From Mayamaea pseudoterrestris (Eukaryota; Bacillariophyta; Bacillariophyceae; Sellaphorales; Sellaphoraceae): a stretch of 64,000 bases of DNA. Below the pieces are notes generated by a model. It did no database searches. It was not told where the DNA came from and saw nothing but the letters and a program-made list of their open reading frames with translations. Below are positions 1-64,000 of the stretch, one piece after another. The translations under genes were made by a program, and so were the position numbers. The stretch spans positions 744,001 to 808,000 of the forward strand of contig BROI01000013.1 in NCBI GenBank assembly GCA_027923505.1, given 5' to 3'. Position 1 is the first letter of the stretch. Every line of letters begins with the position of its first letter.

Positions 1-1196
1 GAAGCCGTCAAGAATTTGGTTCTTCCAGGCGTCGGCAGCGTGTACATTTTGGATGACGTAATAGCGACGACAGCCGATCAGGCGAGCAACTTTTTTGTCG
101 TGGTGAATGATGATAATGAGGAGCAGGAGCAGCAGAGAATGCAGGACGACACTGCTAGTGATGCAGCAGCAGCAGCGAATCAAGATGTCTCCATGACAGA
201 CAGTAGTACTCACTTCAATTCACGCGCCCGCATTGCCATGCAACTACTCCAGGAACTGAATCCAGACGTTTGCGGATACTACCAGCACGTGGAAAGTCTC
301 GATGCTTTCGACTATGCGAGTTTGTTGCGCAGTCTCCTGCAAACGCAGCAGCAGTCAATGCAGTCACTCACCGGAGCCACTAGAACGAACTATGCCATTG
401 TCAATTCAATCAACAATCTGCTTGTCATTGCGAGCGACTTGCCTCCCTCTGTCGCTTTGTCGATTGCTCGCGCTTGTCACACCGTCCAAATACCACTATT
501 GTCGCTGCAATCCTACGGCTTGGTTGGAGTCGTGCGCCTGCAGAGTCCGCCACTGGCGCTGCTGCATGGCGCGGCGGCGAATCAACAACAAGCGAGTGAC
601 TTGCGACTGACGAATCCGTTTCATAAAATGATGCAACTGTATAAGAACATTGACTGGGACAGCTTGGACGACTATTCGCACCAGCATGTGCCGTATCCGC
701 TGATACTGCTGCATGCACTGGAAACGTGGAGGAATAATAGCAAGACTACGCATGAAAGTGGAATTAGCAGCCATGCGAGTAGCTCGTCACTACCAAGTAC
801 GCCGGACGAAAAGAAGGACTTTGTCGAAATCATCAAGCGCGCCAGTCGCAACTACGACAAGGAGCTCAACTACCAGCAGGCGGTGCAGTTTTGCCACTTT
901 TGCTACGCTTCGGCCGCGACGCAAACAGAGCTGCCACATGAACACCTGCAGCAACTATTGGCAAAACTGCCAGCGACAAATGATGATGCAGGAGCAGCCG
1001 AATCGGTGAACAGCAGCAGCTGCAAGTTGCGTGTCATTGTGTTGGCGCTGCTCGAGTTTGGGAAGTTGCATTACAACCAGGCGCCGCTGCATGGCGGTAT
1101 TCCCGACATGGCTTCGTCCACCAGCATGTACGTGCAGCTTCAAAACGCTTACAGGGAGCAAGCGCAAGCTGATTTGCGAGAAGTGCGCCAAATTTT

Positions 1197-1233
<37 letters not shown>

Positions 1234-1845
1234 CAGCAGGAAGGTGGTGCAGCAATCATTGTTTCCGACGGAGAACTCGTTGCCGCCTGCCGCAACGTGC
1301 ACACGCTCGATTTGCTATCGCCCGGATCCATCTTCGACGAGTATGTGAGCACCAGCATTCCCAATTCAATTTTGCAAGGGTTGCTGGAGGCTGCCACGGA
1401 CGCGGCCGAGGATGACGAGCGACCCGACCAGTGTCCCTTGCTGTGGTACCTTGGAGTGCAGGCTTGTCGATTGTTTCACGATCAAGTGGGACGATACCCT
1501 GGAACGATTGGACTTGAAAATACTAACGACAATGACGACGGTAGCGGCAATGATCAAGCCTACTTGCAGGATGTGCCGCTGCTGCAGGAATGCTTGGCCA
1601 GCATGGTGGGGCGCTATCAATTAAGTGACAACAAGCTTGTGCAGGAAACACTTGTCGCTCGCAGTGTCGACTACGCCACGGAACTGACTCGCTGGGCCAA
1701 CGCCGAGCTTCACACCATTGCCAGTGTCGTTGGCGGCGTTGCCAGTCAGGAGGCGGTCAAGCTGATTACCGGCCAGTATGTTCCGATTGATGACTGCTAC
1801 GTTTACAATGGGATTGCCAGTGTCGCTGGCGTTTACAAGTTTTGA
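1..1845 (+). CDS. NAE1: NEDD8-activating enzyme E1 regulatory subunit, 5'-truncated by the window edge
   Basis: This is the regulatory half (APPBP1/AXR1/ULA1) of the heterodimeric E1 that adenylates NEDD8 with UBA3 for cullin neddylation in cytosol and nucleus. The frame is open to base 1 (EAVKNLVLPGVGS), matching the family about 45 residues from its N-terminus, so only a short start is missing. Family landmarks follow in order: a YGLVG segment, GGIPDM followed by LQNAYREQA, a GRYPG segment, and a C-terminal HTIASVVGGVASQEAVKLIT ending in a YVYNG motif. The visible part is 614 residues, longer than the roughly 535 of animal proteins. The excess lies in an acidic, Ala-rich loop near residues 35-60, a Ser-rich loop near residue 245, and a polyQ tract. 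No intron is visible. Assignment is confident. Confidence 0.93.
1198..1230 (+). repeat. (CAG)11 coding microsatellite in NAE1
   Basis: Eleven perfect CAG codons encode an uninterrupted Gln tract, followed by GAG CAG CAG. It sits just after the conserved LQNAYREQA segment, in a loop that is short in homologues. Perfect repetition of a single codon suggests a length-variable microsatellite. Confidence 0.95.
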
Positions 1846-2386
1846 ATGTTATTGAAACGTGGAGTACTATGGTTGCATGGCGTAAGAAGTAACTACTTTA
1901 CAGTTATGATAACATGGACCTGCTTGTAGCGAACCTGTGGCAAGCCATGGCGGTCGCCGCCTACGTTTGCGTTAGCTAACCGAGACTCGCCTTTTGCGGC
2001 ATTTGCATGCCTCCGCTCTTGCCTATTGACAACTCTATTTGTTTCGCATAACGACAATGAAGAGGATGTATTCCTGTACGCAAGCTGCCTAGCAAGAGCG
2101 GATGTAGTTATCTGTGGAGGTGCTCTGCAACGCGAGACACGGACTTGTAGCTGATCCGTGCCTATGCAAACTAACTACATTCCGCAATCTAAACCGCATG
2201 CAGGAGCAAAAGCTATCAGTAACTACTAAACAAACGTTTTAGTAATGGTTGTTTTCGTCACATCATGTATTTCGTTGACAGTGATTTCCGTGTCGCTCCT
2301 CCATCGACGACTCTCTCTCTTTACATTTTGCAAGCATCGCAAAAAAGTCACTCTCCTCTTGTACTATATTCTTCTCTTTCATAAAT
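1846..2386. other. Convergent intergenic region, 541 bp
   Basis: 3' flanks of NAE1 (plus) and eL33 (minus). No credible ORF. It contains a perfect 11-bp inverted repeat (TCCGCTCTTGC at 2012-2022, GCAAGAGCGGA at 2092-2102) with a 69-nt loop; no target-site duplication was seen. Nothing else recognised. Confidence 0.5.
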
Positions 2387-2704
2387 TTACACATGACTCG
2401 GATACAGCATGACGCGCACTCGCCCTCCCATGGCCTGCGGCGGAAGGTTGCGCGCAAAGGTGCATCGCACCACGCCGTTGCTACCGTGCGACCGCACCAC
2501 CTTGCCCCAATTGACGCAAAACTTGCCGCTGCTATTCTTGGTGACAAAGGCCACGCGCTTGCCAAGATAAAAGGCAGCGTCCTGAGTCGAGTCGACGCCC
2601 TTGATTTTGATCAAGCTGATGTTCGTGTTTTGCGTTCGAAGGGCGCGCTTGTAGCCGAGAATGGCGCCGTCAACGTGCAAGCGGGGGGAACGAGCTGAAA
2701 CCAT
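2387..2704 (-). CDS. RPL35A: 60S ribosomal protein eL33 (L35a)
   Basis: Structural protein of the cytosolic large ribosomal subunit. The 105-residue product is family-sized and carries the eL33 signatures: LHVDGAILGYKRA near the start, ISLIKIKGV, FYLGKRVAFV, the WGKVVRSHGSNGVVR core and a C-terminal VRVMLYPSHV. The ATG at 2704 gives the usual short N-terminus (MVSARSPR) before the first strand. It is a single uninterrupted exon. It lies head to head with the uS8 gene, with 832 bp between the two start codons, so the pair probably shares a promoter. Assignment is very secure. Confidence 0.97.
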   Translation of the reverse strand: MVSARSPRLHVDGAILGYKRALRTQNTNISLIKIKGVDSTQDAAFYLGKRVAFVTKNSSGKFCVNWGKVVRSHGSNGVVRCTFARNLPPQAMGGRVRVMLYPSHV

Positions 2705-3111
2705 GATTATATCTGTATATTATATAAGTGATAATATTGGTCTGTGATTAAAGATAGAGAAAAGAGAATGGAGGTGAGTGACTGCGGCTGCAAGTGAATC
2801 GTTTCTCCGAGTCTCATGTTCTCCACTCGTTCCAACAGCTCGCTCGTCTCGGTGCATTCTTGCGTGCATCTACTGCATGCATGCTGCAAGAAGAGAGAGC
2901 TTAACTACAATCTCTGCCATCTACTCGCAGTCTCTTACCTCCTTGACTATAAACGCGGTGAATGCAACTGCTGCTATCACTTGACTCTCGCTTGCCGCTC
3001 GATCATCCACACAAACAAGCGGCTTCCAGCGCGACCGTCCGTCCGTCAACAGAGTTTTGTGCGGTGCGGTGGTTTCATTCAAGCTCATGACCCGTCAATT
3101 TAGTAAGGCCG
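2705..3111. promoter_or_regulatory. Shared divergent promoter of eL33 and uS8
   Basis: The interval between the eL33 start codon and the putative first non-coding exon of uS8 holds no convincing gene. It has pyrimidine-rich stretches and an AT-rich block next to eL33 (2700-2770), as expected where two ribosomal protein genes start back to back. The promoter role is inferred from gene order; no core element was identified. Confidence 0.55.
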
Positions 3112-3483
3112 GTAAGTGCGTGCGACCGCTCGCGCAAGGAAATAGAACGAGACCATTGCTGTTGTTGCTATTGATCAAGGTGAGAAGATTCAATCATGCT
3201 AGGCTCTTGTAGAGACTGAATAAGTAGCTTTATGGAGTAGCGCTGTTTCAGCAGCCGAAGCATACTGGCAGTGCAATGCCGATGGCGTCAGGTCAATTTT
3301 ACCTCAATGGAACGAGCCGACGCTTAGTCTTGGAAGACGCATTACGGAATCGAATGCTCGCTTGCTGCAAGCTTTTTGCTGCGAAAGCTTTGATTCCGCC
3401 TGCAATTCTTTGATTGAGTCTTTCGTCGTGACACTCTGCTACTCGACCCATTGTCACTCATGACCTCTTTTTTTCTCTTGCAG
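3112..3483 (+). other. Putative 5'-UTR intron of the uS8 gene
   Basis: A strong donor (GG|GTAAGTGCG, GT at 3112) and a strong acceptor (TTTTTTTCTCTTGCAG, ending 3483) bound 372 bp, 53 bp upstream of the uS8 ATG. First introns in ribosomal protein 5' UTRs are common in eukaryotes. If transcription starts before 3087, an ATG there opens a 19-codon upstream ORF that crosses the splice and ends just before the uS8 start. No C/D or H/ACA snoRNA boxes were convincing inside the intron. Confidence 0.6.
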
Positions 3484-3536
3484 ATCAATTTGTCACTACT
3501 CTACTCTCTATTCAATAAACACATTCACATATCACC

Positions 3537-3929
3537 ATGGTTCGCATGTCGGTACTGGCCGACTGCCTCAAAACGATTAGCAACGCCGAAAAGCGCGGCC
3601 GCCGCCAAGTCTTGGTGCGTCCCGTCAGCAAAGTGGTGATTCGCTTTTTGCGCCAAATGCAGGTGCACGGCTACATTGGCGAGTTTGAGATTGTCGACGA
3701 CCACCGCGCCAACAAGATTGTGGTAGAACTCATTGGACGATTGAACAAGTGCGGCGTCATTTCGCCAAGGTTCGATATTTCACATGGTGACATTGAAAAG
3801 TGGGTGGTGAACCTTCTGCCGTCGCGCCAGTTTGGATGCATTCTCATTAGCACATCGCAAGGCATCATGACGCATCAGGAAGCCAAGCGTAAAAAGACGG
3901 GAGGAAAGATTATTGGATTCTTTTATTAA
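3537..3929 (+). CDS. RPS15A: 40S ribosomal protein uS8 (S15a)
   Basis: Structural protein of the cytosolic small ribosomal subunit, bound near the central domain of 18S rRNA. The 130-residue product has the full canonical length from [14 protein letters not shown] to GGKIIGFFY. It contains [10 protein letters not shown], the [11 protein letters not shown] segment, [16 protein letters not shown] and the C-terminal GIMTHQEA motif. The ATG lies in CACCATGG, a near-ideal initiation context. The coding part is intronless, but a spliced 5' UTR is likely. Partner of eL33 in a divergent pair. Confidence 0.98.
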
Positions 3930-4396
3930 GAAAACGAAAAAGAAGAGCGAGATGTTGCGTCGGCAGAGTCAACTACCGAAGCTTGGCGAACGCTGTTGCG
4001 AATAAGATACTAGTACCACAGTATATACAATTGTCTCTTGCTTGCTTTGGTCAGTTTGTAGCGTCTGAAAAGTAGAAGGAAGGAAAGTCATAGTTTGAAC
4101 TGCGTAGCATTGCTGTTTGGGCAAGGCGCCGCCAAGACAAAAAGTCAACCTACGACTGACTGCTTTGAAGCTATATGTGATGGATTGATTACAAATTAAA
4201 GGTTAATCTAGTATTGCGCTATAACAGGACGTGGGAATGAACTCTTAGCCGGTACGAAAATACAAACGAGCCCAAACAACGTGCGCATGGAATAGCGCGG
4301 GAAGGCACTCGCATTGCTCTTGAGCCGCCGATGGAAAACGAAGTCACCCAAGGCAGCTCTCTGCATTCAGGTAAACATAATAAACTGCCACTGTGT
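3930..4396. other. Convergent intergenic region, 467 bp
   Basis: 3' flanks of uS8 (plus) and the 4397-5173 gene (minus). AT-rich in 4160-4260. No gene, RNA or repeat was recognised. Confidence 0.5.
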
Positions 4397-5173
4397 TTAC
4401 AATCGCGTCGTGCGATCCTTGTTTCGGCACTTGGGTGTTCCCTCGTCGCGGCCTTCTACTGCTGCACTCACAGCATCAGTCGTCGTTGGACTCGATTCGC
4501 GCTGCTGCTGCTTTTGATTTATAAACGGCTGATACCGACTCGAGCATTGCGACTCGTGCAGCAATTGCTGTATATTTTCACGCAACAAGGCATCCGTAAC
4601 GCAGTGTCTGTCGCGCAGCACTTGCTGCAAGTGCCGAAAGCGTTCGGAATCGTCCACCAAACGCTGCGCCTCGGTAATGCTCGACTGGGCGGCACTGCGA
4701 ATCTTGGGACCATGCTTGCGCTGCAAGTCGTGTGGTGATTCCACGTGAAAGATTTCGTCGTTGCTGCGGCCGCGGTAGAGCAAGTCGGAAAGGTAGTAGC
4801 CAGATGCAGCAGACGTGTTGTTGCTGCCTTTGGATGGTGACGAGTTTGGACTGGACGCTGGCGGAGGAGGAGGCGACGGCATGGTATGCAAATTGATGGA
4901 ATAGTAGTCAATAGTATCACTTGTTACTTCTGGTTGACGCTCTCGTAGTCCTAGAAAGAGGCGTTTACAGCGACTCTTTGTTGTTGTTGGTGTCGACGGC
5001 GAAAGCTTGGAACGAACAATCTTCCGTTGAGACGAATGGTTGGCTGCAACCAAAAAATCCCGACTTGATTGCGCAGATGCGGGCTGCGCCATGTCAATCT
5101 TGGGAGTCTTGACGTTGAGATGAGATTTTTCAACCGCTTCAGCGTTGTTCACTTGCAAGTTTGGGTGCTCCAT
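4397..5173 (-). CDS. Unknown protein, 258 aa, low-complexity with a helical C-terminal half
   Basis: I do not recognise this protein. The first ATG in the frame is at 5173. Residues 1-95 are basic and Ser/Thr-rich, with Lys/Arg clusters (a KSRCKRLF segment). A proline run and Ser/Asn tract follow near residues 102-120. The region from about 125 to 215 looks ordered (YYLSDLLYRGRSNDEIFHVE, then helices rich in Arg, Leu and Gln) and may be the conserved part. The tail is Gln/Ser/Thr-rich. There is no signal peptide or membrane segment. Frame length and codon bias support a real gene, but a missed intron cannot be excluded. Confidence 0.6.
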   Translation of the reverse strand: MEHPNLQVNNAEAVEKSHLNVKTPKIDMAQPASAQSSRDFLVAANHSSQRKIVRSKLSPSTPTTTKSRCKRLFLGLRERQPEVTSDTIDYYSINLHTMPSPPPPPASSPNSSPSKGSNNTSAASGYYLSDLLYRGRSNDEIFHVESPHDLQRKHGPKIRSAAQSSITEAQRLVDDSERFRHLQQVLRDRHCVTDALLRENIQQLLHESQCSSRYQPFINQKQQQRESSPTTTDAVSAAVEGRDEGTPKCRNKDRTTRL

Positions 5174-5640
5174 GGTCAATTGGCTTCGTGTCGACTACAG
5201 GAACGAAATTGTGAGGGGAAACGCTCGGAGCGAAACGGCAGGCTTGCGTGGATGTCACGTTGCGAAATGTTTAGCTATGATTGACCAAGTCAACGAATCG
5301 TACCGGTTTCGATTGGCGATAATGATGAACGAGGACACGACTCGTAACTTTACTCTTTCTCTAGACGCCGCTGCATATTTTGGACGAGCATAATACTTAA
5401 ACAATACCATCTGCAATGTGAGTTGATGAATAAAGTGACGAGTAAGGCAGATAGTTTTGGGCAACCATTTAGACCAGTTTAAAACCGGTGCGTCCTTAGT
5501 ACTGGTGCGACTTCGACATATTTCAGTTCGTCAGCGTCCCCGACTAACCAAATATCCTACTTGATCAACTTGACCAGAGCCTGACAGTCGTCCAAGAATC
5601 TTTTGGTGCACATTCGATAAATACCTACATTCGAGAAAGC
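5174..5640. promoter_or_regulatory. Divergent promoter region, 467 bp
   Basis: Lies between the start codons of the unknown minus-strand gene and the LRR-like plus-strand gene. It holds two ACCGGT palindromes (5302-5307 and 5484-5489), a hexamer that recurs in other upstream regions of this window. No ORF worth calling. Confidence 0.4.
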
Positions 5641-7176
5641 ATGTTTCGAGCTTGGAAAGCAAAGCGGACGGCTCGAAAGGACGCAGCCCGCGATAGACGA
5701 ATCGAACATGAGTTTAGGACTCACTTTGGCTTTACTTTCACAAATTCCCTTACGCCGAAAAGAATCAATCGTCAGTTGATCGACGCACTCTCCTCGATGG
5801 ACGATGGATTGGCAAGCATTCTATTGCGCAAACTTGAGGAGCAACCCATCATGCGCCTCAATATCGAGCTTATCAAAACTCTTGACTGTCGTTCCCTGCA
5901 GCGATATGAACAACTCTGCCAGGCGTTAGCGAAAACAAACGTTATTCAAGCGTGGCTTTACTTTGTTCATGATGCGCGAGTTTGCTCCATTGCGTTGCAG
6001 CATCTCCCTGACTTGAAGTATCTATGCATATCGTCCATTTCCTCTGGAGCAACTATTCAAGAATCCGAAATTGAAGCAGGTGAGGCGCACCAGACGAATG
6101 ATGTTCCAGACGAATTAGTCACTTTTTTGGACAACGAGCATATCCAGCACATTGTTAATTCTTTGTTAGGACTCGAGTACCTTCTATCTATCGATTTACG
6201 CGTTCATTCCAGTTTTCATCATGCCATACTCCCAGCGCTACCAATGATTGCAACACTGGATCGTGTGGTTCTCGACTATTTTATTACTTCAACAAGAGAA
6301 CATCCAGTCGACTGGGCAGCGCTTACTAACTTTTTTGGGTCGTCCCCGCGAATAGACGTAACTTTAAAGGAGATGAATTTGTTGGACGACTCAACATACC
6401 AAGCGTTATGTCGAGCAGCTGCTGGGTCCAGGGTCAGAAGCATTGAAATCAAAAACGTGTTTGGTGATCCTTTAAACGTGTTTGGTGATTCTTTTAGTAC
6501 CAGATGGGATTGGGTACTACTAGTACAGGTTTTACTGCTGTCATCTGTGGAGAGATTTAGCGTGTTGAAGACCATTGATTGCCATCCACTTCGACGTGAT
6601 CCAGTGTCAGGCAAGAAACTACTAACATCGCCTTTCAAAGAACTTACGATGTGTTGCTATAGCCTGTCCTATATTCGAGTCGTTGCAAAATGTCCGCAGC
6701 TAAAGGTTCTGCGTTTAAATGGACTGCCAGAATATACTGGACTGCCAGGATCTAGTGAACTGCCAGCATACATTGGACTGCCAGCATACATTGAGGAACT
6801 TGACCAGGCACTTGCTGAGTGCATTAAGTGCTGTCCTTTTTTGGAAGCTATATACATCAGTGACAATGTCGACCACTGTTTCTCTTCAATGCTATTGAAG
6901 CGAATGGAAACCAACTACACCATCAAGAAGATTGTCTTTGACTGTATTGCCCCATTTGCTGATCCCTTGGATGCGGCCATTATAAGTTCCATTGATTGCT
7001 TAGTCCGCATGAACTTGGCTGGGCGCGCATACATAAAATCGGATCCTACCAACAAATACAAGGGTGTGGCCGTGCTAGAGCAGGTTCTCGACAATCTCGC
7101 GGGCATATACTATCATATTCGCGAGAATCCGAACTTGCTGTCGCTGGCGGGTCGCGAGCTTTCGAGTGTCGTATAA
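5641..7176 (+). CDS. LRR-like repeat protein, family member 1 of 3
   Basis: The function is unknown. The 511-residue protein begins with a very basic stretch (MFRAWKAKRTARKDAARDRR) and continues with irregular Leu-rich alpha/beta repeats typical of divergent ribonuclease-inhibitor-like LRR proteins. Near the C-terminus (about 457-500) is LAGRAYIK, then GVAVLEQVLDNLAGIYYHIRENPNL. The same block ends the genes at 16143-17645 and 57-58.6 kb, so the three form a family. I recall similar LN-AGR-Y...GV-VL...HL-EN endings in large diatom LRR-like families; a search should confirm this. Two internal tandem duplications (6453-6494 and 6721-6792) lengthen the protein. No membrane segment or F-box is evident. 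Confidence 0.75.
   Translation: MFRAWKAKRTARKDAARDRRIEHEFRTHFGFTFTNSLTPKRINRQLIDALSSMDDGLASILLRKLEEQPIMRLNIELIKTLDCRSLQRYEQLCQALAKTNVIQAWLYFVHDARVCSIALQHLPDLKYLCISSISSGATIQESEIEAGEAHQTNDVPDELVTFLDNEHIQHIVNSLLGLEYLLSIDLRVHSSFHHAILPALPMIATLDRVVLDYFITSTREHPVDWAALTNFFGSSPRIDVTLKEMNLLDDSTYQALCRAAAGSRVRSIEIKNVFGDPLNVFGDSFSTRWDWVLLVQVLLLSSVERFSVLKTIDCHPLRRDPVSGKKLLTSPFKELTMCCYSLSYIRVVAKCPQLKVLRLNGLPEYTGLPGSSELPAYIGLPAYIEELDQALAECIKCCPFLEAIYISDNVDHCFSSMLLKRMETNYTIKKIVFDCIAPFADPLDAAIISSIDCLVRMNLAGRAYIKSDPTNKYKGVAVLEQVLDNLAGIYYHIRENPNLLSLAGRELSSVV
6453..6494 (+). repeat. 21-nt in-frame tandem duplication
   Basis: Two copies of a 21-nt unit encode a repeated NVFGDP/SL-like heptad (NVFGDPL then NVFGDSF) in the LRR-like protein. 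The copies differ at few bases, so the duplication is recent. Confidence 0.85.
6721..6792 (+). repeat. Four 18-nt tandem units encoding GLPxYx hexapeptides
   Basis: Exactly four 18-nt units encode GLPEYT, GLPGSS, ELPAYI and GLPAYI. Units 3 and 4 are nearly identical at nucleotide level, while units 1 and 2 have diverged. The array sits in the distal part of the LRR-like gene. Confidence 0.9.
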
Positions 7177-7677
7177 ATGCAATGGCGGTATGTCTATCTG
7201 TGTTTGTTGAGAAGAAGAAGTGGCCAAAGCTCTGCATACTGCAGTGTAGTCCATGCGACTTGTTTGTTCAAGGCATCGATGCTGATGACATTGTCGCAGT
7301 AGAACCAGCGGCAGGGCAAGGTAGTTGGTTCCATCGTTTCGCATCATCAGTAGTTTTTGAAGATCAATAGAAGTACCAGCAAATGATTGAACTTTTTAAC
7401 AAATGGTTGTAGGGTATCGACTTTCCATAGATATGAACACAATTTCGAATCACTTTGATCCTACGAAGCTACTCACGCAGTGTGGTGCATGTCTGGCACA
7501 GCCGCTACGCAAGCGATAGTATTCATCACGACTACAAGAAGCTGTCGTAATGTCAAAAAGTTGTAACTTTTACGCGCTATCGTTGCTCAATGGTTATATG
7601 ATTTTCTAAACAGTGACGATACCTATCTCTTCGTCCTGCATTCCCGCTCCACAAAATCGCTCTCTCTGTCACATGTT
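7177..7677. other. Convergent intergenic region, 501 bp
   Basis: 3' flanks of the LRR-like gene (plus) and the mitoferrin-like gene (minus). Short overlapping frames here extend or antisense the LRR-like ORF and lack support. Nothing else seen. Confidence 0.5.
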
Positions 7678-9036
7678 TCAAAACACTCCATGCGCCTGCA
7701 GCAAATACGTCTTCGTTGTTTCGTACGTGGTCCAGCTAATGGCCGCCGCCGGCGTGTGGCTCAACACGCGCGGCAATAAGCCCCGGTAAAAGCCCATCCA
7801 TCCCTCCTGCTGCAGTATAAAGCGACCGGCGTCCCACACGGTGCCATGCTTCGGCAAGCTGCTCACTAGTCGCGCAGTCTGATTCTTGGGGCATTCCTTG
7901 TGGTCGACAATCGGACCCTTCCAGCAGGTGGGAACGTGGTGCTGCGTCTGCAGACACGTCTTGACGCGATCCAGTGGCGTCGTCAAAGCCGATGCAACAA
8001 AACCGGCCGTGCTGCTCGCCAGCAGCACCACGTGCCAATCCTGGAGCGTATATAGTGGTTGCGGTGATAGTTGGTTGGCGAGCAACTGCTGCACTTGTTG
8101 TTTTCGCTGATACTCGTGCAAATGCTCCTTGATTCGCTCCTGCGTCAGCACTAGTATCATTCCATACGGAACATTGGTTGCCAGCGTGACACCCAGCGAC
8201 TTGTACAAACCCGCCAAGCCTTCCACGCGCAGTATGCTGCGGAGCGCAACAGTGGCCGACGCCTGGTAGTGACCCAGCTGGAGGCGCTGCTTGATCGTGT
8301 CGAGCGGCGTCATGATGACATCGTGGCCCGTCACGGCGGCCGCGCCGGCCAAGGAAGCGCCCCACCAAGTCACGGATGAGTATGATGATGATGAAGATAA
8401 AGTCGCATGACTGCTACTCGTCAGCGACTTGACCGTTTCGTAGCTGGAAAAGTAGAGGGCGTGCGCCGGCACGCAGCCCACCAGCATGGTTTGCACGCCC
8501 CGCCACAGGCGAGAAAAGCGAATCCAAGCCGTCGTGAGCGAATAATTGTTATTACTGCTAGTGAATGCTGATGATGATGTTGCAGTACTTCTTTCACTCG
8601 CTGCTGCACTTGATCCAACATTAACACTGAGCGGCTCGCTCATGAGGTTTCGAATCGTGCTCCACATGGATACCGACGACGTATTGGCTGCCGACCATGG
8701 ATTCGTGTGAACGTTCACTCGATATAGCAGACTGCTACTCGTCGTCTTGTTAGTATTCGTATTCATATTACTCATTTTATGCCGTTGCTGCTGCGCGCAA
8801 ACGCTGCAGGCCACTTGCAGATTGGTGCGAATCGTATCGAGCGGAAACACCAACGCATGCTCCACCAACCCAGCAAGACTTCCGGCCGCGCAGTGGATCC
8901 AAAAGGGACTGGTGCCGTCCCACTCCTCCCAGTCGTCGTCTGAAAAATTGTCGTAGTTATTGTCATTGTTTGTTGGTGTAGCATGTGTAGCAGTAGCATG
9001 AGTATGTGGATGAAAGAGTGGGTCTGTTTGCGACAT
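7678..9036 (-). CDS. Mitochondrial carrier family protein, mitoferrin (MRS3/4)-like
   Basis: A six-helix inner-membrane transporter of the SLC25 fold, probably importing iron into the mitochondrial matrix. The three carrier repeats are visible: PLDTIRTNLQV near residue 66, PLDTIKQRLQL near 250 and PLDRVKTCLQT near 370. The second repeat (TPLDTIKQRLQLG followed by a TLATNVPYG segment) and the TTPLDRVKT third motif resemble yeast Mrs3/Mrs4 more than other carriers. At 452 residues it is about 150 longer than usual, because of an acidic Asn/Asp N-terminus and Ser/Thr/Asn-rich inserts in the first matrix loop (about residues 80-175). It is divergent from CTP synthase. Carrier family membership is certain; the iron substrate is an inference from motif similarity. 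Confidence 0.85.
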   Translation of the reverse strand: MSQTDPLFHPHTHATATHATPTNNDNNYDNFSDDDWEEWDGTSPFWIHCAAGSLAGLVEHALVFPLDTIRTNLQVACSVCAQQQRHKMSNMNTNTNKTTSSSLLYRVNVHTNPWSAANTSSVSMWSTIRNLMSEPLSVNVGSSAAASERSTATSSSAFTSSNNNYSLTTAWIRFSRLWRGVQTMLVGCVPAHALYFSSYETVKSLTSSSHATLSSSSSYSSVTWWGASLAGAAAVTGHDVIMTPLDTIKQRLQLGHYQASATVALRSILRVEGLAGLYKSLGVTLATNVPYGMILVLTQERIKEHLHEYQRKQQVQQLLANQLSPQPLYTLQDWHVVLLASSTAGFVASALTTPLDRVKTCLQTQHHVPTCWKGPIVDHKECPKNQTARLVSSLPKHGTVWDAGRFILQQEGWMGFYRGLLPRVLSHTPAAAISWTTYETTKTYLLQAHGVF

Positions 9037-9475
9037 GGCGGCGGCGGCAGGATGTAAGGATAAATGCGGAGGCGTGAGTAATCTAGACAGTTATTCAAGT
9101 GGACAATGCTTGCTCAATGAATGTCGTTTATCTGTATGAAGGAGAGCAAGACGATTGTTCCTTCTGCTGCTGCTTTGGGTTGGATTTGCGTCAATGTGAA
9201 AGGCTGCGCGGCAAAAGCGGGTGACGGATTGACGGTGTCGTACCGGTTCTAAGTTGCTTCATTCATTCATGGCATCACACCGGTTCTCACTCATCCGCGC
9301 CCGCGCGCCACTTTCCTCCCACCAACCAATGCGAATGAGTCGTCCACCATCCAACAACAAGGAAGCTGGACTTGCAATACAATCAGGATCAAGCTTTTGT
9401 ATAAGAACTCCTGATTCACTCTCTCATACGCTCACTCTCAATCACTAAACAAACAATATCACTTAATACATAACA
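9037..9475. promoter_or_regulatory. Divergent promoter, mitoferrin-like gene and CTP synthase
   Basis: 439 bp separate the two start codons. ACCGGT palindromes occur at 9242-9247 and 9279-9284, and the last 60 bp before the CTP synthase ATG is AC-rich, as in 5' UTRs elsewhere in the window. No gene seen. Confidence 0.5.
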
Positions 9476-11242
9476 ATGAAATACATTGTCGTGACTGGCG
9501 GCGTCGTGAGCGGCCTCGGCAAGGGCGTCACCATTTCCAGCATGGGTCGCTTGCTGCAATCCCACGGCCTCAAAGTGACGGCCATCAAGATTGATCCCTA
9601 TCTAAACGTGGACGCGGGCACGATGAGTCCGTTTGAACACGGCGAAGTCTTTGTACTAAGAGATGGCGGCGAATCCGATTTGGATTTGGGCAACTATGAG
9701 AGGTTTTTGAATGTGCAACTGACGCACATGCACAATGTCACAACAGGCAAGGTCTACCGCAAGGTGATTCTAGCGGAACGTAAAGGAGACTATTTGGGCA
9801 AGACGGTGCAGGTGGTGCCGCACATTACCGACTGCATTCAGCAGTGGTTGGAGGAGGTGGCGCACATGCCTGTGGAAGAGCATAATAGTCATGGTAATAA
9901 TAATAGTGATGGAAATGGAAGTGATGATAATAATGAAACAGGTGACAATAACAATTCCAATACATCTTCCATCGCCGACGTTTGCTTGATCGAAGTCGGC
10001 GGCACGGTCGGCGACATTGAGTCATCCGTCTTTTTGGAAGCCCTTCGTCAGTTTCAGTTTCGCGTCGGCCACGACAATTTCTTATTGTGTTTCGTGTCGC
10101 TGGTGCCGATTCTGGGCGAGCAAAAGACCAAGCCGACGCAGCACGGCGTGCGCGACTTGCGGAGTTTGGGACTGAGTCCGTCGGTGATTTTTTGTCGGTG
10201 CAGCGAGCCGCTCGAGCAGGCTGTGAAGAGCAAGATTAGCAGCTTTTGTCACGTTCCAACGAGCAACGTGCTGAGTGTGCACGACGTGAACAATGTCTAT
10301 CATGTGCCGGGGTTGTTGGAGTCGCAGGGATTGTATCACATTTTGGCGCAGCAGCTGCAGTGGCCCATGGACGTGCCAGCTGACCTACAGGCGTGGAAGA
10401 GCATGGCAGATAGTGTCGATCAAGCTACCCAAGTGGTGACGATTGCACTCATTGGCAAGTACACTGGACTGCAGGATAGTTACTTGAGTGTCATTAAGGC
10501 GCTCCGGCATGCGGCCATTGCCGCCAATGTGCGATTGGAGTTGGAGTGGATGGATGCGAGTGAACTGGAGCAAGGCGAAGCGAGTGTCTTGGAGCGCATG
10601 CACCAGGCGGATGGCATTATCGTGCCCGGCGGCTTTGGCCAGCGGGGATGGGAGGGCAAGCTCATTGCCGCGGAATACTGCCGGACCAGTGGCAAGCCGT
10701 ACTTGGGAGTCTGCTTGGGCTTCCAGGCCATGGTGGTGGAGTATTGTCGCAACGTGCTGGGCAAGGTGGGTGCCGATACTACCGAAATTAACCCTGACAC
10801 GCCGCATCCCACTGTCATTTTCATGCCGGAGATTGACAAGGAAACCATGGGCGGCACCATGCGACTGGGAGAGCGTCCGAGCAAGTTTACCCATCGGCAC
10901 TTCGACGGCACCATGAGCACGGCGCAGTTGCTCTACAATGGCGCCGAAACCATCTTGGAGCGACACCGGCATCGCTACGAAATTAATCCGGACATTGTTG
11001 ACGAAGTGCACCATAGTAGTGGTGGATTGGCGCTGGTCGGCCGCGACGAGACGGGCGAGCGCATGGAGATTGCCGAGCTGCCGCAGTCCATGCATCCATT
11101 CTACTTGGGCTGCCAGTTTCATCCCGAGTTTCTTAGTCGGCCGCTGGCGCCGAGTCCGCCCTTTCATGGATTGGTGTTGGCGGCGTCGGGGCAACTGGAG
11201 GAGTACTTGGCAAAAAAGCGAGAGGAACTTGGGACAGTGTAG
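9476..11242 (+). CDS. CTPS: CTP synthase (glutamine-hydrolysing)
   Basis: Converts UTP to CTP using ATP and glutamine, the last step of de novo pyrimidine nucleotide synthesis, in the cytosol. The N-terminal synthase domain begins [13 protein letters not shown] (P-loop) and continues [31 protein letters not shown] lies near residues 175-185. The C-terminal class I glutaminase has PGGFGQRG, the nucleophile Cys in GVCLGFQ, and His/Glu in QFHPEF. At 588 residues it is about 40-50 longer than bacterial enzymes. Part of the excess is a Asn/Asp/Gly-rich insertion at about residues 135-163, inside the synthase domain. All catalytic residues appear present. Single exon. Confidence 0.97.
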
Positions 11243-11349
11243 GATGTTGTATGACTTGGTAAAAGATTATTTTAACATTTTCTAAAATATGAACTGGAGT
11301 TTGTTTTAACTTACAGACTCCATTTTTAGCTCGCGCTTGTAGCAGACGC

Positions 11350-13713
11350 CTACTTGATTCGCTCGACTGGACCAAGGCACGTTGCTGCTGGCGTTGGTAG
11401 GTAGACTCTCGACCCACTGGTTCGCGTCTCGTACACTCGCCCATGATAGCTATAGCGAATGGTTAGTTCCAGTGTTGGGCGCAAGGGCGCTTCATTTACA
11501 TGGCTGATTCGATTCCAAACTCGCTTCCACAGCGGCAAGGCATCATCATTGTTCATATCGTCATGTGCGTGAGGAAACATCCACTCGAGTCGATCCGACT
11601 CGAGCTCCAGACGACTATCCGCCACCCAAAACTGCAAAATGTCAGTCCATGAAGGTTTTATAGCTGTTTTTTCAGAATATACTGCAGATGTTGACGAGGA
11701 TGTTGCTTCCAGAATCACGAGCCCATCGATTGACGCTTCGTCCTTTCGCTTCCGCATGGCGGTGCGCTGAATTATTTCCTTCAAAAAGGTATTGTCACCA
11801 CCGAAAATGCTAAATTCTGACGTTGCATCAGGTACGAATCGCTTGTGCTTCTGTTTGGACTTTGTGAATAACGCCAGCTGCGGCAGTAAATGATTGTCAA
11901 CAAATTGTCTGACCAGCAGAAACGTCATGCACAAAATGGGCGTTTCCACCGACGCTCCGTTCAGCAAAATAGGAATCTTGAAGTTCCAAATGCTTCCCTG
12001 CAGCTGACAAACAATGGTCCACTGCCATGGTAGCAAGCCTTGCGAAGCGTTGCTGCACTTGAGGCCATACTGCAGCTGCCATGGTGTTGGCGACGGTGAC
12101 AGTGAAACGTTTCGACCCAGCGACAGCGGCTTGGTCAACCAGGTGCACTTGCAACCATTTAGCCACAAACCATTCACCAGTGACAATGAACCTCGCAGTC
12201 CATGGTTTGCATGACTTGTACATTTAAGCTTGATTAATGCACCGCCGAGACAGCCACTGTCGCTACTCATTGTTGTCACTTGCATGCGATATTTGGGAAA
12301 GACCAAGTTTTGCAGCGACACCATGAGTTGCGCCAGTGTTATATTCGGAACGAGTGATTGACGTCGGCGCACTGGTTGCAACGCCATCTTCCAGCATGCC
12401 TGCAGCTTGCGTTTGTTTGACTCGGATGCAGCAGCGCCACTCTTGTCATTGCTGCTGCTGCTGCTGCGTGAATATAGACTGGAGTAGCAAATGTTGCGAA
12501 GACTAGTCACTGAAATCAGAGTAGAGGCTGGTCGAAGCGACGAAAAAGTTGATTTAAATGTTGCTTCTCCTGCACCAGCAGCGTCTGGCTTTGTAGCAGT
12601 CGTTGCAGTATCACTGTCACTTGTTGCCACTCGTACTAAACTCGTTTGAAGGGCCAGCATGGTGACGGTTCCATTGGCGAAAGTACGTGAGGTTCGAAGT
12701 GCCACTTGAATGGGTGGGGATGTTGATTGCTGTAATATTCGTCGTCGCTTTTGCTGCAGCTGTTTTACATTGATGCTACCCTCACGTGCCGCGTCAACCG
12801 ACGCATCGACACGACCCTGCTCCTGCCGTTTACTATTAATCAATGGCGACACCAACGGCATTACTTTTGGCGACACTCCAACCGTTGCCGCCACTTGCGT
12901 CGCTGCTCCCAGCATCGCATCCAGTCCCACCATGGTTTGCATAGTGGCAGTGCCGGTAGGTGATACGCGACAGACCGTGCCAATGGTGGTTTGGCATGTT
13001 TGCGACAGTGACTGGCGACTGGTGAAGGCTAGTTGCGAGTCTGCTGCTGGCGCAACGTCCATGATTGGTGCTGCGTAAAAGTCGTGCTCCGCCGCCGCAT
13101 ACAATTGGTCAATCGTGATGGGCATTTCGACGGAAACTTCCATGGATTCGTTGGAGCGACTCGCTGCTGCCGCCAGCAAGCGTTCCTGCAGCAAACATTT
13201 CAGTAGGAGAGCGGCTCGGTCCGGATTGGTGACATGGTAGCGACGTAGCTGCAAGTAGTAATTGTCTGTATTGATGTTTTCATTATCATGTTCCATATTC
13301 TTTGGCTCCATGTTTTTATGTTGATCAACCTGCTGCTGCATGAGTCCCACCAAGACAACCCCCGGAATGCCGGCTTGGTCGTAGCAGAACCGCAGCAGCG
13401 AGTCACTCAATACTTCGTGCGCCAGCCTGACTTGTTGAAAGGCGTCTCGCGCCGTCAATGCTGTATCTGTATCTGCAAGTGTAGTGATGGCTGCATCATT
13501 CATCCGATCATCGTCGTCGTCATCACTTGCATCATTATATTCTCTAACGACATGCGCCTTGTCCGGATGAAAGGACAGGCTGAGCAACTTGTAGGATTTT
13601 TGCACGTCCGCCAAGGATGCATGTGGCGATAGGTTGAGAATGGAGTAGAGGCGCGCATGGTCGTCATCGGATGTCATGGATGATGGATCGGATGACGACC
13701 ATGACGAGCTCAT
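11350..13713 (-). CDS. J-domain protein, DNAJC11-like
   Basis: An Hsp40-type co-chaperone. The N-terminal J domain has HPD at residues 49-51 and an EVLSDSLLRFCYDQAG helix, but an acidic insert (about residues 57-85) splits it. The last 150 residues contain a long helix (FLKEIIQRTAMRKRKDEA), a DGLVILEA segment and a terminal ELTIRYSYHGRVYE strand. These resemble the C-terminal DUF3395 region of DNAJC11, which works with the MICOS/SAM complexes on mitochondrial cristae in animals. The middle is low-complexity and beta-rich, as in DNAJC11. At 787 residues it exceeds animal DNAJC11 (about 560). J-domain membership is certain; the DNAJC11 link is moderate. It converges with CTP synthase, 107 bp away. 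Confidence 0.75.
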   Translation of the reverse strand: MSSSWSSSDPSSMTSDDDHARLYSILNLSPHASLADVQKSYKLLSLSFHPDKAHVVREYNDASDDDDDDRMNDAAITTLADTDTALTARDAFQQVRLAHEVLSDSLLRFCYDQAGIPGVVLVGLMQQQVDQHKNMEPKNMEHDNENINTDNYYLQLRRYHVTNPDRAALLLKCLLQERLLAAAASRSNESMEVSVEMPITIDQLYAAAEHDFYAAPIMDVAPAADSQLAFTSRQSLSQTCQTTIGTVCRVSPTGTATMQTMVGLDAMLGAATQVAATVGVSPKVMPLVSPLINSKRQEQGRVDASVDAAREGSINVKQLQQKRRRILQQSTSPPIQVALRTSRTFANGTVTMLALQTSLVRVATSDSDTATTATKPDAAGAGEATFKSTFSSLRPASTLISVTSLRNICYSSLYSRSSSSSNDKSGAAASESNKRKLQACWKMALQPVRRRQSLVPNITLAQLMVSLQNLVFPKYRMQVTTMSSDSGCLGGALIKLKCTSHANHGLRGSLSLVNGLWLNGCKCTWLTKPLSLGRNVSLSPSPTPWQLQYGLKCSNASQGLLPWQWTIVCQLQGSIWNFKIPILLNGASVETPILCMTFLLVRQFVDNHLLPQLALFTKSKQKHKRFVPDATSEFSIFGGDNTFLKEIIQRTAMRKRKDEASIDGLVILEATSSSTSAVYSEKTAIKPSWTDILQFWVADSRLELESDRLEWMFPHAHDDMNNDDALPLWKRVWNRISHVNEAPLRPTLELTIRYSYHGRVYETRTSGSRVYLPTPAATCLGPVERIK

Positions 13714-14108
13714 GCTTGATGCTGCTATAAGATTCTGACCAAAGTTTTACTCCCTAGAGTTCTATATGTCCGTCGTCGGCATGATTTATGTTAGGAGCTG
13801 TATTACCAAATGCTAGCAACGCAGGTGCTCCCAGATTTTCCATGGTCGAAAAAGGTGCAGTCGATGCGGCTGTCACGTATTATCGCAACGGGAATGCCAA
13901 TGTTGTCGGAGCACACTCGCCAATTGGCTCACAGCGTCCGTCCATCACCCGTAATGATGACGTTTTCGCGATCCTTTCGCAACTTGACATTCGAAGATTG
14001 ACCATGGCACAACGAATCTTCCGTCGCTTTTGACAAACAACACTACTAACAAACGGAAAATACTTTTGAACTCATTTGAACATTTGGAATCAAAAATATC
14101 AAGTCGAC
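13714..14108. promoter_or_regulatory. Divergent promoter of the J-protein and AAAP transporter 1
   Basis: 395 bp between start codons. An 81-codon ATG-initiated frame (13788-14033, plus) ends 75 bp before the transporter ATG. It resembles no known protein and would sit in the transporter's 5' region, so I do not call it a gene. Confidence 0.4.
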
Positions 14109-15635
14109 ATGATTTTGAAATTCACGCTTTCCAGTCTCCTCCTCGGTTCCGCCGTTGCCTTTGCACCAGCCAAGTATGACTGGCGAGTTGCAGCACCGCA
14201 AATTTCGACTGCCTTCCAAAGTCCATTGCAGCAGCATCGACGACAACATAACTCCGATTATTTCCAATCGCATGCTCTTCATTCCTCTCCATCAAAATCT
14301 ACTCGTCTCTACTCGGACGCTTCCTACTTATCGGACAAGCACATTGCCTCGCACCAGGAGGAGCCCACGCCAAAGTCACTATCGAGCGGCACTGGCACGG
14401 CCACCATTTCCCAGGAAGTGTTCAATTTAGTCAAAGCCATTGTGGGCGCCGGCGTCTTGACGCTGCCGTCTGGGATTGCCGCCTTTGGTTCCGCGCCGTC
14501 GGCAGTCGTTCCGGCAGTAGCACTGATTGCATTGGTGGGATCACTCTCGGCCTACGGCTTTGGCTTGATTGGACGCGTCTGCAGCTTGACGCGGTCAACG
14601 TCCTACAAGGCGGCGTGGGAGGAAACGGTGGGAACCAAGTCGGCATGGATTCCGGCGTGGAGTGTAACGCTCAAAACGGTTTGCGCGACGCTGGCGTACA
14701 GCATGATTCTAGCGGATACCTTTCACGCGCTGATTGGAGTCTTGGTGCCAGGCATGACCAAAAGCATGACACTGGCAGCTGTCACTACATTTATACTACT
14801 GCCACTCTGCTTGCTGCGCAATCTGAGTTCGCTCGCGCCGTTTAGTTTACTGGGAAGCTTGGGCATGGTGTACACGACCATTGCCATGGGAATTCGCTAC
14901 TTTGGCGGCGCCTACGCCAAGAATGGAGTGTTTTCCAACGATTTGCCGAAAGCACTGCGACCAGCCTTTGGCAACGTGGGAGCGGCCGGTGCACTGACGC
15001 CGCAGATTGCCATTCTCATTGGCATGCTGAGTACAGCCTACATGGCGCACTTTAATGCCCCCAAGTTTTACGCCGAGCTTAAAAACAACACTGTTCCGCG
15101 GTACATGACCGTCGTTGCCACGAGTTTCGCCGCCAGTATAAGTATTTTCGCAACAATGGCGAGTCTTGGCTTTTTAACCTTTGGATCAGCCTCGTCGGGG
15201 TTGATTCTGAACAATTACTCGCCCCGCGACACACTCATGGGATTGAGCAAGGCGGCCGTGGCCATTGCCATTGTGGGAAGCTATCCGCTGGCCTTTGTCG
15301 GAGCGCGCGACGGTGTCTTGGATTTGTTAAAGTTGAAGCAGTCCAACATGAAGGCAATCACGTTGAATATTTTGACAGTGGCCATGCTTGGTGGACTCAC
15401 TGTGGCGGCGTCGGTGATTCCGGACGTTTCCTTCGTCCTGGCCTTTGCGGGAGCGACGCTTGGGAACGCGCTGATTTACATTTACCCGGCGCTCATGTTT
15501 CGTGGCGCCATGAAAAAGATTGCGAATCCGACCAAGCTGCAACAGTTTGAGCTCAAGGCGAGCGCGTTTTCGGCGATTCTGGGACTTGGGTTTGGAATCA
15601 TGGGCGCCGTCAAGGCAGTGCAGTCGATCATGTAA
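14109..15635 (+). CDS. AAAP-family amino-acid transporter with signal peptide and AFAP motif (paralogue 1)
   Basis: A polytopic secondary transporter of the amino acid/auxin permease (SLC36/38-like) family with about 11 membrane helices. TM1 has the family look (EVFNLVKAIVGAGVLTLPSG at about residues 103-122). The first ATG is 14109, giving 508 residues. The N-terminus is a signal peptide (MILKFTLSSLLLGSAVAFAP) with Phe at the likely cleavage point, followed by a Ser/Gln/His-rich, acid-poor stretch of about 75 residues. This AFAP layout is the bipartite plastid-targeting signal of diatoms and relatives, so a plastid-envelope location is an inference. Its closest relative in the window is 27140-28645. 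Family assignment is firm, substrate unknown. Confidence 0.88.
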   Translation: MILKFTLSSLLLGSAVAFAPAKYDWRVAAPQISTAFQSPLQQHRRQHNSDYFQSHALHSSPSKSTRLYSDASYLSDKHIASHQEEPTPKSLSSGTGTATISQEVFNLVKAIVGAGVLTLPSGIAAFGSAPSAVVPAVALIALVGSLSAYGFGLIGRVCSLTRSTSYKAAWEETVGTKSAWIPAWSVTLKTVCATLAYSMILADTFHALIGVLVPGMTKSMTLAAVTTFILLPLCLLRNLSSLAPFSLLGSLGMVYTTIAMGIRYFGGAYAKNGVFSNDLPKALRPAFGNVGAAGALTPQIAILIGMLSTAYMAHFNAPKFYAELKNNTVPRYMTVVATSFAASISIFATMASLGFLTFGSASSGLILNNYSPRDTLMGLSKAAVAIAIVGSYPLAFVGARDGVLDLLKLKQSNMKAITLNILTVAMLGGLTVAASVIPDVSFVLAFAGATLGNALIYIYPALMFRGAMKKIANPTKLQQFELKASAFSAILGLGFGIMGAVKAVQSIM

Positions 15636-16142
15636 CATGTGAAATGATAGTCGTGTGATTGTATCTAAGAATACCATTACAAATGTATATATACAAACAG
15701 CAAGCGCGCGACGGCACTTTAAGCTGAACATCAGAATTAACTGCAACCATAGTTCCCGCGAAATTAGCTAAACTACCGACCACCTTTCTTATCACAGACC
15801 TCCTGTATAGGACAGGTAGCTGGACACCATCTTTTAGTCGGCTGCGTTTGATGCCATCAAGACACCGGCCCCAATGATTCAAACGGGTATACACATGTCG
15901 ACGTTCTAAAACGTGTTTCAGCGAGCAAAGGAGCAAGCGTCATACGTTCTTGGTACTTGTACGGTAGATTTGTGAGAGCCATGGATCGACGTGCTGTGAA
16001 GAATGTGTGTCTTTTCACTCGCGTAACAGATTTGCGGCAATCACGGCGTGACGGCTATCATCATCGCCGATAGCGATAGTCTTCATTCTTTCCACGACAA
16101 CATGACAAAGAAATACGGGCACTCTGAAAGACAATAATTGAC
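15636..16142. other. Tandem intergenic region, 507 bp
   Basis: 3' flank of transporter 1 and promoter of the next LRR-like gene. Overlapping minus-strand frames (15327-15936) lack homology and are taken as chance. Nothing else seen. Confidence 0.45.
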
Positions 16143-17645
16143 ATGACTCTTAGATACGTGTCCTTGATATGGACTGACAAGACACTACCTCAGGAATTTA
16201 TCGAGAAAGCACATGAATTGGAAAAGGCAGGTAAAGAACAAGAAGACCAAGAAATCACGCTCACCGCACACTCCAGTTTAATGAGTGCACTAGCCGACAT
16301 GGACGAAACGTTATTTAAAAATGTATTGTTGGCCGTGAAGATTATGCCATTAACTTGTTTCGAATTATATTTGAAATCTCCAACTTGCCCGGCCTTGACA
16401 ACGAAGCAAAAACATCGTCTTCTACAGTTGGCCATGGTACTGGTCACAATTCCAAGTCTTCAAACCGCTGCTTTATCAAGTCACTTCTTTGGCCGACGGA
16501 TCAACACTTTTCCGAATCTCATCCAACTCACGTTGTCTGACTATGTTGAACGCGACTACTCATTCCTGGCAACAAGCCTCGAGCGACATCATTCGCTCCA
16601 AAGCCTTTTCTTGTCCCTGCCAACGAGCTCATACCGGACCCTTTTACCCGCCACCCTCAAGCTGCCAATACTAAATGCACTGCAGCTCGAGCATCGTGCA
16701 GGGCTTGCGCTACCTCATCCGTTTGATTTAATCGCAATCGCCCAGTTTGCTGCACGCAATAAGCCCATTGTTCTCACGCTTAGGGGTTTCAGACTTGGCG
16801 GGCGCGAAATAGTCCATCGGCGGTGCCGCGAGGCGATTCAAATGGCGAAAATGAAGGGCGTTGTCTTTGACGAATGTAGCATGCGCATTGACGAGTCGGT
16901 AGCATTGGCCCTGGTGAGTTCGTCGTTGAAAATCATAAAGTTCAATAGTCGGCCATTCTACTGCCACGAAGACTTTTTCAAGGCACTCGCTATGGGTCTA
17001 TCAACCATGACTTGTTTGGAGGAGCTGCATTTGCTTGAATGCATGGTTGAATACGATAAAAAGCCGTTGGATGATGCTGTTGTAATGCTCATTGAGTCAG
17101 TCAAGAATTGCGCGAGTCTTCGAAACTTTAGCATTGGTCTTCCGTCGTTGAACGCAAAATTGGTTATTGCTATCGCAAAGGAGCTCATTGGACCGCACTC
17201 GACTCTGAAAGAGATTGCCATTGGACTTCCACTAGTGAAAACGACGTCCTTACCTGCCATACTTGAAGCCGTCAGTACAACGTTTACAGTGCAAGACATT
17301 ACCTTTCTTCCACTCATTCCAAACGATTTTAACATGCGGGAAACAGTTGAAGATATGGACAACATGTTTAAATGCACTACAAAGATTAACGCTGTTCTCC
17401 TTCTCAACAAGGCGGGCCGAAGCTACATTCAAACTGCGCCTGAAAACCGAGCAAGAGGCTGCAAGGTTTTGGCAGCAGTCGCAAACAGTGTGAGCTGCCT
17501 CTACGTTCACTTGCTGGAGAATGCTGGTATTTGCAGCGGCACGGTACCCTTTGTCTATCGAAACCGAACGAATGCGACAAACGGCGGCGGCGGTAACATT
17601 GACGTGGCTTTGCCGCAGCGTGACCAGGAATCTGGCGCTAATTGA
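16143..17645 (+). CDS. LRR-like repeat protein, family member 2 of 3
   Basis: The function is unknown. The 500-residue protein is built from irregular Leu-rich alpha/beta repeats and is related to the gene at 5641. The match is clearest at the C-terminus (about residues 422-465): LLNKAGRSYIQ, then GCKVLAAVANSVSCLYVHLLENAG. An N-terminal helical block (SLMSALADMDETLFKNVL) aligns with DALSSMDDGLASILL in member 1. The tail after residue 470 is Asn/Gly-rich. The ATG at 16143 is the first in frame. There is no signal peptide or membrane helix. It has drifted far from its relatives, so the family is old. Confidence 0.75.
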   Translation: MTLRYVSLIWTDKTLPQEFIEKAHELEKAGKEQEDQEITLTAHSSLMSALADMDETLFKNVLLAVKIMPLTCFELYLKSPTCPALTTKQKHRLLQLAMVLVTIPSLQTAALSSHFFGRRINTFPNLIQLTLSDYVERDYSFLATSLERHHSLQSLFLSLPTSSYRTLLPATLKLPILNALQLEHRAGLALPHPFDLIAIAQFAARNKPIVLTLRGFRLGGREIVHRRCREAIQMAKMKGVVFDECSMRIDESVALALVSSSLKIIKFNSRPFYCHEDFFKALAMGLSTMTCLEELHLLECMVEYDKKPLDDAVVMLIESVKNCASLRNFSIGLPSLNAKLVIAIAKELIGPHSTLKEIAIGLPLVKTTSLPAILEAVSTTFTVQDITFLPLIPNDFNMRETVEDMDNMFKCTTKINAVLLLNKAGRSYIQTAPENRARGCKVLAAVANSVSCLYVHLLENAGICSGTVPFVYRNRTNATNGGGGNIDVALPQRDQESGAN

Positions 17646-18224
17646 GCGGCATATACCGCCTTTATCGGGACGCAGTATAGCGTTTCAATTGATGTTGGAT
17701 TGTTCTATTCGGCGATGGATGTTGCTCCGGCCATTCGTGTGTGGGAGATGCTGTAGTCTCATTCGCGGTACAAGTACAACCATTTGTAGATACCGTATGT
17801 TTTTTTTCAAAATTAATAGAATTATACTATTTTCATTGTCTCTTTTAATTGCACCATTCTGCTACAATACTTGTACTGTAAAGCATATGTGGCAGCGGGA
17901 GCAACCACATGTTGTGGTATCTCTCACTAGTTGTTATCAGTGACATAGCTAAGCCGTCCGTTTCCGTTCACTCTGGCGTCACATGAAAATATCAATTGTG
18001 GCAAGTATCGTGAAAAGACCTTCGGAGAGCTTCACAAGTGACTCATGTAGCTCGCACGGTTCATTCGACTTCCCCCACACGTCTGACGTTGCCGTTCGAT
18101 CATGGCCGCCGCAACCATGTGAGATGCAAGTGACGAGGTGTATCACAAAAAGTCTCGCCTCCTTGGAAAGTAATAGGAGAATTTACCATTGGCATCTACA
18201 TTAATCTCCTTATTTACTAGCTTC
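17646..18224. other. Tandem intergenic region, 579 bp
   Basis: Between LRR-like member 2 and the ABCG gene, both on plus. AT-rich near 17790-17830. No gene or repeat recognised. Confidence 0.45.
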
Positions 18225-20431
18225 ATGTCTCCCAAAGATCAAGCAGCTGCAGCGACGAGCATGGTGAATGTTCCTCTCGGTTCCTCCGACGCTTCGAATC
18301 ACCCAGATGCCTCGGGCGGCTACTTTTTAAAGTGGAGCCACTTGACCAAAACGGTCGAAGTCAAGGACATGTCGTCCGGCGGTATCATGGGACGATCAAG
18401 TATTGCCGGAAAAGCGGTAGATGTCGTCAAGAAAGTGAATGACTCAAGTAACACGACGAGCAAGACGATATTGCATTCCGTCTCTGGCTACGCCGCGCCC
18501 GGCCAAGTGATTGCCCTCATGGGACCATCCGGTTCCGGCAAAACCTCACTGATGAACGTACTGAGCGGTCGCTCCCCCTTTCAGTCCGGTCAGTTGAGCA
18601 TCAACGATGTTCCACTCGTTTCCAAGCGCGACTTGAAAAAGATTTTGCACCACCAAGTGGCCTACGTCAAGCAGAACGACGTCTTCTTTGGACACTTGAC
18701 GGTGAAGGATCAGTTGACGTATACGGCGCTGCTGCGACTGCCGAATTCCACGAGCACGGCAAACAAGCATAAGGAAGTCGACTCGATCATTTCGCAGCTG
18801 CGACTCAACAAGGTGACGGATAGTCCGATCAAAATGGTTTCCGGCGGCGAGCGCAAGCGAGTCAATATTGCGACGGAACTATTGACGAATCCAAAGATTG
18901 TGTTGCTGGATGAACCGACGAGTAAGTTATGAATGAGAGAGAGAGAGAGTGATGGATTTTTGAACGCTTTGATCAGTGCAGATGATAGAACGAGGCCACC
19001 GAAAGCCGCGAATCAATTCACTTACTCATTTTAAACTTCTTCTACCATCTATAATTTACAGGCGGTCTTGATTCCTCTTCGGCGGTGCGTTTGATCCACA
19101 TGCTGCAGCGGATCGCCCGCGAGCAGCAGAAAACAATCATCACATCCATTCACCAGCCGTCCAGTGAAGTCTTCATGAGTTGCTTTGACCACTTGCTCAT
19201 GCTTTCGGAGGGACATGTCGTTTACTTTGGAACGCCAAAGGCGAGTTTGGGGTATTTGCAGAGTGAAGTTGGTTTGCCGTGTCCGCCTGGGTACAATGCG
19301 GCGGACCATTGGATGGATTTGCTGGTGAATGACACGCCGTTTGAGTTTGGAGATGATGCTGCTACTGCAAATGCCCAAGGCGATTACGATGTTATCATTC
19401 CCGGCCCAGATACAGTCGCAGCGAGGCGCAAGGGAAGTTTGCGTCGCGCAATCTTGCAGGAGGCGTGGAAGGAGCACGATGTCACGAGCGCCGACGAAAC
19501 GGAGCATGGCAACGCCAGCGAAAAGAGCAACGGCGACAATGCCGGACTTGACGCTGACAATATTGAAAAGTATCCAACTTCGTGGTGGCAGCAATACACC
19601 ATCTTGACGCACCGAGCGCTCAAGAATAGTCGGTCGGCCATTTTTACGCCGCTCAATTTGATCAAGAGTTTTGCGCTTGGACTCGTTGCCGGTTTGCTGT
19701 GGTACCAATTGGACTACACGGAGGCCAATGTATACAACATGACAAGTTTTGTCTTCTTCGGATGCACATTCTGGGTATTCGACAGCATGTTTATGGCGCT
19801 CATGGCATTTCCGGCCGAGCGAGATGTCATTTTGAAGGAGCGAGCGTCGGGATCCTACCGTTTGAGCGCCTATTTCATGGCCAAGACCACGGCGGATGCA
19901 CCGACGCGCATTTTGTTACCGTTACTTTACCTGTTTGTGTCATACTGGATGGTAGGCATTGACAAGACGTTTGTCGTGTTTATTGGAACTGTCGGTTGTA
20001 CCTTGCTGAGCGTCATGGCGGGTGAAGCGATCGGTTTGTTGATTGGTGCTGCCTTTTATGATATGCAGCAGGCCTTGACTGTCATGACTGTCTTTGCATT
20101 ATTTTTGATGCTTGTTGGCGGCTTTTTTGTTGACAACCCACCCATTTTTATTGCTTGGGGAAAGTATATTTCGCCATTCAAGTATGCGTTTGATGCATCC
20201 GTGCAGATAATCTTTCATCGCCCACTTCCGTGCGATGGATCTGGCGGTTTGGCCGGCATTTGTCCATCAGGCAGCGAAGGCACCTTTGTGGACGGAGCTG
20301 CTGTTTCGGAGGCGGTTGGTGTTCAAGGCTCTATTGGTTTTAACGTCGGTCTGCTTGTTGTCATGGCGCTTGTCCCTCGATATTTCGCATACCAATGCTT
20401 GCGCCGAAAGAAGGAAGGCGAGCGAGAGTAG
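18225..20431 (+). CDS. ABCG (White/Brown-type) half-transporter, two exons
   Basis: An ATP-driven exporter of the ABCG family, which acts as a dimer and often moves lipids or hydrophobic compounds. Exons are 18225-18921 and 19062-20431, giving 688 residues. The 140-bp intron (GTAAGT...TTTACAG) splits the Walker B region after DEPT, and splicing restores DEPTSGLDSSSA. The nucleotide-binding domain comes first: Walker A GPSGSGKTS near residue 100, signature VSGGERKRV near 204, then ITSIHQPSSEVF. The C-terminal membrane domain (about 430-680) has six helices and an extracellular loop with Cys before the last helix. The order NBD-TMD and half size define ABCG. An acidic linker separates the two. 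The ATG at 18225 is the first in frame. Substrate unknown. Confidence 0.92.
18922..19061 (+). other. Intron of the ABCG gene
   Basis: 140-bp phase-1 intron with donor A|GTAAGTT and acceptor TTTACAG. It has an in-frame stop soon after the donor and includes a GA dinucleotide run near 18936-18950. Splicing across it restores the conserved Walker B/D-loop. Confidence 0.9.
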
Positions 20432-20970
20432 ATGAAAGGATTGGAATTGGTTTATTAAGAAATAAAATACTTATTTTGGCATGTATTGTATGGATGATAC
20501 GATATATCGGTAAGTTTGGGTCGCTTTACCTAGGTGTACAGGAACCGACTGTCGGATTGGCAAGTCGGAAGGGAGACATCGAGACCCATACATAGAGACC
20601 CTACCGATCGGTCCAGACGGGATAGTCATCAATCATCAATTCTTTATCATAGGTTCATGCTGTCAGTGGTCTTCTGTTCGTCAAGATGCAAGATGCAAAG
20701 CATCTCGAGTTGAGGAGGGGAAAAACATTCAGTGACGCAACGGTACTTGTTTAGTGGGCCCACGCCCCATGTTGGCTTTTCCAAATTACCGTTTTCATGC
20801 AGAATTCTCTCTGCCTGATCTATATTCGCAAGCATTGGCTAATGATGAGTTTACACCATTATGATGTGTTGTAGCGATCGAAGGGTGGGATCGCTGCACT
20901 CATGGCTCGCTAAATGGTGTCGCACTGTGACTCATAATTCGATCGTGGGAGCTTGCATGACACAATATAT
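20432..20970. other. Intergenic region, 539 bp
   Basis: 3' flank of the ABCG gene, including an AATAAA at about 20460, followed by a GC-richer stretch. No convincing gene. A 62-codon minus frame (20647-20835) is not supported. Confidence 0.4.
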
Positions 20971-21264
20971 ATGAAGATCCATGCAGTCGTACAAGACGGT
21001 ATCCCTTGCAGTGATCTATTAGCATTATCTAGACAAGCATACAGCACCACCATGTTCGACAAAGTAACAAACGAAGAACCTGATGATGAAGGACGTGCAC
21101 TTGCCGAACAATTTCGTGTCGCAGTTGAGCATTTGTCGACCGTCAACCCCCACGCAGCTGGCGCACTAGTTGCCTTTGTTGTCGGGCTTACTCGTCAACG
21201 AAAAGATGAGAAGCGCCAAGCCGAGGAAGAAGCGCGCAAAGCGATGCAAGCCGCTAAAGACTAG
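20971..21264 (+). CDS. Small hypothetical protein
   Basis: A short ATG-initiated frame of 97 codons; an internal ATG at 21052, in an ACCACCATG context, gives 70 residues and is the likelier start. From there the product is acidic at first (MFDKVTNEEPDDEG), then a helical stretch (ALAEQFRVAVEHL), then a small hydrophobic segment (AAGALVAFVVGL), then a charged helix (RKDEKRQAEEEARKAMQAAKD). It could be a small membrane-associated or coiled-coil protein. No family recognised. Confidence 0.4.
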   Translation: MKIHAVVQDGIPCSDLLALSRQAYSTTMFDKVTNEEPDDEGRALAEQFRVAVEHLSTVNPHAAGALVAFVVGLTRQRKDEKRQAEEEARKAMQAAKD

Positions 21265-21563
21265 TCGTTTGCTTTAGAGGTTGACACATGTTGTAATGGC
21301 GGCGGCGGCGCTTTAGCGCGTGAGCCGGGTCGTCGACGACGAATATGTTACGCGCCAAGAGAACGAGGGTGAAAGTGCAAGAGTAAATGAAACGTAAAAT
21401 AGGTAATCTTGTTATCTTCCTCTCATTTACTGATAATACTATAATTTATTGGATACGGTATGGTATAGGGGTAGACGCTTTGCAAGCGCGTACGTCCCGT
21501 ATTTTAACCTAACGGCACTTTCCTTCAGCAGAATGCTCACAACGCTTCTTTTCACGTAGCTGG
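21265..21563. other. Convergent intergenic region, 299 bp
   Basis: 3' flanks of the small hypothetical gene and the rhomboid-like gene. A GGCGGCGGCGGCG run lies at about 21299-21311. No RNA gene could be supported. Confidence 0.4.
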
Positions 21564-22463
21564 CTACTTGTACTTACTGGGATCTACCGGTAGACTTTGC
21601 TGCCTGACTTCTTGATAAACAATGCCAAACAAAAGTCCTCCCAAATGAGCCGCATGTCCAGCTGGACTTGAGTGATCATGGTAGCGGATTACTACCCGAT
21701 ACAATTCAGAAACTAAGAGCAAGAGAAGCATCTGAAATGTTTGTACATTTGCGCCAGGAACAAGGATAAAGTTTGGCCACATCCTTGCGTAGATTGCAAA
21801 TATGGCGCATGTCATGTGGGCCATACCAATGCCTTCCCCGTCATCAAACATCAAATGAGCGACGTTGCCAGCAATGGCGGCCCCCATCAAAATGGGCCAA
21901 ATGGGTACTGTGGAATGCCTGGTAACATCTATGCCAAAATGAAGCATAAGCCATAGATTCAACGCCAAGTGCCAGATCTGTTTGTGAGACAATGACGATA
22001 AAAGCAAAGTGGGATAACGCTTGCTTGCCAGATTGAAGCGACTCAGCACAAAGTAACTGTTCATAAATGATTGCAGAAAGGGTAGTTTCCAAAGAATACA
22101 AATGGCAAAACTGCAAATCGTTGTGAAGTAGATTGTTGGACAATATCTTCGAGCAAGCATGAGGCTATCCCAGAAATAAAATTCGAAGATAGTAAACCAG
22201 AAAGCTGTTACAAATATCAATTTGTTGTTAGTAAGTAAACCAGCAAAAAAATTTTCGTCTTGCTTCGTCTGCAACAACGATGTGTCTTGGTTTTGCTTTA
22301 ACGTGGGTGTTCCAGCGTGGAACTTGGACGGAACCAGGAAAGCTCGGCGCTTTGAGCGGAACTGCCCGTTTTCATTGGAAGGAGGCTGGTCACGAGCTGC
22401 AGCTACAGAGATAGATCCCAGCAAAAGAGTTACAAGAAGACTGATGTTTGACGTAAGCTTCAT
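21564..22463 (-). CDS. Rhomboid-fold membrane protein, probably catalytically inactive
   Basis: A 299-residue polytopic protein with an N-terminal signal peptide (MKLTSNISLLVTLLLGSISV). The rhomboid landmarks are present in order: a helix with HKQIWHLALNLW (the HxxxN-like element of TM2), a segment ending HMTCAIFA where active enzymes read GxSGAIFA, and a last helix with HAAHLGGLLFG holding the catalytic His. The nucleophilic Ser appears replaced by Thr and the flanking Gly residues by His and Cys. It therefore looks like a pseudoprotease (iRhom/Derlin-like behaviour) rather than an intramembrane protease. The signal peptide and the following basic stretch could direct it to the ER or the outer plastid membranes. 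Fold assignment is moderate to strong; inactivity is inferred from one motif. Confidence 0.75.
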   Translation of the reverse strand: MKLTSNISLLVTLLLGSISVAAARDQPPSNENGQFRSKRRAFLVPSKFHAGTPTLKQNQDTSLLQTKQDENFFAGLLTNNKLIFVTAFWFTIFEFYFWDSLMLARRYCPTIYFTTICSFAICILWKLPFLQSFMNSYFVLSRFNLASKRYPTLLLSSLSHKQIWHLALNLWLMLHFGIDVTRHSTVPIWPILMGAAIAGNVAHLMFDDGEGIGMAHMTCAIFAIYARMWPNFILVPGANVQTFQMLLLLLVSELYRVVIRYHDHSSPAGHAAHLGGLLFGIVYQEVRQQSLPVDPSKYK

Positions 22464-23283
22464 GGTCGAGGCGGCGATGTGTTGTTACAAGTTTTGTCGA
22501 AACGAGAATGCGCACGATGAGATGAAACGGGCGGCCTGTCTAGTCGCGCTATGACACTTGGAAATCAGAACCAGTCTGACACGCAAATTGCTTCGTACTG
22601 CTACTTTGCCAATGCGGGCTCGATGCGTTGCCATGCGGGAAGGGAAACTAACCGTGTGCACTACCATTATATGAAAAAGCGCCATTCAATTTAATTGTGT
22701 GCTTGCCGCTGCGTTTGACCAATCGCCACAAACTTGGCCAACGAGGAACGCGTAAAGCCGGTACTTTGTGCTAACGAGTCTCGTTACAAAGAGGGCTTCC
22801 GCCCAATTCATTCCTAGCGCAAAACTGCACATTTGCCGTGTCGTGGGACAAGCGGTGCGGGCACGCCAAAAGCAAGGACAAACGGGAGTGTTTCGCGCAA
22901 CTTGCCCTTGACCCTTGACAATGTACCTTCGACGAGCTCGTTGCGATGTACGTGGCTGTAGCTGCTTGTTTGCAGGAGAATGTGGCCAATGCTTTAATGC
23001 AACTCTCTCGTTGTAGCAGTGCAACGCTTGGAATGGAGCGAACGGCTTGGCGCTTGGGCAATGAGAATGGCGAAACCGCGGGCAAACTCGATGATTCGTG
23101 ATGCGACACTCTAGAACCAGTCCGACACCGTCGCTTCTCGTCGGAACGAGCGGCTTCACCATGACGATCCGAGCAGTCAAGTCAAAACTGGATCAAGTTT
23201 ATTTCTTTTTGAAAAAGTAAAAAGTTTCAGTCTATTTAAAAAGATTTCCAAATCCATTACTGCACCTAGCAGTTACAATAATA
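22464..23283. promoter_or_regulatory. Divergent intergenic region, 820 bp
   Basis: Separates the rhomboid-like gene (minus) from the peroxisomal-type carrier (plus). Two overlapping minus-strand frames (22686-23180) are Cys/Arg-rich and match nothing, so I do not call them. The 60 bp before the carrier ATG is AT-rich. Confidence 0.4.
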
Positions 23284-24204
23284 ATGCCTCGCAGTCACCA
23301 CGAATCCATTCTCCCCGAAGTACTCGCCGCATCGATTGGTGGCGCCATTTCCGCCGCCCTTTTATTTCCCTTGGAGGTTTTGAAAACCAAAATGCAGACT
23401 GACGAAAATGCAAAACAAAAGAGCATGCTCGAGTACGCCAAGGAGCTATACGACCAGCAAGGCTATAATGTATTTATACGCGGCATGGAAACGAGCAGCT
23501 TTCAGTCGGCGCTGGAAAAGGCCCTGTATTTCTTCTCGTACGAGACACTGAAGCGAGTGCACGGAGTATTGACCAACCACGCGCCACTAAACACTATCAC
23601 AAACTTGTTGCTTGGCTGTTTGGCCGAGTGGGCGCACCTGCCAGTTACGCTGCCCGTGGATGCTTGGACGACGCGGATTCAAACCTGCAGCGACAAGCCA
23701 CTCGCCATTCTGTGTCACATGCTCAACGACAAGCAAACCAATTTTTACAAAGGAATCAGTGCTTATACATTGCTGTGCTTCAAGCCGGCGCTGCAGTACA
23801 CCATTTACGAGCAAGTCAAGCGTTGGTTATTGATAAAGCGTCGTCGCGCTCAGAGTTTGACAGCAGCCGAGGCGTTTTTGCTCGGCATGGTGGCGCGCAC
23901 CATTGCGACAGTATTGGTGTTTCCGTGCTTGCGCGCCAAGGTGGTCATGCAAACGAAACAACGAGAGAGTGCTGTGAGTGCTGGAGAAGAGGTAGGTGCA
24001 AGTGAAAGTGACAATGCAGCCGCAACGACACACGACGAAACCATGGCGCAGCTGCTGCTGCGACTGGCGCGCACCAATCCAGGTGCACTCTACCAAGGCA
24101 TGGCGCCGGAGCTGACGCGGGGCGTGCTGAGTTCCGCAATCATGCTCATGATCAAGGAGCGCATCCAAGTTGTGGTGCGGAAAGCGCTGGCGGTGAAACA
24201 GTAA
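23284..24204 (+). CDS. Peroxisomal-type SLC25 carrier (PMP34/ANT1/PXN-like)
   Basis: A mitochondrial-carrier-family protein of 306 residues with three repeats: FPLEVLKTKMQTD (about residue 29), LPVDAWTTRIQT (about 124) and FPCLRAKVVMQ (about 218). The third repeat, preceded by AEAFLLGMVARTIATVLV, is typical of peroxisomal adenine-nucleotide/NAD/CoA carriers, where the usual PxD becomes P-x-LRAK. Such carriers supply ATP or cofactors for fatty-acid activation and beta-oxidation in peroxisomes. An acidic insert (about residues 232-255) lies in the third loop. It is a second carrier gene besides 7678-9036 but belongs to a different subfamily. Subfamily call moderate to strong. Confidence 0.85.
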   Translation: MPRSHHESILPEVLAASIGGAISAALLFPLEVLKTKMQTDENAKQKSMLEYAKELYDQQGYNVFIRGMETSSFQSALEKALYFFSYETLKRVHGVLTNHAPLNTITNLLLGCLAEWAHLPVTLPVDAWTTRIQTCSDKPLAILCHMLNDKQTNFYKGISAYTLLCFKPALQYTIYEQVKRWLLIKRRRAQSLTAAEAFLLGMVARTIATVLVFPCLRAKVVMQTKQRESAVSAGEEVGASESDNAAATTHDETMAQLLLRLARTNPGALYQGMAPELTRGVLSSAIMLMIKERIQVVVRKALAVKQ

Positions 24205-24614
24205 TACTAGTTTTGTAAATGTAGTGTAATTTGAACTTGGTGTGAGTAAACATTTGTGATATGTATATGAACAAGATTGATGATTTCCTCGGCAGCCAAA
24301 GGAAGCCACCTACGCTTCCTGGGCTACTTCAGTCCATGTAGGAAGCGAATGGTGACTGGCGGCGCGAGCGCGTGTACATTCTTTTCCGGAAGATCATCAA
24401 GTCGTACATCAAAATTATCTTTATTGGAATGACGTTGCGAATTGCAATCAAGATTAACTATAAATGATTTGTAATTCGCGCTTTTCATGTACGTAAGCTG
24501 CTCGCTGCCGGGCTAGTACCCGAGTGCCCTGATTCATAAGCACGTTTCCGCGGTAATATTGGGACCATTAGTAACACTTGTCATAGCGTTCGGTGGTCGA
24601 CACAACAGTCGCAC
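24205..24614. other. Convergent intergenic region, 410 bp
   Basis: 3' flanks of the carrier (plus) and the pyruvyl transferase (minus). AT-rich near 24410-24490. No feature recognised. Confidence 0.45.
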
Positions 24615-26303
24615 TCAGGCCTCGTCGAGAAGTCCAATGGCAAGTTGCAAAGCTTCCTTAAGACTCTGCGCGCGGCTAAAGTGGCTCGACGCGGCATCCG
24701 CACACCCTTCCAGCGCCACATTGAGCGTCTTGCTAATCTTGCCCGTCATTTGATCAATGTATACAAAGGGAATGCCCGAAAGATAACATAAAATGGCGGC
24801 GTGGAGTCGATCGCAAACGACAACCCTGCCCAGCGAAAGTAGCTGCACACTGGTTTCCGTGAAAAAGTAGTCGGTTGACTGAAAAATATCGAGTCGGTCC
24901 TTCCAATCGACAATTTGAAAGCGCAATCCTTCGCCGCCCGGAATGTTTGCGAGCATGGATCGAATCGACGCATTGTTGCGCAGCTTGGTGAGCGAACTTT
25001 CCAAATCCTCGCGCAGAAAGAGCAGTATATCTAGACGCATCGCTGCTCCTTGCGGTGTCTCCAGGCGCTGGAACGGTCCCAGCTGAAAGGCAATGTCCGG
25101 CACGAGCAAATTCGTGACAAAGGGATACATTGCCACAGCTTGCTCGTAGCTTTCCTGCTCGCGCCACGTCAACACGACGCGTTTCCTGGTTTCCTCGGAT
25201 GGCTTATCTGCTCGCATGGCAACCATGGCGCTGGCAATGCCTTGTTTGAGTGTTGCGGCATCCTTGGTTTTGAGCTTGTCGTCCTTGTAGTAAAACGACT
25301 GCGGCATGCCAATCACCGTGTATCCCTTGCTGAGCAACTTGGCAAAGGATGGTAGCCGCATTTCCTGCGCCATGCGCCACAAGTCGCCCCAGTTGCCGCC
25401 GCCGTGCCACAGTGCCACCATGTGTGGTGATGATGATTGTGTGGAAGTTATCGACGGCAGTTTCTGCAGCACCGACTCGCACGACGGACAAAAGCCGCCG
25501 TGCTGCACGTAGCCGCACTGTGACGTTGTCGTCGTCATTGCCTTGGTGCTGCTAGTGCTGCTGGTATTATTGTTGTTATTGTTGAGTCGCAGTCGCTCCA
25601 ACCAAGCAAGCTCGCCGAGCGTAATCATGTGATCGCCCACGTTGCGGTGGTAGGCGGGATCGACGAGTAACACACTTGGTGGTGGTGACGTTGATTGCTG
25701 CATATATGGGCCAAGTAACTCGTCGTGTCGTCGGCGAATGTTTCGAATGCACTCGTGCCGATGTATGATTGCAGGTCGAGGGTCACTCAGTAAAGCGACT
25801 GGATCTGGTGGTTTCGATTGATGCGGCTTGATGACTGGTAGTTTGGTGACTGGCGGCTTTCGTTTGTTGGAAAAGACTTGTGTCTGTCCAAAGCGTTTTT
25901 TGGAATTTGATGGTTTTGTTATTGATGCAGTGTCAATGTCGTTCCATCCAGCAAGCGTCTGCGACTGTCGTCTGCCAACCACAAAGAGTACCAGCAGCAG
26001 TAATCCAATGATGATTCCCTGCTTTCGATTCATTCGCATATTGTTGTTGCTATTTTGTTCACGATATCTTCGTCGTGCCGGACAATTGTTATTAGCTGCA
26101 GTGCTTGACTGTCGAACATTCTGCCCTTCCAGCTGCACAATGCGAGACTCGCGCTCCAGCAGTAGCTTCTGCTGCTCGGCGATGCGCTTGCGCAGCACTT
26201 CGACCGTTTCGTGACTGCCGTGTGATGCAATGTCATTGTATTCGTCGTTGTGATCCGATGATGATGTGGGGATGCTGGAATGATTCGTATTCGTCGAGGG
26301 CAT
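24615..26303 (-). CDS. Membrane-anchored polysaccharide pyruvyl transferase family protein
   Basis: A 562-residue type II membrane protein. An acidic Ser/Asn-rich cytosolic tail with a short coiled coil (VEVLRKRIAEQQKLLLERE) is followed by one membrane helix (GIIIGLLLLVLFVV, about residues 94-108) and a luminal catalytic domain. That domain has hallmarks of the PS_pyruv_trans (CsaB/WcaK/GumL) family: DPAYHRNVGDHMITLGE near residue 220, WHGGGNWGDLW near 300, and a C-terminal CDRLHAAILCYLSGIPFVYID. The family adds ketal pyruvate from phosphoenolpyruvate to sugars of exopolysaccharides or glycans. The topology suggests the Golgi, with a role in cell-wall or extracellular polysaccharide. The family is best known from bacteria. 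Family call strong, acceptor unknown. Confidence 0.87.
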   Translation of the reverse strand: MPSTNTNHSSIPTSSSDHNDEYNDIASHGSHETVEVLRKRIAEQQKLLLERESRIVQLEGQNVRQSSTAANNNCPARRRYREQNSNNNMRMNRKQGIIIGLLLLVLFVVGRRQSQTLAGWNDIDTASITKPSNSKKRFGQTQVFSNKRKPPVTKLPVIKPHQSKPPDPVALLSDPRPAIIHRHECIRNIRRRHDELLGPYMQQSTSPPPSVLLVDPAYHRNVGDHMITLGELAWLERLRLNNNNNNTSSTSSTKAMTTTTSQCGYVQHGGFCPSCESVLQKLPSITSTQSSSPHMVALWHGGGNWGDLWRMAQEMRLPSFAKLLSKGYTVIGMPQSFYYKDDKLKTKDAATLKQGIASAMVAMRADKPSEETRKRVVLTWREQESYEQAVAMYPFVTNLLVPDIAFQLGPFQRLETPQGAAMRLDILLFLREDLESSLTKLRNNASIRSMLANIPGGEGLRFQIVDWKDRLDIFQSTDYFFTETSVQLLSLGRVVVCDRLHAAILCYLSGIPFVYIDQMTGKISKTLNVALEGCADAASSHFSRAQSLKEALQLAIGLLDEA

Positions 26304-27139
26304 GCTGCTAGATGGATTATGAATGACGGTTCACGACCAAGCAGGAGACCAAACGAGTACTTGATGTTAGCAAGGCCTTTAAAAAGTGATCTCGTGCTTC
26401 GACTACCGGTTAGAGGAGGCTGATGGAGGTTGTTTTGGCCTTCCTGCTGCCATGGTTGGATTGGATGGCAACGTGCTAACCGTTGACAAAACGAATGTCG
26501 CACAGGGATCAATCCATTTTCGCACGATTCAAACTTTCAAATCTCTGTCGGACCAGCACTCAATCAGTACCGTTCCGACAAGCGGTGACGGAACAGCGCG
26601 CGCGTCGGCCATGCAGGATCCATGCGTCCTTCCCTCCACAAGATCGCAGGCTCCTTCGCACGTCACAACACATTCGCGGGGCGGGGAGGTGGTAGGATCA
26701 ATGGTTGTACAAGCCTGCAATGACTTTTGCGCGCTCCGCGCGCACAAACATTGCCAAACACTACCGGTAGACGCAGTAAATTGACTGGCCGGGGTAGAGG
26801 ATGTCGCAGAACCACTTGGAGTCGACTGCACGAACGCCAAGAAGTACGGCATGTCGCACCGCGGGACACAATTAATCTCGTGAAGCATGTCCGGATATAT
26901 CCTACCACAAAAATCCCTCTCGTCGTTCCTTCTTGCACTAGTTTTATTGTCAAGCCTTTCGTCCTCGTTAAAGTAAGAATCCAGTGTTGTGTATTGCTGC
27001 ACTCGACTGTCTAATTTGTGTAGCTCGCTCACGGCCTTTTTTCTCCCTCTCGCTCAGCTGCCGTCACGACGTTCCCTCCAACACATCAAGTCTCTCGGAC
27101 GGTTCGCAACTACTACTTTCGACGCATACGACATACATT
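26304..27139. promoter_or_regulatory. Divergent intergenic region, 836 bp
   Basis: Lies between the pyruvyl transferase and AAAP transporter 2 start codons. ACCGGT palindromes lie at 26405-26410 and 26763-26768, the second inside a perfect CTACCGGTAG palindrome. A 167-codon minus frame (26529-27032) has no early ATG and no homology and is not called. The region just before 27140 is pyrimidine-rich, as expected of a 5' UTR. Confidence 0.45.
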
Positions 27140-28645
27140 ATGAAAGTCATTACATCTACAACTAGCTTGTCACGCTGCATGCTGGTATTGACTGCTGCAA
27201 CGCTTCTGTCGTCGCAGTGCGTCCTAGTTTCCGCTGACGTGCCCTTTATTCGCTCCTTGACGCTGCGCGGCGGCGCCATTCGACCAAGGTCGCCCAACAA
27301 CCGACCCAGCATTTCCGTGACGGCGACGAGCTCCAAACATCCAGCATTGACGGACAGAAAGTCATCAAGTGCAGCAACAACAAATGGTCCACCCGCTACA
27401 ACCACCATTGGCGGCGCCTCCATTTCCAACGAAATATTCAATCTGGCCAAGGCGGTGGTTGGTGTTGGCGTTTTGTCGCTGCCAGCCGGCATTGCCGCCT
27501 TTGGCGATAGTCCATCCGCGCTCATTCCCGCACTCGGCGCGATTGCCTTGATTGGAGTATTGAGCGCCTACGGCTTTTATTTAATTGGCAAAGTGTGCGC
27601 CTACACTGGTGCCACTTCCTACAAATCGGCCTGGGAACGTTCCGTGGGACCATCGACGAGCTGGATTCCCGCCTGGAGCACCATGTGCAAAACGTTCCTG
27701 GCGTGCTTGGCCTACAGCATGGTGCTCGCCGACGTGTTTACGAGCATTTTAACGTTTACGGATAATCGCACGCAGGTGTTACTGGGCGTCACGGTGCTGG
27801 CGCTGCTGCCGCTCTGCTGGCTCAAGAATTTAAGCTCGCTGGCGCCCTTTTCGCTGCTCGGCATACTGGGCATGGCCTTTACGGCCATTAGCATGAGTAA
27901 ACGGTATTTGGATGGGAGTTATGCGTTGAATAATGCTGCTGCATCGCTGCTGGAGCAAGTGCCCAAGCACTTGCAGCCACAGTTTGGCTCGCTCGGTTGG
28001 CGGGGAGCGTTCTCGTCGGGCAAGAGCTTGATATTGGTGTGCATGCTGAGTACCGCCTACATGGCGCATTTCAACGCGCCCAAGTTTTACTTGGAGCTGC
28101 AGAACAACACGCTGGCGCGATACCGGACGGTGGTGGCGAGCTCGTTTGGTATTTCCATTGTGCTGATGAGTTTCATTACGGCGATTGGATTCTTGACGTT
28201 TGGAAAGGCGTCGGCGGGGCTCATTTTGAACAATTACGCCAGCACGGACAGTTGGATGCAGTTGAGTCGTATTGCCGTCGCTGTGGCCTTGTTGTTTAGC
28301 TATCCATTGGCCTTTCAAGGATGTCGGGACGGAGTTTTGGATCTGTTAAATGTTTCACCCGCCAAGCGCAAGTCGGATGCCTTTTTGAACGCCACCACGG
28401 TGGTGCTCTTGTCGGCCCTGACGCTTCTGGCGGCGACGTTGAAGGATGTTTCGTTCGTATTGGCGTTTGGCGGAGCGACGCTAGGAAACCTGCTCACGTA
28501 CGTGTACCCCGCTCTCATGTATCGGTCCGTTGTCAATAAGATGAACCTGCCGGGAGAAGGGCTTGGCGTGACGATTGCCATGTTGTCGGCGCTCTTGGGC
28601 ATTGTCATGGGTGGCATTGGGGCTAACATGGCGTTGAAAAAGTAA
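27140..28645 (+). CDS. AAAP-family amino-acid transporter with signal peptide (paralogue 2)
   Basis: A close paralogue of 14109-15635. The core is nearly superimposable: SNEIFNLAKAVVGVGVLSLP for TM1, LSAYGFYLIGKVC, STAYMAHFNAPKFYLELQNNT, SAGLILNNY and VSFVLAFGGATLGNLLTYVYPALMYR at the end. The ATG at 27140 gives 501 residues; the frame is open further upstream but without an ATG. The N-terminus is a signal peptide (CMLVLTAATLLSSQCVLVSA) followed by FIRSLTLRGGAIRPRS and a Ser/Thr-rich stretch. It lacks the clear AFAP of paralogue 1, so the two may differ in location. About 11 helices. Substrate unknown. Confidence 0.88.
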   Translation: MKVITSTTSLSRCMLVLTAATLLSSQCVLVSADVPFIRSLTLRGGAIRPRSPNNRPSISVTATSSKHPALTDRKSSSAATTNGPPATTTIGGASISNEIFNLAKAVVGVGVLSLPAGIAAFGDSPSALIPALGAIALIGVLSAYGFYLIGKVCAYTGATSYKSAWERSVGPSTSWIPAWSTMCKTFLACLAYSMVLADVFTSILTFTDNRTQVLLGVTVLALLPLCWLKNLSSLAPFSLLGILGMAFTAISMSKRYLDGSYALNNAAASLLEQVPKHLQPQFGSLGWRGAFSSGKSLILVCMLSTAYMAHFNAPKFYLELQNNTLARYRTVVASSFGISIVLMSFITAIGFLTFGKASAGLILNNYASTDSWMQLSRIAVAVALLFSYPLAFQGCRDGVLDLLNVSPAKRKSDAFLNATTVVLLSALTLLAATLKDVSFVLAFGGATLGNLLTYVYPALMYRSVVNKMNLPGEGLGVTIAMLSALLGIVMGGIGANMALKK

Positions 28646-28756
28646 TAATTATTTTGTAGTACCTTCATTGGAGCAAGTAGTTATTTAATCATTCATGATA
28701 ATGTACGTCATTATCGTTTAATACGATACGTGGCGTCGGTTTTGATTGTCGCTGGT

Positions 28757-29586
28757 TTATACTCCCGTGAACGAATCAGCCAAAGCAACATCGGGGATTC
28801 TTTGTGTGCCAGCACTGTCAAGAGGCTGACGTTGTAGTCGACCGGACGAATGGCACAAAGCGTCAGCTGACAGCGTGCTCGTTCGACTAATAATCCTGAC
28901 CTGTCTACCAGGCGCGTAGATTTTGTGCATCTTCAGGTAGAAGGTATCCCAGTTGCCATCGCCATGAAGTGCCGTGGCCACCTTTAACGCACGAATGGCA
29001 TCGTCAAGTGTACTGTTCTCGAAGAACGCTCGAAGGAAGAACATGACAGTTACATAGCAAGGATCGCCAACATGCTGGTGCAAAAGGTAATAGTGCAGTA
29101 AATTCAAAAGCAAGAGAGATGCGGGAGCGGTAAACTCAAGTAAATCGTCAAGGAATTTGCCATCAATCTTCAAAACCTCTTCTTTCTTCACCGGCTTTAT
29201 TTGAGGGCCATGCAAGCGAAACATTCGAGAAAACCAAACCTCCCAATCGCGCGCATCCACAACTTGTTCAATGTGAGTTGTGACATCTACGCCCAAATCG
29301 ATCTCTTGATGACTGACAAAGAAAAACGTCTTAAGAAAGCCCGAGGCTTCCTTGCAGGAGCATGAGCCACGACGATGTTCATACTGTAAAGCGTAGTGAT
29401 CCATTAGAATCAACAACAGCATGGCACTTTGCATAAACCTTCCTACTAAATTGGTCAAGAAGTCAGCACCTACAATGAACAAACAGGTTGAGTCAACGTG
29501 AGGACTTTAATGTATGTGCACACAACAATCAGCGAAATTAGTTTACCTTGTAAAGGAGCTTGCGGATGCCCATGCTTAGTTGACAT
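28757..29586 (-). CDS. Unknown two-exon protein, 250 aa
   Basis: I do not recognise the family. Exon 1 (29547-29586) encodes MSTKHGHPQAPLQ, and a 77-bp phase-1 intron (GTAAAC...TTGTAG, 29470-29546) joins it to exon 2 (28757-29469). The total of 753 nt is in frame. The protein has a helical hydrophobic segment (FMQSAMLLLILMDHYALQYE), a SCSC pair, and a repeated motif: WEVWFSRMFRLHGPQ near residue 90 and WDTFYLKMHKIYAPG near 195. Both are followed by basic residues, suggesting an internal duplication. A Leu-rich helix (SLLLLNLLHYYLLHQH) lies between them. A 22-bp minisatellite sits 28 bp upstream of the start codon. The splice model is strong; the function is open. Confidence 0.7.
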
Positions 29587-29613
29587 GTTGATGACCGAGA
29601 ACAATGAATGAGC

Positions 29614-29690
29614 AGAAAAAGTGACAAGGTAATACAGAAAAAGTGACAAGGTAATACAGAAAAAGTGGCAAGGTAATACAGAAAAAGTGG
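29614..29690. repeat. 22-bp minisatellite, about 3.5 copies
   Basis: Three full units and a partial fourth of AGAAAAAGTGACAAGGTAAT + AC run head to tail, with one substitution (GTGAC to GTGGC) in units 3 and 4. The array lies immediately upstream of the start codon of the two-exon gene and would fall in its 5' UTR or core promoter. Confidence 0.95.
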
Positions 29691-30231
29691 GATGAGATGC
29701 ACCGATGCACAATTTGAATTCTGCTGTTAATGGATTCCTGGTTGGCCACCACTCCTCCCTTTGTTGTCCGCTCCAATGAAGTCATTTTACAATTGACGTA
29801 CCATCACCTCGCTGAGTGATGCGTTCTTCTGACGACTTGTCGTAGTCGTCACTTTGTCAAAGTACAGAAAAACTCCGTTGGCATTACTCGTTTGGCTTTC
29901 GCAGGTCTTGTGGCTACTGTCGATGCTGAATTGCTTGAGCGAATGCGTCAAAGCACGAGAGGACGCATCGACAAAGCACATTTTCGAACAGATAACGACA
30001 CGACCAGCTTGACAACAGGATGTGGGAGGGAAAGGATGGCGTCAACGTCCTTGACGACAATTGTCCATCACGGCGCGGGAGGAGTCGCCAAAAATGACGG
30101 GTCTCACTGGTTTCCACCCTAACGAGACGCTGCGGAAAGTACGATGTACGATGTACGAAGCATTATATAACTGTACTAGCGCGGCACAAACGACGAAGCA
30201 TCGAACATCAGTTGCAAGCAGCTGCTAGATA
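29691..30231. other. Intergenic region, 541 bp
   Basis: Between the promoter of the two-exon gene and the 3' end of homoserine O-acetyltransferase, both on minus. A tandem GTACGATGTACGATGTACGA-like 8-mer repeat lies at about 30137-30159. Short frames on both strands are not supported. Confidence 0.4.
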
Positions 30232-31761
30232 TCATAACTCATCAAGCTGTTCACCATCTTCAAGAGCATGCTCATTCAAAAAGTCGGTAATGTAGTTTCC
30301 AACTTGCTCCTGCTCCAGCAAAAACCCATCATGTCCATCCTCACTATGTATGACACCAAGCTTGCTATTCGGCAGAAAGTCTGCCAACTCTTGCTGCTCA
30401 AACAGCGGATAGAGTACGTCGCTGTCAATGCCCAAGACGAGGGCTGGTATTTGCACCTGCTCCAAGACTTGCTTGACGCTGCTTCCTCGGCCGCGGGAAA
30501 CGTCGTGCGAGTCCATTTGCTCCGTCATTTTCACGTACGTGACGGGGTCAAAGCGGGTCAGAAACTTGGTGCCTTGATATATTAAGTAGTTCTTGACCTT
30601 CCAGTCAGCCTGCGCGCCATATGCTGGACTGGAGGTTGCATTCGCTGATTGCATGCTGCGCCCAAACTTGGCTTGATAACCCATGGGCGTGCGATAGCTC
30701 ACCATGCCAATCTGTCGGGCAATCTCCAAACCAGCCGTCGCCTGGAAGGGATCATGCGCAAACTTGGCATCGCGGAAAATGGCCTGCCGCTGCACCTCGC
30801 TCACTGCAATCTGCCAGGCCGTATGCTGGGCGCCGCAGGCAATGGGAACTATGGATCTCACGTAGGGTTGTCCGTCACTGTTTGTCACATTGCCATTGAC
30901 AATGCCTCCCTGCGCGGCAAACTCGAGTACCTGCATGCCGCCAAAGGAGCCGCCAATGACAGCCTTGATGGACTTTACTTTTAAATGCTTCTGCAGCAAC
31001 TGCAGTTGCAGTTTGACGGTATCCTGGACGGAAACGTCAGGAAAGTCCATGCCGTAGACATTGCCTGTATTTGGATTGACACTGGTGGGACTGGTGCTTC
31101 CGTAGCAGCTTCCCAAAATGTTGCAGCAAACGATAAAATACTTTGTCGTGTCAAAGGCCTTGGCCGGTCCCAGCAGATCGCTCCACCAAACGTGCAGACT
31201 GGCGTTGCCCGTGAGTGCGTGACATACCACTAGTACGTTGCTGCGTTTCTCGTTGAGCGTGCCGTAGGTTTGGTAGCGCAGCTGCGCCTGCGGCAGCACG
31301 ACACCGGATTCGAGGGTAAAGTTGTCAACGGCGTAGGTATTTCCCGACGCATCCATGCTGCCGTACTCATCCTTCATGGCGTCGGATGACAGTGAATCGT
31401 TTAAAGCTGCTGCGGCTGTTGTAGAAAATGCATTGTTATTAATATTGTTTTTTGATGTTATAGCAGCGGAAGAAGGTGAGGAAGCTGTCGACAAGGCTCG
31501 ATTTGTCATTGATGTTCGAAGGAGATGAGTCATCGCTCGCCTTTGCGCAAGGCGTGCTGCAGGAGGCGGATTTTGCGACTGATTTATGTAATTAAATTTC
31601 ATAGAGAAAGTGCTTTGCAATGTTTTCTGCTCGACTCGCAGCAATGTCGAGTTTGCTGAATGAAGGAGCGAAAACGGCCTGCATGCATCTGTTGTTGGAA
31701 CGAGTGTTCGAACGTTTCGCCATGCGCCAATCGTGGCGGGATTTCGAGCCAAGCAAAGCAT
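30232..31761 (-). CDS. MET2: Homoserine O-acetyltransferase (MetX/Met2 family)
   Basis: An alpha/beta-hydrolase-fold acyltransferase that makes O-acetylhomoserine from homoserine and acetyl-CoA for methionine synthesis by direct sulfhydrylation. The fold begins near residue 145 (FTLESGVVLPQAQLRYQTYG). The oxyanion-loop segment CHALTGNA, the nucleophile Ser in GGSFGGMQ (about residue 270), the catalytic Asp in LGIDSDVLYP and His in SEDGHDGFL are all present. The N-terminal 140 residues are Arg/Ser/Thr-rich and poor in acids, consistent with an organellar presequence, though internal Met codons (MKFN at residue 54) could serve instead. The acyl donor (acetyl versus succinyl) cannot be fixed from motifs alone. 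Family call is strong. Confidence 0.92.
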   Translation of the reverse strand: MLCLARNPATIGAWRNVRTLVPTTDACRPFSLLHSANSTLLRVEQKTLQSTFSMKFNYINQSQNPPPAARLAQRRAMTHLLRTSMTNRALSTASSPSSAAITSKNNINNNAFSTTAAAALNDSLSSDAMKDEYGSMDASGNTYAVDNFTLESGVVLPQAQLRYQTYGTLNEKRSNVLVVCHALTGNASLHVWWSDLLGPAKAFDTTKYFIVCCNILGSCYGSTSPTSVNPNTGNVYGMDFPDVSVQDTVKLQLQLLQKHLKVKSIKAVIGGSFGGMQVLEFAAQGGIVNGNVTNSDGQPYVRSIVPIACGAQHTAWQIAVSEVQRQAIFRDAKFAHDPFQATAGLEIARQIGMVSYRTPMGYQAKFGRSMQSANATSSPAYGAQADWKVKNYLIYQGTKFLTRFDPVTYVKMTEQMDSHDVSRGRGSSVKQVLEQVQIPALVLGIDSDVLYPLFEQQELADFLPNSKLGVIHSEDGHDGFLLEQEQVGNYITDFLNEHALEDGEQLDEL

Positions 31762-32259
31762 TGCGATTCACTAGAGCAGTAGCAGCAGTAGTAGCAGGAG
31801 CAATCTAATTGAACAAGCAGTTACTTCCTATAAATGGCTTGATGCAAGTTGCAGATGGATTTGATGCTCGCGCGATTTTGTGGCCATGGTTCGTCACAAT
31901 CGATTCATCAGTCTTGCTGCGACATAGTGTCACGCATCCGACCGGTATTGAAATTTTGGCGATGCACGATCGATTTATGACTAGCGGCGAATTCACAGTC
32001 AGTTCGGATGCTTTGAGACATTCGACTCCTCGGCTAAATGCTTTATTATACCCTAAAGACTTGCAACGTAAAGCCCCCATGCAACTGAACTTTATCCGAC
32101 AACAAAACAAAGCCTATTGACAATTGCCAGCGACTTTGGAGTTCGGGTTTTCGCCGTCGGCTTATCTCCAATCGTGACTTTGGATCCAACTTCGGAGGAT
32201 CGGGGAAACGTCAAGATTATGCCGCGATTTCAGTTTGATGGCAAGTTGTTGAGCAAATA
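31762..32259. promoter_or_regulatory. Divergent promoter region, about 500 bp
   Basis: Lies between homoserine O-acetyltransferase (minus) and the U-box gene (plus). It contains ACCGGT at 31941-31946. A plus-strand frame at 31809-32120 begins without ATG and matches nothing, so it is not called. Confidence 0.4.
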
Positions 32260-32727
32260 ATGAGCTCACAATTTCCAAACTCGATCAAGCATCAAGACTC
32301 TTTACCAAGCAACACCCACAAACTCACCATGTCAACCTTCAAGAGCAACGTTCCTTCCGAATTCATTTGCCCATTGAGCATGCAAGTCATGATCCAGCCA
32401 TTGGTAACAAAGTCGGGCATTCACTTTGAACGATCCGCCATTCTCCAGTGGCTCGCCCAAGGCTCGGGAGTTTGTCCCATGACCAAGCAAGCGCTCAAAC
32501 CATCCGACTTGGTCCCCGACAAGCGACTCGAAACGCGACTCCAGTTTTGGCGCGAACAACATGGCGTCGTTCTTTCCAGTGTGCTGCGCGAGCGAAAGCA
32601 AGAGTTCATTGGCATTTGCGCACTGGGTGAACGTGGAGGCAACGCGACTGCAGCGGTAAGGCGAGTGCCGCGCAGGTTGTTTCCTCGCGTCTTTGGCGCC
32701 AGCAAGGTTGGTGTTGCGGCGGCATAG
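32260..32727 (+). CDS. Small U-box domain protein, probable E3 ubiquitin ligase
   Basis: A short protein dominated by one U-box, the RING-like E2-binding fold without zinc. From VPSEFICPLSMQVMIQPLVT the domain runs through SGIHFERSAILQWLAQGSG and CPMTKQALKPSDLVPDKRL, which are the canonical U-box features. The first ATG (32260) gives 155 residues; the ATG at 32329, in CTCACCATG context, gives 132 and is the better initiation site. The tail is Arg-rich with no further domain, so it resembles stand-alone diatom and oomycete U-box proteins rather than the ARM-repeat plant types. Substrate unknown. Confidence 0.85.
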   Translation: MSSQFPNSIKHQDSLPSNTHKLTMSTFKSNVPSEFICPLSMQVMIQPLVTKSGIHFERSAILQWLAQGSGVCPMTKQALKPSDLVPDKRLETRLQFWREQHGVVLSSVLRERKQEFIGICALGERGGNATAAVRRVPRRLFPRVFGASKVGVAAA

Positions 32728-33435
32728 CTTTCAATGCGCATCCTGCAAGGAGCGTTCCAAATATTACATGTATAGGCAAACAATAATCAGCAATTTTAAA
32801 TTGTAGCTTGTGGCATGTCAAACTTAGCAGCCTCCGCGAACGTAAGTTGGCATAGCCTTTAGCGCTCACATCAATAGGATCTTTGCGCCACTTCTGGTTT
32901 GCGTCTTGTCTGCTTTCCGTTGCTCTTAGAAACTTTCAGCAACTGCCGCATGTCATTATCCAAGTCGGGAATCTTGAGAGGATCTGGAAGACAATAAACC
33001 ATCATCCTGTTGGCAGCCGTGTTGACACAGCTAGCGCCAAACGGCTACTTGGATGACCAAGAGTGCGTTTACGGTAGCATCATAGATGCAGCTACCGGTA
33101 GTTTTTATCACAGGGCGCTGCTGTCTTTCTGCTTCATCAAAAGTAATTGTAGTGCCTTGGCGTGACATTGTGTAGCCTGTACCGTGAAAGCCATTGAATT
33201 GGCTCGGAATCCGAATCACTCATAGCTAGTTTAGAACTGCTGCGACAACGCCAGTCATTGTCGTCAAAATGGGATGCTACGATTGGCTGGATTGTCGAAA
33301 TCGGATGCCGCAAGATCCGCGACTCACCATGGTGACGGCCAAGGGAGCTTTCCATGAACTTGACCACGACAGCTCCACACCTCCTGCAGTCTCACTCATC
33401 AAGCAGCAGCGTGACTACGACTACACTAGATTAGC
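32728..33435. other. Intergenic region, 708 bp
   Basis: Between the U-box and cyclophilin-like genes, both plus. A perfect CTACCGGTAG palindrome lies at 33092-33101. A short frame at 33269-33526 overlaps the next CDS and is rejected. Nothing else seen. Confidence 0.4.
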
Positions 33436-34458
33436 ATGCAATCAAAATTTCCTCGTCCAAATGACGGTGAAAAGGATGAAAAGATTCGTTTGCAGCAATC
33501 CCAACGATCCAAACTGCTGTGGCTAAGCATGCTGATTCTACTTTTCATTCTGTGTGCGGCCATGTACTTGGCGTCGTCCCCAAACGTCAAGCAAGCCCTG
33601 AATGTACAGCGAGTGAAAATGACGACGGAAACGGCCGCCAAGCTACGAAACATTGTTAGTCACGTCGCCAACGAGGAGCGACAAGTCAAGGAGAAGCAGC
33701 AGCAACCGAAAGCAATCGATCCAGTCGTTACCTTCTCGTCACTACTAGAGGCAGAGTACGGCAAGCTCGATGCTGAGACTCGTAGAATAAAAGCGACGGG
33801 CGTCATCATGGAGAAGGATCCAGCGTCGCAACGAGTCATTTCACAACTCCAAGATTTAGCGCGCAAGCTCATTGTGGCAAAGTACGGCCAGCGCTCCGCC
33901 TATCGCGTCCGACTCGATGTGGAGTTTCAACCATCCATTCCCGATTTTGTGGCAAACGGCAAGGACGGTAGCTTGATTATTGAAATGGCGCCCATTCACT
34001 TGATACCCGTGAGTGTCTACACGTTTCTGGAGGTGGCGCGCACGTATAAATCGGGCAGCTTTCACCGCAACGCCGATCACGTTCTGCAGGCGGAGGTACA
34101 CTCCGGCGTGACCAAGAGTCTGCCCTTTCAAGAGTATTCACCAGAGTTTCCACACACAAAAGGCACGACGGGGTACTGCGGGCGGCCGTCGGGGCCGTGC
34201 TTTTACGTGAGCATTCAAGACAACATTCGCAACCATGGACCGGGGAGTCAGCAAAAGCATAATCCCTATGAAGCGGATGCCAATTTTGGAAGAGTCGTGC
34301 AAGGTATGGATGATGTGGTTCCGCGCATTCATACAGTGCCGCAAAAGGAGTGGCTTGACGAAAAGAATAAAGTGTACATACGAAACATGCACATTTTGGT
34401 GCCAAAGAATAACGACAATCTGGACGAAGGCTTTGTCGAATGGAAGCAAGAATTATAA
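33436..34458 (+). CDS. Type II membrane protein with a degenerate cyclophilin-like domain
   Basis: 340 residues: a short basic cytosolic N-terminus, one membrane anchor (LLWLSMLILLFILCAAMYLA, about residues 28-47), a charged helical stalk (to about 160), then a cyclophilin-type domain. The fold is suggested by VSVYTFLEVARTYKSGSFHR, where FHR matches the catalytic Arg segment, by CFYVSI, and by ANFGRVVQGMDDVVPRI, matching the FGKVxEGMxxVxxI strand. The GSQFFI and W-containing active-site segments of true peptidyl-prolyl isomerases are altered (GPCFYVSI; no matching Trp). It may be a non-catalytic luminal fold, perhaps in the Golgi. The ATG at 33436 is the first in frame. Confidence 0.7.
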   Translation: MQSKFPRPNDGEKDEKIRLQQSQRSKLLWLSMLILLFILCAAMYLASSPNVKQALNVQRVKMTTETAAKLRNIVSHVANEERQVKEKQQQPKAIDPVVTFSSLLEAEYGKLDAETRRIKATGVIMEKDPASQRVISQLQDLARKLIVAKYGQRSAYRVRLDVEFQPSIPDFVANGKDGSLIIEMAPIHLIPVSVYTFLEVARTYKSGSFHRNADHVLQAEVHSGVTKSLPFQEYSPEFPHTKGTTGYCGRPSGPCFYVSIQDNIRNHGPGSQQKHNPYEADANFGRVVQGMDDVVPRIHTVPQKEWLDEKNKVYIRNMHILVPKNNDNLDEGFVEWKQEL

Positions 34459-34678
34459 TATGCTATGGACGGCTCTAAAATCTGGACAAAGGTGAATGAC
34501 CGAAAGGAGATGGTAGCTCTGTCGTTAATGAGGCGTTTGTAAACTACGGGCGCCACTGATGCTACGTACTGGGAGTTGTGAGAGTGGCAGGTCGCAAGTC
34601 TTGATATTGCTTCCGATGCAACATAAAAAAGCAACGCGCTTGGTACTACATTATAGTAACAATTGTAGCTCTTGCAAC

Positions 34679-35629
34679 TCAATTAAATCTATGCATCGCA
34701 AATAGTGTAAAGACTGTAATGAACACAATGAGAAACGCCAATGCGTGGCTGGCCAAGCACGACACTGGAACCTTGTCCAGCTGCGGCCAGTAAGTAACTT
34801 TGGTGACGCGGTAGCGGCAGCCAACAATGTCTTCCTTGTCCTGAATGCCAAGGAGAATTGTCACTGCCATGCACAAGTAAATGGCAGGTCCGAGAGCTGT
34901 ATGCAGACGCAGAGCCGACGCCGTTTCGGTTGGCTTGAGGTTTCTAACATTGACGCCAAAGGTACTCGCGCCCGCAAATAGCTGGTAAAAGTACAGCGCC
35001 AGTACCAACACTCCGATCCACGAGTGCAAACTGTACAGATTGGCAATCAAACCACTGATTGGGTCGTCATGCGCGTGAAACACTCCCACAATCCCCATGA
35101 TCAAGCACACACCAGCCACCACCCACGGCAGTGCGTGCAGAACAAACTTGACCATCCATCGACTATTGCTGCTGCTACTGCTGTTGCTACTGCTGAATAC
35201 AGAAACCCGAAAGGCCAGTGACGCCAACGTCATGAGCATAAAGGCCGTCGTCATGCAGAAAATATGCCAGTTGAACGCCAAGGAAGCGCGGCCGGGCCGC
35301 CAGCCCAAGCCGCCCAGCAAGTGAATCCAAACACTTGCCACGCCCATGGTGGGAAGGCAGAGAAGCTGCGCCAACGTGCCAAACCTGCGTTGCCAGTGAT
35401 GAAGATGATTGTCTTCGTCTTGGTTATTTTCGTCTGTGCTGCTGCTGCTGCTGCTTGGTGGAGAAGCTGTCGGAACATTGTCACTCGTCGTAGTCGGCAG
35501 CAGCAGCAACGGATCCGATTCGGTCGGTGACCTAGCGTCGTAAAAATCATTCGACAAATAGTTGGCCATTGTATGCGCCATGACTTGATGCTGTCTGATG
35601 TAATGCTGGCGGCCTTTTGCAGGGCGCAT
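34679..35629 (-). CDS. Cytochrome b561 family transmembrane electron carrier
   Basis: A di-heme b-type cytochrome that moves electrons across a membrane, typically from ascorbate to ferric iron or monodehydroascorbate. The 316-residue frame starts at the ATG ending at 35629; internal ATGs (MAHTM, about residue 17) are also possible. After a Ser/Thr/Asp-rich tail there are six helices. The four heme-ligand histidines are recognisable: FNWHIFCM, KFVLHALPW, NLYSLHSWIG and LRLHTALGP. A Ser-rich loop between helices 2 and 3 is longer than usual. The location (plasma membrane or vacuole) is not shown by the sequence. Confidence 0.9.
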   Translation of the reverse strand: MRPAKGRQHYIRQHQVMAHTMANYLSNDFYDARSPTESDPLLLLPTTTSDNVPTASPPSSSSSSTDENNQDEDNHLHHWQRRFGTLAQLLCLPTMGVASVWIHLLGGLGWRPGRASLAFNWHIFCMTTAFMLMTLASLAFRVSVFSSSNSSSSSNSRWMVKFVLHALPWVVAGVCLIMGIVGVFHAHDDPISGLIANLYSLHSWIGVLVLALYFYQLFAGASTFGVNVRNLKPTETASALRLHTALGPAIYLCMAVTILLGIQDKEDIVGCRYRVTKVTYWPQLDKVPVSCLASHALAFLIVFITVFTLFAMHRFN

Positions 35630-36036
35630 CAACGTGACAATCTTCCATCTGAGTTTTTACTCCCACAATCCATAAGCGTGCTGCACACGTGTACAAATTC
35701 ACTCGTGCTGTACTTACAAGCAGCAATGACAAGGGTCTGCTACCGGTATGCCGACGATTCTCGAATGGGGCCAGTTAGACAAACGTCTGCTTGCGCGATA
35801 GTCTTCCATATAGTATTATGTTGGTCGACATGGGTAGCGCCGAAAGTGCACACTGCTCGGTTTTCTGTTCCGACAAGGTAGCAGTGTCGCTCCATTTTCG
35901 CACGACTCGAGAAGATCTTGTCATTGAGCAGCGCTGCGGCATGCCTAAATTCGAAAATTCGACCAAGCAGCGGCGGCTTCCAACAGCCGCACACAAGAAT
36001 GCGAACTAAAAAAATGTATCAGGAAGGCTCGCCTGG
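35630..36036. other. Intergenic region, 407 bp
   Basis: Upstream of cytochrome b561. TACCGGTA lies at 35741-35748, 112 bp before its start codon. Overlapping minus frames at 35740-35996 are not supported. Confidence 0.4.
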
Positions 36037-36363
36037 CTATTGGGCACTGCGCTTGCCGGCCTGGTTCTCGTTGGCTTCTGTGACATCAAGCGGAGCACGA
36101 CGACCTTGATCACGTTTCAAATGCAACCGCTGCTGCTTCAAATGAACCCATCGGCCAAAAGGTCGCGGAGAGCAACTTAGCGGAACAACCTCTTGCACAA
36201 CTGTTTGCAAGCTGCTCGCCGGGGTGTCCGATTTGGCAGGGATGCTCAAATACTACGATCGTTTAGTAACGGCAGTCGTCAGCTGACTGCACAACACTCG
36301 TGACTCCTTGGGATGTCTCTCTGCTTGCACTTGTAAACGACGCGGACGTGCTTTTCTCCTCAT
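36037..36363 (-). CDS. Tentative small basic protein with one intron
   Basis: The frame 36037-36252 has good codon use but no ATG and an upstream TAG. A 78-bp candidate intron (36253-36330: donor GTGCAA, branch-like TTACTAAAC, acceptor GATCGTAG) joins it in frame to ATG-led exon 36331-36363 (MRRKARPRRLQ). The result is 82 residues, rich in Arg and Lys, with a PFGRWVHLKQQRLHLKRDQG segment. No family recognised. Intron size and the branch motif favour the model, but the donor is weak, so it remains tentative. Confidence 0.35.
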
Positions 36364-36581
36364 GTCCCCTTGCGACGATGCGGTGTGACGGTGAAAAGAA
36401 TGACGCTCACATAAACATCCCGGCGCCCTCGCCCATCATGCTCAAAGTAGAAGCTCGCTCACAGAACTAAAACACTCATCAATTTCCTCACAATATACGC
36501 AACGCACTTGACAATGGAGAATGAACAAGGTACCTAGTATCAGGCAAAAGCAAGTTTCTGTAACTAGCGTAGCTTTATTAT

Positions 36582-37430
36582 TTACTTAGCAGCAGCATAC
36601 CACTCCTTCACTTCCGGAAGCGCCTTGAAACGTTCAAGAAACGCGGTAAGCTCGGGATACTTGCTCAGCGAGTCGGCTGGAACGTGGTCCATGTAGCCAC
36701 GCGTGAACGCATTGAGCTGGCAAAAGGCCGCGCAATCCGCAATCGTCGGCTGATCCTTGCTCGCCATCCAAACGCCACCACTCTTTTCAATCATGCTGGC
36801 AATATGCTTGGCATGCTCGGGCAGCTTGGTCTCCAACCAGTTGGTCCGCATTTGCTTAATCTTCTCCTTGCCTTCGTCCGTCTTGCCAAAGTCTTGCGGA
36901 TATCCAAAGTCTTGCGGACTCATACCCATGTACAAACAGGGAGACCAACTAGTCCAAAAGTCATTAACAACACCAAGGGCTTCCTCAATGTCGAAGAGTT
37001 GCTCGCGCGGATACAAGGTATCACTGCATGTAGCGCCAACGTAGCGCAGCATGGCCATGCTTTGCGTCCGCGGTGCACCACCGTCAATCGTCATGAGCGG
37101 CAACTTGCCACTGGGCGTGGTTGGTTTCAAAGCAGGCCAGTTGCTAAAGTTGACGCGGTCGTCCTCAAAGGGCGTCTTGCTCAGCACGAACGCCAAGCGG
37201 ACTTGTTCGCCGACTCCGGCAATGTCAAAGTACGTGAGTTTGATGGATGGCTTGGTGGCGGATGTCATGGTAGTCGAAAATAGCAATGAGATGATGGCGA
37301 AGAATAAGCTGACGAACATGTAAGCGTAAAGGTTTGAGTGGTTGTCGAGGGCGACTGATCGTCCAAGTAAAGCCGGAACGAATCCGAAGCAAATCGAAGC
37401 TCGAATAGATTCCTTCTTGTGAGCGTTCAT
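36582..37430 (-). CDS. Glutathione S-transferase, sigma/alpha-like, with an N-terminal hydrophobic extension
   Basis: Conjugates glutathione to electrophiles or isomerises lipids. The catalytic fold starts at KLTYFDIAGVGEQVRLAF with the Tyr typical of sigma/alpha classes. GKLPLMTIDG and the TQSMAMLRYVG glutathione-binding segment (SNAIL-like) follow, and a C-terminal helical domain carries PTIADCAAFCQLNAF. Conventional GSTs would begin near MTSATKPSI (about residue 55). Here an ATG at 37430 adds 54 residues including a membrane-type helix (AYMFVSLFFAIISLLF), which could be a signal anchor, or 5' UTR if the inner ATG is used. A recent 18-nt tandem duplication (36886-36918) gives PQDFGYPQDFG. 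Confidence 0.88.
   Translation of the reverse strand: MNAHKKESIRASICFGFVPALLGRSVALDNHSNLYAYMFVSLFFAIISLLFSTTMTSATKPSIKLTYFDIAGVGEQVRLAFVLSKTPFEDDRVNFSNWPALKPTTPSGKLPLMTIDGGAPRTQSMAMLRYVGATCSDTLYPREQLFDIEEALGVVNDFWTSWSPCLYMGMSPQDFGYPQDFGKTDEGKEKIKQMRTNWLETKLPEHAKHIASMIEKSGGVWMASKDQPTIADCAAFCQLNAFTRGYMDHVPADSLSKYPELTAFLERFKALPEVKEWYAAAK
36886..36918. repeat. 18-nt in-frame tandem duplication in the GST gene
   Basis: The 15-mer CCAAAGTCTTGCGGA occurs perfectly twice, 18 nt apart (36886-36900 and 36904-36918). It encodes PQDFG twice. Perfect identity shows it is young. Confidence 0.95.
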
Positions 37431-37944
37431 GGTGGAACGTTTTGGTTGGCTAGTTTAAACAGTCGCAGTACGACACTTAGCTATCGACGCTTTTAGTGCT
37501 AAAGGTATTTCGCGAGTGGAAATCTCAGATCCCTTGGCTACAACACTTCTTGTTACTGATAAAACATTTCTTTCTGATTTTACATTACAACTAATATAGT
37601 AGAGGTTCTAGTTTTTATCTGTATATGGGCTGGCAATATGATTTGACTTGGCTACACTTGCGACGCGTTTTGCCTGCCCCTGCATCGTCGCTAACGACTC
37701 CCTCCGCGATTTGCCTGACCACTGCCTCGTCGCTATAAAATTTACTGTGAAATTTGTACAACAGCTTACCGTATTGTGGTTTAAAGATATACTTAGTTAT
37801 CACTGCAAAGGTTTATATTTACTGTAAGTACGCGCTTCCGGTACTTGTCCAATTATTACCGCAAATCATCTTGAATGGACTTTGTTGATCAACAGTGGCT
37901 GTAGCTCCTCATCGCACGGAACAGTGTCTCGTTGGTAAGTCTAT
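37431..37944. other. Intergenic region, 514 bp
   Basis: Promoter side of the GST gene and 3' flank of the first GPI-type gene, both minus. AT-rich (37550-37640, 37790-37830). A 62-codon minus frame (37615-37803) has no support. Confidence 0.4.
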
Positions 37945-38289
37945 CTACTGCAGAAACGCAGTCATTGCCAACACGGATGATGCTCCCAAGCACTTTGCGA
38001 AGGTTGCAGTGGCACCGGAATCAATGATGTCGCCGACATTGTCGCCAACGTCTTCATTGTTGTTATCATCGCCGTCTTCACCGTCATCACCGTTGTTACT
38101 ATCAATCACGCCATTGTTATCACCATCGTCACCATTGCCATCGTCAGTGTCAATCACGCCATCATTCTCGTTGTCGGCGTTCGAAGTGATGACCGTCGTT
38201 GGCGCACTGGCAGGCGCATCTTGGGCCAGGTTCATGGTGCATGCCGAAAGGATGACCGTGATGAGAAGAAGCAACTTGGAACGAAACAT
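37945..38289 (-). CDS. Small acidic putative GPI-anchored secreted protein, cluster member 1
   Basis: 114 residues: signal peptide MFRSKLLLLITVILSA, then an Asp/Asn/Gly-rich ectodomain (DDGNGDDGDNNG and similar blocks), then a C-terminal hydrophobic tail (GASSVLAMTAFLQ) after small residues. This layout matches a GPI-anchor signal. The start (MFRS...LLLL) and the tail match the next gene almost exactly (GASSVLAMTAFLQ in both), so they are tandem duplicates whose middles have diverged. The acidic low-complexity middle might bind cations at the cell surface or wall; that is inference. Confidence 0.7.
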   Translation of the reverse strand: MFRSKLLLLITVILSACTMNLAQDAPASAPTTVITSNADNENDGVIDTDDGNGDDGDNNGVIDSNNGDDGEDGDDNNNEDVGDNVGDIIDSGATATFAKCLGASSVLAMTAFLQ

Positions 38290-39042
38290 GTTAGGTATTT
38301 AAAAGTGAGGTGCTGCGTCGTTTTAAGCTCTGGATTAAGTTTGTGAACATCAATCGTCCATGCTCAGTCCATGTGATGTTGACGCCCCAGCGGGCGACGA
38401 AGATCTTCGACAAAGTCGCGAGCTACGGGATAGCGCCCATCGAAGTCTCTCATTTGACACGATTCTGTGAGTCTCTCTGCGACGTTTTGGCAGACACGCA
38501 ACACCATTTTTAGCTATCGAACAAAATTCTTGATTATTATGAGCGAGTATATATTATATTAAATATGTTGCCTGCCTTCCAATGCTTCAGCAACGATATC
38601 AAAGTACCAACAACAGTTTAGTCAGACCGGAAGATATAGACGGCTCGTTGCACCGGGAATGCCAGCAACCTCCATAATAGCAGCTGCACACTCGCAGCTT
38701 GTCATAGGCTTGTTATAGCAACCAACTGATCGTTTGTTTTTACAGACGAGTGTAGCGTAATGGTGTCGCTTCTGTGTGTCCTCGTGTCATCATTCGTCTG
38801 CAGTAAACGTTAGCCTTCTTGGTGGTAGTCTTGAAAACGCTTGAGCCCGCAATTGCACTAAACTTGCGAAAAAGCTGCGGACAAGTGTACCGCGCAGACT
38901 GCCAAGAAAATAAAAGCTAGTTGCACGCTAGAGTACGACATACTTGCATTTTCCATGGGTAACTTCAACTATTAATTACGGTAGATGGAAGTTTACAGCA
39001 CTACATCAATTCATTCCCCATAGCACATAGCTGCTGTCCTGT
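38290..39042. other. Intergenic region, 753 bp
   Basis: Between the first two GPI-type genes. AT-rich (38520-38640). No gene, repeat or RNA recognised. Confidence 0.4.
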
Positions 39043-39282
39043 CTACTGCAGAAACGCGGTCATGGCGAGGACCGATGAAGCTCCCAAGATTTTTCCAAAC
39101 GATGAAGCGGCAGAAGAGTCGCCACTATCACCAAGAATGCTGTCCTCCGAATTGGCATCATCCGTGTCGTCCTCGGCCGTCGCGTTCACTGACGGCGCAA
39201 CCGCCGGCGACTCTTGCGCAAGGCTCATGGAGCACGCCGAAAGGACGATGAGTAAAAGAAGGAGCAAGTTGGCACGGAACAT
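39043..39282 (-). CDS. Small putative GPI-anchored secreted protein, cluster member 2
   Basis: 79 residues from the ATG at 39282, chosen because MFRANLLLLLLIVLSACSMS aligns with the starts of its two neighbours; the upstream frame extension has no similarity. After the signal peptide come APSVNATAED with one N-glycosylation site and an acidic segment TDDANSEDSIL, which recurs exactly as DTDDANSEDSIL in member 3. The hydrophobic C-terminal tail GASSVLAMTAFLQ is identical to member 1. It is essentially signal plus tail with almost no ectodomain. Confidence 0.7.
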   Translation of the reverse strand: MFRANLLLLLLIVLSACSMSLAQESPAVAPSVNATAEDDTDDANSEDSILGDSGDSSAASSFGKILGASSVLAMTAFLQ

Positions 39283-40067
39283 CTTGTTGCTGACTGGTTG
39301 GTATAATAACTGGCCACACTGCGGATCCGTTTGTGGACGTGCGATGGAGACGATGATGTGAAGCATCGGCACGCGCAAGCATGCGGCGCTTCGAAGGATC
39401 TTCATAAACAGCGGCGCGCCGTTTTATCGAAATCTGTTTGGCACGACTGCTTACCAGTAACGCTGCGACGAAATGAGAGGATGCATTAGCTATCTACAGT
39501 AATCCTATTCAATAGAAATACATGTCACCATGGAATGGTCTACACAATGGGCATGGCCAATATTACGTAGCCAATTTCTCACCCAAAGCTAACCCGTAAT
39601 TTGCGACGAGCAAGAATATTGATATTGCATCTTCTTTCGACTGCAGCGTATGGGCGTACGTATGAGCTCGCTACTGCTAAGGAACGCAGCGCCACATGCA
39701 CTCGTAACGAACGGTCCATTGCCCATATCTTCCGGTCCGCTTTTCGAGAGAATGAAGGTGTTGCATGCATGCTACCAGTGTGCGTGTGAGTGCTTGTACA
39801 CCTGGGTGTGAGCCGCTTGGCCGACAGCGCGCGATAGTGCAATTATAGTATGTCATTGATCGCAGCATGGCTCTGATGTCTTGTATCACAAGCTCTACCA
39901 TGAGCAGAGTATGAGTATCGCGTTTCACTATACGTGAATGCTATAGTTATACCGATATGCATTAGTCTAGCTTACAAATTATTGCACTAAGAAGTCTGCT
40001 ACGCAATACCACCTTATGCAACATCATTGTTTTACAATGCAGCAAAGTATCATTCCGAGCACCCTTT
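39283..40067. other. Intergenic region, 785 bp
   Basis: Between GPI-type members 2 and 3. Small frames on both strands (39579-39928) do not resemble proteins. Nothing recognised. Confidence 0.4.
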
Positions 40068-40775
40068 TTATTGCAGAAGCGACACCACTGACAGTAATAG
40101 TAACCCTCCCAAGCGTTTCGTAATAGCTGCTCCACTGGTAGCCGCATTGTCATCCAAGATGCTATCCTCCGAGTTGGCATCGTCCGTGTCCGCTGCCGCC
40201 GTCGTTGGAGCAGCAGCAGGCGCACTAGTAGCACCACCAGCCGCAGGCGCGCTAGTAGCTCCTCCAGCGGCAGCTTGCGGCAAGGTGGAGAGTGGATAAA
40301 AGATGAACACGTCCTCGCATTCCACGCTGCGTCCATCCGGCAGGTTGCTGCAGTCGGCGCTCAGCTCCTGCATGTCATTGTCATCATCCAAACAGAGACT
40401 GCACGCGCGGCACTCCTCATTGTTCACCAAGACGGTGCAGTTGCCCACGTTTTCCCACGACACACTGACGCTCACATTGGTTTCGTAGTCGGCCGCATTG
40501 TCGAGCGTCGACACGTCCGTGCCATTCTCCAGTCCATTGTAAAAGAAGAAGTCGTACGTATTGGGACCAAGGTAAACGGTCGTGCCATTCTCCAGCATGG
40601 CCGGGGACGGCGTCGTGCCGCCGTACGTGGCGCAAACGATGGGGTCGTTGTCTTCGCCTTCGAAATCAACCTCGGCGCACGTGACAGTGGTGCTGAGAAA
40701 GGCGGCAGCGTCCGCGTAGCGAGTAGTGCATGATGCAATCAAGACTGTCAAGAGAAGCAGGGAGGAACGAAACAT
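40068..40775 (-). CDS. Putative GPI-anchored secreted glycoprotein, cluster member 3
   Basis: 235 residues from the ATG at 40775 (MFRSSLLLLTVLIAS), chosen by alignment with the two neighbours. The ectodomain of about 140 residues has paired cysteines (CRACSLCLDD), four N-glycosylation sequons (two NGT, NVS, NCT) and looks folded. A linker repeats GGATSAPAA twice and is followed by DTDDANSEDSIL, shared with member 2. The C-terminus is a hydrophobic tail (RLGGLLLLSVVSLLQ), as in GPI signals. The function is unknown; a cell-surface or wall role is likely from topology alone. Confidence 0.75.
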   Translation of the reverse strand: MFRSSLLLLTVLIASCTTRYADAAAFLSTTVTCAEVDFEGEDNDPIVCATYGGTTPSPAMLENGTTVYLGPNTYDFFFYNGLENGTDVSTLDNAADYETNVSVSVSWENVGNCTVLVNNEECRACSLCLDDDNDMQELSADCSNLPDGRSVECEDVFIFYPLSTLPQAAAGGATSAPAAGGATSAPAAAPTTAAADTDDANSEDSILDDNAATSGAAITKRLGGLLLLSVVSLLQ

Positions 40776-41396
40776 ATTATATATATAATGTATCTTCGTA
40801 TGTAGTAGCAGCAAGGCAGCTGGCAATTCGTGGCAATGGTTGCAGTCGGAACAAGCGCAAGGATCCATGGTCGAGGTGCATCAAAGATACTCGGCACGGG
40901 CAAGCCGTTGCGACAAATAATATATGAGCGCGCGCCTGATTATGAGTTTCGCTGCGACGCTAGTTTTTTCCGAGTGGCTAGCTACCGTGCGAAAGCCAAC
41001 GGGAATAGGCAGCGGAAATACAAAGCAATAATGGAGTTAATTAATTGAAAAAAGATATAGTTTTGCTATTGACATCAATATAAATGGCAAATACAAGCAA
41101 ATTGATAATGCCCCAGGAGTCTAAGCTGGCGAGTCATTCCGATGGCTGGATTCAACTTGCAATAGATCCTCAAGGCCATTAAATTTTGGTAATTGAAATA
41201 CACTTGCCAAACGCTCAGTAGTTCGAATAAGCAGTAGATGGCTTGTCGTTACCATTCAACATACCCTATTCAAGTGACGAAAAGTATTCATTCGCTAAGA
41301 CATTACGATTGCAAGGCGATTGGACTTTAGCCGCGACTATTACAAGATTGCAACTTTTCGTTTATCCAAACAATCTACCTAATTAAATATTCATTT
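40776..41396. other. Intergenic region, 621 bp
   Basis: Between GPI-type member 3 and SDF2. Very AT-rich from about 41035 to 41100 and 41330 to 41396. No feature recognised. Confidence 0.4.
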
Positions 41397-42083
41397 CTAT
41401 TTACTAACGTAGACTCCTTGATCCACTGTGAACAATCCAAACTGATCCGCCGCCGATCGCCCAAAGGCTTCCAAATGCCCCATAATGGGACAGTTTCCAC
41501 CACAATTTTGCGCGGTAAATTCAAGACTGGCGCTGGTTCCCAAATACTTTTGCGTATCCACGTGAAAGAATCGCACCTGGTCGCTGCGGCGCCAGTGTTT
41601 CGACTTCTTGTTCACACATTCGACAATAAAATTGTCACCATTGTCTCCTTGACCATCGCCTTGTCCATAGGCAGACATTTCCTGCTGCCGACTCAGTACG
41701 CTTGGAACGGCGTGCGAGTGCAGATTGCGCCGCGTGTTCAAATGCGTCAAGCGAATCGTAGCGCCGCACGCAATCAAGGTTCCGGCAATGCAGTCGGGCT
41801 CGCCGTGTTTGGCGCGAATCCACCAGAGTGTATCTGTCGTGACGGGGTCCTGCACGAATGTGACAATCTGCTGGCCGCTGCCGGCATTTAGATTCTTGGG
41901 CTCGCTGTTCAAGTAGTAGTTTGTTTCCTTGTGCTTGATTTTGATGGCGCTGCCGCACGTGACGATGGACTCGTCGTCGTCGTGGCTGCTGCTGCTTGAT
42001 GCGGCGCGGCAAACGCTACAGATGAGAAGGAAAATGGAGAATATGGAGAAACCGATTCTTTTATTATTTATTGTATTCGTCAT
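41397..42083 (-). CDS. SDF2: SDF2-like MIR-domain protein of the ER lumen
   Basis: An ER chaperone-associated lectin-like protein that, in plants and animals, partners with ERdj3-type J-proteins. 228 residues: signal peptide (SIFSIFLLICSVCRA), a Ser/Asp-rich linker, then three MIR repeats forming a beta-trefoil. VTCGSAIKIKH and YYLNSE begin repeat 1; ACGATIRLTHLNTRRNLHSH, with LSRQQEMSAYG, is repeat 2; QVRFFHVDTQKYLGT is repeat 3. Order and spacing match SDF2 closely. There is no clear KDEL-like ending (it ends VYVSK). It lies downstream of the GPI-type genes' strand-mates, so the segment 38-42 kb is rich in secretory-pathway genes. Confidence 0.93.
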   Translation of the reverse strand: MTNTINNKRIGFSIFSIFLLICSVCRAASSSSSHDDDESIVTCGSAIKIKHKETNYYLNSEPKNLNAGSGQQIVTFVQDPVTTDTLWWIRAKHGEPDCIAGTLIACGATIRLTHLNTRRNLHSHAVPSVLSRQQEMSAYGQGDGQGDNGDNFIVECVNKKSKHWRRSDQVRFFHVDTQKYLGTSASLEFTAQNCGGNCPIMGHLEAFGRSAADQFGLFTVDQGVYVSK

Positions 42084-43248
42084 GATGATCCGTCTCTGCA
42101 GGTTGACGCTGTGAGTAAGGCAGACGAAATCTCGTCATGGCCGAACATTTTTCCGTCGGCAAGTTCCTCGTGGCAGAAACGGAGCGACATAATGGCACGC
42201 CGGGCGAGTATGCCTGGCTCGTCGCTTGGCGTCGAACAAGGCGGAACATAAACGAAAGTATGTCGCACCACGACCAAATTGGCGATGAATCCGTCGATTA
42301 ATCGACCCACCACAGAATTTGCAAGCCGACGACTACGTGACAATGCAAGTTCAGGCCTCTGCTCCGCAGTGGCTTTGTTTCGAACGCGAGTCTACTTTGT
42401 GAATCGCCAGTAGTAATGCGGGAGAGACGCCCAACTTGAGCGTCAAGCGTCACGAATCACGAGCAAGCCTTTTGACGACTACCTTCTCGCTGTCCTCTCC
42501 ATCAATCTCGCAACCCGACTCTTCCGAAACAGTAAAATGATAGTTGCAGTTTGCTGCTCCACAGCAACGCAGTCTTTGAGCTTCTTCGTGTCAGATGCAA
42601 TTTCCTTTCTTTCATCGAAATTGCGAACGATCAAGGCTCGCGGCTCGCCGAATACAAGCAACAAGCACTCTCATTTCGGCAGTCCGCGTATTCGATAGTA
42701 TATGCTGCTCCGTATCGATCGTTTGCAACCCTTTTATTGTCCGCAAATCCAAAGCGACAAGTGATGCGTTCGCTGAAGAGACTAGACGATTGACAGTTGC
42801 AACGTCGCTTTTTACATTGTCAACCCTTAACACGAGCGCGACTTTCCACACAGCCACACAGCAACATGGCATTACCGAGCGATGCAACGCCCTGATATGA
42901 AAAAATGTGGCAGCCGCTAGCCAACTGGTTCTTGGGTTGTTATGAGTGACGACTGTGTATGGTCGCGTCGAATAAGGGGGGGAAAGCAGCCGACACAGAC
43001 TATAACACACGATTGCAGCTGAGATCAGTGTAAATGATGATGAGATTCCCTTTCTGTTTGTAGACGAGTGCATACCTTTTGAAAATGCAAGATCTGGCAG
43101 CAATTAAATAAAGCTTTTGAACTTTTAAATACTGCTCGGAACAAGCGATGAGTGGTTGGAGAGCCGTTTTCTTTTGCCGAATCGCAAGCTTCGCCACTCT
43201 ACAAGTGACAGTAGCGGAAAACTTAAAGAGCAATGCAATACTAACAAG
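42084..43248. other. Intergenic region, 1,165 bp
   Basis: The largest gap in the window, between the SDF2 promoter and the 3' end of the giant gene. Frames at 42595-42900 (plus) and 42612-43103 (minus) overlap each other, have no ATG-to-homology support and are not called. Nothing recognised. Confidence 0.4.
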
Positions 43249-46200
43249 TTAAGCATCTATGTCATACCCATACCGGCGATTCAGTTCCTCGTCGCTGACA
43301 AAATGCGATCCTCCACCGCATCTCCATCCGCCGCCTTGCTTGTACCATGTGAACCCAGCTGGACATGCACTGATGGCCCGAAGGCGTGCACGGGTAGCTT
43401 CCGTGCGACGTCGTTCCTCTTCCAGTTGAATTCTCACTTGCTCCAACCGCCTTCGCTCCATTTCTGCTTCGTGACGACGTCGCTCTTCCTCCTGTTCGCG
43501 CCGTTGGCGTTCCTCTTCCAGTCGTTTCCTCTCGAGCTCGAGTTGCGCCGCGAGACGACGCTTTTCCTCGGCAACAATCTCTGCCTGAATGCGAGCTTCT
43601 TCCTCGTCCAACAAGCGTTGCTCCTCTGCAAGTCGCTTGACTTCAGCTTCGTATCTCTCCCTGCATTCCTCGCTGTGTCTGACATGCTCGTCGTAAGCCT
43701 GCCTTGCTTGGAAGGTTTCATTCTCGTGGTCTTTATCTCGAGACTTGGCGGCCTGCAGCGCCGCCCAGACATCATCTGGCACTCCATCGTCCCTTCCATC
43801 GTCTTTTCCATCGTCCTCTCCATCGTCCCTACTCATTTCAAATTTATGCGAACCGCATTCTGAATCTTCGTCCTTTACATCGTCCGCCTTGCCCTCTGCT
43901 TGTTCGAATTGGAAACTTTGATCGCCCATTTCTGCTCCTTGGCTGGCGAATGCTTTCTTTTGTTCGCTGTTCGTAGATTCGGCAATGGCTGTAGGGAGCA
44001 AATCAACATCATTGATTCTTTCACTCATACCCGGACGTCTATGTTTTGGTTTGCGAGATGTGATCATAGCAGCCATGGCTTCGTCAACGTCGGCGAGTTC
44101 AATATTCCGACCGGTCGTCTGTTCTGTACTATCATACGCCCGAACAGCCCAATTAGATTTCGCCTCGTCCCATAACTGTTTCACGTCACGACCGTTAGCC
44201 CAGCCGTCGTAAGTGATGAGTTCTTCGCAACCAGTCCCAATCTGGTGCAATACTTCGCTATTGAGTGGCGAAAAGCCATCCCGTTGACAGCACCGATCGA
44301 AAAATGACGCACAATCCTGTGGGTCCCAGTCCGGAAACTCGAAAAAATGCTGAAAGCGACTTCGTAATCCACTGTTGGCTCGAAGCATTTCATCTATCTC
44401 GTAAGGATAACCAGCAATGACGATAGTCACGTCCTGATAGTCTTCGCTCGTCATACCGGCAACTAGCGTATCACATGCTTCGGCGCCAAAACTACCTTTC
44501 GAAAGATTGTAAGCTTCATCAACGAAAAGGAGTCCGCCTTTTGCTTCACGAAGTTTCTCGCGCACTTTGGGGGCTGTCTGGCCGACGTGCTGCCCTTGCA
44601 AATCAAGAGCTGCCACTTCCACCACTTTATCCGATGGTTTCAGCCCCAATCCAAACAATACGCGCGCGATGCTGCGAGCAACCGTTGTCTTGCCCGTACC
44701 TGCATTAGAAAATCTAACGTGAGTTAAAAAGATTTCAGTTAATCCACCATCGGCGCTTCTGCTCCTTACCTGGCGAGCCAGTGAACACAAAGTGTCCGAG
44801 TGTGGGCAGCCCATTGCCTTCCCGGCGAGCCACGGCCCATGTTTTCCTCAGACGTTCAACTTTCTCTTTAATCTTCTCCATTCGGAAAAGTGTTTCAAGA
44901 TCAGAAAGAGGGTCATGATTGGGATCAAGATTAGATATCTTGCCAATCCTAGCCATGACCATTGACTCCAGGGCGCTCTTTACATCAGACTCGGCAATGG
45001 ACTTCTCAATCACCGGGACGCTATGCACTCGCTCAGACCGGTTGCTTTTGGTCTCCTTCCAAATCTGTACTACATCGCGACCATTACCCCATCCGTCAAG
45101 TTGGCAGATACGGCTGCATCCTTCGTGCATAACGGCAGCGACTGTTTCCTGGAGCACAAACCCTTCTTTCGACGCTAACGACGTAAAGTAGTGAACACAA
45201 TCATCTGGCTTCCAATCCTCAAACTCAAAAAAGTTCGTGAAACGACTTTTTAATCCGACGTTGGTGTCAAGCATTCGATTTATCTCTGTCGAATAGCCGG
45301 CAATTACAATGATCACATCGGAAAAATCCTTGCTGGTCATTGCAGCGACCAAGGTATCGCAAGCCTCAATGCCGTATTGGCCTTCTCCTAATCCATATGC
45401 TTCGTCAATAAAAAGAATACCACCTTTCGCTTCTTTCAGTGCATCATTGACCTTGGTCTTCGTGTGCCCGACAAAGTCAGCCGTAAGGTTCTTCGCAGAA
45501 GTCTCGACAATTTTATTGGAAGGTAAAAGCTGGAGACCGAAAAGGATGTCCGCCATGGCTCTCGCGACTGTCGTCTTTCCCGTACCTTCAAATGAATTAG
45601 ATTTAGATGTTTTTTCGTTTGCAGAAGCTTATATACCAGAAGGTACTTACCAGGCGAACCTAGAAACACGAAATGGCCAAGGGTCGGTTCGTCGCCACCC
45701 TCACGTTGTTGGACGTCCCAGTCCAAACGCATTTTGTTGAGTTTTGCTTTTACCTTGTCCATTCGATACAGTTGGTCAAGTTGAGAAAGCGGATCAGCAT
45801 GTCGTTCACCGCGGGCAAGACCAGGATCCTCAATATCATTGCGATTTAATATAAAGTTTGTCTCAGATGCACGTTTTGCGGCCTTGAGCATTGCTTTGTT
45901 CACTAAAGTTTCAACGCTGCCTGCATTGCCAAAGTGTGTCTGCTTCTTCTGAATTTGCAATATATCTAAAGCTTTTTCTCGGAAGGAAAAGTCGGCGTTG
46001 ACTTCATTTACCTTTAGATACGAGTCAAGAATTTCTAAAAGTTCATTCTCGCTATAGTCCTCGAAATAGAAAGCTTGATCTTTCGGAAATCGGCGAGCAA
46101 GCCCAGGGTTTTGATTTTCAATCATCTTGATCATTTGTACTTCATATCCTACAAGAAGCACCGCAATATCATCAGACGAGGTGCCTTGGACCTTCTCGAC

Positions 46201-49200
46201 AAGCGTATCGAGCACTTGCTTTCCATATAAATTGTCATCGAGACTATATGCTGGGAACGTGTACGGTACAGTACAGAGGGATGGCATGAGTTAAACAAAG
46301 TTCACGAGAATCAGAAATCGCAGTGTCACCGAGCCATACCTTCGTCGACGATCAGCACCTTTCCCTTCGCGCCTTCCAAAATCGCATTAGATTTTGACTG
46401 TGATTCACCGACATGACTGCCAACAAAATCCGAAGCTGCCTTCATCACAACGCCGCCAATCGACAGAAAACCTAGTTCTTTCAAAAGGCGTCCATATAAC
46501 TTGGCGAACGTGGTTTTCCCCGTGCCTGCATACAACAATTAGCGATTAATGTCATGTGATTCTTGATACAAGTTGCACTCGACCTAACAGATACTCACCT
46601 GGATTGCCCATTAGCAAGCGGTTGAGGGACACCGGTAACTGCTGTTTGCCAAGGAGTTCTAACTGATAATTTGTGCCGCATAATTCCACAAAATCTTGGA
46701 CGCTCGATTTTATTCGTCTCCAGCCTATCTTACAGTCGATCTCATCCAGGACCTTTTGCAACTTTTCGCTTGATAGACGGGGATCTGTTCCAATCACATC
46801 TTCAATTGTCAGCCGCATAGTATCAAGACCAAAGTTCCGTCCAAGACGCGCCATTGCGGTTTGCGTCGCCAGTTCGAGGCGTCGGCGGACCTCCTGGACA
46901 AGGAAGAAAAAGGTGATTAGCAACAACTTGCTTTACGGCAGCAAGAACCACATGCCAACGAACACGTACTCTCGCATTGCCAAAGCCCTTTCCTCCCTTC
47001 ATTTTCGTCAAGCGTCGTCCGACTACATCAGACACGCCATCGTCCTCCTCCCATTTTCTCTTTGTTCGCATCTCGGCCCAAATCGTTTTGAGTTCATCCT
47101 CGTCAAAATCCTCGAATTGCACCTCGCGGAATCGGCTCTTCAGACCTTCATTATAGGCAAAAAACTTCTTCTGAAAGTCATCCTCGTATCCGGCAAGTAT
47201 AACTGAAATACGGTCGCGATCGTTTTCTGTTAACGTTAAAAGTTCATTCACGATTGGTTTCCCCTTGAAGTCATTGACTGGGTCAAGATCATAGGCTTCG
47301 TCAACGAAAAGCACTCCATTGAGCGCACTGTTGATAGTCTTTCGAAACTCATCAGCGCCATCATCTTTGACGGCTTGCGCAGTGCATTCGAAAATCTTGT
47401 TCTCAGCCCGAATTCCTGAATCACACAAGATGGCTGCAAACAGTCGGGCCACCGTTGTTTTCCTGGCAGTGACGGAAGTAGCTATGAGTACGTGTGATAT
47501 TGGGTCAATTCAGGCAGCGGCTTTGAGCTCGTACTTACCCAGTCCCTGGGTTACCTAAGAAGCAATAGTTTGCAGCTATCGAATTCGCTTTCCGCGTTTC
47601 ATCGTCCATTGTTTTCAGCTGTAGAGCTGTTTGCCATATGCGCAATGCTTCTTGTTTAACTTTCAACAAGCCCGTCAGGCGCAAGAGATCACTAGTTGCC
47701 TCAGATAACGTGTCCGCAGGATGATGAGTTTGGAGATCAGTCCATTCGCTCCATAGATCAGCGTGAGGATCCGACTTCTTAATGGCTGTGCTTTGCATTA
47801 GCGTCCCATTCACGATGTCGCGCTCGGCTTGGCTCAATACGTCAATCTGTAGAGGGAAAAACTCGAAAAACGTGGAGAGCAATCTAGTGCAATCACGGCT
47901 CTCGAGTCGAGCTGCCACTATCAAGGCCCATGGATGAAGCAAGTCATGAGTTGAGCGCACATGGCGGATGTACGTGTCGAAATGAGATTGAGCTTCAATT
48001 TGCGACCACTGCTGCAACAATTCTGCTGCCATGAGCAAGTGCAAAAGCGGGGCATCCAAAGTCTGTGACAAAGTGCGAATGTATTTGATGCCTTTCATTG
48101 CTGCAGCATCAGGATGAATGAATTGCATCTTATCCAAAATGCTCTGTTGGGCATTAGAAGGAATGCTATCATGATCGATGCCTCCGGTCCATTGCACATC
48201 AAGCTTGTAACCTTCAAGCCTTGTCGTCTGGAGCATACTTTCAGCACGCGCTTCTAGTTCTTCTGTAAAAGCAAGATCTGAGTCGACAGACGATTCGTCG
48301 TCCAGTTCGGCCTCAGTAGTCTGGACTCCATCTGGGTTGCTGCACGCGGCAACAAGCAAACACCCTTTGGGTGGTAGATTGAACCGCAATGATCGACTTT
48401 CCACACACTCGGGTTGTACGTCAGCGAGGCTTTTGGAGAGGTCGAGCAGCTGCTGTCGGGACAGAGTCAAACGGCAGAATGCAACGACCGGGTACGGATC
48501 AAAAACAAGCAGATTGTGAATTTTGTCAAGTTGGTAAGTCATTGAGTCGTATCCGTCGAAGGCAATTCCTCGAGCTAGCTTTTCCTTTAGCTTAGAATTG
48601 CTTGGTGGTGGGTCCTTAAGTACTTTCGTTTTTGCAACTGCAGCGTAACCAAGCAGCAACGTACAGGATTCTCCCTTGATCGACAAGTTAGCAAGATTCT
48701 CTTTGCTCCATAGCATGCTTATCATCCCATGAAAGCTATTGGCACCATTAACGAAAAATTTGGGATTGAAAGAATCCAATCCTGCATTCTTTCGTAGAAG
48801 GTTTCGGAAACAAGGAACACGAGCGCTTTGGAAGTACCACTTTTCGTGGATATCACTACATTCAAGCAACCTTTCTCGACAAATCTTTAGCAGCTTCTTT
48901 TCTTTCTGGATAAAGAGCTTGTCGCGGTTAGGAAACCATGTGATACATTCATCAGGAATGCCATGAAGCAGCTTTCTAAATTCGGCTTCTCCAGTAAACG
49001 CAGCCTGATTGTCGATCGCCCGATTAGCTTCGTCGAGCGAACAACTTGGGCAGTCAATAGGGACACCTTCTGAGCATTGCTTGATGCCTGGCACCGTGTG
49101 CTTTCCAGACCGGCATGTCCAAGTTGACGCGTCCAAGCAAGCTGCCTGGGCATTAAAGTCGCACGGAACCTCAAGCTTTTTGCTGCAATTGTTAAAATTC

Positions 49201-52200
49201 CAGCAGTCAACAAGCTTCGTAAAAGGGCAAACAATGTCGTTTTCACCGGCCGAGTACTGTTCAGCTTCAAAACACTTTGCCTCGACAGTGTGACCACATG
49301 CAAGCTTTACTTGCACGATGCTTAAGCATTCATGGATTGCAGCTCTGCTACTCAACATTGATACAAGTGTGGAGCAGCTCTTTGGTGTCACGTGGCCACA
49401 CGGAAGAACCATTGTAAGTGATTGATTGCAGGCCGATGAAATACTCCGGCATGCATCCGAAGAGAGCTTTTCAAGATCAAATGCAAGCCGGCTACTTTGG
49501 GATATTTCCTTGTCCTTGTAAATCTTCTCATAAACATCTGGCTCCCACAATGATGCTGAAACCAGGTCTTGCTTAACAAAACAAGAAACTCGTATCTCGT
49601 GTCCACAAAGCGGACTCCTCATATGCACCTTCACACGACAAGGCTTCGCCGGTGTGTATACTTCCGAGCACATGACTTCTTCAACATGACCGCAATTACG
49701 AACCAATTTAACTTTTTCGCGGCAGCCTGACAAACCAAAGTTCGACTGACGAGAAGACACGAGGCCTTCTTTAAACTCAAGCGCAGCAATCGGGGCGGTT
49801 ATACCAAGCGCCGTCAGCTCCTCTAGCTTCGTGCATGAGAGACGAACTGGGTGACCACAGGAGGGATGCCTTCCATTGACAAGTGTACTGCACGGTGAAA
49901 GGGAGCAATTTCGGGCAAAAGCTTCACGGCAGGCCATCGTCATTGTATGACCACATGTTCGAACAAGTGTAACTTTCTCTTGACAAGCGAAGTCCTGAGG
50001 ACCGTAAATAACACCCTCCTTTACTTGGCCAACAATTTCAGCATTGACCCCGGTCCAGTCGCTAAGCTTGAGCGCCACTAAACAGGGTACATCTTGAACG
50101 TGCCCACAACGAGGCAACCGAACGCTTACAAGCTGGTCGCAAACAAAAGTCTCGCGACCTGCTAAGATTTGACTTTTCCGACAGCACTGCAGTTTCTTGG
50201 AGTGGCCACATGGTGGATCGTATATGTCCTCCTGCTTACAGGCCACGAGATTGGGTTCAGCGTTATACATCGACAGCTCGTTGCACTTTACTTCTAAAAT
50301 ATGACCACACGATGGAAAGGTGTATGGAACTGGCGACATTAACTTGCAAACGGGAAGGGACATTTGACCGGCAGAAATTTGTCTATCCTTGCTACACGCC
50401 AACTTGCTGGTGTGTCCGCAGGGGAGCGTTCTTATCACCTGAGTGGGACACTGGTAAAAGGACATGACAGATTCATAACTCGTTGAATTTTGTGCAACCG
50501 CAGCATTCTTAAACGCTACGGAGCATGCTACCTTCCCGGGATGCCGGTCGCATGGTGACTCTAATTGCACTTCGCACTGTTTTCTATGCTGTTTCACGGG
50601 CCAATGACAGTCAAGCGAACAAAAATGTCCGCACCCAAGTTTATGCTGGCAAGGCTCTTTACAAAATCCTCGTCGAAGTTCCCGATCTGTTGATGCCAAG
50701 AACGTATTGCTGCGGTGGACTGGACAACAAAGAGGCAGCGCCGGCCCAGTTCTCACGCCGCTGAATAGTTGGTCACTGTTTTGTTGTGAATAGGTATCAT
50801 CTCCTCTCGCCATCTTGAGCTGCTCAAAGGTCTGCGCCCAATGAGCCGGCACACCAGAACTCTCGAAATAGCGAGTGTTTGCAATGAGGTAACATCCCAA
50901 ACGCGCCCGACTCAACAGGACTATCATGCGATTTACAAGCTTAACTGTGTGAAGAAGTGTGTTAAGTGCTAGCTTATAGAGTATAATCGATTAGCAGCCT
51001 CAACTTACCGAAACCAGTCTTCGAGTTTTCATCAACAACAAGACTACATATTATAATATCTTCTTCGTCGCCTTGGAAGCGGTCGACTGTTGATACGCGC
51101 ACAGTCTCATTGCCAACCGGTGCCCTCGGAAGCAGCTGCAAAGGTTGCAAATGCGGCTCTTTGATAAGCATCTCTCTCAACAACATTAGCTGCCCTTTGT
51201 ATGGAGTCAGCACGGCTATCGATGATCGTGGGACGCCACACTCAACAAGATAGGCGACGAGCGAGCAGGTCATTCGCGCTTCGAGCTGGTTAACTCTTGA
51301 CACGCCAACTTTGGATCTCCCCTGCTGACCTTCGTGAGTCCAAAGGAAGATGTGAGGAGCTACGCCTGGAATCTCGCGTCCTGCAGTTGATGAAGATTCA
51401 ACTATTGCCTTCAGAGCTGGACTGGCTCTGGCGCCAACAACCTGCGATTTACAGGTTTCATGATCCTCAATCGCTGTGATATCTTCATAAAAACCCCGAG
51501 TCAAATCACATATGTTTGACCTCATGCGCCGTTGGAGCGATAAGACCGTCGAAGGTACCGCGTGACTCGTAGGGGCTTCAATAAGTCGCTCAAACATGGA
51601 ATTGTTGATTTTGTTGAATACTTCAAAGTCGAAGCGACTCATGACCGAAGGTTTAAGCTGCCGATGATCACCAATGAGCTCAAGTTTGACTGTACTTTCA
51701 GTCAGACAAGAAAATAATAAAGGTTCGAGGACTTCAGAGGCCTCTTCCACAATCACCGCGAACGGCCGCGTCTTCCGAATGGATTCCAAACGAGTAATGC
51801 AACCAACCATCGTACCACCAATCACTGACTTGTTTTCGTAAACTTTGGCTTTCGCGCGGATTTTCGCCTCCTGCAAGTCTGCTCGCGCCTGCAATAGTGC
51901 ATCCTTTATTTCCATGCCCGCTGCCGTAAGCAATCGTCGCAGCTCGTCCATCAAAGCCTGCACTGCTGACCAGCGCTCCTCTAGCGTCATCTCCCATGTC
52001 CAATCCTTAACATCAACAAAGCTCGATGCATCTTGATTTGTTGCTGCGTCATGAAAAAGGTCCATATCCTGTTTGCTCCTATCCGAATAGCTTGACTCCA
52101 CTGAATCACCATCGTCGACTTCAAAAACTTCCCGCAAATGTTGCATCGCTTCTGCTTCGTCGTTCAGATCAGCTTCATCGCTGTCAATAATTTCTGCAGC

Positions 52201-55200
52201 TTTATCGTCGGTTACGACTAGGTTAAAACTTTCATGTGATGACACAGAGGCAACGTCACCATCATCGCACTGTAGAGCTGAATCAAATCTGCGCAACGGA
52301 CTTCCTTCAACAGCGCGAATCTGGCCACAAGGCACTGGTTCTGCGGGTTCGTTCTGATCGACTTCCTTGCAAATTGTTTCCACAGTTGCTTCCTGCGGTT
52401 TCGAGTTTAAAGGTATATTTGTCATGGCGTCGGAGACACGAGAATGATCAAAGCAAAACTTCGACCCCGGCAGGCATATACCTTTGCACGGTTTTCCGTA
52501 TCTGTTAATTGCACTGCATTGCGCTGGAGTTACTTCTAATTGCGCAGGCCGATGACGATGCACCTCCTCATCTGTCATTGTCTCAATTTTAGTTGATTCG
52601 AACATAATTTTCGCCTGACTGCGATGGTCCACACAAAAAGGAACCAATGCAGAAATTGCTTTGCCCTGGCAGGGCTTCTTCTTTTTTGTCAAAGCAAGGC
52701 ACTTTAGTACTAAGTGCTCCGAACAATAATTTTTTTCAGTGTCACTTAACCGAGGGCAGCCAGGGTAGCAGCAAATTGGATGTTCCGAGCAGACATTTCG
52801 AGGCGGAAGATCCTCGGCAAGTTCGGAGATAATTCCAAGTTCAACACATCGCCAGCAAGCATGTTGAGTACAGAATTTTTGACCGTCTGCCAATTTCAGC
52901 AAACCACAATCTTCAAATTCACAACTATGCATGAGACAGTAACAGCTGTCGGAATCCTTGCATTGGCTTGTACAACGGAAGCCTCGATCCGCCCGACAAA
53001 TATGCTGGTCGCAGAGCCTGATATCCGGCGACACGGCAAGGTTCGTGCACCTTTCAAATCCACATTTCGGTAGAGGCGTCTTACCACTAATCCACTTCCA
53101 GAGCAATTCTCCCCAGTGATCCAGGCTTTCAGACGTTTCGTCGCCAACGAGTGCAGGCACTAAGATGGAGCCTGAATTTGTCTGCAGCAGGCATTTCACT
53201 CGTTGACTGCGCGATTGCGCGTCGCCTGGCGGGCTCACGAAACGAAACTTGTCGACAATTTCTGTCGGCTTCGGCTTGACGCCCTCTGTCGTGCTTGCAT
53301 CAGCCGAATTCGCCTCTCGAAGCAGATGCCTTTGACAGATGCACTCCATCAATACATCCGTCGCTTCATAACTCGCCTTCCGCCTGCTCGCATCATCATC
53401 GTTACGAAACATCAAATGAAAATATGATAGATAGGTTGACAATGTACGATCTATCGTAGCCTGCACCAGGTCGCGGCAAACATTCAAATTGTCTACCAGC
53501 TTGCGTGCAACAGTCACCTGAGCATCAGACTGATAAGCGCTTCGCTCCGAATATTGTAGAAGCCGATCATCCTTGCACTGTCCACCGATGCGAATAAGAT
53601 GCCTCCCATTTAACGAGGGCTCAGCTGCTACCAGATCGACCAAGAACTCGTCAATTGCATGGTTCTTGTAAGAAAGTACTACATATTCCAAAAAAAGCGT
53701 CAGCATGTAGCGACAGATAAAAATGAAACAAAGTACGTCATGCAAATCTTACCGAGTATAGGAGATGCGCCAACTGAAGCACTCTTCTTGATCCAAAGAT
53801 CCCGAATTAGCATAAGCGCCCGAACCAGCACTACCCCAAGGTAAGACTTGCCGGTGCCTGAAAAAAGCCCGATAACGTGTCAGAAAGAATATAATTCGCA
53901 AACCGCAGCCACATGGAGAGACGCACCTGGAGGACCTTGCGTGAGATGGACTGGATCGCGCAACGCTTCAACGAAGCTGATAAGCTGCATTTTATCCAAA
54001 GTCGTTACCGTAACGAGATGCTGGAGCTTGGAGCTCAGCGTCAATCGCAGACTTTCATCTCTTCGAATTTCGCGAATAGGCTCGAGCTGGCTGTTAGCGA
54101 TCATCTCATCCATCAGCGGCCTGTAATCGACACTATCAGTTGCGGACAACAACATCTCTAAGTTCATATCTGTGCGAGGAATTGGACTGTCCTTCTGCAG
54201 ATTAAGGTGCCTTCCGTTTTCAAACGGCAATTTTTCGTGACGCTGGCGGTCCAGAGCCCGAAGAACTGGAACCCATTCTGGAACAAAGGTCATGCAATCA
54301 ATAATAGCAACGGGCAAGCCTGCTTCGAAGTAGTCGGGATCGCAGCCGACAATAGAGGAGATGTTAACTGCGATCTCTCCAGCGTCACGCCGGCGGTCCT
54401 CTCCACGTGAGTAATCGTGATTGACGACTTCTGCCCATTTGATGCGATCGCCATTCGACAATGTAGAGCCCCGAGCATGAAGACGCACAAGGCCAACAAG
54501 GTTGGGAGTAGCCAGACGCTTCGTTGTCCTCCAGTGGATGCTCGGTGGCGGATTACGACTCTTAAAGTTCACAAGATACAGCACTCCATCAGGATCCACG
54601 TGTTTGATTCGAGCGTCATAAATATGCGTAGAAGCGTTCTGACCAGGGACGCCAAGATGATTTGTAATGCAACGAGTGGCGCATTCGGCGCATAAAGCGT
54701 CGTGTGATCGATTTCGGCAACAAAATTCCACGGGCCGTCCACAGCCCCTTGAGCGGCACTTGAGGTTACCGACTTGATTTCCGTTTGTTTCCGCGACAGG
54801 CCAAAGAGCATTTCCACAAGCTCCATTGTTGCCGCGGGCGCGGCAGTGAGGAGCAATCGCGGCATGCCCATCAAAAAATGTCATGGCCGTCCAAAGGCGA
54901 TGAACAACTGACATGTACTCGTCAGCCGACTCGTACACACCTGCCTTTCCAATCTTCATCTTGGGGCACGAGGATGGAGAAAAGATATGCGGATTGGCAA
55001 GCCATTGAATCGTCGGCATCTGCCAAGCATCGTATCCAGTTCCGCCGTCGCTGGCGCACGTTGCTTCGATATCCGTTTCACTCAACCCAATATCACGGGT
55101 GCGGACTCGCCACGGCTTGCCCAAATCTTCCAACAAGTCCATCAATCGCCCGCCAACATCTCGATGATCCTTGAATTTTTTTCGAAGCTTCGACTCTGCG

Positions 55201-56006
55201 TGCAGGATAATGTTGCTTAACGACGACCGGATTTGGTCTGCCCCACAATCCCAATCGAAAAGAAGCGTTCTAGTAACTGCGTCTAAAACCGTCTTGACGA
55301 CTGTAAGAACATGATCGTCCGACGAGTCCGCATCCACCTCTTGATCGAGAAACTTTGTCGCAGCTGCTTCAAACTCCTCAGGTGGCGGCGGGTCAACCGA
55401 CGAAGATCCAGGAATCTTTGCCAAGACCTCCAGCATGCAGCATCTGGTCTTGTCGTCGAACTGTCCATGATTCAACCAGCAGCGGCGCCAAAGAGTTGCA
55501 CTTTTTGACAGTTCGTCACCGAGCTTCTGCACGGGGATTATCGACAAGTGCTTGATAAACTTGCTCGTGTCGGTAGCAAGCTGCTGTCCATTGCTCTGCT
55601 GCTGCTGCTGCTGCTGCTGACTTCGTCCACCTGCTCCTTGGGTACTCGCGCCGCCACCATGCGAGAACCTGCAGCTGCTACCAAACCGACAGGAGCCAGT
55701 ACTTTGCCACTCGTGACAAACACCAGCTTGAAAACCGCCGCGGCCGCTGCCACGACCACCGCCTCCGCCGCGTCCTCCAGCAAAATTGCCACGACCGCCC
55801 GCATTGTTTCTTCCGCCACGGCCAGCGCCGCCTCCTTGCTGGTTTCCACGACCACGGCCAGAGCCGCCACCGCCGCGACCACTGTTACTGCCGCCTCGAT
55901 GCGGCACGCCTCCACCAGCACTGGGCCCACCGACATGACGAAACCTGCAGCGAAATCCGTGCGGACAAGCCCCAGTCTGGCTCCACTGGTGGCATATCCC
56001 CGACAT
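43249..56006 (-). CDS. Giant ZNFX1-like SF1 helicase with NFX1 repeats and four CbxX-type AAA+ modules, ten exons
   Basis: Exons (high to low): 53927-56006, 53753-53857, 51009-53678, 47539-50944, 46970-47462, 46599-46893, 46340-46525, 45651-46250, 44770-45585, 43249-44699. They total 12,102 nt, 4,033 residues, with GT-AG introns of 64-89 bp. Domains: two C-x8-C-x5-C-x3-H fingers (to about 120) around Gly/Arg-rich sequence; SF1 helicase with Walker A GPPGTGKS (about 691), a 600-residue Cys-rich and acidic insertion, VIVEEASEV, GDHRQLKP, VDRFQGDEED and LLSRARLG (to about 1625); about ten CGHxxxxxC NFX1-type repeats (about 1650-2160); four AAA+ modules (about 2700-3790), each with intact Walker A, VDEAY or IDEAY and NxGLxxRF; then a Glu/Arg coiled coil. 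Helicase/NFX1/CbxX fusions occur in fungi and stramenopiles as I recall. ZNFX1 acts in RNA silencing and antiviral sensing; that role here is inference. Confidence 0.88.
43789..43836 (-). repeat. 12-bp coding repeat in the giant gene's tail
   Basis: About four 12-bp units (CCATCGTCNNNT type on the plus strand) encode a DDGE/DDGK/DDGR/DDG series in the linker between AAA4 and the coiled coil. The approximate limits follow the protein repeat. Confidence 0.75.
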
Positions 56007-56974
56007 GGTGACGTCGCACGTTATTGCTGTTGCTGTTATTGCTAATTGCTGTACGCAAATTCACTCGTTCTACTACAAGACTCTTCCAAGATTCCTCTTC
56101 AATCAGAAACCGTCTCGAAAAGTCTGGTGCGAAGCAAAACGGTGCTCGTCGATCGGCGAACAAGAGGCGGTCGGACATTGACAGGTTTTTTTGTAAATTC
56201 AAGAACGAAACAAATCACCTAGCTCACAAGCCAGACGCGAAACGAAGCAGCGAATGCAAATAACGGGACCTTCTTCTCCCTCTAGACCATAATGAATGAA
56301 ATATATGTATTCATTCAGCTTGACCAGCAGTTTGTTAATTGCTGATTTCGCTTTCGCATGAACCGATTCACGATTAAGCGTATCGATGAGAAAAGTCGGC
56401 GGCTTTACCCAATTTCTCTGACGCGACAGCTCGTTCATTTTACTACTTTCCTCAGACTGGCCCGTGATTTAAACGCATGAAATTGCTCTTGCTGTGCTTG
56501 AGTAAAGATTCGACGTTCGACTCGTGTCGGCAAGTACAGGTAGAGGGCATGAGTCCAATTTTGTTCGTCGGAAACCCAATTATGTAGTCTTTTAAATTGA
56601 ATAAAACAACTCCTTTCGTTATATATTAGAAGGATGGTTCTTGTTATGATTTTGAACTGCAGATAGAGAGTGAAATACAAAAGCAAGCCGAGGCTGCTCC
56701 TTGATTCTTCTGCAAGTCGCTTGGCCCGTCCATGACTGCCGGCCCAACGGAACTTTGATAATATATTTCAACTTATAGATACAATGAGCATTATTGATCT
56801 GGTAGTCTGCGATACATGCAGTGGCGCAAAACCCCTGCCAAGTCGAGGTGAATCCGCCATGGTGAAAGTGATGGATCGGCACTTGCTCTTCAGCGATTGA
56901 TAGTTTTAAAATACGTGCAATACTGTAATGAGATATGGAGCTTGGGGAGTATATGAGTACCGCAACGACAGATA
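56007..56974. promoter_or_regulatory. Divergent intergenic region, 968 bp
   Basis: Between the giant gene's start and the third LRR-like copy. Three minus-strand frames of 79-87 codons (56199-56882) have plausible composition but no consistent splice chain or family match. I leave them uncalled, though a small spliced gene remains possible here. Confidence 0.35.
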
Positions 56975-58606
56975 GTGACGTTTTGGGTTTTCACGTTCTC
57001 GTTTCGACAAAAGCCGTTGTGGAAGGTCCACGCTTTCGCTTCTGCCGCAACACCCCAAATTTGCGCCGACACCAAGGAGAGCGTGTACATACAAGCAATC
57101 AAAGCAGCAGGCACGAGAGACATGGAGACCTTGACATGGCCTTTGGGATTGTCGCATGCTGGCTTTCTGGAACGCATCGCGAATGCAAACACGCGAAATG
57201 CACTAAAGTCGCACTTTGTCATTGAGATTGATCAACGCTTTCTCCGAGCGTACAGCGAGCTTGCGGATACCCAGCGCGACAAAGTAGATGAGGCCTTGGT
57301 TGCCACTCCCATTGTTGAGGTCATTTTTCGAGATTTACCAGCCTCCATGGTGGATGGGCAATCGCTCGAGGCAGTTGGTAGCTTGTCGTTTGCCTTTGAG
57401 CATTTGCGCAAACATGTACTTGGGCTCATCCATTCCCTCGAGTGCGCTCGCTTTTTCTATGAGAATCGATTGGCTAGTACTGTCGGACGAGCTCTTCGAC
57501 GCCTGTTTGATCTGAAAACGGTGTATATATATTACGACGGGCACACACCCTGCTCAAACATGAATGATTTGATGAAAAGGCTCACAAAGCATCGTTCCAT
57601 CACGAAAGTGGGCCTGCAACTCTCTGCGCAGCTGTATTTGGCAGTTGTACCCTTATTTTTGTAGATGCCACTTTTAAAGTTGGTTGTTCTCGAATCGGCA
57701 AGTCTTGGACGTCTCGACCCATTGCTGCAGACCAAAGTCCATCACCACTTGCCATTCCATGTGTGCTTGCGCATCAAACTTTCGTCAACTTATGATTACG
57801 AGCGTATCGGAGCGGGAATCGCTGCAACAAAAGCCAGTGGGGTCCAGTTGGATAAAGTCTACCATGCGCATCCAAATATGCTACCATCGGTTTTGGCAGG
57901 CATTCAGCTGAAAACTCTAGATCTTTCCCATTACTCTGCGCATAGACGCGCGGATGTGACAATTTATACCAACCTGGCAAACGTACTGCCATCAATGACG
58001 ATGCTGGAATACTTCTCATGCTATGAGTTTGACCTACGCTTAAAGGATACATTGGACGATGCGATACTTTGCATTGCCCAAAAGTTAGCTTTGTGCCCTT
58101 GTCTGAAAGGGTTGACGCTCGACGTTTTTAACTATTCCGATGGAATGGATGTGGCGTTGGCGAATATCATTCATGCAAAGCCCGATATTAAATGGATTTG
58201 TGTTCAAAGTTGCCGAGACTCTGAGCCAAATGCCAAGTACACGTCACCTTTGCTGCTGGAAGCACTTGCGACAACGTTTTGTCCAGCAAGTGTTTTTTTG
58301 GGCGGAAGTGCAGGCTTGTGCATTTGGGATGCAACATTTATTGATACTCTTGGAACGATTCGTCGCCTTAACGTTGCAGGTCGGAAGTATCTGGCAAAGG
58401 ATGCGAGTAACGTACACCAGGGCGTCAAGGTCTTGGAGGCAGCAGCTGGCAATTTGAATGACGTCTATTATCACCTACGCGAGAACGCACTCTTGTGTGA
58501 GCGACCTCGGGTACTAACTATCGCAGGTGAAGAGTGTGCCAAGCGACAGCGCGAAACGACGACTGCAGGGGATCGGCCGACCAAATTTACTCATCGTGAA
58601 TTGTAG
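56975..58606 (+). pseudogene. LRR-like family member 3, interrupted by one in-frame stop
   Basis: Two open stretches (56975-57664 and 57665-58606) lie in the same frame, separated only by a TAG at 57662-57664 with ATG directly after it. Together they match the LRR-like genes at 5641 and 16143. The C-terminal hallmark is well kept (LNVAGRKYLAK, then GVKVLEAAAGNLNDVYYHLRENALL). Around the stop, PLFL-stop-MPLLKLVVLESA aligns with PATLKLPILNALQLEHRA in member 2, so the stop falls inside conserved coding sequence. The 5' start is unclear: no early ATG lies in this frame, and an ATG-led frame at 56935 is offset. It may be a young pseudogene, a polymorphic allele or a read-through gene. A 144-bp intron removing the stop (57521-57664) is possible but would delete aligned residues. 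Confidence 0.65.
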
Positions 58607-58998
58607 TAGGAAGCACGTTTTATAGGTTTTGCTCTGGTTGACACCATTACTGTGCCGTACTCTAGGAAGCAACAATTTTAGGTCTACCGTAGCTATGGTG
58701 GACACCATGACTGTACCCTACTTGAACCAGACTGTGACAAGAGTCCGATGCACATACTTTTACGCCCACAGTGCAGATTAGTGTTACTGGTAGTAGGGCG
58801 AATGTTAGCGAATGAGCGCATGCGCACACGATGAGTCAAATCATTTGCTGCGGCTGCTAAACATCCTTCGTATTGCGGCACCTATTTCAAACGCTCATGC
58901 ATAGTTTCTGTCCTACCGGTAATGACGTGAACAAACGTCGCACCACCATCGACTCGACGCCGCACAAAATCGTTCCTTGTCACACACTGATCGCCACC
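58607..58998. promoter_or_regulatory. Intergenic region upstream of mitochondrial bL20, 392 bp
   Basis: Holds an imperfect direct repeat of about 29 bp (58636-58664 and 58697-58725, both beginning GGTNGACACCAT and differing at several bases) and TACCGGTA at 58914-58921, 78 bp before the start codon. No gene. Confidence 0.5.
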
Positions 58999-59761
58999 AT
59001 GAGGTTTCTTCCGTCGCTGCTGCAGCGGCTATCGCTGTACCAAATTCCAATGCAGCAACATGCGTGGAGTCAAATTGCCGTGCGGAATTTTGCTAGCAAA
59101 AAGGTACGGCAAAATACGACGTGAATGCGATGAGAGGCTCGCTTTTGCGAGCAAGGATTGACTGTCTCGCTTCGAATTGCGTCAAATAGTTCCTTGCAAC
59201 TGTTAAGAAGAGGAGGGAAACAATGAGAGATGAATTGCATAAATCCATGGTCTTTTCGATCACTCTGCAGAACAATGATAGTCGACGATTTTGCCGTTTG
59301 CCGCACCAACGCTGCAATTCAATCCGTCGCTCAATCAACCTTCGTTCTCGCCTCACCCTTACATTCAATTTCCATACTCGATTCAGCACAAGAATTTACT
59401 AAAATACGCCAAAGGCTATCGCGGCCGCTCCAAGAATTGCTTTCGGATTGCCATTCGTCGGATCGAAAAGGCCTGGCAGTACGCCTACCGGGACCGCAAG
59501 CGACGCAAGCGCGAGTGGCGCAAGCTGTGGATCATGCGACTGCAGGCGGCGTCGCGACTATATGGATACGGCTACTCGAGAATGATTCCGGCGTTGAAGC
59601 AGAGTCATATACAGTTGAATCGTAAAGTGCTGGCGGAGATTGCGGCGAATGAGCCGTTTGCCTTTTACTCCATTGTGCGAGTCATTGAAGCGACGAATGC
59701 TGGATTGGAAAGGAGACCAACGATGCAACACCATGATGAAAATCAAGACATGGTTGCGTAG
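58999..59761 (+). CDS. MRPL20: Mitochondrial large-subunit ribosomal protein bL20m, two exons
   Basis: Nuclear-encoded bacterial-type L20 of the mitochondrial ribosome. Exon 1 (58999-59103) starts in CGCCACCATG and encodes a mitochondrial presequence: MRFLPSLLQRLSLYQIP, then VRNFASKK, basic and with no acids. A 283-bp phase-0 intron (GTACGG...TCGATTCAG) leads to exon 2 (59387-59761). Exon 2 has the L20 core: LLKYAKGYRGRSKNCFRIA, the WQYAYRDRKRRKREWRKLW block, AASRLYGYGYSRM and LNRKVLAEIA. The product is 159 residues. The core resembles plant mitochondrial L20 (KGFRGRAKNC). The acceptor was chosen because it preserves the frame and family spacing; the frame in exon 2 is open further upstream. 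Identity is certain; the intron's 3' end is likely. Confidence 0.92.
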
Positions 59762-60029
59762 TGTACTGGTACCTGCTTGCTTGGCATTTGACGTTGTTGA
59801 CGAGGGAGGTGGATGGCGCTTTGTACGGACGACACAACATCATGCTGGAAACAGTAGTTCTACCGTCGGCTGCATACTCGTAAAGTTAATATGGGTAGAC
59901 CTTGGTAGGCAACTTTGCTCTTATTTAAATATGTATGTTAACAATCACTTGACATTTATACGATTCATTTGTTCACTCTGACATGTATATTAATTTGGAC
60001 GTTTACGTCCAATCCACAGACATTTTGTT

Positions 60030-63000
60030 TTACATTTCCGTCTGGTTCTTGCGCTCCTCCGCGTTGCGCAAGCCATGTATAATGCTTTGTAGATGCATCA
60101 TTTTGACCTCGTCCTCGGAAGTGTAAGAGGTGCTGGACGTTGTTTGGCGAATGTCGTCGTCTTCCTCCTTGCCATCGCTGGAATCAACGTCGACATCCAT
60201 GAGCGCCACGTTCAGTGTATCGTCCGGATTGGAGGTGACGCGTGGGGAACTAGCAGGTCGACTGGCTGGGCTGTCAATGGCAGTCAATCTTGGCGAGCCG
60301 TCGCGCCGGTTGGCGGGGCTGGTTGCCTTGACGCTGGTAGCTTCGCTCATGGGAAGACTTTGAGATGAAATGAGATTGATTGGGTTTTGCGCCGAATTAC
60401 GGCTGTGATGCGAATTCTTGCTCGCATGACTGCCACCATCATCGTCAGTCACTTTTTGGCTGGGTGATCCCTTGGTACTTGCTGGTGATGTAGGTGCACT
60501 GCGACGAGTGCGTGGACTTTGCGACTGTGCTCTGATGGGTGTATGATTCGCTCTGGCGTTTAACACCTGATCAAACTCTGCTGCTGTGAGCTTAAAAGAG
60601 CGCGACGACCCATCTCCATGAAGAACGTCATCTACGTTGGATGTTGTCGTGAGTGATCGTTTCGAAGTGGTAGAACGACTTACTTCGGATGGAATAGTTT
60701 TGGTATTGTTGCTATGGTGCGACGCCTGCTCTCCAGATACAACCGTCCGATCCGACAAGACTGGCGCATTCAACACGAGAGCGCGATTCGTATCGGATAT
60801 ACTTGGAGATTGTCCGGACGACGAGGTAGAATTATGCAAGCTTTGCGACCGTGGACTTGGCGAAGACGTTCCCGACAATGATCTTCCTCGAGACGCCGAC
60901 CTTGACGCTGCAGGCGAAAGGTCTCGTTGCTGCTGGATTCTGGACTTGAACGTTGTAAGCTCTGCCCCTAAGCGTTCCTGCGTAGTCCGGATTTTCGCCG
61001 ATGTTTTTAATGCTTGGTCGAGCTGCTTTCGCAGGTCACGGGCTTTTTGTGAGGGCGTTGATGTCTCCGAGCCGAAAGAATTGGCACGTCGCATGGATGG
61101 CTGGCGTGGTTTGTTTCTAGTGACATTTACGCTCGAGCTACGTCGGCGCTCTATCGTTACATCCTTCGATGAGCGAAAGCCCCTTCGACTTGATTCCATC
61201 AGTTCAGTCACATCGATTATGCTGCTTGCGCGGCTGTCAATTGATGGGTCAGTGCGTTTTGGCTTTGATTTTAGTGACGACCGGGAACTACCAGCTCTAG
61301 TCGTGTCATCGTAGACGTGCATGTGCTTTTCCTGCGCGCGCAACAGACGATCGTCGTCCAAAACAACCATATGCTTGACAATATTGTCGTACCTTGAAAA
61401 TAGGTCATCGACATCAACATGCTCCACATCATTTCCTGATGTGAATGAGCGACGGCCATCGTCGCCAGATATAAAACTCTGCTTTCGTCGTTCGCGAAGC
61501 CGATCGAGGACGGTCTGCAACCTTGGTGATCGAGTAAACTCTTTGCGCGGCGACGAAACAGCAATCGAATTCGGGTATTTTTCTATGAAATCGATATCCA
61601 TGCGTGATTCATCTGATGTATCATTAGCGCTTTTGGGACTTAGGGCAAGCGCTCGGGCTCGTTCGACACGTGACATAAAACTTGTCTTTTTCGTAAATTT
61701 TTGCGAGGCTTGGCTCGCCCAGGCATTCTCCTGTCTCGGCGACTCCGCAACTTCACCTTCAGACCGAGTCAACGCTAGAAGGAGGCTTGATTCATTGTCA
61801 CTGTGGCTTTGTGAATCATCGTCGGTGAGGACAACAAGCAAATTCGAATGACGTCCCAGCGACTTCTGCGCGCTTCTTGGACTTCGTTCATCACTCTGGA
61901 ATGACGCCTCAGATGCGACGCCATGTTTTGGTGGCATTCCAAGATCTTTCTCACCAGATGCACTGCCGAATCTTGCAACGTATTGCTGATTATTTCTATT
62001 GCAACTTATCTCATTGTCTTGCTCATCGTCTACTGTGGATTGATCAGCGGGTACCGTGGATCTTAGAAGGCTGTTTCTTACAACCTTTTCGCCATCAACC
62101 ACCTGTATTTCGAGCGGTACGCCATGATGCGTCAAACAATGGGCATCTGTACCCACAGCAATCATCGTTGGGACAGCTGAGGTCATCCGACTTTCCGACT
62201 CAATGGTCGATGGATCCCAAGCGGTTTTCTCGTCGCCGTATCCGTTCCGAATTCTTGATTGTGAGCGTTTGGAACGCGAAGACTTGCCCCTACACTCGTT
62301 CACTTCATCGCAGTTTTCGAATCGATCTTTGGACGCTGAACCCCTGCTAGAAGCATCTTCTCGCGACATATTACGGACTCTGCCGCGCTGAATTGCCTGG
62401 GATATTGAATCATGTGACATTCCTTCCGATTGACTTATCGTCTCGTTATCCGTAAAGACTGACTGACCTGCGCCTGCAAGTTTCTGTCGCAAGGAATCCT
62501 CGTGAATACGCAATCTTCTTTCAAGGGCGTCTTTCGTGACTATATCATTTGGAGGACAAGTCGAACCACACGGACTGAGCGGAGCGGCCGCTCGAGCAGT
62601 TTCTTGAAGTGACTCCACCATTGCTGATGGACCAGTCCACATACGTTCAATATTTTTAGACGCCATGTGCTGCGACGTTGCAGTAAATGGAGATATGAGA
62701 TCTGACGGACTGTCACTTCCACAGAACAATCGACCCCACGTTGAGCCTAATACTGGCTCGTCTCGGCCCTCATCTAAGTTCTTTTTCTGAATATCAACTT
62801 GCAAGGATTCTTCCGGACCGCTCACTTCCACTCGGTTCACTCCAATGAGGGACATCTTACCGTCCATTGACGCCGGACTAATCGAGGCAGATCGCTCAGC
62901 GCGCGATGTAGCGTCATCTGAAAGAGCCAAATGAAGAAAGAAGTCCTTGTTTTCACGTGCCATTGCATCTTCATCATTAGATATAACCAAGGAGAGAGTG

Positions 63001-64000
63001 TTGTTGTCGCTTACTGTTGACGCTGGCGATATGTGCTTGACGAGGCCTGGAGGATCCGCAGGCGTGCCTTCCGGAGAATTCGTGGAAAAGTTATTGATTG
63101 GTGTGCCCATAATGACGGGCCGATCTTGTCCTGATACATGAATGGATTTGTCGACGCCTGCTGGAATGGCATTAAGACAATGAAGATCAATAGCGTTCGC
63201 TACGCTGGTAACTTCACCTGTTGCGGCTTCCTGCTCAGCGTCGAGACTTTCAGATTCTTGTAGAGATACTTCAATACCTTGGACAATCTTGATATCCGAT
63301 GCATATACTGTGACATCGGTTCCGCGGACGACGAGTGAACCCGGCAGTGTTATCTTACTTGATTGACCATCGTGCTGTGACGATGCACTGATCCTATTGT
63401 CGCACTGCTGACTTAGCTTCGTTGTATCCAAGATTTGAGTGACTCTTGAATCTTTTTCAGATTGAGAGGAGCTAGACTGGCTTCGATGCGTCAGAACTGG
63501 AATCCTTGCAACACTTTCCGTCCTCGGACATTGTGAGGAGTGTGATGAGGACGAATGCAAACGCTGCTTCAGGCAAATATTTTCACCCTGGGGAGAGTCA
63601 TCGCCGTCCGATCGGCTGTAACTAAAAAAATCTCGCCTGCCATGGATCGAGTTAGAAAATTCATTTCTCCCGGCAACAACTGAAGCTTTATGATGTGGAT
63701 CATCGTCCAGCATAGACTCGAGCTCGTTCCCAACAAATCTCCCGGAAGTAACAATGAGAGGTTCCATCGAGTCGCATCCTGGCTTTGGCTTTCTTCGCCT
63801 CAAAGCTCCCAGCATCTGGATGCCAGGATCAATATCGCGTCCTTTAAGGATAGTCACGTGGCCAATATCCTCGCCTTGTACGACTGGAGCAACGACTAGT
63901 CGCGTTAGCGACAGAAGCTCCTCTGGCGTCGGTCCAAACATTGGTCTTTTCAGAACCATGCCGGCAACGTCATGTGATGTATTCACAGCAAGATAAGATG
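60030..64000 (-). CDS. Large Ser-rich, mostly disordered unknown protein, 5'-truncated by the window edge
   Basis: The frame is open to the right edge; the visible C-terminal part is about 1,323 residues and the true start lies outside. I do not recognise a family. The first 75 visible residues (VNTSHDVAGMVLKRPMFGP, then VVAPVVQGEDIGHVTILKGR) look folded and may be the end of a domain. The rest is rich in Ser, Asp, Arg and Thr with many RSxS-type and SP sites, as in heavily phosphorylated scaffold or signalling proteins. A short coiled coil (KARDLRKQLDQALKTSAKIR) lies at about 1000-1040, and the end is acidic followed by a helix (MMHLQSIIHGLRNAEERK). Length, uniform codon use and lack of stops make it a real gene. 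Confidence 0.8.
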   Translation of the reverse strand, partial: SYLAVNTSHDVAGMVLKRPMFGPTPEELLSLTRLVVAPVVQGEDIGHVTILKGRDIDPGIQMLGALRRRKPKPGCDSMEPLIVTSGRFVGNELESMLDDDPHHKASVVAGRNEFSNSIHGRRDFFSYSRSDGDDSPQGENICLKQRLHSSSSHSSQCPRTESVARIPVLTHRSQSSSSQSEKDSRVTQILDTTKLSQQCDNRISASSQHDGQSSKITLPGSLVVRGTDVTVYASDIKIVQGIEVSLQESESLDAEQEAATGEVTSVANAIDLHCLNAIPAGVDKSIHVSGQDRPVIMGTPINNFSTNSPEGTPADPPGLVKHISPASTVSDNNTLSLVISNDEDAMARENKDFFLHLALSDDATSRAERSASISPASMDGKMSLIGVNRVEVSGPEESLQVDIQKKNLDEGRDEPVLGSTWGRLFCGSDSPSDLISPFTATSQHMASKNIERMWTGPSAMVESLQETARAAAPLSPCGSTCPPNDIVTKDALERRLRIHEDSLRQKLAGAGQSVFTDNETISQSEGMSHDSISQAIQRGRVRNMSREDASSRGSASKDRFENCDEVNECRGKSSRSKRSQSRIRNGYGDEKTAWDPSTIESESRMTSAVPTMIAVGTDAHCLTHHGVPLEIQVVDGEKVVRNSLLRSTVPADQSTVDDEQDNEISCNRNNQQYVARFGSASGEKDLGMPPKHGVASEASFQSDERSPRSAQKSLGRHSNLLVVLTDDDSQSHSDNESSLLLALTRSEGEVAESPRQENAWASQASQKFTKKTSFMSRVERARALALSPKSANDTSDESRMDIDFIEKYPNSIAVSSPRKEFTRSPRLQTVLDRLRERRKQSFISGDDGRRSFTSGNDVEHVDVDDLFSRYDNIVKHMVVLDDDRLLRAQEKHMHVYDDTTRAGSSRSSLKSKPKRTDPSIDSRASSIIDVTELMESSRRGFRSSKDVTIERRRSSSVNVTRNKPRQPSMRRANSFGSETSTPSQKARDLRKQLDQALKTSAKIRTTQERLGAELTTFKSRIQQQRDLSPAASRSASRGRSLSGTSSPSPRSQSLHNSTSSSGQSPSISDTNRALVLNAPVLSDRTVVSGEQASHHSNNTKTIPSEVSRSTTSKRSLTTTSNVDDVLHGDGSSRSFKLTAAEFDQVLNARANHTPIRAQSQSPRTRRSAPTSPASTKGSPSQKVTDDDGGSHASKNSHHSRNSAQNPINLISSQSLPMSEATSVKATSPANRRDGSPRLTAIDSPASRPASSPRVTSNPDDTLNVALMDVDVDSSDGKEEDDDIRQTTSSTSYTSEDEVKMMHLQSIIHGLRNAEERKNQTEM

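What the first reader, a model, noticed from the sequence alone, without database searches (positions are those of the whole stretch)
43249..56006. A 4,033-residue fusion of CCCH fingers, ZNFX1-like helicase, NFX1 repeats and four AAA+ ATPases
Ten exons join at GT-AG sites into one frame whose total length divides by three and ends at a single stop. The result links an RNA helicase of the UPF1/ZNFX1 type to a string of four complete CbxX-type AAA+ motors, so five NTPase engines sit on one chain. ZNFX1 relatives work in small-RNA inheritance and antiviral RNA sensing. Adding four AAA+ modules, each with intact Walker A, Walker B and an Arg-finger-like NxGLxxRF, suggests an RNP-remodelling machine or a genome-defence factor. 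Shorter fusions of these domains exist in fungi and other stramenopiles as I recall; four AAA+ copies plus CCCH fingers may be unusual.
Basis: partly seen in the sequence, partly recalled or inferred. Interest (0 to 1): 0.75.

Follow-up and report, generated by a model that had tools for sequence, protein, structure and literature searches.

The report
ZNFX1-like helicase fused to ATPase motors
A diatom gene really does encode one 4,033-residue protein joining a ZNFX1-type RNA helicase to four ATP-driven motor modules; the layout belongs to a widespread protein family for which I found no description in print, and it seems to hide an inactive-looking PARP-shaped domain.

Summary
The gene model is right: ten exons, nine GT-AG introns, one stop, 4,033 aa, identical to a GenBank protein of the diatom Mayamaea pseudoterrestris. 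"Unusual" is wrong: of the 120 best long homologues listed, 105 carry the helicase and 103 of those have three or more CbxX AAA modules (73 three, 24 four, 5 five, 1 six), in diatoms, oomycetes, chytrids, Hydra, plasmodiophorids and others. New points: (1) module 2 has Gly in place of the sensor-2 Arg in 100 of 101 resolved helicase-bearing proteins, while module 1 keeps Arg in 104 of 104; (2) extra modules are copies of the last, type-3 module, made independently in diatoms and Peronosporales; (3) residues 2270-2453 are predicted to fold like a PARP catalytic domain, with no HG[TS] motif in 114 of 114 relatives; (4) the N-terminal model matches the ZNFX1 ARM domain and helicase core best; (5) a C-terminal C-C-H tail is conserved. 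Best reading: a ZNFX1-like RNA-binding machine with an asymmetric CbxX motor, probably remodelling RNPs; the function is untested. New variant of a known kind.

The parts
43249..56006 (-). whole gene, 10 exons: 56006-53927, 53857-53753, 53678-51009, 50944-47539, 47462-46970, 46893-46599, 46525-46340, 46250-45651, 45585-44770, 44699-43249
   Evidence: splice model; identical to database protein P0001
55935..55994 (-). CCCH zinc finger 1 (aa 5-24)
   Evidence: pattern; zf-CCCH has two stretches
55659..55718 (-). CCCH zinc finger 2 (aa 97-116)
   Evidence: zf-CCCH best stretch 96-117
55107..55592 (-). ARM-type helical domain (aa 139-300)
54240..54935 (-). beta-rich domain before the helicase (aa 358-589)
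53539..54089 (-). SF1 helicase, first part with motif I GPPGTGKS (aa 640-775; interrupted by introns 1 and 2)
52429..53091 (-). Cys/His-rich insert in the helicase (aa 925-1145)
   Evidence: 25 Cys and 9 His in 215 aa; many of the Cys/His nearly invariant in ten relatives
50820..52017 (-). SF1 helicase, second part (aa 1283-1660)
   Evidence: AAA_11 and AAA_12; aligned to human ZNFX1
49272..50663 (-). eleven CGH repeats, the NFX1-like block (aa 1713-2176)
   Evidence: first units align with ZNFX1
48441..48992 (-). PARP-fold domain without the HG[TS] motif (aa 2270-2453)
47700..48278 (-). helical domain of unknown kind (aa 2508-2700)
   Evidence: model; not tested on its own
46813..47687 (-). 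AAA module 1 (aa 2705-2945; no aromatic-hydrophobic-Gly pore loop)
45820..46776 (-). AAA module 2 (aa 2958-3222; sensor-2 Arg replaced by Gly)
44981..45816 (-). AAA module 3 (aa 3224-3480; type 3)
44086..44935 (-). AAA module 4 (aa 3496-3755; type 3, 50.7% identical to module 3)
43381..43713 (-). Arg/Glu-rich stretch that looks like a coiled coil (aa 3880-3990)
   Evidence: by eye from the sequence
43303..43365 (-). C-terminal C-C-H tail CPAGFTWYKQGGGWRCGGGSH (aa 3996-4016)

Best explanation
What it is: a ZNFX1-like protein (ARM domain, SF1 helicase with a Cys/His-rich insert, CGH fingers) that carries, after a PARP-fold domain, a block of CbxX-type AAA+ modules and a C-terminal C-C-H tail. 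This is shown by sequence and predicted fold. How it most likely works (inferred): the CCCH fingers, helicase and CGH fingers bind and move along RNA; the AAA block, held on the same chain, pulls on or unfolds proteins met there, as CbbX is known to do with the tail of Rubisco (recalled), so that the whole remodels or strips ribonucleoproteins. The AAA block is asymmetric: type-3 modules keep the CbbX-like pore loop and all catalytic residues and would do the pulling; module 1 has lost the pore loop and module 2 the sensor-2 Arg, so they would be nucleotide-regulated parts of the ring. The PARP-fold domain would be a binding module rather than an enzyme.
For: Full-length chain confirmed. Best solved relative is ZNFX1 over helicase and first CGH fingers; ARM domain and helicase core of ZNFX1 are ranks 1 and 2 of 974 chains in the structural second look. 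AAA modules closest to EccA1 and CbbX. Catalytic residues: 4 of 4 modules intact at Walker A, Walker B and Arg finger. Gly at sensor 2 of module 2 in 100 of 101 resolved helicase-bearing proteins (1 Ala, 4 gaps), Arg in module 1 in 104 of 104 (1 gap). Module-3-type pore loops read YVGQT-like, module 1 lacks that motif. Helicase, CGH block and PARP fold go together with the AAA block: 69 of 70 proteins with helicase, CGH block and two or more AAA modules have the PARP-fold domain.
Confidence: 0.45

Rival explanations
1. It is a small-RNA or genome-defence factor in the manner of C. elegans ZNFX-1: the helicase keeps small-RNA/target complexes in order, and the AAA block only assembles the protein into large particles.
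For: Helicase closest to ZNFX1; the same genome has a Piwi domain (two matches, E 1.5e-35) and an RdRP domain (E 1.1e-132). A review names the role of the C. elegans homologue in inheritance of small-RNA defence (PMC11959080, abstract).
Against: No gene neighbour or expression links it to small RNAs. The catalytic residues of the AAA modules are kept in nearly all relatives, which a mere scaffold would not need.
Confidence: 0.25
2. It is a cell-autonomous immune sensor that works like vertebrate ZNFX1 and RNF213: RNA or ATP binding switches on a ubiquitin or other modifying activity at the C-terminus.
For: ZNFX1 and RNF213 are linked by the RZ finger and immunity, and RNF213 activity is switched by ATP binding to its AAA core (PMC12075652, passages). 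The chain here joins a ZNFX1-like helicase and AAA modules and ends in a conserved C-C-H tail after a coiled-coil-like stretch.
Against: No RZ finger match at E up to 10 in exons 1, 3, 4 and 10 nor in 14 tails at E up to 1. RNF213's core is described as dynein-like with six units, this one is CbxX-like with four.
Confidence: 0.1
3. The AAA block is a general protein-quality or assembly motor and the helicase half merely targets it to ribosomes or stress granules.
For: The same triple block and tail occur on other N-terminal parts, for example a 6,534-aa haptophyte protein with VWFA (P0077), and many shorter proteins with ankyrin-type domains.
Against: Helicase motifs and the Cys/His of the fingers are strongly conserved, which a pure targeting tag would not require.
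Confidence: 0.15
4. Gene-model artefact: two or more genes run together.
For: Large size; no transcripts of this species available to me.
Against: 103 of 120 listed homologues have helicase and at least three modules on one chain, one of them with a transcript-assembly name (P0012); all junctions are GT-AG and keep frame; the database annotation is identical.
Confidence: 0.02

Closest known systems
Human ZNFX1 (ARM domain, SF1 helicase, NFX1-type fingers, coiled coil, RZ finger)
   Same: Helicase and the start of the finger block align; ARM domain and helicase core are the two best structural matches of the N-terminal model; order of domains the same.
   Different: No RZ finger found; two CCCH fingers, a Cys/His insert, a PARP-fold domain and four AAA modules are added here. 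Domain list of ZNFX1 from PMC11959080, section 1.1. Whether ZNFX1 has the PARP fold was not tested.
CbbX / SpoVK / EccA, the CbxX-CfqX AAA+ family
   Same: AAA plus AAA_lid_6, Walker A and B, Arg finger; CbbX-like pore loop in type-3 modules.
   Different: Several modules on one chain, with module 1 lacking the pore loop and module 2 the sensor-2 Arg; no Rubisco link tested.
RNF213 (mysterin)
   Same: Giant chain with several AAA units of unequal capacity; link to ZNFX1 through the RZ finger (PMC12075652, passages).
   Different: Six dynein-like units, RING and RZ modules there; four CbxX-like units and no RZ match here.
PARP-fold proteins, including pseudo-PARPs such as TASOR
   Different: No sequence-level match; HG[TS] absent in 114 of 114 relatives.
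Dikarya helicase plus three-AAA proteins of about 2,300 aa (for example Aspergillus nidulans AN7246, P0119)
   Same: Same kind of helicase, three modules, same C-terminal tail motif.
   Different: No CGH-block hit and no PARP-fold hit in the three checked, P0119, P0099 and P0104; helicases fall in a separate group.

Membership tests
ZNFX1 | SF1 helicase closest to ZNFX1 among solved structures | tested here: met
   E 1.4e-46 to 9q9z; next helicase Aquarius 6.3e-18
ZNFX1 | N-terminal ARM-type domain | tested here: met
ZNFX1 | NFX1-type zinc fingers after the helicase | tested here: inconclusive
   Eleven CGH units, first aligned with ZNFX1; no Pfam NF-X1 match in exon 4 at E up to 10
ZNFX1 | C-terminal RZ finger | tested here: not met
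   No PF20173 match in exons 1, 3, 4, 10 or in 14 tails; none in the genome either, but no control rang
CbxX/CfqX AAA+ | AAA core with AAA_lid_6 | tested here: met
   Four stretches each
CbxX/CfqX AAA+ | Walker A, Walker B, Arg finger, sensor-2 Arg | tested here: inconclusive
   First three 4 of 4 modules; sensor-2 Arg 3 of 4, Gly in module 2
CbxX/CfqX AAA+ | Rubisco activation (CbbX proper) | not testable with these tools
   -
PARP (ADP-ribosyltransferase) | PARP catalytic fold | tested here: met
PARP (ADP-ribosyltransferase) | PF00644 sequence match and HG[TS] of the H-Y-E triad (motif recalled) | tested here: not met
   No PF00644 match; HG[TS] in 0 of 114 segments
RNF213 | Dynein-like six-unit AAA core and RZ finger | tested here: not met
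   Four CbxX-like modules; no RZ match

The most novel reading that the evidence does not exclude
These giants are an old eukaryotic single-chain defence machine in which the parts that vertebrates keep on separate proteins sit together: a ZNFX1 helicase, CCCH fingers with a dead PARP fold (as in ZAP/PARP13, recalled) and an AAA motor (as RNF213 does with another AAA type). RNA sensing by the front half would switch an asymmetric CbxX motor that tears apart foreign RNPs or capsids, and lineages tune its power by copying only the fully active last module.
Probability: 0.12. Interest if true: 0.88.

Novelty: new variant of a known kind. Interest (0 to 1): 0.6.

Why it matters
ZNFX1 is a human immune gene whose relatives carry memory of small RNAs in worms, yet how it acts is open. 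A widespread family that ties a ZNFX1-like helicase to protein-pulling motors says that, at least in these organisms, RNA handling and forced protein remodelling are one process. The conserved oddities (sensor-2 Gly in module 2, lost pore loop in module 1, only the last module ever copied in the forms compared, a PARP fold without its motif, a C-terminal tail) give direct handles: each can be tested by a point change or deletion in a laboratory fungus or diatom.

Tried and rejected
Rejected: that the layout is rare; that the gene is two genes; that the tail is a known zinc finger (no Pfam family in more than 1 of 14 tails, best E 0.0015; PDB matches only to short pieces of fluorescent proteins and one glycoprotein, E 0.11 or worse); that the four-module layout of diatoms and oomycetes is one inherited duplication (AU p 1.4e-62; the group was named after I had seen the tree).

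Led nowhere: whether the helicase-AAA fusion is ancestral and lost or arose more than once. In the helicase tree (34 rows, 9 of 31 inner branches starred, long branches flagged) 13 giants form one group (93/89), four Dikarya forms another (99/96), and forms without AAA lie between. PF26600 and PF26601, which many relatives carry, are not in the library, so their names are unknown to me. PARP and RZ searches of the genome found nothing, but no control rang. The helical part 2508-2700 was not tested alone. NCBIfam's SpoVK and EccA models score above their cut-offs only as sums over four stretches, so I do not use them. No paper describing this family was found in the searches; subscription journals and preprints are not held, and listings of long result sets were seen only in part. 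PMC2705460 on oomycete fusions has no occurrence of helicase, AAA, CbxX, CfxQ or NF-X1 in its main text.

Limits of the counts: one search scored only the 1,940 candidates sharing most words, found 407 and listed 120; lengths were limited to 2,218-7,058 aa; the counts are of those 120. Trees: one search used 24 proteins and one search used 18 proteins picked by hand from the 120; modules under 171 aa were dropped (so no Aphanomyces module 1), and one long bacterial module was left out. Modules were counted at over 90 bits. The sensor-2 figures printed were read one residue off and were redone. The PARP-fold profile was built from 14 of the proteins it was then counted on. The P-loop intron figure was computed after seeing the pattern.

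Full report
Observation. On the minus strand, 56006 to 43249, nine GT-AG introns of 64 to 89 nt join ten exons into a 12,102-nt frame with one stop, 4,033 residues. The protein is identical to P0001, MPSEU_000674800 of Mayamaea pseudoterrestris, a pennate diatom. The window is contig C13, 744001-808000, of a 30.6-Mb assembly, in which searches with the AAA module and with the helicase showed no second copy of this gene, only weaker AAA and SF1 matches elsewhere. A paper on diatom annotation lists the species' annotated assembly GCA_027923505.1 (PMC12159174, passages); the genome paper itself was not read.

Anatomy. From the N-terminus: two CCCH fingers; a helical domain, aa 139-300; a beta-rich domain; an SF1 helicase interrupted by a Cys/His-rich insert (25 Cys and 9 His in 215 aa); eleven CGH repeats; a mixed alpha/beta domain, aa 2270-2453; a helical part; four AAA modules; an Arg/Glu-rich stretch that looks like a coiled coil (by eye); and a C-terminal tail CPAGFTWYKQGGGWRCGGGSH. 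Helicase motifs I (GPPGTGKS), II (EEAS), III (GDHRQLKP), V and VI are readable in the sequence (motif names recalled).

An asymmetric AAA block. All four modules keep Walker A, Walker B and the Arg finger. Module 2 has Gly where the others have the Arg that aligns with the NAR of CbbX; a review places the sensor-2 Arg at the start of helix 7 and reports that its mutation diminishes nucleotide binding, while classic AAA members have Ala there (PMC5039278, passages). Among the 105 helicase-bearing proteins listed, module 2 has Gly in 100, Ala in 1 and a gap in 4; module 1 has Arg in 104 and a gap in 1. Outside the helicase group the rule is looser: 8 Gly and 2 Arg at module 2, and 5 Arg and 5 Gly at module 1, of ten three-module proteins. 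Module 1 lacks the aromatic-hydrophobic-Gly pore loop, while type-3 modules mostly read YVGQT or close to it.

How the modules multiplied. In a tree of 67 modules of 18 proteins, module 1 (16 rows, 98/93) and module 2 (17 rows, 100/100) are each one clade from diatoms to fungi and Hydra. All further modules, 28 rows, form one type-3 clade (98/93). Inside it the third and fourth modules of the two diatoms group together (4 rows, 100/99), and those of Peronospora and Phytophthora do so apart from them (4 rows, 100/99); five-module forms make a third cluster (9 rows, 100/98). Forcing the fourth modules of diatoms and Peronosporales into one clade is rejected (AU p 1.4e-62; hypothesis chosen). Aphanomyces and Thraustotheca records show three modules, in line with a later gain in Peronosporales. 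So the last, fully equipped module was copied, more than once; module 1 or 2 is not seen copied alone in the trees (one record, P0047, has two triples).

The tail. The C-C-H motif occurs in 137 of 354 fetched proteins and always ends 1 to 25 residues from the C-terminus. In 14 tails C, G, W, G, R, C, G, G and H are invariant. It goes with the AAA block, with or without the helicase (for example P0077-P0082). It has no Pfam family and no solved relative.

Introns in the P-loops. Five of the nine introns fall inside the five P-loop octets: helicase and modules 2, 3 and 4 at exactly GxPG|TGK (phase 1), module 1 at GTG|K (phase 2). A uniform model gives 1.2e-8 (computed after the fact). In 13 other AAA or SF1 loci of this genome at hand the P-loop is uncut (L001, L002/L004, L003, L005-L008, L012-L014, L021, L025, L027/L028), but these were picked by matches that favour uncut domains. 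Sharing between the non-homologous helicase and AAA P-loops, with CAG|G-like contexts in part of them, favours repeated insertion at a like site over inheritance; modules 3 and 4 may share theirs by duplication.

How it works. Shown: one chain, ZNFX1-like front half, CbxX motors with a fixed asymmetry. Inferred: RNA-guided protein remodelling. The genome has Piwi and RdRP domains, so a small-RNA role is possible. The vertebrate parallel, ZNFX1 and RNF213, is a lead only; RNF213 is switched by ATP binding to two of its six AAA units (PMC12075652, passages), which shows that unequal AAA units can serve as a switch.

Verdict. New are the regularities found here. I rate it a new variant of a known kind, interest 0.6.

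Noticed in passing
window 53858-53926, 47463-47538, 46526-46598, 45586-45650, 44700-44769: All five P-loops of the gene are cut by introns, four of them at the same codon position GxPG|TGK.
   Followed up: partly
window 43303-43365: C-terminal C-C-H tail, in 137 of 354 fetched proteins, always within 25 residues of the C-terminus, with no Pfam family or solved relative.
   Followed up: partly
window 52429-53091: Cys/His-rich insert inside the helicase, its Cys and His mostly conserved in the giants; kind of finger unknown.
   Followed up: no
P0011, P0028, P0029: Bacterial or metagenomic proteins of 2,233-2,502 aa with eight or nine CbxX-type AAA domains at E up to 1e-5 in tandem and no helicase hit.
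   Followed up: no
P0077, P0082, P0083, P0084: Proteins of 6,049-6,766 aa, one named from the haptophyte Prymnesium, with VWFA in the precomputed domain list, three CbxX modules, and the C-C-H tail in three of the four by pattern.
   Followed up: no
P0017: A five-module giant filed under the beetle Zophobas morio, with 14 member sequences; contaminant, parasite or transfer not resolved. Its extra modules are its own duplications.
   Followed up: no
G000:C5:105655-106557 and 116397-117299; G000:C5:664089-665924: Two Piwi matches with the same score about 10.7 kb apart, and one RdRP match, on one contig of this diatom.
   Followed up: no
window 33436-34458 (+), 36582-37430 (-), 41397-42083 (-): Neighbouring frames that look by eye like a cyclophilin-type protein, a glutathione S-transferase and a secreted MIR/SDF2-like protein (not searched).
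   Followed up: no
P0021, P0023: Oomycete records in which the giant's precomputed domain list also has a protein kinase and the CGH block is missed; gene-model fusion or real is open.
   Followed up: no
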